Source: an uncultured Verrucomicrobiota bacterium
GTDB lineage: Bacteria > Verrucomicrobiota > Verrucomicrobiia > Opitutales > Seribacteraceae
Assembly (NCBI GenBank): GCA_902618175.1
Contig: CACMZN010000015.1
Coordinates: 1-44,551 of the forward strand
Length of the DNA stretch: 44,551 nucleotides
Direction of reading: 5' to 3'
Both the position numbers and the translations under genes were made by a program. The notes under the pieces are model-generated. The model saw only the letters and a list, made by a program, of their open reading frames with translations, did no database searches and had not been told where the DNA came from. Position 1 is the first letter of the stretch. The number at the start of each line of letters is the position of its first letter. Below, piece after piece: positions 1 through 44,551 of the stretch.

Positions 1-42
1 ATGCCCACCTCCAGTGGATGAACTCATAATCATCAATTTCAT
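1..42 (-). CDS. Glycosyltransferase, MGDG synthase/GT28-like (5' end only)
   Basis: Only the first 14 codons lie in the window; the gene runs off the left edge. They read M-K-L-M-I-M-S-S-S-T-G-G-G-H. A short hydrophobic strand followed by S/T-x-GGGH is the N-terminal signature of the monogalactosyldiacylglycerol synthase / processive diacylglycerol glucosyltransferase branch of GT28, where it forms the first Rossmann strand and glycine loop. The gene follows DUF1015 on the same strand with a 77-base gap and no strong ribosome binding site. A second ATG at codon 4 is an alternative start. The family call rests on this motif alone. Confidence 0.5.
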   Translation of the reverse strand, partial: MKLMIMSSSTGGGH

Positions 43-119
43 TGGCAAAAAACCAAATCGAACTAATCAAGGGCTGATATGATTCGATAGAGTACAAATT
101 CTATCATTCTCTCTACACC

Positions 120-1358
120 CTATTCCAGATCGTGAATAAAAAGTCCGCTGCGTAGCTTTGGTTCGAACCATGTGGTTTTGGGCGGCATAATCTCACCTAT
201 GTCGGCAATCGCAAGAAGTTCTTCCATCGATACGGGATATAGTGCAAAAGCCAAAGCCATCTCACCGGAATCAACTCGTTTCTCAAGTTCTGACAAGCCT
301 CTTATTCCTCCAACAAAATCAATGCGGTCGTCCTTTCTCAGATCCTGAATTCCAAGAATGGGTTCTAGGACAAGTCTGGAAAGCAAGGTGACGTCCAAAT
401 CATCCTTCGGATTTGAAGTCGCATGTCTATTTTTAACTTTTAATTCGTACCATTGCCTATCCAAATAGGTTGAAACGATACCTTTCCTGCTCGGAGATTT
501 TGCTTCGATTAATTTTGTTATTTCAAAAACTTCACTCAATTCGTTTAGAAAATCATTTGGCTTGAGACCATTCAAATCTCGAACCACCCGGTTATAATCG
601 AAGATCTTAAGTTGATCTTCGGGAAAGAGAACCGCCATAAAGAAATTATACTCCTCTTCTCCGGTATGAGATGGGTTTTGTTCTTTCCTTTGTCTTCCAA
701 CTCTTGCAGCAGCTGCGGTACGGTGGTGTCCATCAGCGACATAGAGACTTTCAACTGAAAGTAACTTTTGTTCAATGATTTCAATCCTTCTCTCATCTTC
801 GACAACCCAAAGCTCATGTCGAACGCCATCTTCTGCAACAAAATCATATTCACTCTGATCAGTCATTATTTCCTTAACCATATGATCTATTGAATGCTCA
901 GCCCGATAAGAGAAAAATACTGGCTCAGCATTGGCATTTTGGGTATTTATATGCCTGACCCGATCATTTTCCTTTATCGTCCTAGTGAGCTCATGCTTTC
1001 TGATTTTTCCTTCATAATATTCATTGCATGAGCAACATCCTACAATGCCAGTCTGACTTCGACCATCCATTGTCAGCCTGTAAACATAAAAGCAAGCTTT
1101 TGAGTCTTGTATGAAAATTCCCTCATTTAAAAATTCGGTCAATTTCTTTTTCCCCTGGAGATAGACCTCCTCGGAATAGGGATCGATTCCGGGTGGTAGA
1201 TTAATTTCGGGTTTGATGACTTGGAGAAAAGATACTGGATTTCCGTCAGCTTCAATCCTTGCCTCTTTAGAATTCAAGACATCGTAAGGTCGAGAAGCTA
1301 CTCTTGATGAAGCTTCGATAGTGGGTCTCAAAGCTCTGAAAGGTCGGAATGTAGCCAT
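120..1358 (-). CDS. DUF1015 family protein
   Basis: The product is 412 residues long and matches the widespread cytosolic DUF1015 family, whose biochemical role I do not know. Landmarks are the N-terminal FRPFRALRPT segment, PYDVL near residue 24, RKHELT near 120, and ADGHHR near 208, which is the family's most recognisable motif. I chose the ATG at 1358 because the protein begins there with the typical M-A-x-x-x-P-F-R-A; an ATG ten codons upstream adds a non-conserved hydrophobic stretch. It follows csrA by 43 bases on the same strand and may be the last full gene of the flagellar transcription unit. In other genomes the family often sits near serine biosynthesis genes, so the flagellar location is probably incidental. 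Confidence 0.85.
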   Translation of the reverse strand: MATFRPFRALRPTIEASSRVASRPYDVLNSKEARIEADGNPVSFLQVIKPEINLPPGIDPYSEEVYLQGKKKLTEFLNEGIFIQDSKACFYVYRLTMDGRSQTGIVGCCSCNEYYEGKIRKHELTRTIKENDRVRHINTQNANAEPVFFSYRAEHSIDHMVKEIMTDQSEYDFVAEDGVRHELWVVEDERRIEIIEQKLLSVESLYVADGHHRTAAAARVGRQRKEQNPSHTGEEEYNFFMAVLFPEDQLKIFDYNRVVRDLNGLKPNDFLNELSEVFEITKLIEAKSPSRKGIVSTYLDRQWYELKVKNRHATSNPKDDLDVTLLSRLVLEPILGIQDLRKDDRIDFVGGIRGLSELEKRVDSGEMALAFALYPVSMEELLAIADIGEIMPPKTTWFEPKLRSGLFIHDLE

Positions 1359-1401
1359 AAGGAAGTACAAAATCTTGTTGCAAACCAAACAACTACCGAT
1401 C

Positions 1402-1704
1402 TTAAGCAGGGTTTTTCTGCTTCGAATCCGATGTAGCTTTCTTGGCTCTCATCTGAGCAATCAATTTTTTTGCTGAACCAGCAGCAAGCGTACTTTTGAG
1501 GGGACTTTGAGCTGGAATGCTTGATACTACCGCAGCCTGATTTGATGACTGCATTTCTTCTAAAATCTCTCTTCGAAGAATTGAAATGGAACGCGGAGCC
1601 GAAATTCCAATTTTTACGGAATCACCTTCAATTTTTGTAATTGAAATTTCGATTTCATCACCAATTGAGATCCCTTGGTCAACTTTTCGAGATAAAATCA
1701 GCAT
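1402..1704 (-). CDS. csrA: CsrA carbon storage/flagellin translation regulator
   Basis: CsrA is a small homodimeric RNA-binding protein that represses translation by binding GGA motifs in mRNA leaders. The first 55 residues are canonical: MLILSRK, then GDEIEISI, then VKIGISAP and the helix ILRREI. The protein is 100 residues, against 60-75 for most CsrA. The surplus is a C-terminal tail rich in Ala, Ser and Lys, ending in basic residues. It lies 19 bases downstream of fliW. In bacteria with this pair, FliW sequesters CsrA until flagellin is exported, which couples flagellin translation to hook completion. The presumed target, flagellin mRNA, is not in this window. Confidence 0.93.
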
Positions 1705-1723
1705 AGTCTCTCAAATCTTATAT

Positions 1724-2179
1724 TCAGAGACCCTCGCCACTTATATCCAAAATGTGGCGAGCCGAATATTCTTCATGATTATTTATTATGCACTGCTTAC
1801 CGACAAGAGAATTACGGTTAACAATGATCGGCCCAACCAAATTCAAGGATATTCTACCGGATTGATCAGGAAGAAGGGTAACAATATTTAAGATCATCGT
1901 ATCCATAGGACTACTTATCTCCAAGTGCTTTACATCGGCATCTGCAATTTCAACCGTGTAGTTGGGAATAATTCCACCAGGTTCCAGAACAATGAAGGCA
2001 AGACCATCGCTTTTGTTTTCTCGGAGCCACATGAATGGCAACTCCTCCTGATCAAAAACCAATTCCATTGAACGAATTTCAGGGAAGCCAAAGAGTCCAT
2101 AAGGCAGTTCAATTTTGTTCCTCTGAACATTAGTTCCAAAAGCTTGGTTAAATGCATCTTCGTCAATCTTGAGTTTCAT
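1724..2179 (-). CDS. fliW: FliW flagellar assembly factor
   Basis: The product is 151 residues. FliW binds flagellin and allosterically antagonises CsrA, forming a three-part switch with flagellin. Family features include the early G-L-x-G-F-P-E segment near residue 27, the FMWLRE region, a conserved acidic patch, and the late SLVGKQ motif typical of FliW C-termini. An in-frame TTG lies one codon upstream, but the ATG at 2179 is the simpler start. It sits 11 bases after the flgL stop and upstream of csrA, so flgL, fliW and csrA form the distal end of the operon. This placement couples the regulators to junction-protein synthesis. Confidence 0.93.
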   Translation of the reverse strand: MKLKIDEDAFNQAFGTNVQRNKIELPYGLFGFPEIRSMELVFDQEELPFMWLRENKSDGLAFIVLEPGGIIPNYTVEIADADVKHLEISSPMDTMILNIVTLLPDQSGRISLNLVGPIIVNRNSLVGKQCIINNHEEYSARHILDISGEGL

Positions 2180-2190
2180 CAAAAGAGAAA

Positions 2191-5100
2191 TTACAAATAA
2201 TTAAGTAGAGAATTATTAAGCAGTTGAGCACCGACTTGCATGGCTGCTTGATAAGCCGTGGATACTCTTGTCAAACGCATGATTGCTTCCGAAAGATCTA
2301 GGTCCAAATCACGAGACACTCGTTTGTCGATTTCCATGAAGTAGTCTTCATCATGAGCCCGGACTGTCTCCATGCGAACAAGACTTGCGCTGATCTGACC
2401 CATGCTGTTAATTATCGTGTTTTCTTGCGCAAGCAAAGTTTGTTCAGCACCTTCCAACAAATCGTTGGCTTCAGCTGGGTTTTGAGACATCAAACCTTCT
2501 CTGAGGTCAATCATTGCAGATATGCTACTGGCGAGTTCCTTCGTATTTCCACCCTCTGCACTGAGAAACGAAGAGACCTTACTGTCTTTTCCTATGAAAA
2601 ATTCAGAGTTTTCATCAGATCCCATGTAAGTGACGCTTTTTATGTTTCCTTCTTCATCGCGATGATCTAGAAAAGTTTTGGTTCCAGTGGCAAAGGAAAA
2701 GGTATCTCCTATTTCGGCACCATCCTGCAAAGCGTGAATTCTCTCGCTCAAGTTTACAGGATCGTAAGTGCCCACCGACCCAAGTTTCAGATCATCGGGA
2801 CTTATGATAAGAGAAGTGTTCGCCACATAATATCTGTTGTATTCTGGATCAAAAAGCTGATCACCTGGATTCAAAACATAATCCTCTTCTCTGGATTCTA
2901 CGATTTTTTGGATAACTCCTGTTCTGGGAGTCTCATCCAAAACAAACCCCGTCACTTTAAAGGGACCTGGATCATTGCTGTCTGATCCCCAAATGATTTT
3001 TGCACTTAATTTCGTCCCATCTTCAGTAAGAATGGTGGCAGTATCAAATTGAGGAGGGACGTTGCCTTCCGCGTCCAAACCGAAAAAATATCTTCCCCTA
3101 TCCTCAATCTTCAGACCCACAACTTGACCGTTTGCATCGATGACTGCCTTTGCCTTTGCATCTACACCTGCCCTTCCTGAAAGAGGAATGGAAACTTCTG
3201 GTGGGTTATCTGGCTCAACTTCGAACATCAAAACATGATCAAGCGGTTCGCCAACTTGAATCCAGCGGTTGTTGGGAACGGTGACTGTGTTGTTGGCAGA
3301 ATCCGTAACCACGAATCCACTATCGTCCAAAAGAGGAATTTCCTCGTCGTTGGGCTTGATGGTGACAATTTCAGAAGAAGAACCTGCGCCGGTACGTACA
3401 AGGGCAGAATTGCCCCCCGTATAGTCTATCCTTTGGTAATATTTGCCTTCGAAAAGAACAATCTGGTTGTAATCGTAGTGTGAATCATACGACCACTCCA
3501 TTCCCTGTTGATCTGCCCTTACACTTATGTCTCCCGGATCAAGTACTTCACCAACTGGCCTAAAATCCGATGAATTAGATTTTATTTCTCCTATTGCAAC
3601 TGGATCAGAGGGTGTCTTCAAAGCAACATAATATAAATCCTCTTCCGGGTCGTAAACGTAATCCCCTTTCTCAACTGAAACCAAGTCACTTCCCTCAAAG
3701 ATGATCTCTTTGCCTTCGGTAGGTAAATGATCTCCAAGCAAAAAAACATTTCCATCTGAACGGGCTGTAATTTCAGCGAGACCCGATACACTCGACAAGT
3801 CTTCTGTTCCGGACAAGGAAACGTTCTCCGAAGCCAGATAGTAAGTGTTGACTTCATTTTCGGAGTGAAGGACATGCTCTCCTCTAGCTACCTCTAAGCT
3901 TTCCCCTTTATAAAAAGTATGGACAACTCCGGTAGGTGGAAATTCGAGCTGCAAATCTTCGAAAATTTCAGTATCCAAACTTCCAGGTTCGGTGATCAAA
4001 TAATACTTTCCTTGAAAGGAAACCACTTGATTTCTCATACTTTCCGAGTCCAACGCTGGATCTCCGAGAATGGACTCAACCTCATTCATTTCCAAAATAT
4101 TTCCTTTTATGAAAAGACCATCGTAAATTTGTCCATCCTTTGGAACAGCGGACAAGCGATAATGCATAGTTTCGGGATCGAAAGCAATATGACCTTGGTG
4201 ATTGGACCCGTTTGCTTCCATCTCGCCCACCCCCAGAAAAACTTTTCTAATGGGCCAGACATCCGCTTCGGCTTCTTTGGAATAAAGTGGATCATCGGGA
4301 GACATCTTAGAGAATATGTACTGAGAATAATGATTTTCCGCATCCACTTCGTCGGTGAACAACTTACCGTCAGGAGCCATGTAAAAAGGCTTCTTTTGCT
4401 CGCCCACAACTTTTATCTCCCAGTCCTCCCTCCTTTGGTCATAACCACTTGGCAATTCTCTCCAATATGTTGCACCTGAATTCGCCGGATCGTGGTTGAA
4501 ATTAAGATCAGTTTTTGATTCGTAAAGAATTCCATCCTTTTGGACTACGTCACCAATATAATAGTAATCGAGTCGACGCCAGTTGTCGGCATGAACAATG
4601 TTTAGTCCAACCATACCCTCGCTCGGATTTTGATCTACTGAAAGTTCACGGGTGATATATCCGGCAAACACTGCAGACCTTACTAGATCCTGTTGCTTGG
4701 ATGAAAGGGATTGAAAGGATTCACCAGGAAATTGTAGTTCAGTTTCAAGGGCAAGTTGATCATTGATCCAATCACCCGAAAAAACCTTTTGTTCAATGAT
4801 CGCTTGTTGATCTGCGGAAAGATCTGTAAATTCGAGGGTACTGCTTTTGTCTGGCACCGCATTTAAAAATTGCTCACGAAGAACCAGGTTGTCAAAGAAT
4901 GCATTGCGAACCATCTCTTGAGCAGCACCATCCAAATCGTTATAACCTAGATAATCACCTGAATCGAATCGAGCCTTTAAAATATCACTTTTGTTTTCGA
5001 CCAAAAATTCAGGCAGATTGGTAATCGTTAAAACATGATTTTCTTGCGGGTTCATTTTATAAAAACCATTTTCGTTCTCTCCAACTGCTTCCAATTGATA

Positions 5101-6276
5101 TTTGCCTGACAACGGATTGGTGGAAATTGTATATAATCCTGAACTGAGTTCATCGTTGTTCGTCAAGTCTTGGATTTGTGCATCCGAAAATTCAAACACA
5201 TGCGGTATGCTGAGAAGGGTTTGGTAGTTCAAACCTTCAATAATCTCATCGATCGACTCTGCTTCGCTATCGAACAGTTCATTCATCTTTTGAGATGAAA
5301 ATACAGAAAATCTAACAATTTCCTGCTCCATCTCACCTAAGTCTTGAAATCCCGAACCAGGGTACCGAGCATTTGCTTCTTCATCCAATTGTCTGTTCAA
5401 TTGTTCAGGAAAATAGAAATTTGGATCCCAACGATGTACGAATTGAGCGGTGGCGGAAAATTTCTTTCCGACGTTTCCAGCAACTTCGAGTTCACCTCCT
5501 GGAGTAACTTTAGCAATCAGATGCAAATCTGGATCGTTCAAGTTGACAAAGTTTAGATGTGGACGAACAAAAGCTTTGAAATTGGCATTTTCATCGTCGA
5601 AAATAGGTGATTCTGCCAGCGTTCCTTTGTCGTTGTTAATCAAATTTTTCAATGTCGCAAGAAGTTCATTGGACAACAAACCATCGGTCTTTGCTTCAAC
5701 GACATATTCTCTACCATTCAACTGCAAAATCACCTGCTCCCCAGTGATCAGACTACGTTGGCCATCCCTGCGTGACGCACCAACCAAGTTTTTATCCAAA
5801 GAAAAGGTAACTGTCTGAGACTCTCCCCTCTCAACTATTGAACTACCAAATTCAGGCTTCAATTGGGTTCCACCGAACAAAGCCCTATCCCGGTGCTTTG
5901 CGTTCAGACGATTCAGGGCTTCCTCAACTAATTCATTGATCTCGTATGCATAAGTTTCATTTGCTGTCGCATTAAGTCCTGTGCCTGCAAGACGAACAAT
6001 CTCCTGACCACGTGTATTGAGTTTATGGAAATGATCCAGATTCAAATGACCTGCATTCAAAAATTCTGAAGCATATGATGCATTTCTCTGATACTGAGAA
6101 AGTGTACTTTTCTCCGTATCCAATGTAATTACTCTACCCATTCTCAATCCATCATCTTCAGGAAGAGTGATTTTCTGACCAGATGAAATTTGAGCATTCA
6201 AGCGAATCCGATCCTGCTCCAATTGACGAATGGTGCTAGTCACTTGCTCGGATGTGCTAAGGTTGGATACTCTCAT
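2191..6276 (-). CDS. flgL: FlgL, giant modular hook-filament junction protein (HAP3)
   Basis: FlgL joins hook to filament and is secreted through the flagellar export gate. The ends are normal: the N-terminal helices (residues 1-140) start with MRVSNLSTSEQVTSTI and contain RALFGGTQ; the C-terminal helix (about 1240-1361) carries AIMRLTRVSTAYQAAMQ and ends LLNNSLLNYL. Typical FlgL is 300-450 residues; this one has 1361. The insertion holds four helical repeats (292-546), a CBM5/12-like unit (563-608) with W565 and W605, further GD/E-x-V...YY units near 748, 798, 870, 936 and 1137, and a glycine/tyrosine repeat near 1040-1075. No cysteines are apparent, as expected for an exported axial protein. 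It follows flgK by 15 bases. The functional role of the insertion is unknown. Confidence 0.93.
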   Translation of the reverse strand: MRVSNLSTSEQVTSTIRQLEQDRIRLNAQISSGQKITLPEDDGLRMGRVITLDTEKSTLSQYQRNASYASEFLNAGHLNLDHFHKLNTRGQEIVRLAGTGLNATANETYAYEINELVEEALNRLNAKHRDRALFGGTQLKPEFGSSIVERGESQTVTFSLDKNLVGASRRDGQRSLITGEQVILQLNGREYVVEAKTDGLLSNELLATLKNLINNDKGTLAESPIFDDENANFKAFVRPHLNFVNLNDPDLHLIAKVTPGGELEVAGNVGKKFSATAQFVHRWDPNFYFPEQLNRQLDEEANARYPGSGFQDLGEMEQEIVRFSVFSSQKMNELFDSEAESIDEIIEGLNYQTLLSIPHVFEFSDAQIQDLTNNDELSSGLYTISTNPLSGKYQLEAVGENENGFYKMNPQENHVLTITNLPEFLVENKSDILKARFDSGDYLGYNDLDGAAQEMVRNAFFDNLVLREQFLNAVPDKSSTLEFTDLSADQQAIIEQKVFSGDWINDQLALETELQFPGESFQSLSSKQQDLVRSAVFAGYITRELSVDQNPSEGMVGLNIVHADNWRRLDYYYIGDVVQKDGILYESKTDLNFNHDPANSGATYWRELPSGYDQRREDWEIKVVGEQKKPFYMAPDGKLFTDEVDAENHYSQYIFSKMSPDDPLYSKEAEADVWPIRKVFLGVGEMEANGSNHQGHIAFDPETMHYRLSAVPKDGQIYDGLFIKGNILEMNEVESILGDPALDSESMRNQVVSFQGKYYLITEPGSLDTEIFEDLQLEFPPTGVVHTFYKGESLEVARGEHVLHSENEVNTYYLASENVSLSGTEDLSSVSGLAEITARSDGNVFLLGDHLPTEGKEIIFEGSDLVSVEKGDYVYDPEEDLYYVALKTPSDPVAIGEIKSNSSDFRPVGEVLDPGDISVRADQQGMEWSYDSHYDYNQIVLFEGKYYQRIDYTGGNSALVRTGAGSSSEIVTIKPNDEEIPLLDDSGFVVTDSANNTVTVPNNRWIQVGEPLDHVLMFEVEPDNPPEVSIPLSGRAGVDAKAKAVIDANGQVVGLKIEDRGRYFFGLDAEGNVPPQFDTATILTEDGTKLSAKIIWGSDSNDPGPFKVTGFVLDETPRTGVIQKIVESREEDYVLNPGDQLFDPEYNRYYVANTSLIISPDDLKLGSVGTYDPVNLSERIHALQDGAEIGDTFSFATGTKTFLDHRDEEGNIKSVTYMGSDENSEFFIGKDSKVSSFLSAEGGNTKELASSISAMIDLREGLMSQNPAEANDLLEGAEQTLLAQENTIINSMGQISASLVRMETVRAHDEDYFMEIDKRVSRDLDLDLSEAIMRLTRVSTAYQAAMQVGAQLLNNSLLNYL

Positions 6277-6291
6277 AAATTTGATTTACAA

Positions 6292-9200
6292 CTACCTAAT
6301 CAGACTCATCACTACCAGTTCGAGCATTTTGTCGAGGGTATTTAAAACCCGAGATGAGGCCTGAAACGATCTTTGGAATTGCATCAAATCTGCTACTTCT
6401 TCATCAATCGAAACTGCACTTACTGCTCTTCTCTGATCAAGAAGCAGAGATTCTACGCTGTTTTGATGGGCAATGTTATCATTCAAATCTGCCGCCGAAT
6501 TTCCAATCGCCGTATTCATGTCAGATATGGCTTGTGAAAATTTTCCATTCGACATTTCAGCTATGGCGAGAGCAACGTCGTTGGCTCCCTCAGCAAAATC
6601 AAAAGTTGCTATGATTGACTTTGGGGTAAGGTCATCATCCATCCTCAGACTTGAAGCCAGGTTCCAAGAATTATTCAGCACAGCATCAAAAGAAAAGCTA
6701 TCTCCCAGAGCAAACATCTTAGTACCGGGCGTAACTTTGAATGGAATAGTTTCATAAGCCAAAAGTAAGGATCTACCATCATCTTCATTTCCCAAAACAC
6801 GATCATCTCCGGGAAACTCAGAATCAAGTTCGGTAGTTACGAATTTCATCCTCCGACCTTCACCATATAGAGAAAAGTCCGTGATATCGTAAAACAGATC
6901 ATAATTCTCTTGCAGAGGATAACTGTCTGGATCGATTCCGGTCAATTCCTGTTCATTAAGCAGATGCTCCTTATATTCGTTGGGAAAAACTAAAGTCGAA
7001 TTTACTACTCTGAATGTATCGCTCTCGGCATAAGGCAAAGTCATATCCACCTCATCCCTGTAAACTTTCATTTCCCCGTTACCTTCAGCTCCATAGATCG
7101 GACTGGTCAGTCCATAATTCAGATAATCTTCTGCCCAGATCGGATTCATATCCTGAGTTGCTCTGGTTAGGTTTGCATCGAAGCCAAACAGATATGCTCC
7201 TGGTTCGTCATTCGGGTTGTAGATTTCATTGGTTGCCAGAACAAAATCGCTAACCAGAGAATTAAGCGATTGCCTGAAGGTATCCATCTCACCGAAACGA
7301 ACCTCCTGGTAACCTGATATCGATCCTGATTCCAATTTCAACTCAATTCCATCCACGAAAACACCATCTGATGAGGGAAAGGAGATTCCCTCATTAAGGA
7401 TATTAAATCCGGTGATTTCTCCATTCTTAACCGTAGCCTCCGCAACTCCTAAATTTAATTTCTGGAGCGTCCCATTTTCCAAATTGTAACCGATTGGAGC
7501 TGATTTCCTCAAAAATTCATTCGAGTCTCCGCTTGGATCAATTTGTTGAGGATCAAAAACATGGAAATAATTAGACCACTTTTCGTCGTTGGGATTGAAA
7601 GAATCAAAATCTTGCTGATTCCAAAGTATGAGTTGATCTGAAGAAATTGCGGGAATAGTACCTGGGTTCGAATGCACCAAGAAAAAGGTCTTCTCCTCAG
7701 GATTTTCATCGCTTTCATACGCATACACCTTGCCGGTTTGATCAAAAGAATAATATTCGATTGGTTGATCATCCTGTGACAATTGAACCTGCAAGTCGAT
7801 TGCCTCTTCTATGAAAGCGTTTACCTGAATGTCATCAGTGGTATCATTAAGACTGCCAACCAATACATCGTATTCGGTATTTCCATCTACATCTTTCCGA
7901 ACGATTCCGTTTTTAACATAGTAGCCATTTTCATCAGGTTCTTCAGTCAGATTGGAAAATTTGGGCAAAGCATTGCCCAAATTATAAAAATCAAGTGAAA
8001 GATCCGGATCATCAACGGATAAATCAGCTCCTGCTGCTATGTTGCGTATCGCCTGATAATATTGAAAGTCTCCGCTTTCTTGAGGGTACCTAAAGACTTC
8101 ACCAGCCTGATATGAACGAACCGTAACTGTGGTTGCAGTTCCTGATGCTACACCGATCTCCTGTTTGACGTTGGCAAAGTTACCGATGGTGATTTGAGGA
8201 CCGAGGTTTTGCAATCCATTGAATTCATTTTCCAAATCAGAAGGCAGGGTTGAAATGTCACTCCCAGATGGAAGTCCGTCCGCGGCAGTCACCAAATAAT
8301 AATTTCCTTCGAAAAACATAACATCTCCATTGTCATATGATTCTCCGGTAACGGTTCTGATGTCCTCTGAAGGAGTCCCAGGTTCGAGTAAAACGGGGGC
8401 AACTTCAGTTCTGGCTTGGTAAAGTTGATCTTCATACAAAATCTGTTCACCGACCAAGAAGGAATCCAAATGAGAATACTTGAGCTTAGTTTCCTCCACA
8501 AATCCATTCGGAGCCGAGCTGATTTGCATGAATTTTTTTTCATCCGACAAGGCATCATCCTTCTGCGTATCTGAAAGGGCTTGGTAATAAGACCCTCCCT
8601 GATAAAAAACCTCGCCTTCCTTTCTAGCTATGAAAGAGTTGCTCGAAGAATGATTTAAAGCTTCTGCTTGAGTTGAAGAAAGAGCAACTCCTCTATCCGT
8701 TGCCATTCCATTTGCAGGAGCATTTAAAGTTGCCGCTTCGTTATCTGCAGTAACTGCAATCCCATTTTCAATGTCTGGAAATGTTACTTGGTCACCAATA
8801 ATCTGAGTGGGTGCAACATCGCTATCGGTTGATTCCAAAATGTCTACTGATTCATTCGACTTTGGGGGAAAAAGAGTAACAATGAGGGGATTTTCCGAGT
8901 CATCGTACTTAGATCCACCATTCAGAACTTCAAGTCTACCCAACTTACCTTCAGCGTCAATTTTTGCAGTCACGCGGGCAGGTTGTCCAGTAGGGTCTTC
9001 AGGAAGAGCAACGTTGAATTCCTGACCCCATTGGTTTTGTAGAAATCTTTCTCCTGTAGAATCAAGCAGGACAACGTTTTCCCCGTTTGTTCCACTTGCG
9101 AACAAGTTAATGAAACCGGTGGGCTTTCCACCCAGCGTTTCTTCCTCTACCTCAAAGTCTATAATTTGAGCTAGTTCTTCCAAAAGGGCTTGCCTGCGGT

Positions 9201-9858
9201 CACGATAGGATACCGCTTTGCCTCGGTCCTGTAGTTCAAACCTGCGTACTTGTATATTTACCTCGTTGATCTGAGCAAGGATACGATTTGCATCATCAAT
9301 CGACCTTCGAACGGTTTCGGTCAAGTCTGCATCAATTTCGTCGAAACTTGAACCCGCTTCGTTGAACCTCTGGGTTAAAGTCTGAACAGCATAAAAAAGG
9401 CTCTGTTTGATCGTAGGATCATCCGGGGATGCCGATAACTCCTGAAATTTATTGAAAAATTCATTTAGGGCATGTGAAAGACTACCTGGGGCTAGATCCG
9501 AATTGTAAGAATCATTAAGTCCGGCATTGATCCCTTCACGAGTGATCTTCTCACCCAATGCACCTTGCAGCAGATCCACAATCTCCTTTCTGGCCGTTAG
9601 GGAAGCTGTTTCTCCAAGTTCACGTACAACCCGCTTATCCAGCATTACGCTTCTTGCATGATCCAATCCGGAGGACTCAAGACCTGAAGTCTGAAGACCG
9701 CCAAAATTACCATGCATTACACCTTCTCGAGTGAGAACTCTTTGTCTGGCGTAAGACTCGTCATCCACATGAGCTAGGTTTTGACCTGCAATCTCCGCAG
9801 CCTTTGCATGATAGCGCAAAGCCTCACTGTTTTTACTGATTTCTCCTAAAAGTGACAT
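6292..9858 (-). CDS. flgK: FlgK, giant modular hook-filament junction protein (HAP1)
   Basis: FlgK is the first junction protein above the hook. The N-terminus (MSLLGEISKNSEALRYHAKA, then AGQNLAHVDDESYARQRV) and the C-terminal helix (EEVADLMQFQRSFQASSRVL, residues 1153-1172) are canonical. Family members are usually 450-650 residues; this one has 1188. The centre (about 240-1050) carries repeated beta units with the pattern G-D/E-x-V...YY-x-A at about 414, 469, 510, 585 and a weaker copy at 708, plus two NG-type repeats at 294-333 and 804-840. The same unit types occur in FlgL, so the two proteins share an insertion vocabulary. It is downstream of its likely chaperone gene flgN, with a 19-base gap. 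Confidence 0.94.
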   Translation of the reverse strand: MSLLGEISKNSEALRYHAKAAEIAGQNLAHVDDESYARQRVLTREGVMHGNFGGLQTSGLESSGLDHARSVMLDKRVVRELGETASLTARKEIVDLLQGALGEKITREGINAGLNDSYNSDLAPGSLSHALNEFFNKFQELSASPDDPTIKQSLFYAVQTLTQRFNEAGSSFDEIDADLTETVRRSIDDANRILAQINEVNIQVRRFELQDRGKAVSYRDRRQALLEELAQIIDFEVEEETLGGKPTGFINLFASGTNGENVVLLDSTGERFLQNQWGQEFNVALPEDPTGQPARVTAKIDAEGKLGRLEVLNGGSKYDDSENPLIVTLFPPKSNESVDILESTDSDVAPTQIIGDQVTFPDIENGIAVTADNEAATLNAPANGMATDRGVALSSTQAEALNHSSSNSFIARKEGEVFYQGGSYYQALSDTQKDDALSDEKKFMQISSAPNGFVEETKLKYSHLDSFLVGEQILYEDQLYQARTEVAPVLLEPGTPSEDIRTVTGESYDNGDVMFFEGNYYLVTAADGLPSGSDISTLPSDLENEFNGLQNLGPQITIGNFANVKQEIGVASGTATTVTVRSYQAGEVFRYPQESGDFQYYQAIRNIAAGADLSVDDPDLSLDFYNLGNALPKFSNLTEEPDENGYYVKNGIVRKDVDGNTEYDVLVGSLNDTTDDIQVNAFIEEAIDLQVQLSQDDQPIEYYSFDQTGKVYAYESDENPEEKTFFLVHSNPGTIPAISSDQLILWNQQDFDSFNPNDEKWSNYFHVFDPQQIDPSGDSNEFLRKSAPIGYNLENGTLQKLNLGVAEATVKNGEITGFNILNEGISFPSSDGVFVDGIELKLESGSISGYQEVRFGEMDTFRQSLNSLVSDFVLATNEIYNPNDEPGAYLFGFDANLTRATQDMNPIWAEDYLNYGLTSPIYGAEGNGEMKVYRDEVDMTLPYAESDTFRVVNSTLVFPNEYKEHLLNEQELTGIDPDSYPLQENYDLFYDITDFSLYGEGRRMKFVTTELDSEFPGDDRVLGNEDDGRSLLLAYETIPFKVTPGTKMFALGDSFSFDAVLNNSWNLASSLRMDDDLTPKSIIATFDFAEGANDVALAIAEMSNGKFSQAISDMNTAIGNSAADLNDNIAHQNSVESLLLDQRRAVSAVSIDEEVADLMQFQRSFQASSRVLNTLDKMLELVVMSLIR

Positions 9859-9877
9859 AACCCAGAATTCTTCCGAT

Positions 9878-10405
9878 TTATGCAGACTCGTTCAGACTTG
9901 AACGATCGCTGGAAAGACGATTGAGGTTTCCGCTCCTTGTGTAGGTTTTAGAATGAGAACTCGGTGAGGCAATGCTGAGAATCTTGTCGGTAACCTCCGT
10001 CAATCGGTTGAGCAAACGTTGATTTTGCTCGATTTTTCGACGAACTTGTGAAATCAGTTTGTTAATTTCCTCTATCAAACTCTCAAACATAGGTTTAGTA
10101 ACTTCCGGGAAATGGGGTAACAATTCACTTAAAGTGGAAGAAGATGACTCCCCATAGCACTGAGCCAGAGAGGAAACAAAACTTTCTCTACGCTTCAACA
10201 AAATCTGACTCGCTTCCATTTGATTTTGCACTGATTGATTGATTTCCAGAATTCCATCAGGGCGACGATTGAGAATGTTTTGTTGCTGAGCATCAAGCAG
10301 ACCCAAAAGACCACCGTATTCCTGTAATTCGTCTCGAAGCAACCCCAGTAAATCCTCCCAGCTAAAAGCAAGATTCCGACTTGGTTTTTGAGCCAATTGC
10401 ATCAT
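9878..10405 (-). CDS. flgN: FlgN-like export chaperone
   Basis: The product is a 175-residue, mostly helical protein matching the FlgN family by its layout: LLGLLRDELQEYGGLLGLLD near the N-terminus, then a helix with QNQMEASQILLKRRE, and later helices ending in a Ser/Arg-rich tail. FlgN binds the C-terminal helices of FlgK and FlgL in the cytosol and delivers them to the export gate. Here the clients would be unusually large proteins encoded immediately downstream. The start is at an ATGATG overlapping the TGA stop of flgJ, which implies translational coupling. The family call rests on helical pattern and position more than on invariant residues. Confidence 0.8.
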   Translation of the reverse strand: MMQLAQKPSRNLAFSWEDLLGLLRDELQEYGGLLGLLDAQQQNILNRRPDGILEINQSVQNQMEASQILLKRRESFVSSLAQCYGESSSSTLSELLPHFPEVTKPMFESLIEEINKLISQVRRKIEQNQRLLNRLTEVTDKILSIASPSSHSKTYTRSGNLNRLSSDRSSLNESA

Positions 10406-10746
10406 TTACTTTTATCTGAAGGGATTTTTGGGGTGGACAATGTTTGATTCAATTGCTGCTGAAGAATTGAAGACACCCCGAAGCCTCCCCCACTGGCAAT
10501 GCTCTCAGATATTGCATCGGTGAAGAAATGACGATACAGGCGATGAGCACTACCGTCTTCGTCAAATACTCCTTTGAACATGGGCTTCAAGGCTTCTTTC
10601 AAAAATTGTTTAACCAAAACTGATTCGAATTGCTGACTGACCGCTGCATTTTTTTGTTGTTCAGTTGCATGCTTTGAATGTGCCATGTCCAAAAGCATGG
10701 ACGAATCCATTCCAACGTATTTGTTTCCTATTCCATTGGTTTCCAT
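10402..10746 (-). CDS. flgJ: FlgJ-type rod-binding protein, no muramidase domain
   Basis: The product has 114 residues and corresponds to the N-terminal rod-binding domain of FlgJ. The signature is the stretch QFESVLVKQFLKEALKPMFK followed by Y-R-H-F-F-T-D-A-I-S and a C-terminal Gly-rich SGGGFGVSSIL. Gammaproteobacterial FlgJ (about 310 residues) carries an extra peptidoglycan hydrolase domain that is absent here; single-domain forms are common elsewhere. It acts as scaffold or cap for rod assembly. The gene lies 7 bases after flgI and overlaps flgN. A separate lytic enzyme would be needed for the rod to pass the peptidoglycan, and none is visible in this window. Confidence 0.88.
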   Translation of the reverse strand: METNGIGNKYVGMDSSMLLDMAHSKHATEQQKNAAVSQQFESVLVKQFLKEALKPMFKGVFDEDGSAHRLYRHFFTDAISESIASGGGFGVSSILQQQLNQTLSTPKIPSDKSK

Positions 10747-10753
10747 AACAAGA

Positions 10754-11869
10754 TCAATTTATTATTAATTCAGCCTGCAGGGCACCTGCGTTCTTTATGG
10801 ACTGAAGTATTGAAGTCATTTCCCTTGTGGTAAGACCCAGTTTATTCAACGCAGAAGCAAGTTCATTGACGGTGGAGGCACCAGGAGGATCCAGTTCATC
10901 CAAAGTTTCAAATCTACCAACTTCTTCGATAAGCTCAGCATTTTCGCCAGGTAAGATTGTAGTGGCACCTTGTGAGAAAGGTAGAGGTTGACTCACGCCT
11001 GTCGTCGGATTCAGAAAAATCGTGATATTGCTGCTGCTGACGGCTACAGGAGAAATGCGTACACTCTGCGTGGCAACTATAGTTCCAGTTCTTTCGTTGA
11101 TGATTACCCTCGCTGGTACATCGGGCTTAACTTCAATCGATCCAACGGCAGCAAGGAAGTTTGTGGTTTGACCTCTAAAATCCAGGGGAAGTTTAATGTT
11201 TACGACCCCCGCGTCAGTTGCAATGGAAGTACCAGGATAATATGTGTTTATGGCATCCGCCATCTTCACGGCGGTGGCGGAATCAGGTGAACGCAGTATC
11301 AAATCAATCGAATCACCGCTCAGTATTCTACTTTCGATCTCTCTCTCCACTAAAGCTCCGTTACTTACGATTCCCACTGTGGGATGATTGACTTGGACAT
11401 TGGCTCCTCCTGCATTTCCAGCAGATAAGCCACCAATCGAAACAGGACCTTGCGCCACTGAGTAGACTTTTCCATCAGCGCCGTAAAGGGGAGTTTGCAG
11501 GAGGATTCCTCCTTGCAGGGCATCTGCATTACCAATCGAGGATACGGTTACATCCATCCTCGATCCTTCTTTGGCAAAAGGTCCAATGTCGGCTGTAACC
11601 ATAACGGCTGCTATGTTCCTTGACTTATCTGCCTTGTCAGCACGAATCCCCAAAGATTCCAGTGCGTTCAAAATTCCCAATTCAGTGTATTCGATTCTCG
11701 AATCACCCTGACCATCCAAACCCGTTACAATACCGTAACCGTAAAGTTGATTACTTCGACTACCTCTGACATCCGTCAAGTCTTTTATCCGAGCAGAATA
11801 AACGGAAGAACTCCAAAGCAGGACACTTAGGAGAACAAGGGCGGAAAAGAGATTTTTTTTCAATCTCAT
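10754..11869 (-). CDS. flgI: FlgI flagellar P-ring protein
   Basis: The 371-residue product is of normal family length. It has a Sec signal peptide (basic MRLKK, a hydrophobic core, then a cleavage-like VYSA near residue 26). The mature start is canonical: ARIKDLTDVRGSRSNQLYGY followed by GIVTGLDGQGDS. Further landmarks are VMVTADIGPF and, near the C-terminus, LNKLGLTTREMTSILQSIK. FlgI is secreted to the periplasm and polymerises around the rod as the P-ring bushing, helped by FlgA. The gene order flgA-flgH-flgI with gaps of 2-4 bases indicates tight co-translation. Its presence argues for a diderm envelope with peptidoglycan. Confidence 0.97.
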   Translation of the reverse strand: MRLKKNLFSALVLLSVLLWSSSVYSARIKDLTDVRGSRSNQLYGYGIVTGLDGQGDSRIEYTELGILNALESLGIRADKADKSRNIAAVMVTADIGPFAKEGSRMDVTVSSIGNADALQGGILLQTPLYGADGKVYSVAQGPVSIGGLSAGNAGGANVQVNHPTVGIVSNGALVEREIESRILSGDSIDLILRSPDSATAVKMADAINTYYPGTSIATDAGVVNIKLPLDFRGQTTNFLAAVGSIEVKPDVPARVIINERTGTIVATQSVRISPVAVSSSNITIFLNPTTGVSQPLPFSQGATTILPGENAELIEEVGRFETLDELDPPGASTVNELASALNKLGLTTREMTSILQSIKNAGALQAELIIN

Positions 11870-11871
11870 AG

Positions 11872-12513
11872 TTAGAACGGATTAAGGATGGCAGCCAATC
11901 TCTGATACCAACTCTCCTTTTGCGCGTCGTTAAGGCTTCCTTTTGAAACAAACTCAATCTGTGCATCAGCTATGAACTGGGAAGATACGATGTTTCTGTA
12001 TCTCAGACCATCCTTGAAACCAAAACCTATGTCTTCCTGACGGACCATTCCTTTGAGCACGGCATAATAACTTTCACCAGAGAAAGTAACCATCCTCGCT
12101 CCTTCCAATACCAGCACTCCGTTCGGTAAGACATCGATGATCACAACACTGACGCGCCCTTTCAAATCTTGTGTATTTGCAATCGAACCACCACCTTGGT
12201 TGGAACTGGTCGATTCGATTTCGGTTCCTGGCAATCCACCGTTGTGTTTTCCCATTCCACTATTTGCGAAAAGAAACTGTTGAACGGCGTTTTCGATTTG
12301 AGACTGACGATTTCGGACAGAGTTTTGAGATGCGGTTAAAGAAGAACTCTCTGCAACGTCAATGGTAATCAGATCACCGACGGCGTAAGCTCTTTTTCCG
12401 CCAAACAACCCTCTTTGAGTATTCGTACTTTTATTCCAAAGCGATGTGGCGAAGACTGAAACTGAAGCAGCTTGAAAGATTAAAAAAATTCCCAACAAAT
12501 ATATACTTCTCAT
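11872..12513 (-). CDS. flgH: FlgH flagellar L-ring protein, non-lipoprotein form
   Basis: The product has 213 residues. FlgH forms the outer-membrane L-ring. Recognisable segments are SLWN near the mature start, AYAVGDLITIDVAESSSLTA near residues 42-61, then DLKGRVSVVIIDVLPNGVLV and the C-terminal YQRLAAILNPF. The N-terminus is a signal peptide, but unlike enterobacterial FlgH it has no lipobox cysteine; indeed the whole protein has no cysteine. The predicted cleavage is near VFATS, by a standard signal peptidase. The mature protein would therefore not be lipid-anchored. It lies 3 bases after flgA and 2 bases before flgI. Confidence 0.94.
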   Translation of the reverse strand: MRSIYLLGIFLIFQAASVSVFATSLWNKSTNTQRGLFGGKRAYAVGDLITIDVAESSSLTASQNSVRNRQSQIENAVQQFLFANSGMGKHNGGLPGTEIESTSSNQGGGSIANTQDLKGRVSVVIIDVLPNGVLVLEGARMVTFSGESYYAVLKGMVRQEDIGFGFKDGLRYRNIVSSQFIADAQIEFVSKGSLNDAQKESWYQRLAAILNPF

Positions 12514-12516
12514 AGT

Positions 12517-13347
12517 TTACAAATGAACTTTAACACTGTTTTCATTTAATACTTTAGCCTGAAACTCCTTCTCGGAAGACAGATTTCTGATTTTGACCAT
12601 TCCACCCTCAACTCCATCTTCAAGAGCCATGCCTTTCATTGTCACATATATTCCATTTCCGGAAGCAAAAACGTCAACGATCTTGCCTTTTTGAACCAAA
12701 GTAATTTTCGAGAGGTTATTCCACTTGAGAACGGTTCCTGGTCTAAGATTGGAATTTAATTGATAAGACGAGAGCTTGGATTTCACTGGAACCGCGCCGG
12801 CGAACTGTCTCAAAACGTCAACTGAACGAATTTTGAGCCCACTCGCAGAAAGTCGGTTTCCTCGAACAAGGGGCGAGTTCGAAACGAAGACTTCAACCAT
12901 ATGAGCAATACGAAGAGGTTCGGAAAAACGTCCGATTAAGTCACCATTGTCCCAAATGTCAAAACGCACGAAAGTGCTTGATACCAACTCATCGGGAGAA
13001 CAATCGAGAATCTTAACAATGAAATTTGAACTGACTTCCTCAGGAATCCATTTTCTGGTTAGGAAAGCAACCACCTCCCCACTCGCTTGATAACGATAAG
13101 CCAAGGCTTCACCAAGCCGGTCTTCAATCAGTGCCTGATCCAGTTCAAAACGCTGGGACATGTTAGCTGAATTTATTCCAGCATTATTCGGAACCATTGA
13201 AGACTCAAAGGCTGAAGCCTTGTATTTGTCTTTGGAGAAATTGTTACTTACTTCAAAATCCAAGGGATCAAGAAAGCGGGCCATGTCACCTAACAGGCAG
13301 TTTCCGGAAAGAAGAAGTAAAATGATATAAGTTAAGTTCAGTCGCAC
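12517..13347 (-). CDS. flgA: FlgA P-ring assembly chaperone
   Basis: The product has 276 residues and matches FlgA, the periplasmic chaperone for P-ring polymerisation. The C-terminal SAF-like domain is clear: VPVKSKLSSYQLNSNLRPG, then VLKWNNLSKITLVQKGKIVD and VYVTMKG-type strands ending MVKIRNLSSEKEFQAKVL. A signal peptide covers about the first 20 residues. The start codon is GTG at 13347, four bases after the flgG stop; no ATG is better placed. The N-terminal half contains the pattern of unconserved beta strands usual for the family. It sits immediately upstream of flgH and flgI, matching the order in many diderms. Confidence 0.88.
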   Translation of the reverse strand: MRLNLTYIILLLLSGNCLLGDMARFLDPLDFEVSNNFSKDKYKASAFESSMVPNNAGINSANMSQRFELDQALIEDRLGEALAYRYQASGEVVAFLTRKWIPEEVSSNFIVKILDCSPDELVSSTFVRFDIWDNGDLIGRFSEPLRIAHMVEVFVSNSPLVRGNRLSASGLKIRSVDVLRQFAGAVPVKSKLSSYQLNSNLRPGTVLKWNNLSKITLVQKGKIVDVFASGNGIYVTMKGMALEDGVEGGMVKIRNLSSEKEFQAKVLNENSVKVHL

Positions 13348-13351
13348 AGCA

Positions 13352-14134
13352 TTATCTCTTGAGTTGATTGACTCGAGCCAGCATATCGTCGGAAGTCTGG
13401 ATGGACTTGGAATTGATTTCGTATGCCCTCTGGGCTATGATCATATTGACCATTTCCTCAACGACGTTTACATTAGACATTTCAAGGTATCCCTGTTGAA
13501 GAACACCAAAACCATTTTCACCCGGCGCCCCTATTTCCGGAGGACCACTTGCTTCAGTTTCAATGTAAAGATTCCCACCTAGAGACTTAAGACCAGCCGG
13601 GTTTGGAAACCGAACCAATTCGAGCTGTCCTATGAGTTGAGTACCATCTGCAGTCTCAATATTGACCTCACCAGTGGGGGTTACGAATACATTGGTGACT
13701 TCAGGATCAATCTGCAAACCTGCAGCCAAAGGTAGGGCATCAGCAGTAGTGATTTGTCCATCGGGACCAACTTTGAAAGCACCATCTCTAGTGTATGCCT
13801 CAGTACCATCCGCACGCTCGACTTGGAAAAAACCGGTTCCATCGATTGCAATATCCAGTTTCTCACTGGTTTGGGTCAGTTGTCCCTGAGTGAAAATTTT
13901 TGCGGTCGAAACCACCTTTGTGCCATTACCCATCTCAACTCCAGTTGGTACGACGTTTCCAGCACCTGTTTGTCCACCGGCTTGTCTGGGATTTTGGTAA
14001 AGAAGATCTTGGAATTCGATCTTGTTTTTCTTGTAGCCAGTGGTATTGACATTAGCAATGTTATTGGAAATGACATTTAAATTAAGTTGTTGAGCCTGCA
14101 TCCCAGTGGCTCCTGAATAGAGAGATAAGTTCAT
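13352..14134 (-). CDS. flgG: FlgG distal rod protein
   Basis: With the start at ATG 14134 the product is 260 residues, the usual FlgG size, beginning MNLSLYSGATGMQAQQLNLN and followed by VISNNIANVNTTGYKK. An upstream in-frame ATG at 14197 would add 21 unconserved residues and overlap flgF, so I rejected it. Further landmarks are FQDLLYQNPRQAGG, the IDGTGFFQV loop, AYTRDGAFKVGPDG, and the C-terminal EMSNVNVVEEMVNMIIAQRA followed by YEINSKSIQTSDDML. It forms the distal rod, the drive shaft inside the P and L rings. It is 13 bases after flgF. Confidence 0.96.
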   Translation of the reverse strand: MNLSLYSGATGMQAQQLNLNVISNNIANVNTTGYKKNKIEFQDLLYQNPRQAGGQTGAGNVVPTGVEMGNGTKVVSTAKIFTQGQLTQTSEKLDIAIDGTGFFQVERADGTEAYTRDGAFKVGPDGQITTADALPLAAGLQIDPEVTNVFVTPTGEVNIETADGTQLIGQLELVRFPNPAGLKSLGGNLYIETEASGPPEIGAPGENGFGVLQQGYLEMSNVNVVEEMVNMIIAQRAYEINSKSIQTSDDMLARVNQLKR

Positions 14135-14147
14135 GAGAGAATTGTTT

Positions 14148-14933
14148 TTATTGTGTTTGTCCCAAGGTTCCAATGGCCTTTCCAATGTTTTGATCAAAGG
14201 CTTGAATCATTTTCTGATTAGCCTCGTGAGCACGCGAGACTTCAATGAGCCCAATCATTTCCTGTATTGCAGAAACATTGCTGCTCTCCAAATATCCCTG
14301 CATTAGAGTGAATTGATCAACTTCGGCGAGTTCAGGCTCAACCCCGTCTTCTTTGGCAATGAAACCACCACCCACTTTTTGAAGATTCATGAGAGGATCC
14401 TGAAAGACGAAAACACCCACCTGTGCTATGTTTTGACCGTCTTGGAAAATCAATCCTTCCTTGTCTATCGTAAGATCACCACCCCCAGGCAAAGTCTGTA
14501 TGACATTGCCACCCGCGTCAGCAAATTGATGACCCATGCTGTTCACCATAACTCCATCCGCGTCAATGTAGAATTGACCATCTCGAGTGTAAACCGCGTC
14601 ACCATTGTTATTCATCAAGGAAAAGAAGCCATCACCGCGCAAAGCCATATCCATAGGATTGTTTGTCTCTTTCATTTCTCCTTCATGGTAATCAACCTGG
14701 TTCTTCATTACCGGGAAGGAACCAGGCATTTCGTTTCTCAGGCGGTCATGCGTACTTCGGGCAATTTCACCACCTTCCACTGCTTCGAAACTAACAGCAA
14801 CCTTCTTAAAACCAGCTACGTGACTGGCGGCAATGTTGTTGGCAATGATATTTTGATATTGTTCAAGTCCTCTGAGGGCGGATGCATTTTCAAATAGAGA
14901 TAGATTCACTCGTGAATTCCGAGCATTTCCCAT
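14148..14933 (-). CDS. flgF: FlgF proximal rod protein
   Basis: The 261-residue product is a flagellar basal-body rod protein. N-terminal helix: LEQYQNIIANNIAASHVAGF. Middle: MDMALRGDGFFSL, YTRDGQFYIDADGVMV. C-terminal helix: QGYLESSNVSAIQEMIGLIE then VSRAHEANQKMIQAFDQNIG. It precedes flgG as in most operons, which separates it from the FlgG and FlgE paralogues. The first eight or so residues (MGNARNSR) are not conserved, so the true start could be slightly downstream. It is part of the axial rod exported by the flagellar type III system. Confidence 0.93.
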   Translation of the reverse strand: MGNARNSRVNLSLFENASALRGLEQYQNIIANNIAASHVAGFKKVAVSFEAVEGGEIARSTHDRLRNEMPGSFPVMKNQVDYHEGEMKETNNPMDMALRGDGFFSLMNNNGDAVYTRDGQFYIDADGVMVNSMGHQFADAGGNVIQTLPGGGDLTIDKEGLIFQDGQNIAQVGVFVFQDPLMNLQKVGGGFIAKEDGVEPELAEVDQFTLMQGYLESSNVSAIQEMIGLIEVSRAHEANQKMIQAFDQNIGKAIGTLGQTQ

Positions 14934-14968
14934 GCCACTAACGAAATATCAGGTGCCTAAATATGGCT

Positions 14969-15241
14969 TCAGTATTTGCAATCCAACTTGAGTAGGCGGC
15001 CGTCGGGTAAATGAATAATGATTTGTGATGGATTTCCGTCCACAGAGACCACTTCTACTTTTGGACATTCACCCTCACTTATTACTTCTGAAGTAGTGTC
15101 AGGATTAGAAACAGGATTGGCTTCGGGATGAGACTCGGGATCAATAGCTTGCTGAGGGTGTTCAAGGTAGGAGCGAAACTCTTCTTTTTTGCTAGACTCC
15201 GATTCAGGATTCACACCTCTTCCCTTTAGATAACTTTGCAT
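14969..15241 (-). CDS. Unknown 90-residue protein between motB and flgF
   Basis: I do not recognise this gene. The first 60 residues are polar and low in complexity, with many Ser, Pro, Glu and Asn residues, and look disordered. The last 30 residues form a compact beta-like segment, VEVVSVDGNPSQIIIHLPDG followed by RLLKLDCKY, with two cysteines in the protein (one at C59). It has no signal peptide or membrane helix. It lies 33 bases downstream of motB and 35 upstream of flgF, on the same strand. It does not resemble FlgM, which would have C-terminal amphipathic sigma-binding helices. A lineage-specific flagellar accessory role is possible but unsupported. Confidence 0.65.
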   Translation of the reverse strand: MQSYLKGRGVNPESESSKKEEFRSYLEHPQQAIDPESHPEANPVSNPDTTSEVISEGECPKVEVVSVDGNPSQIIIHLPDGRLLKLDCKY

Positions 15242-15274
15242 AAGATTATCAGAGCAAATTACATACCCAAAAAT

Positions 15275-16063
15275 TTATTTGTATTGAGCAAGGTCCTCTT
15301 GGCTCATGTCTAGAACCAAACTTAGTTCAACGCGACGATTTTTGTCGGCTTGGTTCGGAAACCTGGAAGAGTTGGGTTTGGTCGCTCCATGGCCAGTGAT
15401 TCGTTCCAACTTACTATCCAAGTCGGAGGCAGAATAGTGAGAAAGAGCATCCACAACTTCAGCACCCTGCAATAGAGACATTTCCCATAAGTCAGTTTCG
15501 TCTTCATTTACACCTCGACCGTCTTCCAAGAAATTGGTGTGTGAATCAACACGATAAACCAAAACATGTTGAGAGAGCATCCATGCCATACGCTGCATCA
15601 CTTTCCTTCCATGAAAAGTTAAAGTGGGGGATGAAGGTTCAAACAAAGGCTTGTCGTCACCATGAAAAAGAACAACCTTCAGGCCTTCCGAAGTAGCTTC
15701 AATTTGGATGATGGAATCATCAATTTCATGTAATCGTAGACGCGTATACCAGTCTTGCGCGATTCGATGAAGGACATCTATATCAATTGAGGTGGTGTCA
15801 TCGGTATTGCGCATTGTCGTATCAGATCTTCCGACGATCTGATCGACCATACTTCCGGGTCTTGCATCTTTCTGCTCAACTGGGGTTGATTTGGGAACAC
15901 CTGCCATGTAAGGATCTCTGAAGAATCGCGTAGTTGCGATAATGACCTCTTCGTCTTGGGATAAAATCCACAATACTAGAAAAAGAGACATCATACCGGT
16001 GACAAAGTCAGCATACGCAACTTTCCAAGCACCCCCGTGAAAAGACTTCTTAAAAAAATGCAT
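15275..16063 (-). CDS. motB: MotB flagellar stator subunit
   Basis: The product has 262 residues. The N-terminus contains the single stator membrane helix with the essential proton-carrying aspartate: GGAWKVAYADFVTGMMSLFL, with D19. An OmpA-like peptidoglycan-binding domain follows: a diverged HTN motif (VDSHTNFLEDGRG), W-E-M-S in place of W-x-L-S, then ITGHGATKP and the terminal NRRVELSL. The linker after the helix (about residues 35-75) would hold the plug. MotB couples ion flow to torque with MotA and anchors the stator to the wall. It follows motA by 52 bases; that gap contains a short palindrome listed separately. Confidence 0.95.
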   Translation of the reverse strand: MHFFKKSFHGGAWKVAYADFVTGMMSLFLVLWILSQDEEVIIATTRFFRDPYMAGVPKSTPVEQKDARPGSMVDQIVGRSDTTMRNTDDTTSIDIDVLHRIAQDWYTRLRLHEIDDSIIQIEATSEGLKVVLFHGDDKPLFEPSSPTLTFHGRKVMQRMAWMLSQHVLVYRVDSHTNFLEDGRGVNEDETDLWEMSLLQGAEVVDALSHYSASDLDSKLERITGHGATKPNSSRFPNQADKNRRVELSLVLDMSQEDLAQYK

Positions 16064-16100
16064 AAAATGAAAAAAAAGAATATTTCAACTAAGCGGGAAT

Positions 16101-16116
16101 ATCACAACATTGTGAT
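16101..16116. repeat. Palindrome in the motA-motB gap
   Basis: ATCACAA-CA-TTGTGAT is a perfect 7-base inverted repeat with a two-base centre. It ends at the first base of the motA stop codon (16116). As RNA it could form a 6-base stem with a 4-base loop. It has no run of T after it on the minus strand that would suggest a terminator. It may be an mRNA processing or stability element within the operon, or chance. Confidence 0.4.
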
Positions 16117-16976
16117 TATCCGCCCTTGGCCGCGTCTTTGCATTTCTCTTCAAGTTCATCCGCAGAGGGTTGAATTTGCTTGTCCAGCGATCTTCTTCCG
16201 ATCTCCACCGCCATGATGGGGGATAAACCAGTGGCAAATCCAGAAACGGACCTTTCCACAATATGAAAATACAGAAACTCTTGGGTCTGGTTCAGGGAAA
16301 TGAGCCTACCCAGAGGTATTCCAATCCCGTAAGCCAAAAAAATCCCAAGGAAGGTCCCACTTAGAGCAGCAGCCACTTTAGTTCCAACGGATTCAGGATC
16401 CTCAAGGTTGGACATAGTATTGATGATGCCCAAGACTGCAGCGACGATCCCGACTCCAGGCAAAGCATCTGAAATCATTTCAACGGCTTTCACTGAACGA
16501 CTCGCCTCCGACTCTCTACTCTGTAATTCCGCCTTGAGGATGCCACCTATCTCTCCGGGCTTGCATCGACCATCCACAATGGGCCTTAGTGAATTACATA
16601 AAAATTCCACCAACCCCTTATCGTTGAGAAAGGAAGGATACTTAGTGAAAATCGAACTGTTCTGAGGATCACTTACATGTTCGTCCAAAGCTGGTGTTCC
16701 TTTCCTCCTACCCAGCATGAAAAGTTCGTAAAGAAGAACCAATAGGTCAATGAACTTGCCTTGGTTGGCGACACCACCTTTGAAAGCTTTCAGAATGTCT
16801 GTCTTCAGACCCATGAGGACACTTTTTGGGCTTGATACAACAAGAATGCCAAGTCCGATGCCGCATATAATCATGATCTCACCCGCATGAATGAGAGTTG
16901 CGGGACTTCCTCCAGCAACGACAAATCCGCCTATGCAGGAAATGAAAACAATAGAAATACCAACGGCTAGGAGCAT
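16116..16976 (-). CDS. motA: MotA flagellar stator subunit
   Basis: The product has 286 residues and four membrane helices: two near the N-terminus (about 1-22 and 32-50) and two after the cytoplasmic loop (about 170-190 and 202-222). Functional residues line up with E. coli MotA: R90 within ELFMLGRRKG and E99 in the charged cytoplasmic loop that contacts FliG, P173 in ALPGVGIVAAVLGI, and P221 in GIGIPLGR. This is the proton-type MotA layout. It lies 9 bases downstream of fliA and upstream of motB, so the stator genes follow the sigma-28 gene directly. Confidence 0.96.
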   Translation of the reverse strand: MLLAVGISIVFISCIGGFVVAGGSPATLIHAGEIMIICGIGLGILVVSSPKSVLMGLKTDILKAFKGGVANQGKFIDLLVLLYELFMLGRRKGTPALDEHVSDPQNSSIFTKYPSFLNDKGLVEFLCNSLRPIVDGRCKPGEIGGILKAELQSRESEASRSVKAVEMISDALPGVGIVAAVLGIINTMSNLEDPESVGTKVAAALSGTFLGIFLAYGIGIPLGRLISLNQTQEFLYFHIVERSVSGFATGLSPIMAVEIGRRSLDKQIQPSADELEEKCKDAAKGG

Positions 16977-16985
16977 GGCTGTAGT

Positions 16986-17804
16986 TTAGTTAAGTGATTT
17001 AAAGTGAGCTTTCAAGGAAAGAACGGTATGAGATAGAATTTGACTGATTCGTCCTTCGGTCAAGCCAAAGATTTCGGCAATCTCGGACAATTTCAACTCT
17101 TCATAATAATATAACATTAAAATTTTCTTCGGTTGGTCAGGAAGTTTTTTGATTTGCTCGCGTAACAAAACGACTTTCTCTCTGCTTTCGGTTTTCTCAA
17201 GAGCATTCTCTTCAGTTGGGTCGGTGAGGGTGTCAACCAAAGAAATTCCTTCATCCGAAGCATGACCAGGAACTCCTTTGTCAATGGGAACAAATGATAT
17301 TGGTTGTATCTCCTTGAGCATCTTCTGATATTGTCTAGGAGAGAGAGAGAGCTCATTCATGACTTCATTTTCCGTAGGTGCACGCTTGAGTTTGCTTTCC
17401 AGAGCATTGATCGTGAACTGAAGAGATTTTGCCTTTGCTCGGTTTTTTCTGGGTAAGCAGTCAATGCGTCTCAATTCATCCAACAACGCCCCCCGTATCC
17501 TTAAAGCTGCATAATTTCCAAAGGATTTTCCAAACGAGGGATTAAACTGACTTACCGCCAAGACCAAGGCTTTGGCACCAACTCCATACATGTCTTCGGA
17601 TTCGTAGTAGTCTGGAAAATGATGGCGCAGTCGAGAAACGATCGATTTCACCAATGGCAAATAATCCTCTATCAACTGCTCTCTTTTTTTCTCACTTTGC
17701 ATGGAAGTCCTATATCTGTCTGCGACGACTTTCATCCTATGTGCGGAATGAACTGCATCCCCTACTGGATTTTCACTCGACTTCAATGCCCCTGCGTCAT
17801 TCAT
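16986..17804 (-). CDS. fliA: FliA, RNA polymerase sigma-28 factor
   Basis: The product has 272 residues and is a FliA/WhiG-type sigma factor that would direct late flagellar genes. Region 2 is clear: LIEDYLPLVKSIVSRLRHHF, then DMYGVGAKALVLAVSQFNP and the core-binding/-10 segment SFGNYAALRIRGALLDELRR. Region 3 spans about 150-200 (PTENEVMNELSLSPRQYQKM). Region 4 includes LPDQPKKILMLYYYEELKLS and the helix-turn-helix EIAEIFGLTEGRISQILSHT. It lies between a small membrane-protein gene and motA. No anti-sigma FlgM gene is visible in the window. I found no convincing sigma-28 promoter within this cluster. Confidence 0.96.
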   Translation of the reverse strand: MNDAGALKSSENPVGDAVHSAHRMKVVADRYRTSMQSEKKREQLIEDYLPLVKSIVSRLRHHFPDYYESEDMYGVGAKALVLAVSQFNPSFGKSFGNYAALRIRGALLDELRRIDCLPRKNRAKAKSLQFTINALESKLKRAPTENEVMNELSLSPRQYQKMLKEIQPISFVPIDKGVPGHASDEGISLVDTLTDPTEENALEKTESREKVVLLREQIKKLPDQPKKILMLYYYEELKLSEIAEIFGLTEGRISQILSHTVLSLKAHFKSLN

Positions 17805-17810
17805 ATATTA

Positions 17811-18137
17811 TTATACCTTGGCCTCAACAAAAGGCTTAGCTTTGCTTGCAGCTTCATTCATGGCACTTGCAGAAATTTCTTGCTGGGTCTTATTGATCTT
17901 TGGAATACCCCCCGAGGAAGTGTTGGAATTTTTATTATCTTGCAAATTTTGCTTTGAAATCCCCCTAAGCAAACAGCCTAAGAGGAAGCGACTGCAAATT
18001 GACATGAACAAACAACCAAAAGAACCATAGATAAAAGCAGACAAAGCATCTCCGTGCCAAAAAAAGGAAACCAAGAAAAAAAATAGAAAACCAGTAAAAC
18101 CTCCCAAGCAGAATAGAAATCGAGCATCGTCGTTCAT
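17811..18137 (-). CDS. Small two-helix membrane protein of unknown function
   Basis: I do not recognise this 108-residue protein. Two hydrophobic helices cover about residues 7-27 (FLFCLGGFTGFLFFFLVSFF) and 32-56, with several cysteines and aromatics. A polar tail of about 50 residues follows, rich in Asn, Ser, Lys and Ala and probably cytosolic or disordered. The gene lies between flhF (3 bases) and fliA (6 bases), a slot that in many genomes holds flhG/fleN, but this protein has no Walker motif and is not an FlhG. Position and spacing imply co-transcription with flagellar genes; no function can be assigned. Confidence 0.75.
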   Translation of the reverse strand: MNDDARFLFCLGGFTGFLFFFLVSFFWHGDALSAFIYGSFGCLFMSICSRFLLGCLLRGISKQNLQDNKNSNTSSGGIPKINKTQQEISASAMNEAASKAKPFVEAKV

Positions 18138-18140
18138 TGT

Positions 18141-19286
18141 CTAATGCCTTTGGTAGGAAGAAAAGCCCTTGGCATAGAGTTCTTCTGGGAAAGTTCTGGA
18201 TATGAGTTGATTCAAAACGTTGTTGGTGAAGTCACCAGTTATGTTTTGTCCGTTGCAGATACAAAGAGGTGATAAATTTCCATGCATGATGAGAGGCCAT
18301 AATTTGGTGGAGTTGGACAACTCATCAAAGTGAGTTATGGCAAGATGGGTTGCTCCGAGGTGTTCGGCGTTTCTTACATTCTTGGAAAGGATCGTTTTGT
18401 CATAAGCACCATTCACAACCAACACGCGGGTATCTATTCCTAGATCATCCAAGGAATTCTTGGTATTTATCCAATCTTCTATTTGGTTCAGAGCCAATCC
18501 AGGGAAATCCACAAACAAAGGATGGTGCCTATCGACAGGAGGTATCTTTTCTGGCTCCCTGTAAAGCGTCACTCCAATTACTTCGCAAAAAATTCTTAAG
18601 GCATCGTCAGGATTTGGAACCCCATTCTCGATCTTCAAAACATGAGGTATCTTTTTGTTCATGAAGACTTCATGTGCTAAAAATTTACAAAGAGTCGTGG
18701 TCTTGCCGACCCCAGGCGAACCGATCAATGCGATTCGATCAGAGGTTGGTTTTGATGGCACCGATTGAAATCTTTGCGAAAGACCTACGGTAATTTCTTT
18801 GAGAGCATCAGCAAGAGATTCATCTCTCACTCCCTGCCAATTGCTCCATGAAGTTATTTCGGATAAGAGCCCTTCATCAAAACCAGCTTTTTTCAAGAGG
18901 CTTATTTTGTCATTTTTTACTTTCGAATCCTCTTCCTCAGAGGAATTGTTAGGACTCCTCCCAACAATTTCCGGCAAACTGAGGTTCTTTTTTTCTCTTA
19001 CCGGAGGTTCCTCTCCTGATGCAGCGTTTTTATGTTCTTCCGTCAAAGAATCTGTTGTCAAGGCAGTGGGATCGGGCGAAGCAGGAACTTCAGCAATCAC
19101 CTCCAGTTTAGGCGAGGAAATAAATCTTTTCAAACCCTCACCACCAACCTGTCTAACCGAAATTACTTTTGCAGATTCGCCAAGTCGATCGCGGATGACA
19201 CGAACTGCCTCTTCAGCAGATCGTACGACAAGCCTGAATCGTTTGCCGGCTTTGTGATCTAAGTTTTCTTCTGCAAGATTTTTCAT
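18141..19286 (-). CDS. flhF: FlhF, SRP-family GTPase with degenerate G motifs
   Basis: The product has 381 residues. The N-terminal basic domain opens with a typical FlhF segment, KRFRLVVRSAEEAVRVIRDR followed by LGESAKVISVRQV. A low-complexity linker (65-120) follows, then the NG domain. G1 is intact (IGSPGVGKTTTLCKF, 188-202). The other motifs are weak: where family members have D-T-Y-R-I there is IENGVPN (219-225), DTAGR is DFPGL (260-264), and TKLDE is THFDE (318-322). NGQNITGDF near 345 corresponds to the GQ-x-PxD motif. FlhF normally recruits the first flagellar components to the pole and sets flagellar number with FlhG. Here nucleotide handling may be altered. It follows flhA by 11 bases. 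Confidence 0.86.
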   Translation of the reverse strand: MKNLAEENLDHKAGKRFRLVVRSAEEAVRVIRDRLGESAKVISVRQVGGEGLKRFISSPKLEVIAEVPASPDPTALTTDSLTEEHKNAASGEEPPVREKKNLSLPEIVGRSPNNSSEEEDSKVKNDKISLLKKAGFDEGLLSEITSWSNWQGVRDESLADALKEITVGLSQRFQSVPSKPTSDRIALIGSPGVGKTTTLCKFLAHEVFMNKKIPHVLKIENGVPNPDDALRIFCEVIGVTLYREPEKIPPVDRHHPLFVDFPGLALNQIEDWINTKNSLDDLGIDTRVLVVNGAYDKTILSKNVRNAEHLGATHLAITHFDELSNSTKLWPLIMHGNLSPLCICNGQNITGDFTNNVLNQLISRTFPEELYAKGFSSYQRH

Positions 19287-19297
19287 TTACGAAGTCT

Positions 19298-21547
19298 TCA
19301 GACCGCTACGGGCATTTCCTCTTTCGATCGATCTTTCGGATTCATGTCTGCACTGTCCATTGCTTGAAGGACTTCATCTGGAAAAGACTGACCAGCAAGA
19401 GTAATAGCTCCAAACGGCTCAATCTTAGTCTCCGAAGGTAGTTCTTGGTAGGCGAGAACGACAAGTTGAGGATAAGAGGGTTCCATGAATCTTCTGAATG
19501 CAAGTCTTAACTCAGAAGTTGTGACGATAAGGGGAGTGATTCCTTTTTCAGACATTTCTTTTATCTTGGGCTCGATTTCTCCAATGATTCCCTCCGTAAG
19601 CATAGGATCCATTACAAGTCCAATGTCGAATTGACTCCTCTTCACACGACTTGCCAAGGTTTGTTCTAGGCTGGGGTCAAAGGTCAAGGAGAGGAGCTTG
19701 TTGGGTTCGACTTCGTACTCTTTTACAAAATACATTCCCAATCTTTTCCTCGCTTGCTCGGACAAATCATCCGGGTTTTTAGTCAAGGTGGCCATATCTG
19801 CAATAGTTTCAAGGATGATGGTTAGGTTTTTGATTGGAATTCTTTCTCGAAGTAAGTTTTGAAAAGTTCTTTGAATAATCCCGACATTCACCAAATCAGG
19901 CAGCAACTCACTGACCAAAGTGGGATTCTTGTCTTTTATTAGATCAAGCAGTCTCTGCGTACCTTCTCGCTCAAGTATCAGATAGGCGATCCTCTTGAGA
20001 ACGTCAGCCAAATGTGTCACCAAAACGGATGCCGGATCTACTACCGTGCACCCTTCTATTTCAGCATTCCGTCGTTCCTCCTCTGGAATCCACACTGCCT
20101 GAATTCCAAAAACTGGTTCTATGGTGGGTATACCCTTCAATCGGGAAGCATCTCCCCCTCCCATGCTCATTGCCAGTGCTCGGTCGGGCATTACGCTGGA
20201 ACGAACTACTTCCTTTCCACGAAGGAGGAAGCGATATTCATTTGGTTCCAATTCAATATTATCGCGAACACCGATCGTGGGAAGAAGCATACCCATTTCA
20301 CGTGCGAAATTCGTTCTTGCTCCAGTTATTCTTTCCAACAAGTCACCTCCTTTTTTCTTGTCCGCCAAAACTAAAAGACCATATCCCATTTCCAAGCCAA
20401 AGACCTCCTGTTCAATCGCACTCTCCATGGGTGAAAGCTGATTTTCCTCTGACTGAGGAGATGCTCCTGCCGGTTGTGAGGCGGATCCAGGCAAAGCACC
20501 AGCAGCCGAAGTGGAAGGACTGGTTTGTCTTGAAGAACCATCAGCGTTCAATTCTTCCAACTCGGCATTTGCATGAATACTTTTGAAATAGAAGGAAATT
20601 CCGAAGCAAGCGATGGAAAGAAGGAAAAAAGGCCAAAAGGTATCGCTGAGAAAAAAGGCAAACAACAAGAGTAGAAAGCCAGAGATCGCAATGGCACGAG
20701 GATAAATGGTAAGTTGCTTGCCGACAAATTCACCAAGATCTGCTTCATCTGAAGATCGAGTCACAAGTATACCTGCTGCAATCGAAACAATGATGGAAGG
20801 AACTTGAGTGACCAACCCATCTCCAATGGAGAGGATCGTGTAAGTTTCCAGCGCATCCACTATCGGCATGTCTCTTTGGAAATAGCCGATGAGAATGCCA
20901 CCGACCACATTGACCACTGTAATGATAATTCCAGCAACTGCATCTCCTCTCACAAATTTGCTTGCTCCATCCATGGATCCGTAAAAGTCGGCATCCTTCT
21001 GAAGTCTTTCCCTGCGTTGCAACGCTTGAGCTTCCGTAATGATTCCTGAATTCATTTCGGCATCAATGGACATTTGCTTCCCTGGCATGGCATCCAAAGT
21101 AAAACGAGCGGTCACTTCCGCGATTCGTCCGGAACCTTTAGTGATTACAACAAAGTTGATCACTACAAGAATGAGAAAAATCACCGTACCAACGACATAA
21201 TTACCTCCAACCACAAAGGTTCCAAAAGATTCGATGACCGAACCTGCATCCCCATCCAGAAGGATCAGACGAGTGGAAGCCACATTTAAGCCCAAACGAT
21301 AGAGAGTTACTGCCAACAACAAAGTTGGAAAAACCGAAAATTCAGGAGGATCCTTAACATAAATTACCGTCAACAGGATCAGAAGTGAGATTGCTATGCT
21401 GAAAACCAGTAAAACGCTGAGCAGATCCTTGTGAACTGGAACGACCAAAAGAAAAATAGCAGTGAATAGACCGATCACGAAACCCAAATCCGAGTTTCCT
21501 TTGACCTTGCTGAACTGTTCCTTTATTCCAGTCCAAATTTCATTCAT
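19298..21547 (-). CDS. flhA: FlhA flagellar export gate protein
   Basis: The product has 749 residues, slightly longer than the usual 690-700. The membrane half (1-325) has about eight helices and the family signature ARFTLDAMPGKQMSIDAEMN at 147-166, followed by GAS-type FVRGDAVAGIIITVVNVVGG. The cytoplasmic half begins near 375 and includes RDNIELEPNEYRFLLRG. The extra length lies in the linker at about 328-373, rich in Ser, Ala, Pro and Gln. FlhA is the nonameric ring that receives substrates and chaperones and uses the ion gradient. Its ATG overlaps the flhB TGA (ATGA), indicating coupled translation. Confidence 0.97.
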   Translation of the reverse strand: MNEIWTGIKEQFSKVKGNSDLGFVIGLFTAIFLLVVPVHKDLLSVLLVFSIAISLLILLTVIYVKDPPEFSVFPTLLLAVTLYRLGLNVASTRLILLDGDAGSVIESFGTFVVGGNYVVGTVIFLILVVINFVVITKGSGRIAEVTARFTLDAMPGKQMSIDAEMNSGIITEAQALQRRERLQKDADFYGSMDGASKFVRGDAVAGIIITVVNVVGGILIGYFQRDMPIVDALETYTILSIGDGLVTQVPSIIVSIAAGILVTRSSDEADLGEFVGKQLTIYPRAIAISGFLLLLFAFFLSDTFWPFFLLSIACFGISFYFKSIHANAELEELNADGSSRQTSPSTSAAGALPGSASQPAGASPQSEENQLSPMESAIEQEVFGLEMGYGLLVLADKKKGGDLLERITGARTNFAREMGMLLPTIGVRDNIELEPNEYRFLLRGKEVVRSSVMPDRALAMSMGGGDASRLKGIPTIEPVFGIQAVWIPEEERRNAEIEGCTVVDPASVLVTHLADVLKRIAYLILEREGTQRLLDLIKDKNPTLVSELLPDLVNVGIIQRTFQNLLRERIPIKNLTIILETIADMATLTKNPDDLSEQARKRLGMYFVKEYEVEPNKLLSLTFDPSLEQTLASRVKRSQFDIGLVMDPMLTEGIIGEIEPKIKEMSEKGITPLIVTTSELRLAFRRFMEPSYPQLVVLAYQELPSETKIEPFGAITLAGQSFPDEVLQAMDSADMNPKDRSKEEMPVAV

Positions 21548-22668
21548 GCGAATGCCTTTCTCGATGAAGATCGAGCTAACAATCTTCTGGCCTTTAATTT
21601 ATGGAAATAATAAGCATTTTTCTTGTAAACCGAAGCCAATATCTCCGCTACAATTCGATACAATTCAAGGGGAATGGGCTCACCGACCGTTCCAAGAGCA
21701 AATAAAGCTCTGGCAACTGGTTTGTTCTCTACCATTGGTACTTCATGTTCGATTGCAATTGTCTTGATTTTTCTAGCCAACAGATTTTCTCCTTTAGCAA
21801 TCACTACTGGAGCATTATCCGTGCCCTTTTCATATTTAAGTGCAACCGCATAATGAGTGGGGTTGGTCACCACCACATCTGCAGTGGAAACATCCGATGC
21901 TCCTTGCCCGGAGAGCAATTCCATTGCTTTTTTTCTCAAGGCTGACTTTACCTCAGGAGCAATTTCCTTTGCCTTGTGCTCGTCTTTTACTTCCTGCTTG
22001 GTCATCTTCATTTCTTCATCGTTTTCCTTTTTCTTTATGAGGAAATTAATGATAGCGATAAAAACCAGCATGATGACTAAGATCGCAAACATGATAAGAA
22101 ACAATTTGTGAATGAATTGAGGTACATGTTGGATGGGTATCGGAGCGTAAAAGATGGGGTCATCTAAAAAGATAAGTAGAGTCAGCCAAACGACTGTACC
22201 AATGCCCAAAAACTTCAAAAAATCCACGAGAAAGGTTTTCAATCCTTTCAGTCCAAAAATTCTTTGAGCTCCCGTTACCGGATTAAATTTGTTGAGAGAG
22301 GGATTAATGGCTTTTGGAGTCAGCCTAAATCCTGTCTGAACCCCTTCTGCAATGAATGCCGCAAAAAAGCAAAAGAGAAGCATGGGTAAAATGATTTTAC
22401 CCATAATGGCGTAAGATTTGGACAGTATATCCGCCACTCCTTCTTGGTTTAAGGAAATGGATTCAAGGTTCTCGAAAATGGACTTGGTGTAATTGCTTAT
22501 TTCGGTTGCTTTGGCAGGGGCAAAAAACAATATAACGAGGAATCCGGCTAAAAGAGTTGTGGTCATGCTGATTTCGGGTGCCTTGGCAAACTGACCGCGA
22601 GAACGAGCATCTTGGAGTTTTTTCTCCGTCGGAAGTTCGGTTTTGGAACTCTTGTCTACGTCTGACAC
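21544..22668 (-). CDS. flhB: FlhB export gate and substrate-specificity switch
   Basis: The product has 374 residues with four helices in the N-terminal half and a cytoplasmic domain containing the autocleavage site NPTH (269-272, in VVVTNPTHYAVALKYEKG). Other family features are EKKLQDARSRGQ near residue 15, GAQRIFGLKGL near 133, and the C-terminal PVARALFALGTVGEPIP. Self-cleavage between N and P flips export from hook to filament substrates, working with FliK. The start codon is GTG at 22668. The gene sits between fliR (22 bases) and flhA (4-base overlap). Confidence 0.96.
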   Translation of the reverse strand: MSDVDKSSKTELPTEKKLQDARSRGQFAKAPEISMTTTLLAGFLVILFFAPAKATEISNYTKSIFENLESISLNQEGVADILSKSYAIMGKIILPMLLFCFFAAFIAEGVQTGFRLTPKAINPSLNKFNPVTGAQRIFGLKGLKTFLVDFLKFLGIGTVVWLTLLIFLDDPIFYAPIPIQHVPQFIHKLFLIMFAILVIMLVFIAIINFLIKKKENDEEMKMTKQEVKDEHKAKEIAPEVKSALRKKAMELLSGQGASDVSTADVVVTNPTHYAVALKYEKGTDNAPVVIAKGENLLARKIKTIAIEHEVPMVENKPVARALFALGTVGEPIPLELYRIVAEILASVYKKNAYYFHKLKARRLLARSSSRKAFA

Positions 22669-22690
22669 TTGAACACGGGTTATTAAAAAG

Positions 22691-23455
22691 TCATCCGTTT
22701 TGGATTATATCAAGCATGACTTCCACCGATCTCCTACCGTTGTCAATGATGTAGGATGAAATCAATAGAAGTGAGGATACCAGCAGAGTTAATCCAGAAA
22801 GAATCCTTATTGAAAAACTCGTCATGAACACATTCATTTTTGGTACGGCTTTTCCCAAGACGGCAAACGATACATTGATGAGGAAATTCAGGGCTATAAA
22901 GGGGGCTGCCATCAAGGTACCGACTACAAAAACATTGCTGACCTCTTCGACAAACTCAACCGTGGGATTGGCTTTGAGAAAAAAAGCACCAATGGGAAGA
23001 ATTTCAAAACTGAAAACGAAAGCTTTGATCACTTCATAGTGCAAACCGATTATAAAAAAGATCAGGAGACTGAAGTAATATAGAAGGGTCGAAATCGTTG
23101 AATCACTCGAGCCAAGCAATGGGTTGACGCTGTTGCTTGCCATTAGTCCAATCTCATACGAGATCAAGTGACCTGCAAGTTCGACGGCAAAGAAAATCAT
23201 CCTAACCACCATCGCAAGAAGGAGCCCGATGCAAACCTCGTTAATCGCAAGAACAATGACTCCAGCAAAATGGTACGCAATATCCAGATTTGCCGGCACC
23301 AAAGGATTCACAAGAATTGCAAGAAGAAGTCCGAATCCTGTTCTGATTCGAACAGGTATCATTTTGCCGGCAAAAAGGGGAATTCCCAGAAAGAATGCAC
23401 CGGTCCTCAAAAAAACCAGAACCCATACCACGATCTGGCCAGCTTCAATCGTCAT
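22691..23455 (-). CDS. fliR: FliR flagellar export gate protein
   Basis: The 254-residue product is a polytopic membrane protein with about six hydrophobic segments. Family landmarks are the early FLRTGAFFLGIPLFAGKMIP followed by VRIRTGFGLLLA, then EVCIGLLLAMVVRMIFFAVE and LAGHLISYEIGLMAS with its following N-P (VNPLLG). FliR joins FliP and FliQ in the helical export gate that opens the secretion channel. Its ATG overlaps the fliQ stop (ATGA). Length is close to the usual 255-265. Confidence 0.95.
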   Translation of the reverse strand: MTIEAGQIVVWVLVFLRTGAFFLGIPLFAGKMIPVRIRTGFGLLLAILVNPLVPANLDIAYHFAGVIVLAINEVCIGLLLAMVVRMIFFAVELAGHLISYEIGLMASNSVNPLLGSSDSTISTLLYYFSLLIFFIIGLHYEVIKAFVFSFEILPIGAFFLKANPTVEFVEEVSNVFVVGTLMAAPFIALNFLINVSFAVLGKAVPKMNVFMTSFSIRILSGLTLLVSSLLLISSYIIDNGRRSVEVMLDIIQNG

Positions 23456-23721
23456 TGTGCCATGTTTGGAATCATATTAAACATCGAAATGCAGAAATCA
23501 GACAGAGTCTTAAGTATGAAATTAGCTGAAATCACTATTGCCAAAGAAACGCAAACCAGTTTAGGCACGAAAGTAAGCGTTTGTTCCTGCAAACTGGTAA
23601 TTGACTGAATGAAACTAACTGTCAAACCGACAACCGTAGCGGTTCCAAGAATCGGAATGGCCAAAATCAGCCCTGTTTGAAGAAGATTCCTCATTATGTC
23701 TACCGCTAATTCCAAGGTCAT
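23452..23721 (-). CDS. fliQ: FliQ flagellar export gate protein
   Basis: The product has 89 residues, the standard size, and two membrane helices (about 15-38 and 52-75). The N-terminal LELAVDIMRNLLQTGLILAI segment and the loop SFIQSITSLQEQTLTFVPKL are typical. Four copies of FliQ wrap around the FliP5-FliR core of the export gate. It sits 16 bases after fliP and overlaps fliR by four bases. Confidence 0.95.
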   Translation of the reverse strand: MTLELAVDIMRNLLQTGLILAIPILGTATVVGLTVSFIQSITSLQEQTLTFVPKLVCVSLAIVISANFILKTLSDFCISMFNMIPNMAQ

Positions 23722-23737
23722 GATAAAAATCTCCTCA

Positions 23738-24523
23738 TCAAGCTATGTTAAAACTGCTGACTAACGATTGAACCACAAGATACCACCCATCAACCAACAC
23801 GAAAAGAAGCAATTTGAAAGGCATTGATATCACTACGGGAGGCATCATCATCATTCCCATGGACATGAGGGAAGAGGCGACTATGAAGTCAACGATTATA
23901 AAAGGTATAAATATCAGAAAACCCATCTGGAATGCAGTTCTCAGTTCACTCAATACAAAAGAAGGCACTACGATGCTTAGCGGAAGCTGATCCCTGGTCA
24001 TTGCTCCTTGTCTGGAAATCTCCAGAAAGAATTGAGCATCTTCCCGTCTCGTTTGATTTAACATGAAATCCTTCAAATGAGCAGTGGCAACAAGCAAGGC
24101 GTCTCCAGATTTCATGGTCGTAGCCATGTAGGGAGTAACCGCATCGTCATAAATTTTGTTCCATATGGGCCCCATAACGAAAAAAGTAAGGAACAAAGCC
24201 AAGCCTATGATTATTTGACTCGATGGAGCAGCGTTTACTCCAATCGCATTTCTTACGAATCCAAGCACAATCACAATTCTGGTAAAACAGGTCATCATCA
24301 TGATCACAGACGGACCCAAAGTAAGAATTGTCATTGCAACGACTAATTGAATCGCAACTCCGAAATCTCCTTCTTCATTTGAGCCGGAGACGTCTATTCT
24401 CAAACCCGGTGCCCCAGTTCCAGTCGTTTGTGCTTCAAGGGAAGACGGGATTGTAAAAAATATAACAAAAAGGAACAGAAAATACTTCCCTACCCAAAGC
24501 GGGCTTTTTTGTCGCCCATGCAT
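23738..24523 (-). CDS. fliP: FliP flagellar export gate protein
   Basis: The product has 261 residues with a cleavable signal peptide (about 1-31), which FliP uniquely has among gate proteins. Signature segments: LGPSVIMMMTCFTRIVIVLG then FVRNAIGVNAAPSSQIIIGL, and later QLPLSIVVPSFVLSELRTAF then QMGFLIFIPFIIVDFIVASS. A methionine-rich run (MSMGMMMMPP) follows, corresponding to the Met gasket or nearby gate segment of the family. Five copies form the channel. Its start codon overlaps the fliO stop by one base. Confidence 0.97.
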   Translation of the reverse strand: MHGRQKSPLWVGKYFLFLFVIFFTIPSSLEAQTTGTGAPGLRIDVSGSNEEGDFGVAIQLVVAMTILTLGPSVIMMMTCFTRIVIVLGFVRNAIGVNAAPSSQIIIGLALFLTFFVMGPIWNKIYDDAVTPYMATTMKSGDALLVATAHLKDFMLNQTRREDAQFFLEISRQGAMTRDQLPLSIVVPSFVLSELRTAFQMGFLIFIPFIIVDFIVASSLMSMGMMMMPPVVISMPFKLLLFVLVDGWYLVVQSLVSSFNIA

Positions 24524-24888
24524 TATTCGGAAAGATTCACCTTATCGGATACTGAAGATTTCCCTTCAGAGGGTAGTTGAGAAAGGGTGGCCAAATGGCT
24601 CACGTTGGAGGGACTTACGCCGAGGAGAAATTTTTCATTTCCGCACTCTGCAACAACGAGAAATTGGCGATTTCCAAGCGGGCAAGTATCGGAAACGATG
24701 ACTTTTTCGTTTCCCCTAAAAGACGACTTGAATCTTCTCTTCTTATTTTGCTGGGTAAGGAAATATCCTCCGGCTGCCAATATTCCTAAAAAACCAATGA
24801 CTCTTATCCAGAGCCATGAACTTTCCGTTTGCGCATCAAGGGGTGACGTCGTGTCCGCCAAAAAAAACAGTAGTGATTCTTCTCCCAT
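24523..24888 (-). CDS. fliO: FliO export gate assembly protein
   Basis: The product has 121 residues. It has one membrane helix (about 25-43, WIRVIGFLGILAAGGYFL) followed by a basic stretch NKKRRFKSSF and a small beta domain with the typical pattern NEKVIVSDTCPLGNRQFLVV then F-L-L-G-V. FliO is a scaffold that helps assemble the FliP ring. The gene is 52 bases downstream of fliN and overlaps fliP. FliO is poorly conserved, so part of the confidence comes from position. Confidence 0.85.
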   Translation of the reverse strand: MGEESLLFFLADTTSPLDAQTESSWLWIRVIGFLGILAAGGYFLTQQNKKRRFKSSFRGNEKVIVSDTCPLGNRQFLVVAECGNEKFLLGVSPSNVSHLATLSQLPSEGKSSVSDKVNLSE

Positions 24889-24940
24889 CAGAGCGCATAC
24901 CAGATGACGACGTATGGTTTACGATCAGAACTCCTAGGGG

Positions 24941-25189
24941 TCACGAAGGGGAATCTACAATCTCAGTGATCTTCAATCCGAAACGGTCATCGATGACAAC
25001 CACTTCCCCGTGAGCGATAAGCTTTCCATTGACCAGCAAACCAACCGGATCTTTCGCATTTTGTTTTAATTGAATTTGAGCTCCCGGGCTCAATTCAACA
25101 ACCTCTTTCATAGGAAGTTCCGCTGTTCCAAGTTGGACTGTGACGCTTACCTTCACATCCATTACAATATCCATTTTCTTACTATCCAT
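24941..25189 (-). CDS. fliN: FliN flagellar switch protein (short form)
   Basis: With the start at ATG 25189 the product has 82 residues: a short lead then one SpoA domain, including VTVQLGTAELPMKEVVELSP, AQIQLKQNAKDPVGLLVNGK and GEVVVIDDRFGLKITEIV. Family members are often 100-140 residues with an extra N-terminal extension that is missing here. The reading frame remains open upstream, but that part overlaps fliM in another frame and is not conserved, so I rejected the longer version. The ATG overlaps the fliM stop by eight bases. FliN forms the lower C-ring with FliM and docks FliH. Confidence 0.93.
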   Translation of the reverse strand: MDSKKMDIVMDVKVSVTVQLGTAELPMKEVVELSPGAQIQLKQNAKDPVGLLVNGKLIAHGEVVVIDDRFGLKITEIVDSPS

Positions 25190-26195
25190 GTTTTTTTCCA
25201 ATGAGTTTAACGGCCTCGGCAATACTTTCATTAACTTGGAAAGCAACTTGATCCCCTTCCAAACCGATTTCTCCGACAAAGCAAGTTCTCCCCTCAATCC
25301 GTAGTTTGGTGTTTTCCAAAAGCAACGGAGACATTTCAATGACGTCGTCCACTTCCAAATTCGAAAGATCTCGCAAAGTAAGTTCGAATGCATCCCACTC
25401 AGCCGATATTCTCACTGGAATGCTGTCGTAAACGTCATGCCATCTAGGTGGTCGTGAAATCTTTTTTTCTTCGTTGGAATCAGAGGCCAGCAATCGACTT
25501 AGGACAGGTTCCATCGTGTAGTAAGGAACAGAAACGCGGAGGGGTCCTGATACGTCTCCGAAAGAAGCTTCCATAGCCATTGTAAGCATCATCGCGTCGT
25601 TAGGAGAGGTTTGTAAAAATTTACCCGTACTCTCTGTTCCAATGATAGTGGGGTGCAAGCTCATAGTACTTTCCCATTGCTTGCACCACTCTTCTAAAAT
25701 GATTTGATTGAAATCTTCAACCAAAGCCTTTTCAATGTCTGTAAGACCTCTTTCTTCGGGATTGGTGGAACCTCTACCCCCCAAAATCCGATCCACCACG
25801 GTAGCGGAAAGATGAGAATTTACGTCAAGTAAACCAACACCATTAAGTTCCTGTAGTTTGAACAAGGTAACACAAGATGGGTTCTTGATTGACTGAGTGA
25901 AATTCGAATAGAGATCGGCGGAAAGGCTTTCGAGTTCAAGGTTAAACTCGGTTCTCAAAAACATCGATAAATGTCCTGCCAAATAATATACGAATTGCTG
26001 AGACTTGGTATTTAGTTTACTCAAGTCCGAATCAGATAAAACGATTGGATTCGTAAAGTCGTATGGCTTGATGGAAAAGCTGGAAGAATCTTGAATCCTA
26101 GTTCCGTCATAGAGAAACAAAGGCTCGGTATTATTCGAACTTGAAATTTCACTTATGTCGAAGCTTTCGTCGGCAAAACTTTTTTCTTCCGGCAT
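25182..26195 (-). CDS. fliM: FliM flagellar switch protein lacking the usual CheY-binding motif
   Basis: The product has 337 residues. The middle CheC-like domain includes ATVVDRILGGRGSTNPEERG (GGRG at 139-142) then LTDIEKALVEDFNQIILEEW. The C-terminal SpoA domain spans about 262-330 (SIPVRISAEWDAFELTLRDL). The N-terminus (1-50) is acidic and Ser-rich and does not contain the LSQxEIDxLL peptide that binds phospho-CheY in most species. FliM normally transmits CheY signals to FliG for direction switching. The gene lies between fliL (18 bases) and fliN (overlap). Switching may use another input. Confidence 0.95.
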   Translation of the reverse strand: MPEEKSFADESFDISEISSSNNTEPLFLYDGTRIQDSSSFSIKPYDFTNPIVLSDSDLSKLNTKSQQFVYYLAGHLSMFLRTEFNLELESLSADLYSNFTQSIKNPSCVTLFKLQELNGVGLLDVNSHLSATVVDRILGGRGSTNPEERGLTDIEKALVEDFNQIILEEWCKQWESTMSLHPTIIGTESTGKFLQTSPNDAMMLTMAMEASFGDVSGPLRVSVPYYTMEPVLSRLLASDSNEEKKISRPPRWHDVYDSIPVRISAEWDAFELTLRDLSNLEVDDVIEMSPLLLENTKLRIEGRTCFVGEIGLEGDQVAFQVNESIAEAVKLIGKKHG

Positions 26196-26213
26196 GGATT
26201 GAAGGATTGGTTG

Positions 26214-26756
26214 TTATTGGACAACAAACTGGGTGAAATAGATTTGTCTGATCATATCGCTCTCACCATCGCGATATTTCCGGAGAACCAAGGAAAAACC
26301 TTTTTTCAAATCAACCCGTACTCTTTCTTGAAAACCATCTAATTGAGCATCCTCATAGGAGTAGCCACCCATGATTGCCAGAGCTTTGTCACGAATTCGA
26401 TGTTCATTCATTTCAAGAACTTTCTCAAAATCTCCTGCAAGGCCTTCCAGTTTCAATTCAAGGTTTATGTACCGTGACTTGATGGGACCACCAAGATTGG
26501 TGATTAGATTAAGCAATTCATAGTGCTTTTCTTCTCCCGAAGGTTCCATGTCAAGCGGTTCACCCGCTTCCATTAGAGCAGGTTTAATGCTTTCTTCGGG
26601 CTTGATCGACTGAATCAGAAAATAGAAAGCTCCGACCGTCAGGGTTGGAGCTAGAATGATTGCAATGAGGACAGGAACCATGTTGCCTCCTCCACCAGAA
26701 TTCTTTGCTGGAGCTTCATTGGTATCAGGTAGTTCGTCTAATTGAGCTGCACTCAT
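26214..26756 (-). CDS. fliL: FliL basal-body/stator associated protein
   Basis: The product has 180 residues. A short cytosolic lead (1-24, with a Ser/Gly-rich NSGGGGNM) precedes one membrane helix (about 26-49, VPVLIAIILAPTLTVGAFYF). The periplasmic domain shows the FliL pattern: NLGGPIKSRYINLELKLEGL, then the helix RDKALAIMGGYSYEDAQLDG and C-terminal QIYFTQFVVQ. FliL forms rings around stator units and supports torque and stator retention. It lies between flgE (28 bases) and fliM (18 bases). Confidence 0.93.
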   Translation of the reverse strand: MSAAQLDELPDTNEAPAKNSGGGGNMVPVLIAIILAPTLTVGAFYFLIQSIKPEESIKPALMEAGEPLDMEPSGEEKHYELLNLITNLGGPIKSRYINLELKLEGLAGDFEKVLEMNEHRIRDKALAIMGGYSYEDAQLDGFQERVRVDLKKGFSLVLRKYRDGESDMIRQIYFTQFVVQ

Positions 26757-26784
26757 AAAATCAAAAAAGGGTTGGAATTGAAAA

Positions 26785-27636
26785 CTATCGCTTGAGATTA
26801 ATCGCTTCGGATAAAATCATGTCTGATGTGGTTATGACGCGGGATCCTGCCTGAAAGGATCTTTGATGAGAAATCATGGCTGCAAACTCGTTTGTGAGGT
26901 CAACGTTGGAAAGTTCCAGGGCATACTGTTTGATTTTCCCATTGGAGCCGGATGCAGGGACTGCATTGTCGAGAATCCCACCAAGGTCTTGTCCAGCTCC
27001 GCCATTCGAGTAAAATCCATTGCCGACCCTTTTAAGTGCTTGTGGAGATTGAAAATTAACCAGCTTGACTTGTCCGGGACTCCTAATTTCATCCTTCCCA
27101 TCTTTGGATACTACAAGATTGACCACACCCGTTTGTTCAACCCTTCTTGCCAAAAGAAGCTCATCATCCTCCAATCCAACCGAAAGTGGACCATTTACCC
27201 CCTGAAGTTGATATTGGTATTGATCACGGGTCACAACAAATCCTGCTGTGGTTGCTTCGAAAGCTCCCCCTCTAGTGTAAAATAGATCACCAGTTTCGGC
27301 ATCAATCACTTCAAAGAATCCACCTGCGTTTGGCAATGCTTCTCCTTGAATGGCCAAATCCAAGTCCAAACCAGTTACTTCTATACTGCCCTGATTGAAG
27401 TCGGAAGTAATGGATCCGACATGAACACCAGTACCATGACTCAAAACATTACTACTTGGTTGTCCATCACCACCTGCTTCAGCATCGTTGATGTGCTGAT
27501 AAAAGTTATCTGAGTAATTGGCACGCGATGACTTGTAACCGAGGGAGTTAACGTTTGAAATATTGTTACCGAGTACCTGCAGACCTTGTGTCAAACTCTT
27601 CAGAGCAGAAACTCCACTATGCAAGGAAGGAATCAT
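26785..27636 (-). CDS. flgE: FlgE flagellar hook protein, minimal form
   Basis: The product has 283 residues. Its N-terminus (SGVSALKSLTQGLQVLGNNI then SNVNSLGYKSSRANYSD) and C-terminus (ALELSNVDLTNEFAAMISHQ then RSFQAGSRVITTSDMIL) are typical of FlgE. Position after flgD and content of DLDLAIQGEA...GGFFEV and LFYTRGGAFEAT support the hook rather than rod assignment. E. coli FlgE has 402 residues and many others are larger; here the outer D2-type domain seems absent, leaving D0/D1. It starts with an ATGA overlap on flgD. FlgF/FlgG paralogues are separately encoded, so this is the best hook candidate in the window. Confidence 0.85.
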   Translation of the reverse strand: MIPSLHSGVSALKSLTQGLQVLGNNISNVNSLGYKSSRANYSDNFYQHINDAEAGGDGQPSSNVLSHGTGVHVGSITSDFNQGSIEVTGLDLDLAIQGEALPNAGGFFEVIDAETGDLFYTRGGAFEATTAGFVVTRDQYQYQLQGVNGPLSVGLEDDELLLARRVEQTGVVNLVVSKDGKDEIRSPGQVKLVNFQSPQALKRVGNGFYSNGGAGQDLGGILDNAVPASGSNGKIKQYALELSNVDLTNEFAAMISHQRSFQAGSRVITTSDMILSEAINLKR

Positions 27637-28070
27637 AATTGCGGGGTTGGTATACTCACCTTGGAAATGTTGACTGGGTCATAACCCTTACCTCCGACAA
27701 CTACTGCAATCGAACCATCATCAGATTTCTCCACTGAATCAACCACACCCGAAATTTGATCCGATCCATCCTTGATTACGACTTCGCGACCTAGATAAGC
27801 TTGAGCAACCAAATCTTTCTGGGAACTGGCGAAACTTTCAAATCCTTTGGTGAATTGTTGCATTTGTTCGAGGGATGCAATGTTTGCCATTTGCGATATA
27901 AACTCCGTGTCCTTCATTGGTTCAAGTGGGTCTTGATTACTAATTTGACTAGTCAAAAGTTGTAGAAAATCCTCCATTTGCATGTATGCCCCGTTTTTGT
28001 CAGATTCGCTCGTGGAATTGGGCGATCTTGGATTAGCGATGGAATTCGTTGCTGTCAGTGCATCTATCAT
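27633..28070 (-). CDS. flgD: FlgD hook cap/scaffold protein, short form
   Basis: The product has 145 residues. The N-terminal assembly segment is canonical: MEDFLQLLTSQISNQDPLEP followed by MKDTEFISQMANIASLEQMQ. The following SH3-like segment (GREVVIKDGSDQISGVVDSV) is present, but the C-terminal fibronectin-type domain found in about 220-residue FlgD proteins is missing. FlgD caps the growing hook and is exported early. It sits 12 bases after fliK and overlaps flgE by four bases, the standard fliK-flgD-flgE order. Confidence 0.93.
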   Translation of the reverse strand: MIDALTATNSIANPRSPNSTSESDKNGAYMQMEDFLQLLTSQISNQDPLEPMKDTEFISQMANIASLEQMQQFTKGFESFASSQKDLVAQAYLGREVVIKDGSDQISGVVDSVEKSDDGSIAVVVGGKGYDPVNISKVSIPTPQL

Positions 28071-28082
28071 AGGAATGGTGGC

Positions 28083-29054
28083 TTATGCTGCTTTTATGAA
28101 AAATTGATCCATTTTTTCAAAGGTTTGAAATCGAAAGACTTGGAATCCAGATGATTTGTCCTCAGAACTCCCATCACATGAAAGGAGTTGTTTCAACGTC
28201 TCAATCATCTCATCGGCGTCATTGTCGGTGGTTATGAAACAAAGCCTGATCATCTCATTGCAACGTTCTATCCGAACTCCTAATTGCGACCCGTTTGGAA
28301 GATCCATCGCAAATCGAACTATCTTCTTTTCATCTTTAACAAGGTAACTAATTCGTGGAATTAATTCTTTACCTGCGAAGACGAAAATTCGCTTCGAACT
28401 GGGAGAAACATTGCTGGGGACATTAAGAAGTTGTTTGCTAACGACCTCCAAAGCCAACTGTGTTTTGAATGTGATATCCATTTTATCGCAATGGCGAGCA
28501 GATTTCGTGCCATGCTTGGTACGTGATCGCTTGTTCGGTTGCCTACCAACTTCAGTATTTACTTCGCTCCCGAGTTGCGAAATAGAAGACTCAATCCCTC
28601 TGAGTGATGAAAAAGTTGATTTTTCATGTGAAAGTAAATGAGGGAAGTTGTTTGGTGACTTCAGTGAATTGGAAGGATCGACGACAAGCGAAGAACACCT
28701 CAACAATGAAGCAGACATGGATGAGGGCTTTTTGATTAAGCTGGCCTTGAAAAAAGATTTGCTTAAGGCATCCGTTATCTTTTGTTGGGAAGCCACGGTT
28801 TTCGAGTTAAATTTTTGCGATGGACCGACTTGCCTTTTGTATGAATTCAAGTCAGGAGAAGAACTCGATCTGGCATTGTTGGAAATTTTAAACGCTGGCT
28901 TTGGATGCGATTTGTTGTTTGCCTTTTCCAGTCTGGCTGAGAAGGATTCGAACTTGGCTTTCGGGGGAAGCCAAAAGGAATCATTTTTTCCAATAATTGG
29001 AGAAGATGCATTTTTGCCTTGGGTTACCTGAAAATCTTTGCTTATGCCTTCCAT
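28083..29054 (-). CDS. fliK: FliK-like hook-length control protein
   Basis: The product has 323 residues. About two thirds (1-185) is low-complexity, rich in Ser, Lys, Asn and Pro, as expected for the secreted ruler part. The C-terminal domain has the loose FliK pattern, RFAMDLPNGSQLGVRIERCN followed by beta strand IRLCFITTDNDADEMIETLK and QLL. FliK measures hook length and triggers the FlhB switch. The sequence is divergent, and the assignment depends on this domain plus position directly upstream of flgD. Confidence 0.78.
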   Translation of the reverse strand: MEGISKDFQVTQGKNASSPIIGKNDSFWLPPKAKFESFSARLEKANNKSHPKPAFKISNNARSSSSPDLNSYKRQVGPSQKFNSKTVASQQKITDALSKSFFKASLIKKPSSMSASLLRCSSLVVDPSNSLKSPNNFPHLLSHEKSTFSSLRGIESSISQLGSEVNTEVGRQPNKRSRTKHGTKSARHCDKMDITFKTQLALEVVSKQLLNVPSNVSPSSKRIFVFAGKELIPRISYLVKDEKKIVRFAMDLPNGSQLGVRIERCNEMIRLCFITTDNDADEMIETLKQLLSCDGSSEDKSSGFQVFRFQTFEKMDQFFIKAA

Positions 29055-29067
29055 TTTAATGAACTAT

Positions 29068-29733
29068 CTAATTGGGTAGAACGGCTGATGGATCATTGAG
29101 ATTTAGACTCGGCAAAAGTCCACGGTCTCTCATTGCCAATGCGTCTGCGAGTTCGATCAAAGAATCATCGTCACTACTGAGCATAAAGGCAATAATTGGA
29201 GCTTTTTCTTCAGCCTTCAAAAACTCGAAAATGGTGAGTGCTTCCTCAAACCGACGTTTCTGTCTCCAATTCTGGATCTCGATGCTTGCTACTTCGGGTC
29301 CCATTTCCGTCCATCTCTTTGAGGTGTCCTTATATTCTCTGAGTTTTTCCTCGCTTAAATCCTGACCTTGCTTGGATTCAAAATCGGCTAGTCTGGAAGC
29401 AAGGTCCTCTCTTATTTGATTAAGTTCCTTTTTTTGCTTGTCGAGGGATTTCATGTCCATTGCGATTGCCGATTCCCGAGCATCCAGATCATTTTCACGA
29501 AGAATCAGTCTTTCCTTAAGAGCCGATAGTTCTTTGGACAACTGATTCATCGAGTGAGTTTCAGCAGGAGAATAACTGGTGTCGTCGGCATCGAATTCGA
29601 TGCTGGTGAACTCTGCCTTTATCTGTGGTTTGGGCTTTGATAATATATCCTTGTTTAACCAAAGCATAACTCCGGCACTGGAAACGGATAAAAGAATAGC
29701 TAGAATAACTATGAAGATTGGTGGCATTTTCAT
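29068..29733 (-). CDS. MotE-like coiled-coil membrane protein
   Basis: The product has 221 residues. One N-terminal membrane helix (about 4-25, PPIFIVILAILLSVSSAGVM) is followed by a long coiled coil (about 62-130, heptads with many Leu, Glu and Lys) and a C-terminal helical domain resembling the MgtE-N-type region of MotE: EEALTIFEFLKAEEKAPIIA then a run of Leu/Ala helices. MotE/FlbB proteins lie near fliK or fliJ and contribute to motor assembly in several phyla. It overlaps the fliJ stop by four bases. The exact subfamily is uncertain. Confidence 0.7.
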   Translation of the reverse strand: MKMPPIFIVILAILLSVSSAGVMLWLNKDILSKPKPQIKAEFTSIEFDADDTSYSPAETHSMNQLSKELSALKERLILRENDLDARESAIAMDMKSLDKQKKELNQIREDLASRLADFESKQGQDLSEEKLREYKDTSKRWTEMGPEVASIEIQNWRQKRRFEEALTIFEFLKAEEKAPIIAFMLSSDDDSLIELADALAMRDRGLLPSLNLNDPSAVLPN

Positions 29734-30191
29734 GATTTTTCAGTTAGAGACTTATTAAAAATAAACCGACTGTTGATGAGATCAGTCAATTCGTTTTCCT
29801 CTTTTTTTGCTTCTGCATACAAATGTTGATGTTTTCTTTTCCCTTTCAATTTTACCAAACTTTGGTGTTCCGAATCTGCTTTGAGGTAAACAGCTTTTTT
29901 TGACTCCTCGATCTTCTTGGCATTTTCAAATTCCGAATGCAGATCAAGAATTTCAGACTCCACCAAGTCAATGGAAGTTTGATAAGTAGCTTGCTCGGAC
30001 CCGCTAAAACCGAAGGATCGGCGTTCAGATACTTCGTTCCTTATTTGATCAAGGGTAAATTTCTTTGCTTCAAGTCGATCTTCGATCTTTTCTCGCTCAC
30101 GCAGGGAATCAGCGTATTGGACCAATAACCTTTTTTTTCTCATTTCCTTCAAATGCAAAAAGGTCTCGAGTCTGAAACTGAAGGCTTTCAT
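29730..30191 (-). CDS. fliJ: FliJ export apparatus stalk protein
   Basis: The product has 153 residues and is nearly all charged alpha helix, as expected for FliJ's antiparallel coiled coil. The start MKAFSFRLETFLHLKEMRKK is typical of the family. FliJ sits in the centre of the FliI hexamer like the gamma subunit of F1-ATPase and contacts FlhA. It overlaps fliI (4 bases) and the MotE-like gene (4 bases). There are no strongly conserved catalytic residues to check, so position carries part of the weight. Confidence 0.88.
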   Translation of the reverse strand: MKAFSFRLETFLHLKEMRKKRLLVQYADSLREREKIEDRLEAKKFTLDQIRNEVSERRSFGFSGSEQATYQTSIDLVESEILDLHSEFENAKKIEESKKAVYLKADSEHQSLVKLKGKRKHQHLYAEAKKEENELTDLINSRFIFNKSLTEKS

Positions 30192-31510
30192 GAAAAGATG
30201 GAAGAAAGTTGCTTAAAGGAATCAATCCTTGTTGATTTCTGATCATATCTCTGCTTGAGGAAAGATTCAATTAATCCGTGTTTGTCAATGGCTCGATCAA
30301 TTTTTGGATTACTTTTCCTCACATATGCTCCAACATTGATCAAGTCCTCGTTTTGCTTATACACAGAAAGCAAATCACGACCTTCAGAAATCATTCTGAT
30401 CTCCTGATCGCTACAAACAGCCCGATCAAGCCGACTCACACTTCTCAATACGTCAACAGCGGGAAAATGATTTGCATTCGCCAACTTACGACTCAGGACG
30501 ATATGTCCATCCAAAAATCCACGAACAGCGTCGGCTACGGGTTCATTCATGTCATCCCCCTCAACCAAAACAGTGTAAATCGCAGTGATCGCACCGCATT
30601 CGCTGGTTCCCGTTCTCTCCAATAATTTAGGAAGCATGGAAAAGACCGATGGAACATAACCTCGTGACGCAGGTGGTTCTCCCGAAGCAAGACCAATTTC
30701 TCTTTGCGCCATGGCAAATCGAGTAAGGGAATCCATCAATAAAAGAACTTTTGACCCTTCATTTCTAAATCCCTCAGCTATGGAAGTGGCCAGAGTAGAA
30801 GCCATGATTCTCATGGGAGCCGGTTGATCGGATGTGGAAACGACAATAACCGACTTTGCCATTCCTTCAGGCCCCAAGTCGTTCTCAACGAATTCACGTA
30901 GCTCACGACCCCGCTCACCAACAAGAGATATCACGTTGACGTCAGCTTCGGACCCCCTAGCTATCATACCCAAAAGAATGGATTTGCCGACTCCGCTTCC
31001 AGAAAAAATTCCTACCCTCTGACCTATTCCAAGAGGTATGAATGCATCTATCGCCTTGATTCCAGTACTGAAAGGCTCAGTTATAAGCTGGCGCGAAAGT
31101 GGATTGGGAGGTTCATTGTAAAAGCCGTCTCTTAGGTGTGCCCGCAGTGGTCCTTTGCCGTCTATGGGTCTTCCCATGCCATCAAGTATCCTTCCGAGTA
31201 AACAGGGACCGTAGGGCACAAAATTGGAATTTTTTCTAGAGGTTACCTTGCAACCCGGATGAATAAGGTTCACACTCTGAAGAGACATGAGCAAAACAAC
31301 GTTTTCTCGAAACCCAACAACTTGAGCTTCAACAGTTTGTTTATGTCTCTCAGAAAAGATTGAACAAACTTGACCAATGCAGACTTCAGGCCCTTCCGAT
31401 TCAATGATCAAACCAGTGACTTTTCGAACCATACCAATCTTATCAAGAGTGCGAACTCTCCTGATGCCTTTCTCCATGAAGGAAAACCGTTCATTCAAGG
31501 AATCAATCAT
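30188..31510 (-). CDS. fliI: FliI flagellar export ATPase
   Basis: The product has 440 residues, the standard FliI length. Walker A is FSGSGVGKSILLGM (GSGVGKS, 171-177), preceded by the family segment PFSTGIKAIDAFIPLGIGQR. Walker B is VLLLMDSLTR with D260. GERGRELREFVE (198-209) and PPASRGYVPSVFSMLPKLLE are also typical. It is related to the F1 beta subunit and energises unfolding or docking of export substrates. It overlaps fliH by 8 bases and fliJ by 4. Confidence 0.97.
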   Translation of the reverse strand: MIDSLNERFSFMEKGIRRVRTLDKIGMVRKVTGLIIESEGPEVCIGQVCSIFSERHKQTVEAQVVGFRENVVLLMSLQSVNLIHPGCKVTSRKNSNFVPYGPCLLGRILDGMGRPIDGKGPLRAHLRDGFYNEPPNPLSRQLITEPFSTGIKAIDAFIPLGIGQRVGIFSGSGVGKSILLGMIARGSEADVNVISLVGERGRELREFVENDLGPEGMAKSVIVVSTSDQPAPMRIMASTLATSIAEGFRNEGSKVLLLMDSLTRFAMAQREIGLASGEPPASRGYVPSVFSMLPKLLERTGTSECGAITAIYTVLVEGDDMNEPVADAVRGFLDGHIVLSRKLANANHFPAVDVLRSVSRLDRAVCSDQEIRMISEGRDLLSVYKQNEDLINVGAYVRKSNPKIDRAIDKHGLIESFLKQRYDQKSTRIDSFKQLSSIFS

Positions 31511-32183
31511 TATTTTTCAATTCCCTTTCAACCTTTCGAAGTTTGGTTGAGATTCTACCATCCAATAATCCAAATCTACTTTTAATTTGGCAATCTCCGG
31601 AACTAAGCGAAGAATCTTCAAAGAATTTGACATTCGGATATCCTTCCAGAAGTTCATCTTCTCCCTCAATTCCATCGAATATACCTGCAATAGCACTTGC
31701 AAACCCTTGTTCATTGTCTTCATTTTGTGGTTCTTCCTTCCCTGAATCGACGCTTTCAACGGACTTGAGGAGGTTCAAATCTTCGGTAGATAAGTATATC
31801 TCCAGCTTCTCATCTTCGTTGGCGAACTCACTGATCATGGACTTGACAAGTCTTTCAATAGTATCACGAGTCATGGGACATTCCCCAAGTATTCTCTCAA
31901 CCACCGCCATCACGATGCCTGGAAGACCGGAATCCAATTGTTCGATCAATTGCTGCGACTTGTGATTAATGGAAGAAAGCAATGTATCTTGCCTAACCGC
32001 ATAAGACTGACGCAATTGAAGAACTTCGCTTTTGTAAAACTCAGAAGCTTCTTTCTTTCCTCTTTGATAAGCCTGATCCACGAGTCCATCAGCTTCTGAT
32101 TGCTCTAATGGCGGAGGACCAATGAAACCAACCTTTATGTTTTTAGGGGGGTCGGTAAAAACAATGTTTTTATTGAACGACAA
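31503..32183 (-). CDS. fliH: FliH, regulator of the export ATPase
   Basis: FliH dimers bind FliI and tether it to FliN in the C-ring. I place the start at TTG 32183 (226 residues) because GGAGG lies 8 bases upstream (32192-32196). A TTG at 32204 is also in frame but has no such site and would overlap fliG by 35 bases. Features are the helical stretch AYQRGKKEASEFYKSEVLQL, a segment with ERILGECPMTRDTIERLVKS that matches the FliH/YscL C-terminal region, and an acidic insert near 150-185. It lies between fliG and fliI, overlapping both. Confidence 0.85.
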   Translation of the reverse strand: MSFNKNIVFTDPPKNIKVGFIGPPPLEQSEADGLVDQAYQRGKKEASEFYKSEVLQLRQSYAVRQDTLLSSINHKSQQLIEQLDSGLPGIVMAVVERILGECPMTRDTIERLVKSMISEFANEDEKLEIYLSTEDLNLLKSVESVDSGKEEPQNEDNEQGFASAIAGIFDGIEGEDELLEGYPNVKFFEDSSLSSGDCQIKSRFGLLDGRISTKLRKVERELKNND

Positions 32184-33213
32184 CGTCGCTTCCTCCGGTA
32201 TCAAGAATTATTTCCTCATCCTCCTCAAGTTCCCGAACGATCTGTATGACTCGATCTTGGGCCGATTCGATTTCCGATAGCCTTTTGGGGCCAAGAAAAC
32301 CAAGTTGTTCCTCCAAGGCTTCAACCGCTCGTTTTGACATTGTGGAATAGATTGCCTTCTTGAGTTCCGCAGACGCATTCTTCATGGCAATGACGAGGTC
32401 GTCTTGATCGACTTCTTTGGTAATTTTCGAAATGTCGCCAGGACTGAGTCGAACAATATCTTCGAACCTAAACATCCTTTGTCTTATGGAACCTCCAAGT
32501 TTCGGGTTTCTCTTTTCTATACTTTTCAGAAGTTCCTTACCCTCCTCCTTATCGAACCAGTTAAGTAAGTCAGCTGCAGATTTTACCCCTCCAGTCTTGA
32601 TTCTGGGAGATTGACCCTTTTTGCTCATACGAGACCCAAGGGTGTTGGCAACCACTTCAATCTGATCCATCGGGGTGGTTTCCATGGAACCGACCCTTTC
32701 CACCACCTGTTCTTGCACGTTGGGAGGCATCATTTGAAGAACTTCAGAGCCTTTGTCCGCATCAACGTTTGCCAGAACAAAAGCAATGGTCTGAGGTTGC
32801 TCGAAACGCAAGACATTGTAGATTTGACCAGAATCCATCTCCTTTATGTCATCCATAAAATCGAGCGAATCACGAACTGGTGCGATTCGATTCATCATGT
32901 TATTTGCTTTGAAATCTCCATGAGCGAGTTCCAAGGTTTTCTGGGCAAAAGCCAAACCACCCAAATTAGAATTCACACTGGATTCGATGATTTCAGAAAA
33001 TTCATCGAGGACACAGTCCTTCAATTCCTGATCGACGATCGGAAAATCTCCAATTTTTTTGCAAATTGATTCCGAGTCCTTTGCATCAAACCTTTTTAAA
33101 AGTGTCGAGGCAGCTTCCGGACCCAGAGCAATCATCAGTAATGCCATCTTGTCCAGTTTTCCCATTCTGGAATACCTTTCCAAAACTGATTCTTCTTCTT
33201 GTACCTCCTCCAT
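32170..33213 (-). CDS. fliG: FliG flagellar rotor/switch protein
   Basis: The product has 347 residues. The middle domain holds RFEQPQTIAFVLANVDADKG, where the usual EHPQ is EQPQ. The C-terminal torque domain includes MFRFEDIVRLSPGDISKITK and MKNASAELKKAIYSTMSKRA, the charged helix that faces MotA. An N-terminal extension of about 15 acidic residues precedes MGKLDKMALLMIALGPEAAS. FliG binds FliF and FliM and is pushed by the stator. It lies 50 bases after fliF with a good GGAGG-like site just before the ATG (33213). Confidence 0.96.
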   Translation of the reverse strand: MEEVQEEESVLERYSRMGKLDKMALLMIALGPEAASTLLKRFDAKDSESICKKIGDFPIVDQELKDCVLDEFSEIIESSVNSNLGGLAFAQKTLELAHGDFKANNMMNRIAPVRDSLDFMDDIKEMDSGQIYNVLRFEQPQTIAFVLANVDADKGSEVLQMMPPNVQEQVVERVGSMETTPMDQIEVVANTLGSRMSKKGQSPRIKTGGVKSAADLLNWFDKEEGKELLKSIEKRNPKLGGSIRQRMFRFEDIVRLSPGDISKITKEVDQDDLVIAMKNASAELKKAIYSTMSKRAVEALEEQLGFLGPKRLSEIESAQDRVIQIVRELEEDEEIILDTGGSDVVVQ

Positions 33214-33263
33214 CGATCAAAAATAATTTTAGCTTTTCGAAAATTGTCTCGGCAAGTATCACA

Positions 33264-34823
33264 TCAACTGGATGATCCACTCTCCAGATATCTCCTCAAC
33301 GCAGTGCTGACGTTGTCTGGTTTTTCCTGAATCAGGTCATTCAACAATTCAGGGGTCAATCCACTGCCGAGGCTTCTTGTACCGCTCAGCATCTGTTGAT
33401 CATCTTCATCAAGTATCTGTACTTCTGCGTCACTAGGCTTGAATTTCTTGAGCAATCGTAGAAAAACTATGAAGATGGCAATTGCAAGGATTACGCCAAG
33501 CAAGTTTTTGAGATGCGGACCGTAGGTGTCCAAAATTTGCTGAAATTGGTTTAAAGTTTCTCCAGCAGGACCAACGAAAGCAGGTTGAAATTCAACTTCG
33601 TGCACCGTGACATGGGTATCCAAATCGACTTGATCAAATCTTGCGCCGATTGCATTGACAACGGCAGAATGTATGCCGTCGATCTGTTCAGCAGTTCGGG
33701 GAGTTTCACCTTTGGCAATGAGGACTGCAGCACTTCTTCCAATGATGGCACCCGGCTCCTGCATTTCTTCTTTGAGTGTACGACTGATTTCAAAATCCGT
33801 CGTTTTGGACTCCCTCTGTTCATCGCTGGTTGCCATAATCGGGTCTTGCTGGGTGGCGTCTTGGCTCACATTTGGCACATTCGCTCCCATTCCGGTCGCA
33901 TTGTTCTGAGGTTGAGTTTCAACCGTCTTTGCCAGATCCTTGTCGGTGGTTGAAGTTCTTGGGACCTGCCCGTCCGGATCGAATTTCTCATCGAGCATGG
34001 TTGATGACTTGGTGTCCAAATTAACTGAAACTCGCGCAACCACCTTATCTTTGCCCACAATCCGGGCGAGCATGGTTTCAATTTTTTCTTCCAAACGACG
34101 CTCCTGTGCTTGGTAAGCTTTCATCATCTGACCCGCAACTCCAGCAACGCCGTCAGAATCACCTTCATCTGAAAGCAGGTTGCCTTGGTTGTCCATAACC
34201 GCGACATTCGTCTTGTTTACTCCCTTGACTGCTCGAGCAACCAGAAACTGAATTGCATTTACATTGCTCTTGTCCAGGGTGTTGCCACCAGTATCTACAT
34301 ATACGGAAGCACTCGGACGATCGTTGGGATCTTCGCTCAGCAGCAGATTATTTTCAGGCTTTACAACAAAAACCTTGGCGGATCTGATGGCATCCATCAT
34401 GCCGATGGTTCTTGCAAGTTCACCCTGAATGGCCCTTGTATGGTTTGTTCTTTGTACGAAATCACTGATACCGAAATTACCTTCGTCAAAAATTTCAAAG
34501 CCAACATCACCCGTTTTGGGCAAGCCTTTCATAGCTAATTCCATACGCATCGATGCACGTTTGTCTTCTGGAACCAGGATCGTATCGCCGGACTCGTTGT
34601 ATTCGAAGGGTATGTTGTTGCTCTTAAGTATGTCCACGACCTCGGACAAATCAGCGGCATCGGCTCCACTCACCAGAACCCTCATTTGAGTACCTTGTCC
34701 AGACCAGCTGAGTATCCCAATACTAAGGCCGATTACACCCAACAAGGCAACCGACAAGGTGGCTTTTCGTGAAGGAGTTAGGTTATTCCATAACCCTTTC
34801 AACTTTTCAAATCTTTCTTGCAT
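33264..34823 (-). CDS. fliF: FliF MS-ring protein
   Basis: The product has 519 residues, near the usual 520-570. There are two membrane helices, about 22-42 (ATLSVALLGVIGLSIGILSW) and about 440-460 (LLGVILAIAIFIVFLRLL). The ring-building domains between include PFEYNESGDTILVPEDKRAS, MELAMKGLPKTGDVGFEIFD and TNHTRAIQGELARTI. The C-terminal FliG-binding tail follows (LNDLIQEKPDNVSTALRRYL). FliF is the first ring to assemble and houses the export gate. Gap to fliE is 23 bases. Confidence 0.97.
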   Translation of the reverse strand: MQERFEKLKGLWNNLTPSRKATLSVALLGVIGLSIGILSWSGQGTQMRVLVSGADAADLSEVVDILKSNNIPFEYNESGDTILVPEDKRASMRMELAMKGLPKTGDVGFEIFDEGNFGISDFVQRTNHTRAIQGELARTIGMMDAIRSAKVFVVKPENNLLLSEDPNDRPSASVYVDTGGNTLDKSNVNAIQFLVARAVKGVNKTNVAVMDNQGNLLSDEGDSDGVAGVAGQMMKAYQAQERRLEEKIETMLARIVGKDKVVARVSVNLDTKSSTMLDEKFDPDGQVPRTSTTDKDLAKTVETQPQNNATGMGANVPNVSQDATQQDPIMATSDEQRESKTTDFEISRTLKEEMQEPGAIIGRSAAVLIAKGETPRTAEQIDGIHSAVVNAIGARFDQVDLDTHVTVHEVEFQPAFVGPAGETLNQFQQILDTYGPHLKNLLGVILAIAIFIVFLRLLKKFKPSDAEVQILDEDDQQMLSGTRSLGSGLTPELLNDLIQEKPDNVSTALRRYLESGSSS

Positions 34824-34846
34824 GACTTATAACGGTTTATGGAGAC

Positions 34847-35263
34847 CTAAACTTGCATCCTCATGAGTTCCTTGTAGGAATCCACCAGTTTGTTTCTAAC
34901 TTCAATCATCAGATTGAATGCAACGCCTGCCTCCTGAGACTTCACAACGGCTTCGTGGATGTTATCCGATCGTCCTAAAATCAGATCTTGAGTTTCTCTT
35001 TTGGAAATTTTCTTTTTTTGGTCCACTCCTTTGATGAAATCTTCGAACATTTGCGCAAAACCAGGAGCGGTGACTCTTTCAGTAGGAGTAGTCTTGTCGA
35101 TTTCTACGGGAGTTACACCCCTTGTCTGAATTTCGCTTCCTCGTCCTTCACCCACCAAGGATTCGAAATTTTTTGCAAATCGATCCGCTTGCTGGTTAGG
35201 ACGTAGGTTTGGATTCTGAGTGAGCAAATCGCTCAAGCTTGGAAGTGATGAAATGTCGTTCAC
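34847..35263 (-). CDS. fliE: FliE rod-MS ring adapter protein
   Basis: The product has 138 residues, a little longer than the typical 100-115. The conserved C-terminal half is clear: HEAVVKSQEAGVAFNLMIEV followed by RNKLVDSYKELMRMQV. The N-terminal half is polar and less conserved, with an F-A-K-N-F-E segment. FliE connects the MS ring and export gate to the rod. The start codon is GTG at 35263. It lies 21 bases after flgC, the standard flgB-flgC-fliE order. Confidence 0.94.
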   Translation of the reverse strand: MNDISSLPSLSDLLTQNPNLRPNQQADRFAKNFESLVGEGRGSEIQTRGVTPVEIDKTTPTERVTAPGFAQMFEDFIKGVDQKKKISKRETQDLILGRSDNIHEAVVKSQEAGVAFNLMIEVRNKLVDSYKELMRMQV

Positions 35264-35284
35264 AATTCGCAGGGTTAAAGACTA

Positions 35285-35725
35285 TTATCGACCGATTGCC
35301 ATGGCTTGCTGAGCCATCCGTCTGGAAGTCTTGACTACGGTCAAATTGGCTTCGTAAGCCCTTGACGCACTTATCAAGTCAACCATCTCTCTTGAAACGT
35401 CAACGTTGGGCATTTGTACCATTCCATCTTCATTTGCATGAGGATGACCAGGGTTGAATATCATGCGTCCGGGGGTTTGGTCGTCGTATACATCCATTAC
35501 GCGAACTCCTTGGTACAAGTTTTCATCCACATAACCGGGAACCCGTCTCTCCGGTGTTTTTACATACTCTTCGAATGCAACTTCCTTCCTTTTGTAAACA
35601 TTGCCAGATGCATCTTGGGTAGTATTGGAATTGGCGATATTTTGAGCAATGATCTCGAGTCGAATTTTCTCGGCTGACAAGGCACTACCCGTCGACTCGA
35701 TTCCTGGAATAAGATTCATGCCCAT
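35285..35725 (-). CDS. flgC: FlgC proximal rod protein
   Basis: The product has 146 residues. Family features: IRLEIIAQNIANSNTTQDAS near the N-terminus with YKRKEVAFEE, then YDDQTPGRMIFNPGHPHANE, and the C-terminal helix NVDVSREMVDLISASRAYEA followed by NLTVVKTSRRM. FlgC is a proximal rod subunit exported after FliE and FlgB. A second methionine two codons in (35719) is an equally possible start. It is 8 bases downstream of flgB. Confidence 0.96.
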   Translation of the reverse strand: MGMNLIPGIESTGSALSAEKIRLEIIAQNIANSNTTQDASGNVYKRKEVAFEEYVKTPERRVPGYVDENLYQGVRVMDVYDDQTPGRMIFNPGHPHANEDGMVQMPNVDVSREMVDLISASRAYEANLTVVKTSRRMAQQAMAIGR

Positions 35726-35733
35726 ACGTATCC

Positions 35734-36123
35734 TTATACTCGACCTTTGATGGCCTTATTCAATGTCTTGATGGTACTCCCAACAGCACCGCTTAGGTAT
35801 TCGTAGTTCAAGGCGTTTCGGTTCATGGCAAGCATTTCTTCGTCCAATTGGACCGTGTTACCGTCCACACGAACGGGTTTTGCTTGCCTGTCTTCCGCAC
35901 TTCTTGGAAGTAAAGCTTTGACTCTTCGAAAGTCTTTCCTGTCCACAGCCCTTCTTAATTCAACAGAAAATTCCTTCGGCAAATCTCTACGCTTAAATCC
36001 TGGTGTTTCAACATTAGCTAAGTTATTGGACAAAGCCTCATGACGGAGATGCGTCGCATCGAGAAGTTTTTTGGAAACAAGATAATTTTCCTGACTGTAT
36101 AAGTTGTCTAAAATGACTGCCAT
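35734..36123 (-). CDS. flgB: FlgB proximal rod protein
   Basis: With the start at ATG 36123 the product has 129 residues: MAVILDNLYSQENYLVSKKL then LLDATHLRHEALSNNLANVE-TPGFKRRDL, typical of FlgB. A GGAG ribosome-binding sequence (36129-36132) lies five bases upstream. The frame is open to an ATG at 36153, but that start would put the sigma-54 element inside the coding region. C-terminal helix: MLAMNRNALNYEYLSGAVGS. This is the first gene of the flagellar cluster, and its promoter region separates it from the divergent kinase gene. Confidence 0.94.
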   Translation of the reverse strand: MAVILDNLYSQENYLVSKKLLDATHLRHEALSNNLANVETPGFKRRDLPKEFSVELRRAVDRKDFRRVKALLPRSAEDRQAKPVRVDGNTVQLDEEMLAMNRNALNYEYLSGAVGSTIKTLNKAIKGRV

Positions 36124-36136
36124 TTGTTCTCCGCAG

Positions 36137-36153
36137 TGCAATCTTTGTGCCAA
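36137..36153 (-). promoter_or_regulatory. Sigma-54 (-24/-12) promoter upstream of flgB
   Basis: On the minus strand the bases read TTGGCAC-AAAGA-TTGCA, an exact match to the sigma-54 consensus TGGCAC-N5-TTGCA. The GG (36150-36151) and GC (36138-36139) pairs are correctly spaced. The predicted transcription start is near 36126, only three bases before the flgB ATG, so the GGAG site would fall outside that transcript. Either the message is leaderless, initiation is slightly upstream, or another promoter provides a leader. The adjacent NtrB-like kinase and the operon's identity favour a genuine sigma-54 site. Confidence 0.75.
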
Positions 36154-36186
36154 TTACTTATGCATCCTTGTACACCCCGGATTGCT

Positions 36187-36210
36187 TGATCTCATGAAAA
36201 AATCAGATCA
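36187..36210. promoter_or_regulatory. Candidate activator-binding dyad upstream of flgB
   Basis: TGATCT-N12-AGATCA is a perfect 6-base inverted repeat with about 18 bases between half-site centres. It is centred about 72 bases upstream of the predicted sigma-54 start, a normal location for an enhancer-binding protein site. It also lies upstream of the kinase gene. A single 6-base dyad in AT-rich DNA can arise by chance, so this is tentative. Confidence 0.3.
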
Positions 36211-36320
36211 TAATGTGCCTACTTCTATTCCCCAGTGGATATTTTTTCCTAGTAGCTGGAAACTGAAATGCCGATTTTTTTTTCGCTTTCAAGAACGATT
36301 TCCACATATTCGAGGTAAAA

Positions 36321-37904
36321 ATGAAATCTCCTAACTTTGAAAATTGTCAAATTGGTTTGGATGAAAATGGAGAAATCTTAAAGGCTTCGGAAGCTTTTGC
36401 CTTTTGGGTTGGAAAAAGCAGTGATGATTTGATTGGTCTAAAGTTTAGAACCTTGATGTCGTCTCTGGATGAAAGATGGGGAGCGGAATTGCACAACAAA
36501 TTTCATCTGGAAGACAAAGAGTGTTTTCTCCCCTTATCCAGTGATGATCAAGACTCTTCGTTGGGAATCTATCTGAACTGCTCATGTTATTCAAAGCTTT
36601 CGGTCGTTTCTCTTTCCTGTGCCCTTGCCCCTCATGAATCATTGAAGAAGGCATTCATGGGAGATTTGATGAACGATCCTAGAGCTCTAGCCAATACTTT
36701 GATTCGTTTGCAAAAGGCAGAAAGTCGTCTAGCTGATTATGTCAGTAACTTTCCCGGAATATTCTTCACTCAGCGTCTCGACATGACCTTCAGTTATCTA
36801 TCGAAGGGTATCAGAAATGTTTTTCCTACCGAGTATCATGAACTTTCCAGAAACGGTGGTCTTTTTCTAAACAAAATCTTAGAACAGGACCGAGAACTTT
36901 TTCAGCATGAACTGAATTCGAATTCAAAGAAAAAGGAAACTTTCAGCCTCTCCTATCGAATAAGGATTCCACCCAACGATCAGATCTCCTACCTACTCGA
37001 CATAAGAACTCCAATTATCACAAAAACCAAAAAACTCCTTGGTTACGACGGAGTTTTCATTGACGTTACCAGACAAGCAATTGCTGAACATCGGCTTTCG
37101 AATTCAGTTTGGCGAGAAGGATTGGCGACATTGACCAATGGCTTGGTTCACGATTTCAGCAATCTCATGGCCGGTATTTATTCCATCAGCGAACTTTATC
37201 ACGGAATGATGAAAAAGGACGACCCTATGGCAAATGGAATGGGACAAATCAAAAAAAGCTCCATGCAGGCTCAGAAACTTGTCAGAAGAATCATAGATTT
37301 GCATAGAGAAAAAGCTGCTCAGCGAAGTATCCATGATCTTAGGCTGCTTTTGCGGGATCAGATGGACTTGATCGGCATCATCATTCCAAGGAGCGCCAAG
37401 ATACAAAATGACTTTGGTTCGGAGCCAATTCCTGCTTTCATCGAAGAAACCGGCTTCAGACAAGTAATTCTAAATCTTGCAATCAATGCAAGGGATGCCA
37501 TTTCCAAAACTGGTAAAATCAGAATCTCCGCAAGACGTGTAAAAAAAGGAGAGTCCATAATGAAAGGTGCTTCAAAAGGTCCATACCTGGCAAATGTAAA
37601 TGGTGCTGAAATTTCTCTTACGGACAATGGAAAAGGCATTCCGGAAAACATTTCCAAAAAGCTTTTCGAACCTTTTTTCACCACAAAGGAATCATCGATT
37701 GGTTCAGGCTTTGGACTGTATAATTCCAAATTGTTTATTGAAGATCATAATGGTAAGATCGACTTTGCCTCGATGCCCGGACAAGGTTCGACCTTTTACC
37801 TATTCTTGCCTTTGGTTGAAGACGATGGACTGGTCCGCAACAAAAAGAGGGTCAGAAGGGCAACCAAAGAATTCGTCAAAGCCAGAAAAAAAACTGCACA
37901 GTGA
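36321..37904 (+). CDS. Soluble PAS-containing NtrB-like sensor histidine kinase
   Basis: The product has 527 residues and no membrane helix, so it senses in the cytosol. Two PAS-like regions are apparent (about 8-100 and 135-255, the second ending LGYDGVFIDVTRQAIAEH). The phospho-acceptor helix is GLATLTNGLVHDFSNLMAGI with H277, the NtrB-type H-D-F-x-N pattern. The ATPase domain has the N box NLAINARDAI (385-394), G1 DNGKGI (435-440), F box FEPFFTT and G2 GSGFGL (461-466). A GAGG site lies a few bases before the ATG. FlrB/FleS-type kinases of this style phosphorylate a sigma-54 activator of flagellar genes. Divergence from flgB suggests that role here, but the partner response regulator is not in the window. 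Confidence 0.88.
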   Translation: MKSPNFENCQIGLDENGEILKASEAFAFWVGKSSDDLIGLKFRTLMSSLDERWGAELHNKFHLEDKECFLPLSSDDQDSSLGIYLNCSCYSKLSVVSLSCALAPHESLKKAFMGDLMNDPRALANTLIRLQKAESRLADYVSNFPGIFFTQRLDMTFSYLSKGIRNVFPTEYHELSRNGGLFLNKILEQDRELFQHELNSNSKKKETFSLSYRIRIPPNDQISYLLDIRTPIITKTKKLLGYDGVFIDVTRQAIAEHRLSNSVWREGLATLTNGLVHDFSNLMAGIYSISELYHGMMKKDDPMANGMGQIKKSSMQAQKLVRRIIDLHREKAAQRSIHDLRLLLRDQMDLIGIIIPRSAKIQNDFGSEPIPAFIEETGFRQVILNLAINARDAISKTGKIRISARRVKKGESIMKGASKGPYLANVNGAEISLTDNGKGIPENISKKLFEPFFTTKESSIGSGFGLYNSKLFIEDHNGKIDFASMPGQGSTFYLFLPLVEDDGLVRNKKRVRRATKEFVKARKKTAQ

Positions 37905-37909
37905 ATACC

Positions 37910-38344
37910 TTATTTTTTCTCACGATTGATCAGTTCACCTTCTTCGAAGTTAATTATGGAGCGGACTTTTCCTTTTGAATCGTAAAAAATCATCTCTCCA
38001 TGAAGTTTACCATTTCGATATTGAGCTTCAACCCAAGACCCGTCCTCAGATTTCTTAATGCTTGGACCATTCAGTCTGCCCTTTTGAAAGCTTTTACGAT
38101 TAAACATATTAGTTCCGTTTAATTCCAAAAGGCCAGAATATGGTTGTTCGGTACTCTTGTTGACTAAGAGAGACTCCTCAACACCGGACGTTTTCTGTTC
38201 AATCCTGAAGTGTTTTTCAAAAGTTTCTACATTTCCACTCCAGATTTTACTTTTTTTTTCCTTTTCATCCTCAGAGAATTCACACGAAAGGATGAAAACA
38301 AGCCCTATTGATGTGAATTTTCTTAGTGATAAAGACAAATTCAT
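37910..38344 (-). CDS. Putative lipoprotein with MORN/YwqK-like repeats
   Basis: The product has 144 residues. The N-terminus is a lipoprotein signal: hydrophobic IGLVFILSC with the cysteine at residue 21, then charged EFSEDEKEKKSK. The C-terminal half contains the antitoxin-YwqK/MORN variant pattern: YSGLLELNG, FQKGRLNGPSIKKSEDGSWV, QYRNGKLHGEMIFYDSKGKV, INFEEGELIN. Such repeats form simple beta hairpins of unspecified function in many secreted proteins. It converges with the kinase gene, stop codons five bases apart, and shares a strand with the next gene, 10 bases upstream of it. Confidence 0.75.
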   Translation of the reverse strand: MNLSLSLRKFTSIGLVFILSCEFSEDEKEKKSKIWSGNVETFEKHFRIEQKTSGVEESLLVNKSTEQPYSGLLELNGTNMFNRKSFQKGRLNGPSIKKSEDGSWVEAQYRNGKLHGEMIFYDSKGKVRSIINFEEGELINREKK

Positions 38345-38354
38345 TTTATTGAAG

Positions 38355-38933
38355 CTAAGTTACAAATTTTTCAAATTCGTAAAGTTCGGGATCCCGCAAG
38401 ATTCTTTTATTAAAATAATTTCTCAGCTTTCTCATTTTAAGGGCACTTTCGCAGTGTTCTTCGGGTTCGCTGACTGATTCTCCCGGCTCTGAGTCATTCA
38501 TATAATCACCCATCCGATCTTCGAGCTCATCTGGATCGGATCCCTCTTCCAACTTGCGGACGACTTCCTGCATTGGTTCATCCATTTCCTGGCCAGACAA
38601 TTCACACATTCTACGCATCAAAGAACCCATTTGCTTTGGATCGGGATTTTCCTCGTCCATTCCTTGCATCGCCCCTTCAAGTTCTTTCATCATGAGGCCG
38701 CTTTGTTCTGCGGTCATTCCTGAAAATGGATCGTTTGGATCAATATCTTCGAGTTTATCTCCTTCAGACGATTCTTCTCTTTTGCCCGTTATGGAGAAAC
38801 CAGAAATTAATTTTTTCATTTCAAACTGCTTTCCGTGTGGGCACATGGGAATGGAATCTGAATAATCCAGTGAACGAGCGAAAAAAGAATAAATTTTGTT
38901 GGTTTGAGGAGAATAGAATTCGTAAATTGGCAT
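38355..38933 (-). CDS. FmdB-type zinc-ribbon family protein with lost cysteines
   Basis: The product has 192 residues from the ATG at 38933. It begins MPIYEFYSPQTNKIYSFFAR and follows the family template M-P-I-Y-E-F-Y-C-P-x-C. Here only one of the expected four zinc cysteines remains: S8, T11, C31 and G34. The acidic second half matches the family pattern: DPNDPFSGMTAEQSGLMMKE, then a Met-rich MGSLMRRMCELSGQ and a Glu-rich helix with GSDPDELEDRMGDYM. I recall this composite from zinc-ribbon proteins of unknown role; I cannot state the function. The frame is open 19 codons upstream but that part is not conserved. Confidence 0.7.
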   Translation of the reverse strand: MPIYEFYSPQTNKIYSFFARSLDYSDSIPMCPHGKQFEMKKLISGFSITGKREESSEGDKLEDIDPNDPFSGMTAEQSGLMMKELEGAMQGMDEENPDPKQMGSLMRRMCELSGQEMDEPMQEVVRKLEEGSDPDELEDRMGDYMNDSEPGESVSEPEEHCESALKMRKLRNYFNKRILRDPELYEFEKFVT

Positions 38934-38995
38934 TTGTACCTTCTTGTTTGATTCCTTAGTCAATTTCAAGCCAAGACAGAACTGATCCAAAAATC

Positions 38996-39454
38996 ATGAA
39001 AGCAAGGGAACCTTTATTTCTCATTAATTTCATTCACTCTCCGAATGAGAGAAAATATTTTCTCGTACCAATCAGCTACACCTTTTCGCTTCAACTGGTG
39101 ACTGGTTTTCCAAAACCGGAAGCAATGCGCGATTTTGACTCGAATCAATTTTTCATTCGTTTCTCAGAAGAATTGTTTGATTATCCATATTGGCTTCAGG
39201 ACTTGAGTCACTTGCCACTTTTTTTCCTACTTACTTGGTTATGGCTCTGGGTATCGAAAGTAGAATATTTACAAAAAGCTTTTTGGCTGAATCCCGCGTT
39301 TATCTTTTGTATATCTTATGGATTTGCGAATGAAATGATTCAGAACTTCATCCCCGATCGGTTTCCGTCCTTTGGAGATATAGTAATGAATTTACTTGGT
39401 GTGATTTTGGCGATGCTGGCGCATGCCAAGGCAAGAAAAATCTTCAAAATCTAA
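38996..39454 (+). CDS. VanZ-like membrane protein
   Basis: The product has 152 residues and about four membrane segments. The family pattern is visible: D-L-S-H-L-P-L-F-F (residues 69-77), then FCISYGFANEMIQNFIPDRF with N, Q, P, R in the expected places, then S-F-G-D-I-V-M-N-L-L-G-V near the C-terminus. VanZ was named from teicoplanin resistance, but most relatives have unknown envelope functions. It begins 62 bases from the divergent zinc-ribbon-type gene and converges with the M48 protease gene, stops four bases apart. No strong ribosome-binding site is visible. Confidence 0.82.
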   Translation: MKAREPLFLINFIHSPNERKYFLVPISYTFSLQLVTGFPKPEAMRDFDSNQFFIRFSEELFDYPYWLQDLSHLPLFFLLTWLWLWVSKVEYLQKAFWLNPAFIFCISYGFANEMIQNFIPDRFPSFGDIVMNLLGVILAMLAHAKARKIFKI

Positions 39455-39458
39455 GATT

Positions 39459-40727
39459 CTAATCGTCCGCTCTGGATTTTAAGGCTTCCTCTCTTTCGAA
39501 AAGGGTTGGATGAGAATAATGAAAGGAGCTTATGAAAGAATGAGGCAGAGGATGATTGAGATTTTCCACATATAGCTTTTTCAAGGCACCGACAAGAGGT
39601 TGCCAACTGCCGACAGCTGTTCTAGCAAACTCATCCGCTTCATATTCGTGCTTCCTGGAGAAGTAGTTGCTGATTGGAGTGAGCCAATAAGTAAAAAACA
39701 CAACAATCAAACTTAATCCAACTACCAATGAGGAGAAAGAACCCAGCAAATCCAAGGGTAAGCCCAGACCGGAATAAAACCACTCACTCTGCAAAAGAAT
39801 TGACAAAATCCCGAAACCCAAAAGGCCGAATAAAAAAGAAAAAAGCAACCTCTTGGGTATGTGACCAAGTCGATAATGACCTACTTCATGAGCCAAAACC
39901 GCCTCCAATTCATCGATATTCATCTGTTCGATCAAGGTGTCATACAAAACAATTCTTCGAAATTTACCAAATCCTGTAAAGTAGGCATTGGAATGTCCGG
40001 ATCTTTTGCTTCCGTCAATTACTTCGATGGCTTTTGCCTTGAAACCAGTTTTTTCCGACAAATACAACAGTCGTCTTTTCAACTCTCCATCTTCAAGAGG
40101 AGAAAGCTTGTTGAATAAAGGAAGGATGAATTTGGGCCACAGTACCATGAGGCACAATTGAATGATGAAAAAAACCAAGAAAGCCAAAATCCACCAGAAA
40201 TCAGGTGAGAGGTTTGAGGTATTGCGATACAACCAAATCAGAAGGGCAAACAAGAGAAAGCCAAGAAAAAATCCGATGAAGAGTTCCTTCGTTTTGTCCG
40301 AAATCCAAAGCTTCAAAGAAGACTTGTTGAAGCCAAATTGAGTTTCCAAGCCAAATTGTCTCTTCCAGTCGAAAAAAAGGCTGGGTAATTGAACCAAGGT
40401 TAAAAAACAAACTACAACCAATGAACATTTCCATATGGAATCATCCAAGGAAGTTGACCAAGTTTTGAAAGTCCAAGGAAAGAGTACCATCACACTCATG
40501 CAAAATAGAAAGAATTCGAACACATCTTCAGATCTGGAAAGTTTGCTTTTTTGAAGAGAATATTCGGTGGCTTTTCCCCAAGTTTGAAAATCCATTATTC
40601 CATTAATCGATTCAGGAGGCTTTTCCTTCAAACGATTCATGTGCATTTCGTTTTTTCTTTTGAGAAAAGTCTCGAAAGCCAATCGAAAAAGGGCGGCAGT
40701 TGTAACCAATACTTGCAAAAGCGACAT
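39459..40727 (-). CDS. M48 family (Ste24/CAAX prenyl protease 1-like) metalloprotease
   Basis: The product has 422 residues with about seven membrane helices. The zinc site is AVLAHEVGHYRLGH (HEVGH at 280-284), and the third ligand lies in RKHEYEADEFA (361-365). Length and the upstream segments DWKRQFGLETQFGFNKSSLK and LPLFNKLSPLEDGELKRRLL match Ste24-type members (usually 410-420), larger than HtpX. In bacteria these are inner-membrane quality-control proteases, since they lack prenylated CAAX substrates. It diverges from xseB across a 95-base region. Confidence 0.93.
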   Translation of the reverse strand: MSLLQVLVTTAALFRLAFETFLKRKNEMHMNRLKEKPPESINGIMDFQTWGKATEYSLQKSKLSRSEDVFEFFLFCMSVMVLFPWTFKTWSTSLDDSIWKCSLVVVCFLTLVQLPSLFFDWKRQFGLETQFGFNKSSLKLWISDKTKELFIGFFLGFLLFALLIWLYRNTSNLSPDFWWILAFLVFFIIQLCLMVLWPKFILPLFNKLSPLEDGELKRRLLYLSEKTGFKAKAIEVIDGSKRSGHSNAYFTGFGKFRRIVLYDTLIEQMNIDELEAVLAHEVGHYRLGHIPKRLLFSFLFGLLGFGILSILLQSEWFYSGLGLPLDLLGSFSSLVVGLSLIVVFFTYWLTPISNYFSRKHEYEADEFARTAVGSWQPLVGALKKLYVENLNHPLPHSFISSFHYSHPTLFEREEALKSRADD

Positions 40728-40822
40728 ATGAAGTTCATATGACTTAAATTGTTCTGTTTGTCGATGCCATAGAAAGTATTTCGGAGGTTGCGAAACTCAA
40801 AAGCAAAACTATTGTATCGAGA

Positions 40823-41074
40823 ATGAATTCTGCAGATGAGGATGTTTTGAAAAAGGATGAGGATTTGTCCTTTGAAGAAAGCATATCGCAATTAGAGAAC
40901 TTGGTTTCAAAAATGGAATCTGGTGACACCCCCTTGGAATCTTTGGTGTCTCACTATCAAACCGGGATGAAGTTGCTTCAAAGTTGTCGAGGGAAAATTG
41001 AAAGTGCGGAATTGAAAATTCAAGAAGTTTCCTCGAAGGTTGATTATGGCGATGATTCTCTCCTTAAGAAATGA
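40823..41074 (+). CDS. xseB: Exodeoxyribonuclease VII small subunit
   Basis: The product has 83 residues, the usual size. The conserved helix-turn is SFEESISQLENLVSKMESGD-TPLESLVSHYQTGMKLLQSC followed by the charged C-terminal coil KIESAELKIQEVS. XseB binds XseA to form the nuclease that digests single-stranded DNA; xseA is elsewhere. It sits directly upstream of dxs (3-base gap), a pairing seen in many bacteria, so the two are probably co-transcribed. No ribosome-binding site stronger than GAGA is visible before the ATG. Confidence 0.93.
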   Translation: MNSADEDVLKKDEDLSFEESISQLENLVSKMESGDTPLESLVSHYQTGMKLLQSCRGKIESAELKIQEVSSKVDYGDDSLLKK

Positions 41075-41077
41075 TTC

Positions 41078-42988
41078 ATGAACGACTATCCAACTTTAAG
41101 TCAAATTGGAAACAAACAAGATCTGAAGAATCTGGACTCTTCCCAGCTTAGTGTCCTTTGCAATGAAATTAGAAGAAGAATCATAGAAGTCACCTCAAAA
41201 AATGGTGGGCACGTTGGACCCAACCTCGGTGTCGTGGAACTTACGATTGCTCTTCATCTCGCTTTTGATTCACCCCAAGATTCCTTTTGTTGGGACGTAT
41301 CTCACCAAGGATATGTTCACAAACTTCTTACTGGGAGAAATGATCATAGGTTCGATCTGATACGCAAAGCCGAAGGACTCAGCGGATTTCTTTCTCGAGA
41401 GGAAAGCCCACACGACTCCTTTGGTGCTGGACATGCCGGAACCTCTCTCTCAGCTGCCCTTGGCATGTGCGTGGCAAGAGATTTGAAAAAAGAAAGCAAA
41501 CATGTTGTCGCGATCGCAGGCGACGCTGCGTTCACCTGTGGGATTACCCTTGAAGCGTTAAACAACATCGCTAGTTCAACCAAGAGATTCATCCTCGTTC
41601 TCAACGATAATGAATGGTCGATTGCCAAAAACGTTGGTGCATTTTCCCGCTGTTTTAACGAATTGATCACGAATCCGGTATACAGCCGCATTCATAGGGA
41701 TGCCGAATCCTTGTTGTCCCAACTACCTGGTGGTCAATCTTTCATGAAAATCATTTCAAAAGCCAAAAGAGACACTAAGGAATTGCTTGCGCCTTCCAGC
41801 ATATTCGAAAAGTTAGGACTGCGTTACTTGGGTCCCATCGATGGTCATGACATTCCGTCCATGATTCGTTTTTTTGATTTTGCCAAAGAATCCGAAGAAC
41901 CAATTGTGCTTCATTTGCTGACTCAAAAAGGAAAAGGATTCCCAGTTGCGCTCCAAGAGCCCGAAAAGTGGCACGGCTCGGGTCCATTCGATCTGAAAAC
42001 TGGAGAGCCATCCGCATCTGCACCGGGAAGTCCCCCCAAATATCAGGATGTTTTCGGCGAATGTTTGGCTGAATTAGCTTCTAAAGATCAATCCATTGTA
42101 GGAATCACCGCTGCCATGCCAAGTGGCACTGGAATGGATGCTCTCAGAGATAAAATACCCGATCGCTTTTTTGACGTCGGCATTGCCGAAGAACATGCAG
42201 TGCTTATGGCTGCGGGTTTGGCCTGCAAAGGCATGAAACCAGTATGCGCCATTTATTCAACTTTTCTGCAAAGAGCTTACGATCCGATTATTCACGACGT
42301 TTGTCTGCAAAATCTTCCAGTCACCTTTTGTTTGGATCGAGCTGGATTGTCACCCAATGACGGTCCGACTCATCATGGACTCTTCGATCTTTCTTTTCTG
42401 AGATGCATTCCCAACGCAATCATAATGCAGCCAAAGGACGAGGACGAGCTGCAAGACATGATTCAGACTTCAATCCATTCGGGAAACCCATGTTTTGTTA
42501 GATACCCGAGAGGTTCTGGTGTAGGAAAAGATCTAAAGTCTACACCCGAGTCTCTCGAAATTGGTAAGGCCGAGGTTTTGCATGACGGGGAGGTTTTATC
42601 CCTTTGGGCTTTGGGAAATTTTGTCGAAATTGCCTTGGCTCTGGCAGATAGGATTAATGACGAATTTGGATTTCGCCCCTCAATCGTGAATGCAAGGTTC
42701 GTGAAGCCGCTGGACGAAAAACTAATCCTCAGACATTCCCGTACACATGATCAAATCATCTCTTTGGAAGATAATGCGCTAAAGGGTGGATTTGGCTCTG
42801 CAATACTTGAAACATTGTCGGAATCAAACCGAGTCACACCAGTTAAAAGGTTTGGTTGGGAAGATCAGTTTATCGAGCATGGGGATTCCATTAATCAACT
42901 CAGAGGAAAGCACGGACTTAGCGTGGATTCTATTTTTGAGTCGATTTGTTTGTTCGTCAAGTCTACTAAAACCCAGACCGTTGCATAA
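41078..42988 (+). CDS. dxs: 1-deoxy-D-xylulose-5-phosphate synthase
   Basis: The product has 636 residues and catalyses the thiamine-diphosphate-dependent condensation of pyruvate and glyceraldehyde 3-phosphate, first step of the MEP isoprenoid pathway. Signatures: FCWDVSHQGYVHKLLTGR, GAGHAGTSLSAALG, the ThDP motif beginning AGDAAFTCGITLEALNN and reaching NDNEWSI, HGSGPFDLKTGEP, catalytic Glu in DVGIAEEHAVLMAAGLA, and DRAGLSPNDGPTHHGLFD. The ThDP motif is GDA rather than the common GDG, and DRAGL is followed by SPND rather than VGAD. It is co-oriented with xseB and convergent with the next gene. Confidence 0.97.
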   Translation: MNDYPTLSQIGNKQDLKNLDSSQLSVLCNEIRRRIIEVTSKNGGHVGPNLGVVELTIALHLAFDSPQDSFCWDVSHQGYVHKLLTGRNDHRFDLIRKAEGLSGFLSREESPHDSFGAGHAGTSLSAALGMCVARDLKKESKHVVAIAGDAAFTCGITLEALNNIASSTKRFILVLNDNEWSIAKNVGAFSRCFNELITNPVYSRIHRDAESLLSQLPGGQSFMKIISKAKRDTKELLAPSSIFEKLGLRYLGPIDGHDIPSMIRFFDFAKESEEPIVLHLLTQKGKGFPVALQEPEKWHGSGPFDLKTGEPSASAPGSPPKYQDVFGECLAELASKDQSIVGITAAMPSGTGMDALRDKIPDRFFDVGIAEEHAVLMAAGLACKGMKPVCAIYSTFLQRAYDPIIHDVCLQNLPVTFCLDRAGLSPNDGPTHHGLFDLSFLRCIPNAIIMQPKDEDELQDMIQTSIHSGNPCFVRYPRGSGVGKDLKSTPESLEIGKAEVLHDGEVLSLWALGNFVEIALALADRINDEFGFRPSIVNARFVKPLDEKLILRHSRTHDQIISLEDNALKGGFGSAILETLSESNRVTPVKRFGWEDQFIEHGDSINQLRGKHGLSVDSIFESICLFVKSTKTQTVA

Positions 42989-43011
42989 GTAAATAATCGG
43001 AAAATTCTCTT

Positions 43012-43033
43012 TTACATCACTTTGTGAGTGTAA
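43012..43033. terminator. Hairpin between convergent dxs and the next gene
   Basis: TTACATCAC-TTT-GTGAGTGTAA can fold as a nine-pair stem with one wobble pair and one bulged A around a TTT loop. It lies 23 bases after the dxs stop and 17 bases beyond the stop of the opposite gene. The following bases are only moderately T-rich on the plus strand, so termination activity is uncertain. Position between two convergent genes favours a shared terminator. Confidence 0.4.
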
Positions 43034-43049
43034 TCTTTGACAATAAATC

Positions 43050-44551
43050 TCAGGAGAATTTAATCCATTCTTGGGAAACATATATGTAAGCCCAACCCTT
43101 TCCCGATGAGTCTACCGTGAGATAAATCCAGCCATTTAGTGTATGACTGTAGACGAATCCCGTTCTTTCCGATCCAACGAAGTAGGTATCTCTCGTCCAT
43201 AACCAACCGAAATTCTCTTTCCAAAACCAAAATCCTTCTTTTTTGAAGGTATCTTCCAGATAAATCCAAGAAAATTCCGGTGAAAAAGCCCATCCTGAAT
43301 CGGTAAGCATTACGAAACCAAACCAATTACTGACCCATCCAAGTTCGTCATTGGAAGAATCTGATGCTGTCTTTGGAACTGCAACTTCCAATGAAATCGT
43401 CTTGCTTGTCATTAATCCAATTTCATCTTCAAGGCTGATAATCACTTGGTGAAAACCGAGATGTTCCTTTGTCGCGAATCCATGGAACATTACTTTTTGA
43501 TCTCCGACCAATTTACAATTCACCCAACTGGGCATATCGGTGGTTATGGAAATATTTTCTCCCTCAGGATCAAAGACCTCGACTTCAAACGAAAAATCGT
43601 ACCCGTATGGGACAACTTCGTTGGAATTGGAGCGAATTATTGGTTTTCGAGAAGAACTGGGCACCAATTCAAAGTTGAAATCAACCACCATTCGGTCACC
43701 CATTTGAGACACGACCTCGAAAACGACCCTTTGGTCGCCGGCATGATCGGGTGCAATTCCCGATAGAATACCTCTGCCGCTTGGCTCCATGGCAATCGTC
43801 AACCAAGTCGGAAAATCGATCTTGCGGATTGTGAACTCATTATTCTCAATTCGCCAAGGCCCGGAGTCAAAGGAGTATTCGAAGGGCTTTCCGGCAGAGA
43901 CTAGATTTGGCGAGGGATTAAGTAATTGAATTTCGGAGTCCATTTCCGCCATTTTTCCAAGGAAAGCCTTGGAGAGGTATTCATTGCTCAGTGTGACAAC
44001 GGAAGAATCTGTACTGTAGCCTCCGATGAAAAGGGAAGCGGCATTGTATGAGTGAATTGTTTGAATCACATCATCACCAGAGCCACCAAATGATCTCGAA
44101 TCCAAAACTGAGAGATCGGAAAGATCCACCTTGGCGATAACTGAATCCTGCAAACCCTTCGACGAGTGAACAACCCCGTCAAGATTTAGAATTCCTTGAA
44201 ATCCAGCTGCAAGCAAGGCTCTGTTGCCATGATCCATCTCCAAGTCGAAAAAAGAATCTTCTCCGGATCCGCCGAATCCTCTCATACCCTCAAGGGAAAA
44301 AGTTTCCGGATTTAATTTGGCCAAAAAGAAGTCTTCTTCCCCTTGACTCAGTAATTGGCTGCTGCCAATTCTAAAATGATTGTCGAAAACACCTGCGATC
44401 AGCAAATGTTTTTCACTCGAATCAAGAGTCAACTTCTTTGCCGCCACTCGACTCTGTCCCGAAATATCAAGAGTGTTTGATTCGATTCCGTTTGGATCCA
44501 GCTTAAGCAAAAAGGAACCATCTCCCTCGGAAATCAGAGTTTTTCCTGCTA
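43050..44551 (-). CDS. Secreted multidomain protein with tryptophan-rich C-terminus (3' part)
   Basis: The frame is open to the right edge, so only the C-terminal 499 or so residues are present. The first part shows repeated beta-propeller-like units around GFGGSGEDSFFDLEMDHGN and SFGGSGDDVIQTIHSYN. Two Ig-like putative domains follow (about 195-285 and 287-376 counted from the TTG at 44510), one with LSGIAPDHAGDQRVVFEV, the other with DPEGENISITTDMPSW. The last 100 residues are rich in Trp, Tyr and Phe with repeats such as LGWVSNWFGFVM, GFWFWKENFGWLWT and GWIYLTVDSSGKGWAY. I recall such tails in secreted proteins of Opitutales-type Verrucomicrobia. Function is unknown; surface localisation is likely. 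Confidence 0.7.
   Translation of the reverse strand, partial: AGKTLISEGDGSFLLKLDPNGIESNTLDISGQSRVAAKKLTLDSSEKHLLIAGVFDNHFRIGSSQLLSQGEEDFFLAKLNPETFSLEGMRGFGGSGEDSFFDLEMDHGNRALLAAGFQGILNLDGVVHSSKGLQDSVIAKVDLSDLSVLDSRSFGGSGDDVIQTIHSYNAASLFIGGYSTDSSVVTLSNEYLSKAFLGKMAEMDSEIQLLNPSPNLVSAGKPFEYSFDSGPWRIENNEFTIRKIDFPTWLTIAMEPSGRGILSGIAPDHAGDQRVVFEVVSQMGDRMVVDFNFELVPSSSRKPIIRSNSNEVVPYGYDFSFEVEVFDPEGENISITTDMPSWVNCKLVGDQKVMFHGFATKEHLGFHQVIISLEDEIGLMTSKTISLEVAVPKTASDSSNDELGWVSNWFGFVMLTDSGWAFSPEFSWIYLEDTFKKEGFWFWKENFGWLWTRDTYFVGSERTGFVYSHTLNGWIYLTVDSSGKGWAYIYVSQEWIKFS

Follow-up and report, generated by a model that had tools for sequence, protein, structure and literature searches.

The window, by which we mean the whole 44,551-nucleotide stretch of DNA that was analysed, holds a flagellar cluster in which flgL adjoins flgK and flgN (Table 1). 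The flgI gene served to find the corresponding loci in relatives. Elsewhere in the window, two short frames match solved FlgE/FlgG and solved FlgD, in agreement with an earlier reading of the sequence alone that described both proteins as minimal; on the first of these frames the NCBIfam FlgE/FlgG models stay under cut-off.

Table 1. Flagellar genes, insertions and repeated units located in the window
Feature	Position	Strand	Residues and basis
flgL	2191..6276	-	1361 aa; ends normal, single long insertion
FlgL insertion	2677..5853	-	about 142-1200; alignment A2 against FlgL of relative L038
FlgL L6	2767..2913	-	1122-1170; absent from most relatives
Second-type copy, FlgL	3085..3159	-	1040-1064
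FlgL L5	3412..3513	-	922-955; PSSM test, relatives' alignment and HMMs
FlgL L4	3541..3693	-	862-912; PSSM test, relatives' alignment and HMMs
FlgL L3	3763..3909	-	790-838; PSSM test
FlgL L2	3925..4059	-	740-784; PSSM test
FlgL L1	4441..4593	-	562-612; best conserved CBM5/12-like unit
FlgL helical repeat 4	4651..4716	-	521-542
FlgL helical repeat 3	4765..4830	-	483-504
FlgL helical repeat 2	4879..4944	-	445-466
FlgL helical repeat 1	5284..5349	-	310-331
flgK	6292..9858	-	1188 aa; D0/D1 ends normal, insertion in two parts
FlgK insertion, part 2	6634..7191	-	about 890-1075, approximate; alignment against L038 and model
FlgK insertion, part 1	7324..9003	-	about 286-845, approximate; alignment A1 against L038 and model helices
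Second-type copy 2, FlgK	7378..7452	-	803-827; weaker
FlgK K5	7615..7752	-	703-748; candidate unit, chosen by eye
FlgK K4	7984..8133	-	576-625; PSSM 6.8 bits; relatives' K3 HMM at 576-614, 28.9 bits
FlgK K1-K3	8179..8667	-	398-560; three CBM5/12-like units in tandem
Second-type copy, FlgK	8905..8979	-	294-318
flgN	9878..10405	-	encodes an export chaperone, immediately upstream of flgK; Pfam FlgN, E 5.2e-20
flgI	10754..11869	-	solved FlgI, E 3.3e-81
flgE candidate, small	26785..27636	-	283 aa; matches solved FlgE and FlgG
flgD, small	27633-28070		145 aa; matches solved FlgD, E 2e-5

That FlgK and FlgL are giant proteins with normal ends, as had been proposed, is borne out by their translations, their terminal-domain matches and their alignment with a relative whose proteins are of normal size (L038; FlgK 476 aa, FlgL 297 aa). 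Flagellin_N spans residues 3-122 of FlgL, which scores 127.5 bits against TIGR02550 (cut-off 127.2) and aligns at both ends with FlgL of L038. FlgK reaches 101.5 bits against FlgK_D1 (cut-off 28.6) and carries Flg_bbr_C at 1147-1180 (36.8 bits); its score against TIGR02492, 151.8 bits, lies under the cut-off of 170.75, and its predicted model matches solved FlgK in a fold search. The usual size is exceeded more than twofold by FlgK and more than fourfold by FlgL, because repeated small domains have been inserted. These insertions are large, as claimed; measured as excess over L038 they come to 1064 residues in FlgL and 712 in FlgK, against the earlier figures of roughly 1000 and 800. Part 2 of the FlgK insertion partly occupies the place of the ordinary D2. 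The insertions are predicted to be ordered to a good extent rather than disordered throughout, with a pLDDT of at least 70 for 708 of 1188 residues in the FlgK model and 609 of 1196 in the FlgL model.

Both proteins contain repeated units of two shared kinds. The commoner, of about 45 aa, follows the pattern Y..GD.V...G..YY.A. One PSSM, built on five hand-aligned FlgK units, was run on the FlgL insertion and a second, built on six FlgL units, on the FlgK insertion; in both directions none of 1000 shuffles attained the summed score or the number of matches above 6 bits, and the single best match was attained by 13 and 3 of 1000 shuffles. The FlgL-derived PSSM missed K5. Since the PSSM units had been picked by eye, the test was redone with seven HMMs built from relatives only, two of which find the window's other protein above all 300 shuffles: that of FlgL unit 5 at FlgK 506-521 (10.4 bits, 3.5 shuffled) and that of FlgK unit 3 at FlgL 934-951 (9.5 bits, 5.1 shuffled). 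The remaining five did not place the other protein above the 300 shuffles. In BLASTP of FlgK against FlgL, the best match was no better than E 0.05, and the sharing is therefore at the level of motifs. The second shared type (A.A.V...G.V..L.I...G..Y) occurs once in FlgL and twice in FlgK, its best match being attained by 3 of 1000 shuffles in one direction and by none in the other. A third, helical type is confined to FlgL, in four copies. The insertions of the two proteins are thus related through shared unit types.

The main unit resembles carbohydrate-binding modules of the CBM5/12 type. Of 21 aligned FlgLs, 19 contain Pfam CBM_5_12, as do 6 of 27 FlgKs (E up to 0.1); in individual scans, three of five relatives' FlgLs and one of two FlgKs pass the curated cut-off of 26.2 bits, and by position, at E up to 1, the L1 unit gives a match to the model in 18 of 20 cases and the K1-K3 stretch in 15 of 20. 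None of the window's own units reaches this cut-off. The window holds two weak matches, one of them at FlgL 922-1010, which is the best among 10 window fragments (11.9 bits, E 0.24); K1-K3 score 11 bits and L1 gives no match. Solved structures matched by the L1 profile include chitin-binding domains (2rts, E 0.0052; a chitin deacetylase, E 0.0067), the best match being to All3316 of the Anabaena contractile-injection baseplate (7b5h, E 0.0013), and a weak PHROG tail-fibre match falls on L1 itself (FlgL 565-613). Among the 50 matches listed in the fold search with window FlgL, 36 are chitin deacetylases, chitinases or chitin-binding domains, none of the matches having E below 0.001; the model superposes on 2d49 with an rmsd of 1.4 over 45 columns (target TM 0.69, probability 0.99), and the matches to 2d49 and 1wvv (probability 1.00) have E 0.29-0.50, the matched unit not being given in the output. 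For FlgK, deacetylases rank after FlgK itself (E 0.03-0.12). Within L1, the W, G, N.N, P and last W are invariant in 20 of 20 rows. The exposed Trp of chitinase A1, which we take to contact chitin, was aligned to L1 and is not kept there: L034 has Phe at this position, and the window has Asp. Judged by profile and, more tentatively, by fold, the main unit is CBM5/12-like, and because of this a binding role for the FlgK and FlgL insertions is plausible.

Giant size is a trait of the whole family, beyond this genome. At the loci of near relatives, all 25 complete FlgKs (1022-1724 aa) and all 19 complete FlgLs (930-1483 aa) are giant. Omitted from these counts were proteins cut by contig ends (FlgK of L005, L027 and L031; FlgL of L006, L010, L011, L015, L025 and L039, L010 and L039 belonging to the same assembly), the FlgK of L033, whose stop at 371 aa lies 46 bases away from where the contig ends, and five loci lacking flgK (L016, L017, L023, L029, L037). 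Alignment A4 has every row free of unknown residues, and A5 holds 20 of 26 possible rows, with L022, L025, L026, L028, L032 and L039 excluded for their length or divergence. Among the 21 genomes of the family with a match, four show a shorter frame for FlgK (912, 665, 372 and 228); judged from coordinates, three of these extend to the first bases of their contig, the remaining one being that of G218. Such size does not hold throughout the phylum. Other families of the order have FlgKs of at most 601 aa, except on one cut-off contig (G206), where a 1062-aa frame runs off the end of 3.6 kb, shows no units by eye and is probably alien. The long FlgL frames of G181 (987) and G202 (438) become 298-aa proteins once the start is taken, and that of G072 (480 aa, with matches spanning about 430) shows no such units by eye. 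In a neighbouring family, FlgL and FliD each carry a single CBM5/12-like unit, and this family looks like an intermediate; one order would offer a series from normal through intermediate to giant in which the build-up of an organelle can be studied. A scan of genome contigs using FlgK returned no matches, and a scan of a plasmid collection returned four records with remote FlgK ends.

Enlargement also extends past the junction. FliD of relatives measures up to 2063 aa, and in the family the gene of a giant flagellin sits beside fliD; in this genome that flagellin has 829 aa and carries the main CBM5/12-like unit. CBM_5_12 passes the cut-off of 26.2 bits in two of four FliDs scanned (G027, 43.1 bits; G045, 28.5 bits), and the same scan gave no match in FliD of G205 or G223 or in the 829-aa flagellin. 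For 13 of the 20 giant FliDs and flagellins, unit matches stay at or below the highest value among shuffles. This genome (94 contigs, 67% complete) yielded no FliD, and the evidence on FliD is therefore from relatives only; a weak FliD_N match (E 0.167) proved, when read, to be unlike FliD. The sequence-only reading had taken the matched pair to suggest a surface-exposed, perhaps adhesive collar at the junction itself. The pair of modular insertions that share units and are predicted to be ordered to a good extent stands, and the junction as the special place does not: the collar is too narrow a description, because FliD and one flagellin are also enlarged, some with the same unit. As far as their sequences tell, the axial proteins past the hook are built up with modules of a glycan-binding type.

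We regard it as about an even call that FlgK and FlgL function as junction proteins and that their middles have grown by small beta modules, most of them CBM5/12-like, likely for weak, multivalent binding of polysaccharide. Both would polymerise through ordinary terminal helices. In Salmonella, the junction proteins assemble as rings of 11; if this holds here, around 120 modules (11 x (5 + 6)) would be displayed around the junction. On this reading, the cap protein FliD and one giant flagellin gained modules of the same kind within the family. Most probably the modules would serve to bind extracellular polysaccharide, each weakly but many at once, so that the flagellum could hold onto particles, gels or other cells. 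Here we infer that the modules face outward, that the rings have this stoichiometry, and that the modules bind glycans and mediate adhesion. Polysaccharide binding, if real, would point to a way for these marine bacteria to keep hold of polysaccharide. More tentatively, the outer flagellum of this marine family (FlgK, FlgL, FliD and one dedicated giant flagellin) may have become a multivalent glycan-binding organ, both propeller and polysaccharide grapple, its four distinct axial proteins sharing modules of a single type.

Rather unlikely, in our judgement, is a mechanical role in which the modules are spacers that bind nothing and thicken or stiffen the junction, the cap and part of the filament, having been reused as small, stable, cysteine-free, export-compatible beta units. 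Such spacers would suit the change at the presumed chitin-contacting Trp and the absence of cysteine from both FlgK and FlgL, but they would not lead one to expect invariance at polar and aromatic positions in L1, and they give no reason for choosing one CBM-type module known from chitinases as well as from phage tail fibres and the baseplates of injection systems. Passages of a study of giant flagellins also connect these with thicker filaments (PMC6248924), as the mechanical role would have it. Quite improbable is that the insertions coat the outer flagellum as a shield or decoy, protecting it from phages that use the flagellum, from grazers or from proteases, and change under such pressure; spacer length and unit number do vary among relatives (alignment gaps up to 0.94), yet K1-K3 and L1 are well conserved rather than hypervariable, unlike a surface escaping recognition. 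Assembly errors or gene fusions are scarcely credible even for a 94-contig, 67% complete genome, as the same architecture runs in unbroken frames through 25 (FlgK) and 19 (FlgL) other loci, mostly in separate assemblies.

Flagellins are well known for variable outer domains, and single ones occur in FlgK or FlgL. Our search of open-licence papers did not find a junction, cap and one flagellin enlarged by a shared carbohydrate-binding-type module. The unit resembles CBM5/12 of chitinases and chitin deacetylases in core pattern and, more tentatively, in fold; there the carrier is an enzyme, whereas here it is flagellar and the presumed chitin-contacting Trp of chitinase A1 is not kept in L1. Phage tail fibres and contractile-injection baseplates have similar CBM-like units in unrelated carrier proteins and machines, and tail-fibre matches recur in our PHROG, fold and L1-profile searches. 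Among junction proteins, passages of the respective papers describe a bulky D2 in Campylobacter jejuni FlgL (PMC12221982) and a third domain, D3, in Burkholderia pseudomallei FlgK (PMC5691160). These are likewise extra outer domains, but each is one extra domain of the D2 kind, whereas here many CBM5/12-like units occur in both proteins, as well as in relatives' FliD and one flagellin. In marine gammaproteobacteria (Bermanella, Oleibacter), giant flagellins of more than 1000 aa have a middle region enlarged stepwise, and the relevant passages report no likeness of the insertions to enzyme domains (PMC6248924). Their authors ask in print whether other flagellar parts are correspondingly large, and our findings bear on this question: that study, in the passages concerned, covered flagellin only (PMC6248924), whereas here FlgK, FlgL and relatives' FliD are included. 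Flagellinolysins, as portrayed in passages of PMC5595980, are flagellins with a metallopeptidase insertion, likewise an axial protein that carries a functional domain within its variable region; there it is an enzyme, in flagellin, whereas here it is a binding-type module, found also in FlgK and FlgL.

The genes for giant FlgK and FlgL proteins, noted in the sequence-only reading, are indeed both present, complete and identifiable by profiles (table). Relative to an Opitutales locus with normal-sized proteins (L038; FlgK 476 aa, FlgL 297 aa), FlgK has an excess of 712 residues and FlgL of 1064. Alignment places the FlgL insertion between the conserved N- and C-terminal ends, while alignment and model together split the FlgK insertion over two places between the D1 helices. 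Their upstream neighbours are flgF, flgG, flgN and a gene for a rod-binding protein; fliW and csrA follow downstream, and flgI is also among the surrounding genes. As the FlgE and FlgD candidates measure only 283 and 145 aa, the contrast between giant FlgK/FlgL and a small hook holds. Elsewhere in the window, the true start of FliN is probably later than annotated, since its domain begins at residue 73 of the frame.

Coordinates of features in the window and in other contigs
Feature	Position	Strand	Remarks
flgL	6276-2191	minus	complete frame, identified by profiles
flgK	9858-6292	minus	complete frame, identified by profiles
fliN, as annotated	24941-25393		overlaps fliM by ~210 bases
fliM	25182-26195		
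221-aa protein	29068-29733		weak match to FlbB, collar protein of the spirochaete periplasmic flagellum (NF047368, E 2.5e-8, 33.9 bits, cut-off 110); host not a spirochaete
486-aa protein	43050-44510		C-terminal stretch tryptophan-rich (GW.. repeats), by eye
Giant flagellin, own genome	L062:8386-10872		829 aa
FlgL of G011 (neighbouring family f11)	L089:2809-4347		513 aa
Flagellin-ended frame of G210	L081:1448-7717		2090 aa, without CBM-like unit hits

In line with the earlier proposal, two unit types are common to both insertions. Hand-aligned cores of the main unit, picked by eye, share the pattern Y..GD.V...(gap)..YY.A across five FlgK and six FlgL copies (K1-K5, L1-L6). When the PSSM of each protein was run on the other, summed score and hit count were better than in 1000 of 1000 shuffles, and the single best match was equalled by 13 and 3 of 1000 in the two directions. 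Because these units had been chosen by eye, seven HMMs were built from relatives only; two cross between FlgK and FlgL above all 300 shuffles (10.4 vs 3.5 and 9.5 vs 5.1 bits), and five gave no match in the other window protein above 300 shuffles. The second type (A.A.V...G.V..L.I...G..Y) is likewise common to both, and a third, helical type occurs in FlgL only, mostly within a stretch absent from many relatives.

Fold and family profile together are good evidence, neither alone being proof, that the main unit is CBM5/12-like. Of 21 FlgLs, 19 contain a match to the Pfam family CBM_5_12, the window's FlgL being one of the two exceptions; among FlgKs it is 6 of 27. By position, at E ≤ 1, the family matches 18 of the 20 L1 units and 15 of the 20 K1-K3 stretches. 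Single scans exceeded the cut-off in 3/5 FlgLs, 1/2 FlgKs and 2/4 FliDs; matches were weak in two of three giant flagellins, and that of the window's own genome had none. The window's own units stay below the cut-off: one of ten fragments matched (11.9 bits, E 0.24), K1-K3 reached 11 bits, and L1 had no match. Against the PDB, the L1 profile found a contractile-injection baseplate protein (E 0.0013; single L1 units 0.06 and 0.0051), a chitinase chitin-binding domain (E 0.0052) and chitin deacetylases (E 0.0067). The K1-K3 profile extends across both tandem units of these deacetylases, with an E of only 0.25.

The FlgK model (mean pLDDT 70.0, pTM 0.65; 708 of 1188 residues at ≥70) is of low confidence at 1-70, 337-404 and 611-672, with block means of 61-88 over K1-K3 (411-560). 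Solved FlgK headed its fold search, ahead of a phage baseplate protein at E 0.01 and of chitin deacetylases from Vibrio at E 0.03-0.12. The FlgL model (residues 105-1300; mean pLDDT 66.2; 609 of 1196 at ≥70) places L1 at 82-88, its helical-repeat region being poor. No FlgL fold match had E <0.001; 36 of the best 50 rows were chitin deacetylases, chitinases or chitin-binding domains, many being repeat entries of the same proteins. Clean single-domain matches were 2d49 (rmsd 1.4, target TM 0.69, prob 0.99, E 0.50) and 1wvv (rmsd 1.8, prob 1.00, E 0.29).

Relatives were located by a FlgI scan of named genome contigs, from records labelled MAG or, judged by name, single-cell genomes. It gave 48 loci, 35 of them grouped with the window by FlgI identity (52-93%) and 34 of these labelled Verrucomicrobiota, Verrucomicrobia, Opitutia, Opitutae or Opitutales. 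The remaining contig (L016) is labelled Flavobacteriales, yet its FlgI is 87% identical to the window's; it is probably mis-binned. At FlgI identity ≥66%, complete FlgKs measure 1022-1724 aa (n = 25) and FlgLs 930-1483 aa (n = 19); both are normal-sized in L038, at 52%. Across the order, FlgK_D1 is present in 61 of 223 genomes. In the window's family, 17 of 21 positive genomes have an open frame of at least 1059 aa; three of the four shorter frames are apparently truncated at contig ends. In other families (n = 40) FlgK is ≤601 aa except in G206, whose long FlgK, probably alien to its genome, was set aside. Among the matches listed, which include flagellins, family FlgL frames away from the contig start span 940-1482 aa, against about 290-340 aa elsewhere once starts are taken (exceptions: G011, 513 aa; G072, 480 aa). 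Phylum-wide, FlgK_D1 occurs in 46 of 387 genomes, and only the window's own FlgK exceeds 556 aa. Giant size is therefore a trait of the family: it is not found throughout the phylum, and this genome is not its only bearer.

The initial observation is thus confirmed and its interpretation supported in part: the insertions are modular and possibly adhesive, as first proposed, whereas their confinement to the junction is wrong, since FliD and one flagellin are also enlarged in the family, some of them with such units. In the own genome's 829-aa flagellin, four unit hits exceed 8 bits against a maximum of 2 in 200 shuffles; eight smaller flagellin frames there have none. Hits also surpass the shuffle maximum in FliDs of three genomes (G027, G223, G210) and flagellins of three more (G045, G215, G074), and do not in 13 of 20 giant FliDs and flagellins tested. 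Relatives' FliDs, as read, span 760-2063 aa (n = 9), and seven of their loci encode a flagellin of 668-1007 aa, 2.7-2.9 kb away from fliD and in divergent orientation. FliD_N is present in 18 of 42 family genomes; no FliD was found in the incomplete own genome. That genome (2 Mb, 67% complete) has at least 14-15 flagellin genes, most of 290-370 aa: 15 Flagellin_N matches over cut-off on contigs C28, C42 and C43, not counting FlgL and one on C16. Flagellin_C has 14 matches there, and up to 20 in relatives (G215). To the eye, stretches of the 2090-aa frame of G210 resemble PQQ-type beta-propeller repeats, a different sort of insertion.

FliD frames in three genomes of other families measure 565-600 aa. 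In G011, FlgK is normal (frame 465 aa), FlgL carries, by eye, one CBM5/12-like unit plus second-type copies, and FliD (frame 813 aa) one such unit, likewise by eye. Its family stands beside the giant family in a FlgI-only tree (support 93/91, under the starred level). The G011 FlgL is likely an evolutionary intermediate, and the series is most naturally read as a stepwise build-up in which FlgL and FliD came first, although this is not proven.

In the Salmonella junction, as described in PMC12221982, 11 FlgK sit below 11 FlgL with D0 domains facing the channel. The modules would then face outward, 11 x (5 + 6) = 121 per junction. Many weak sites acting together could hold polysaccharide. At the position HMMER-aligned to the chitin-contacting tryptophan of chitinase A1, L1 has Phe in one relative (L034); the window has Asp there, and the other sequences mostly have Lys, Asp or Ser, which counts against chitin itself as ligand. 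Since N.N and P are invariant in L1, the His between nearly so and the final Trp kept, these residues suggest that something is still selected, be it binding of another glycan or plain folding.

The case is of fairly high interest because, in one family, four axial proteins are linked by a single type of module. The kind of system is already known; CBM5/12-like modules across FlgK, FlgL, FliD and one flagellin are a new variation on it.
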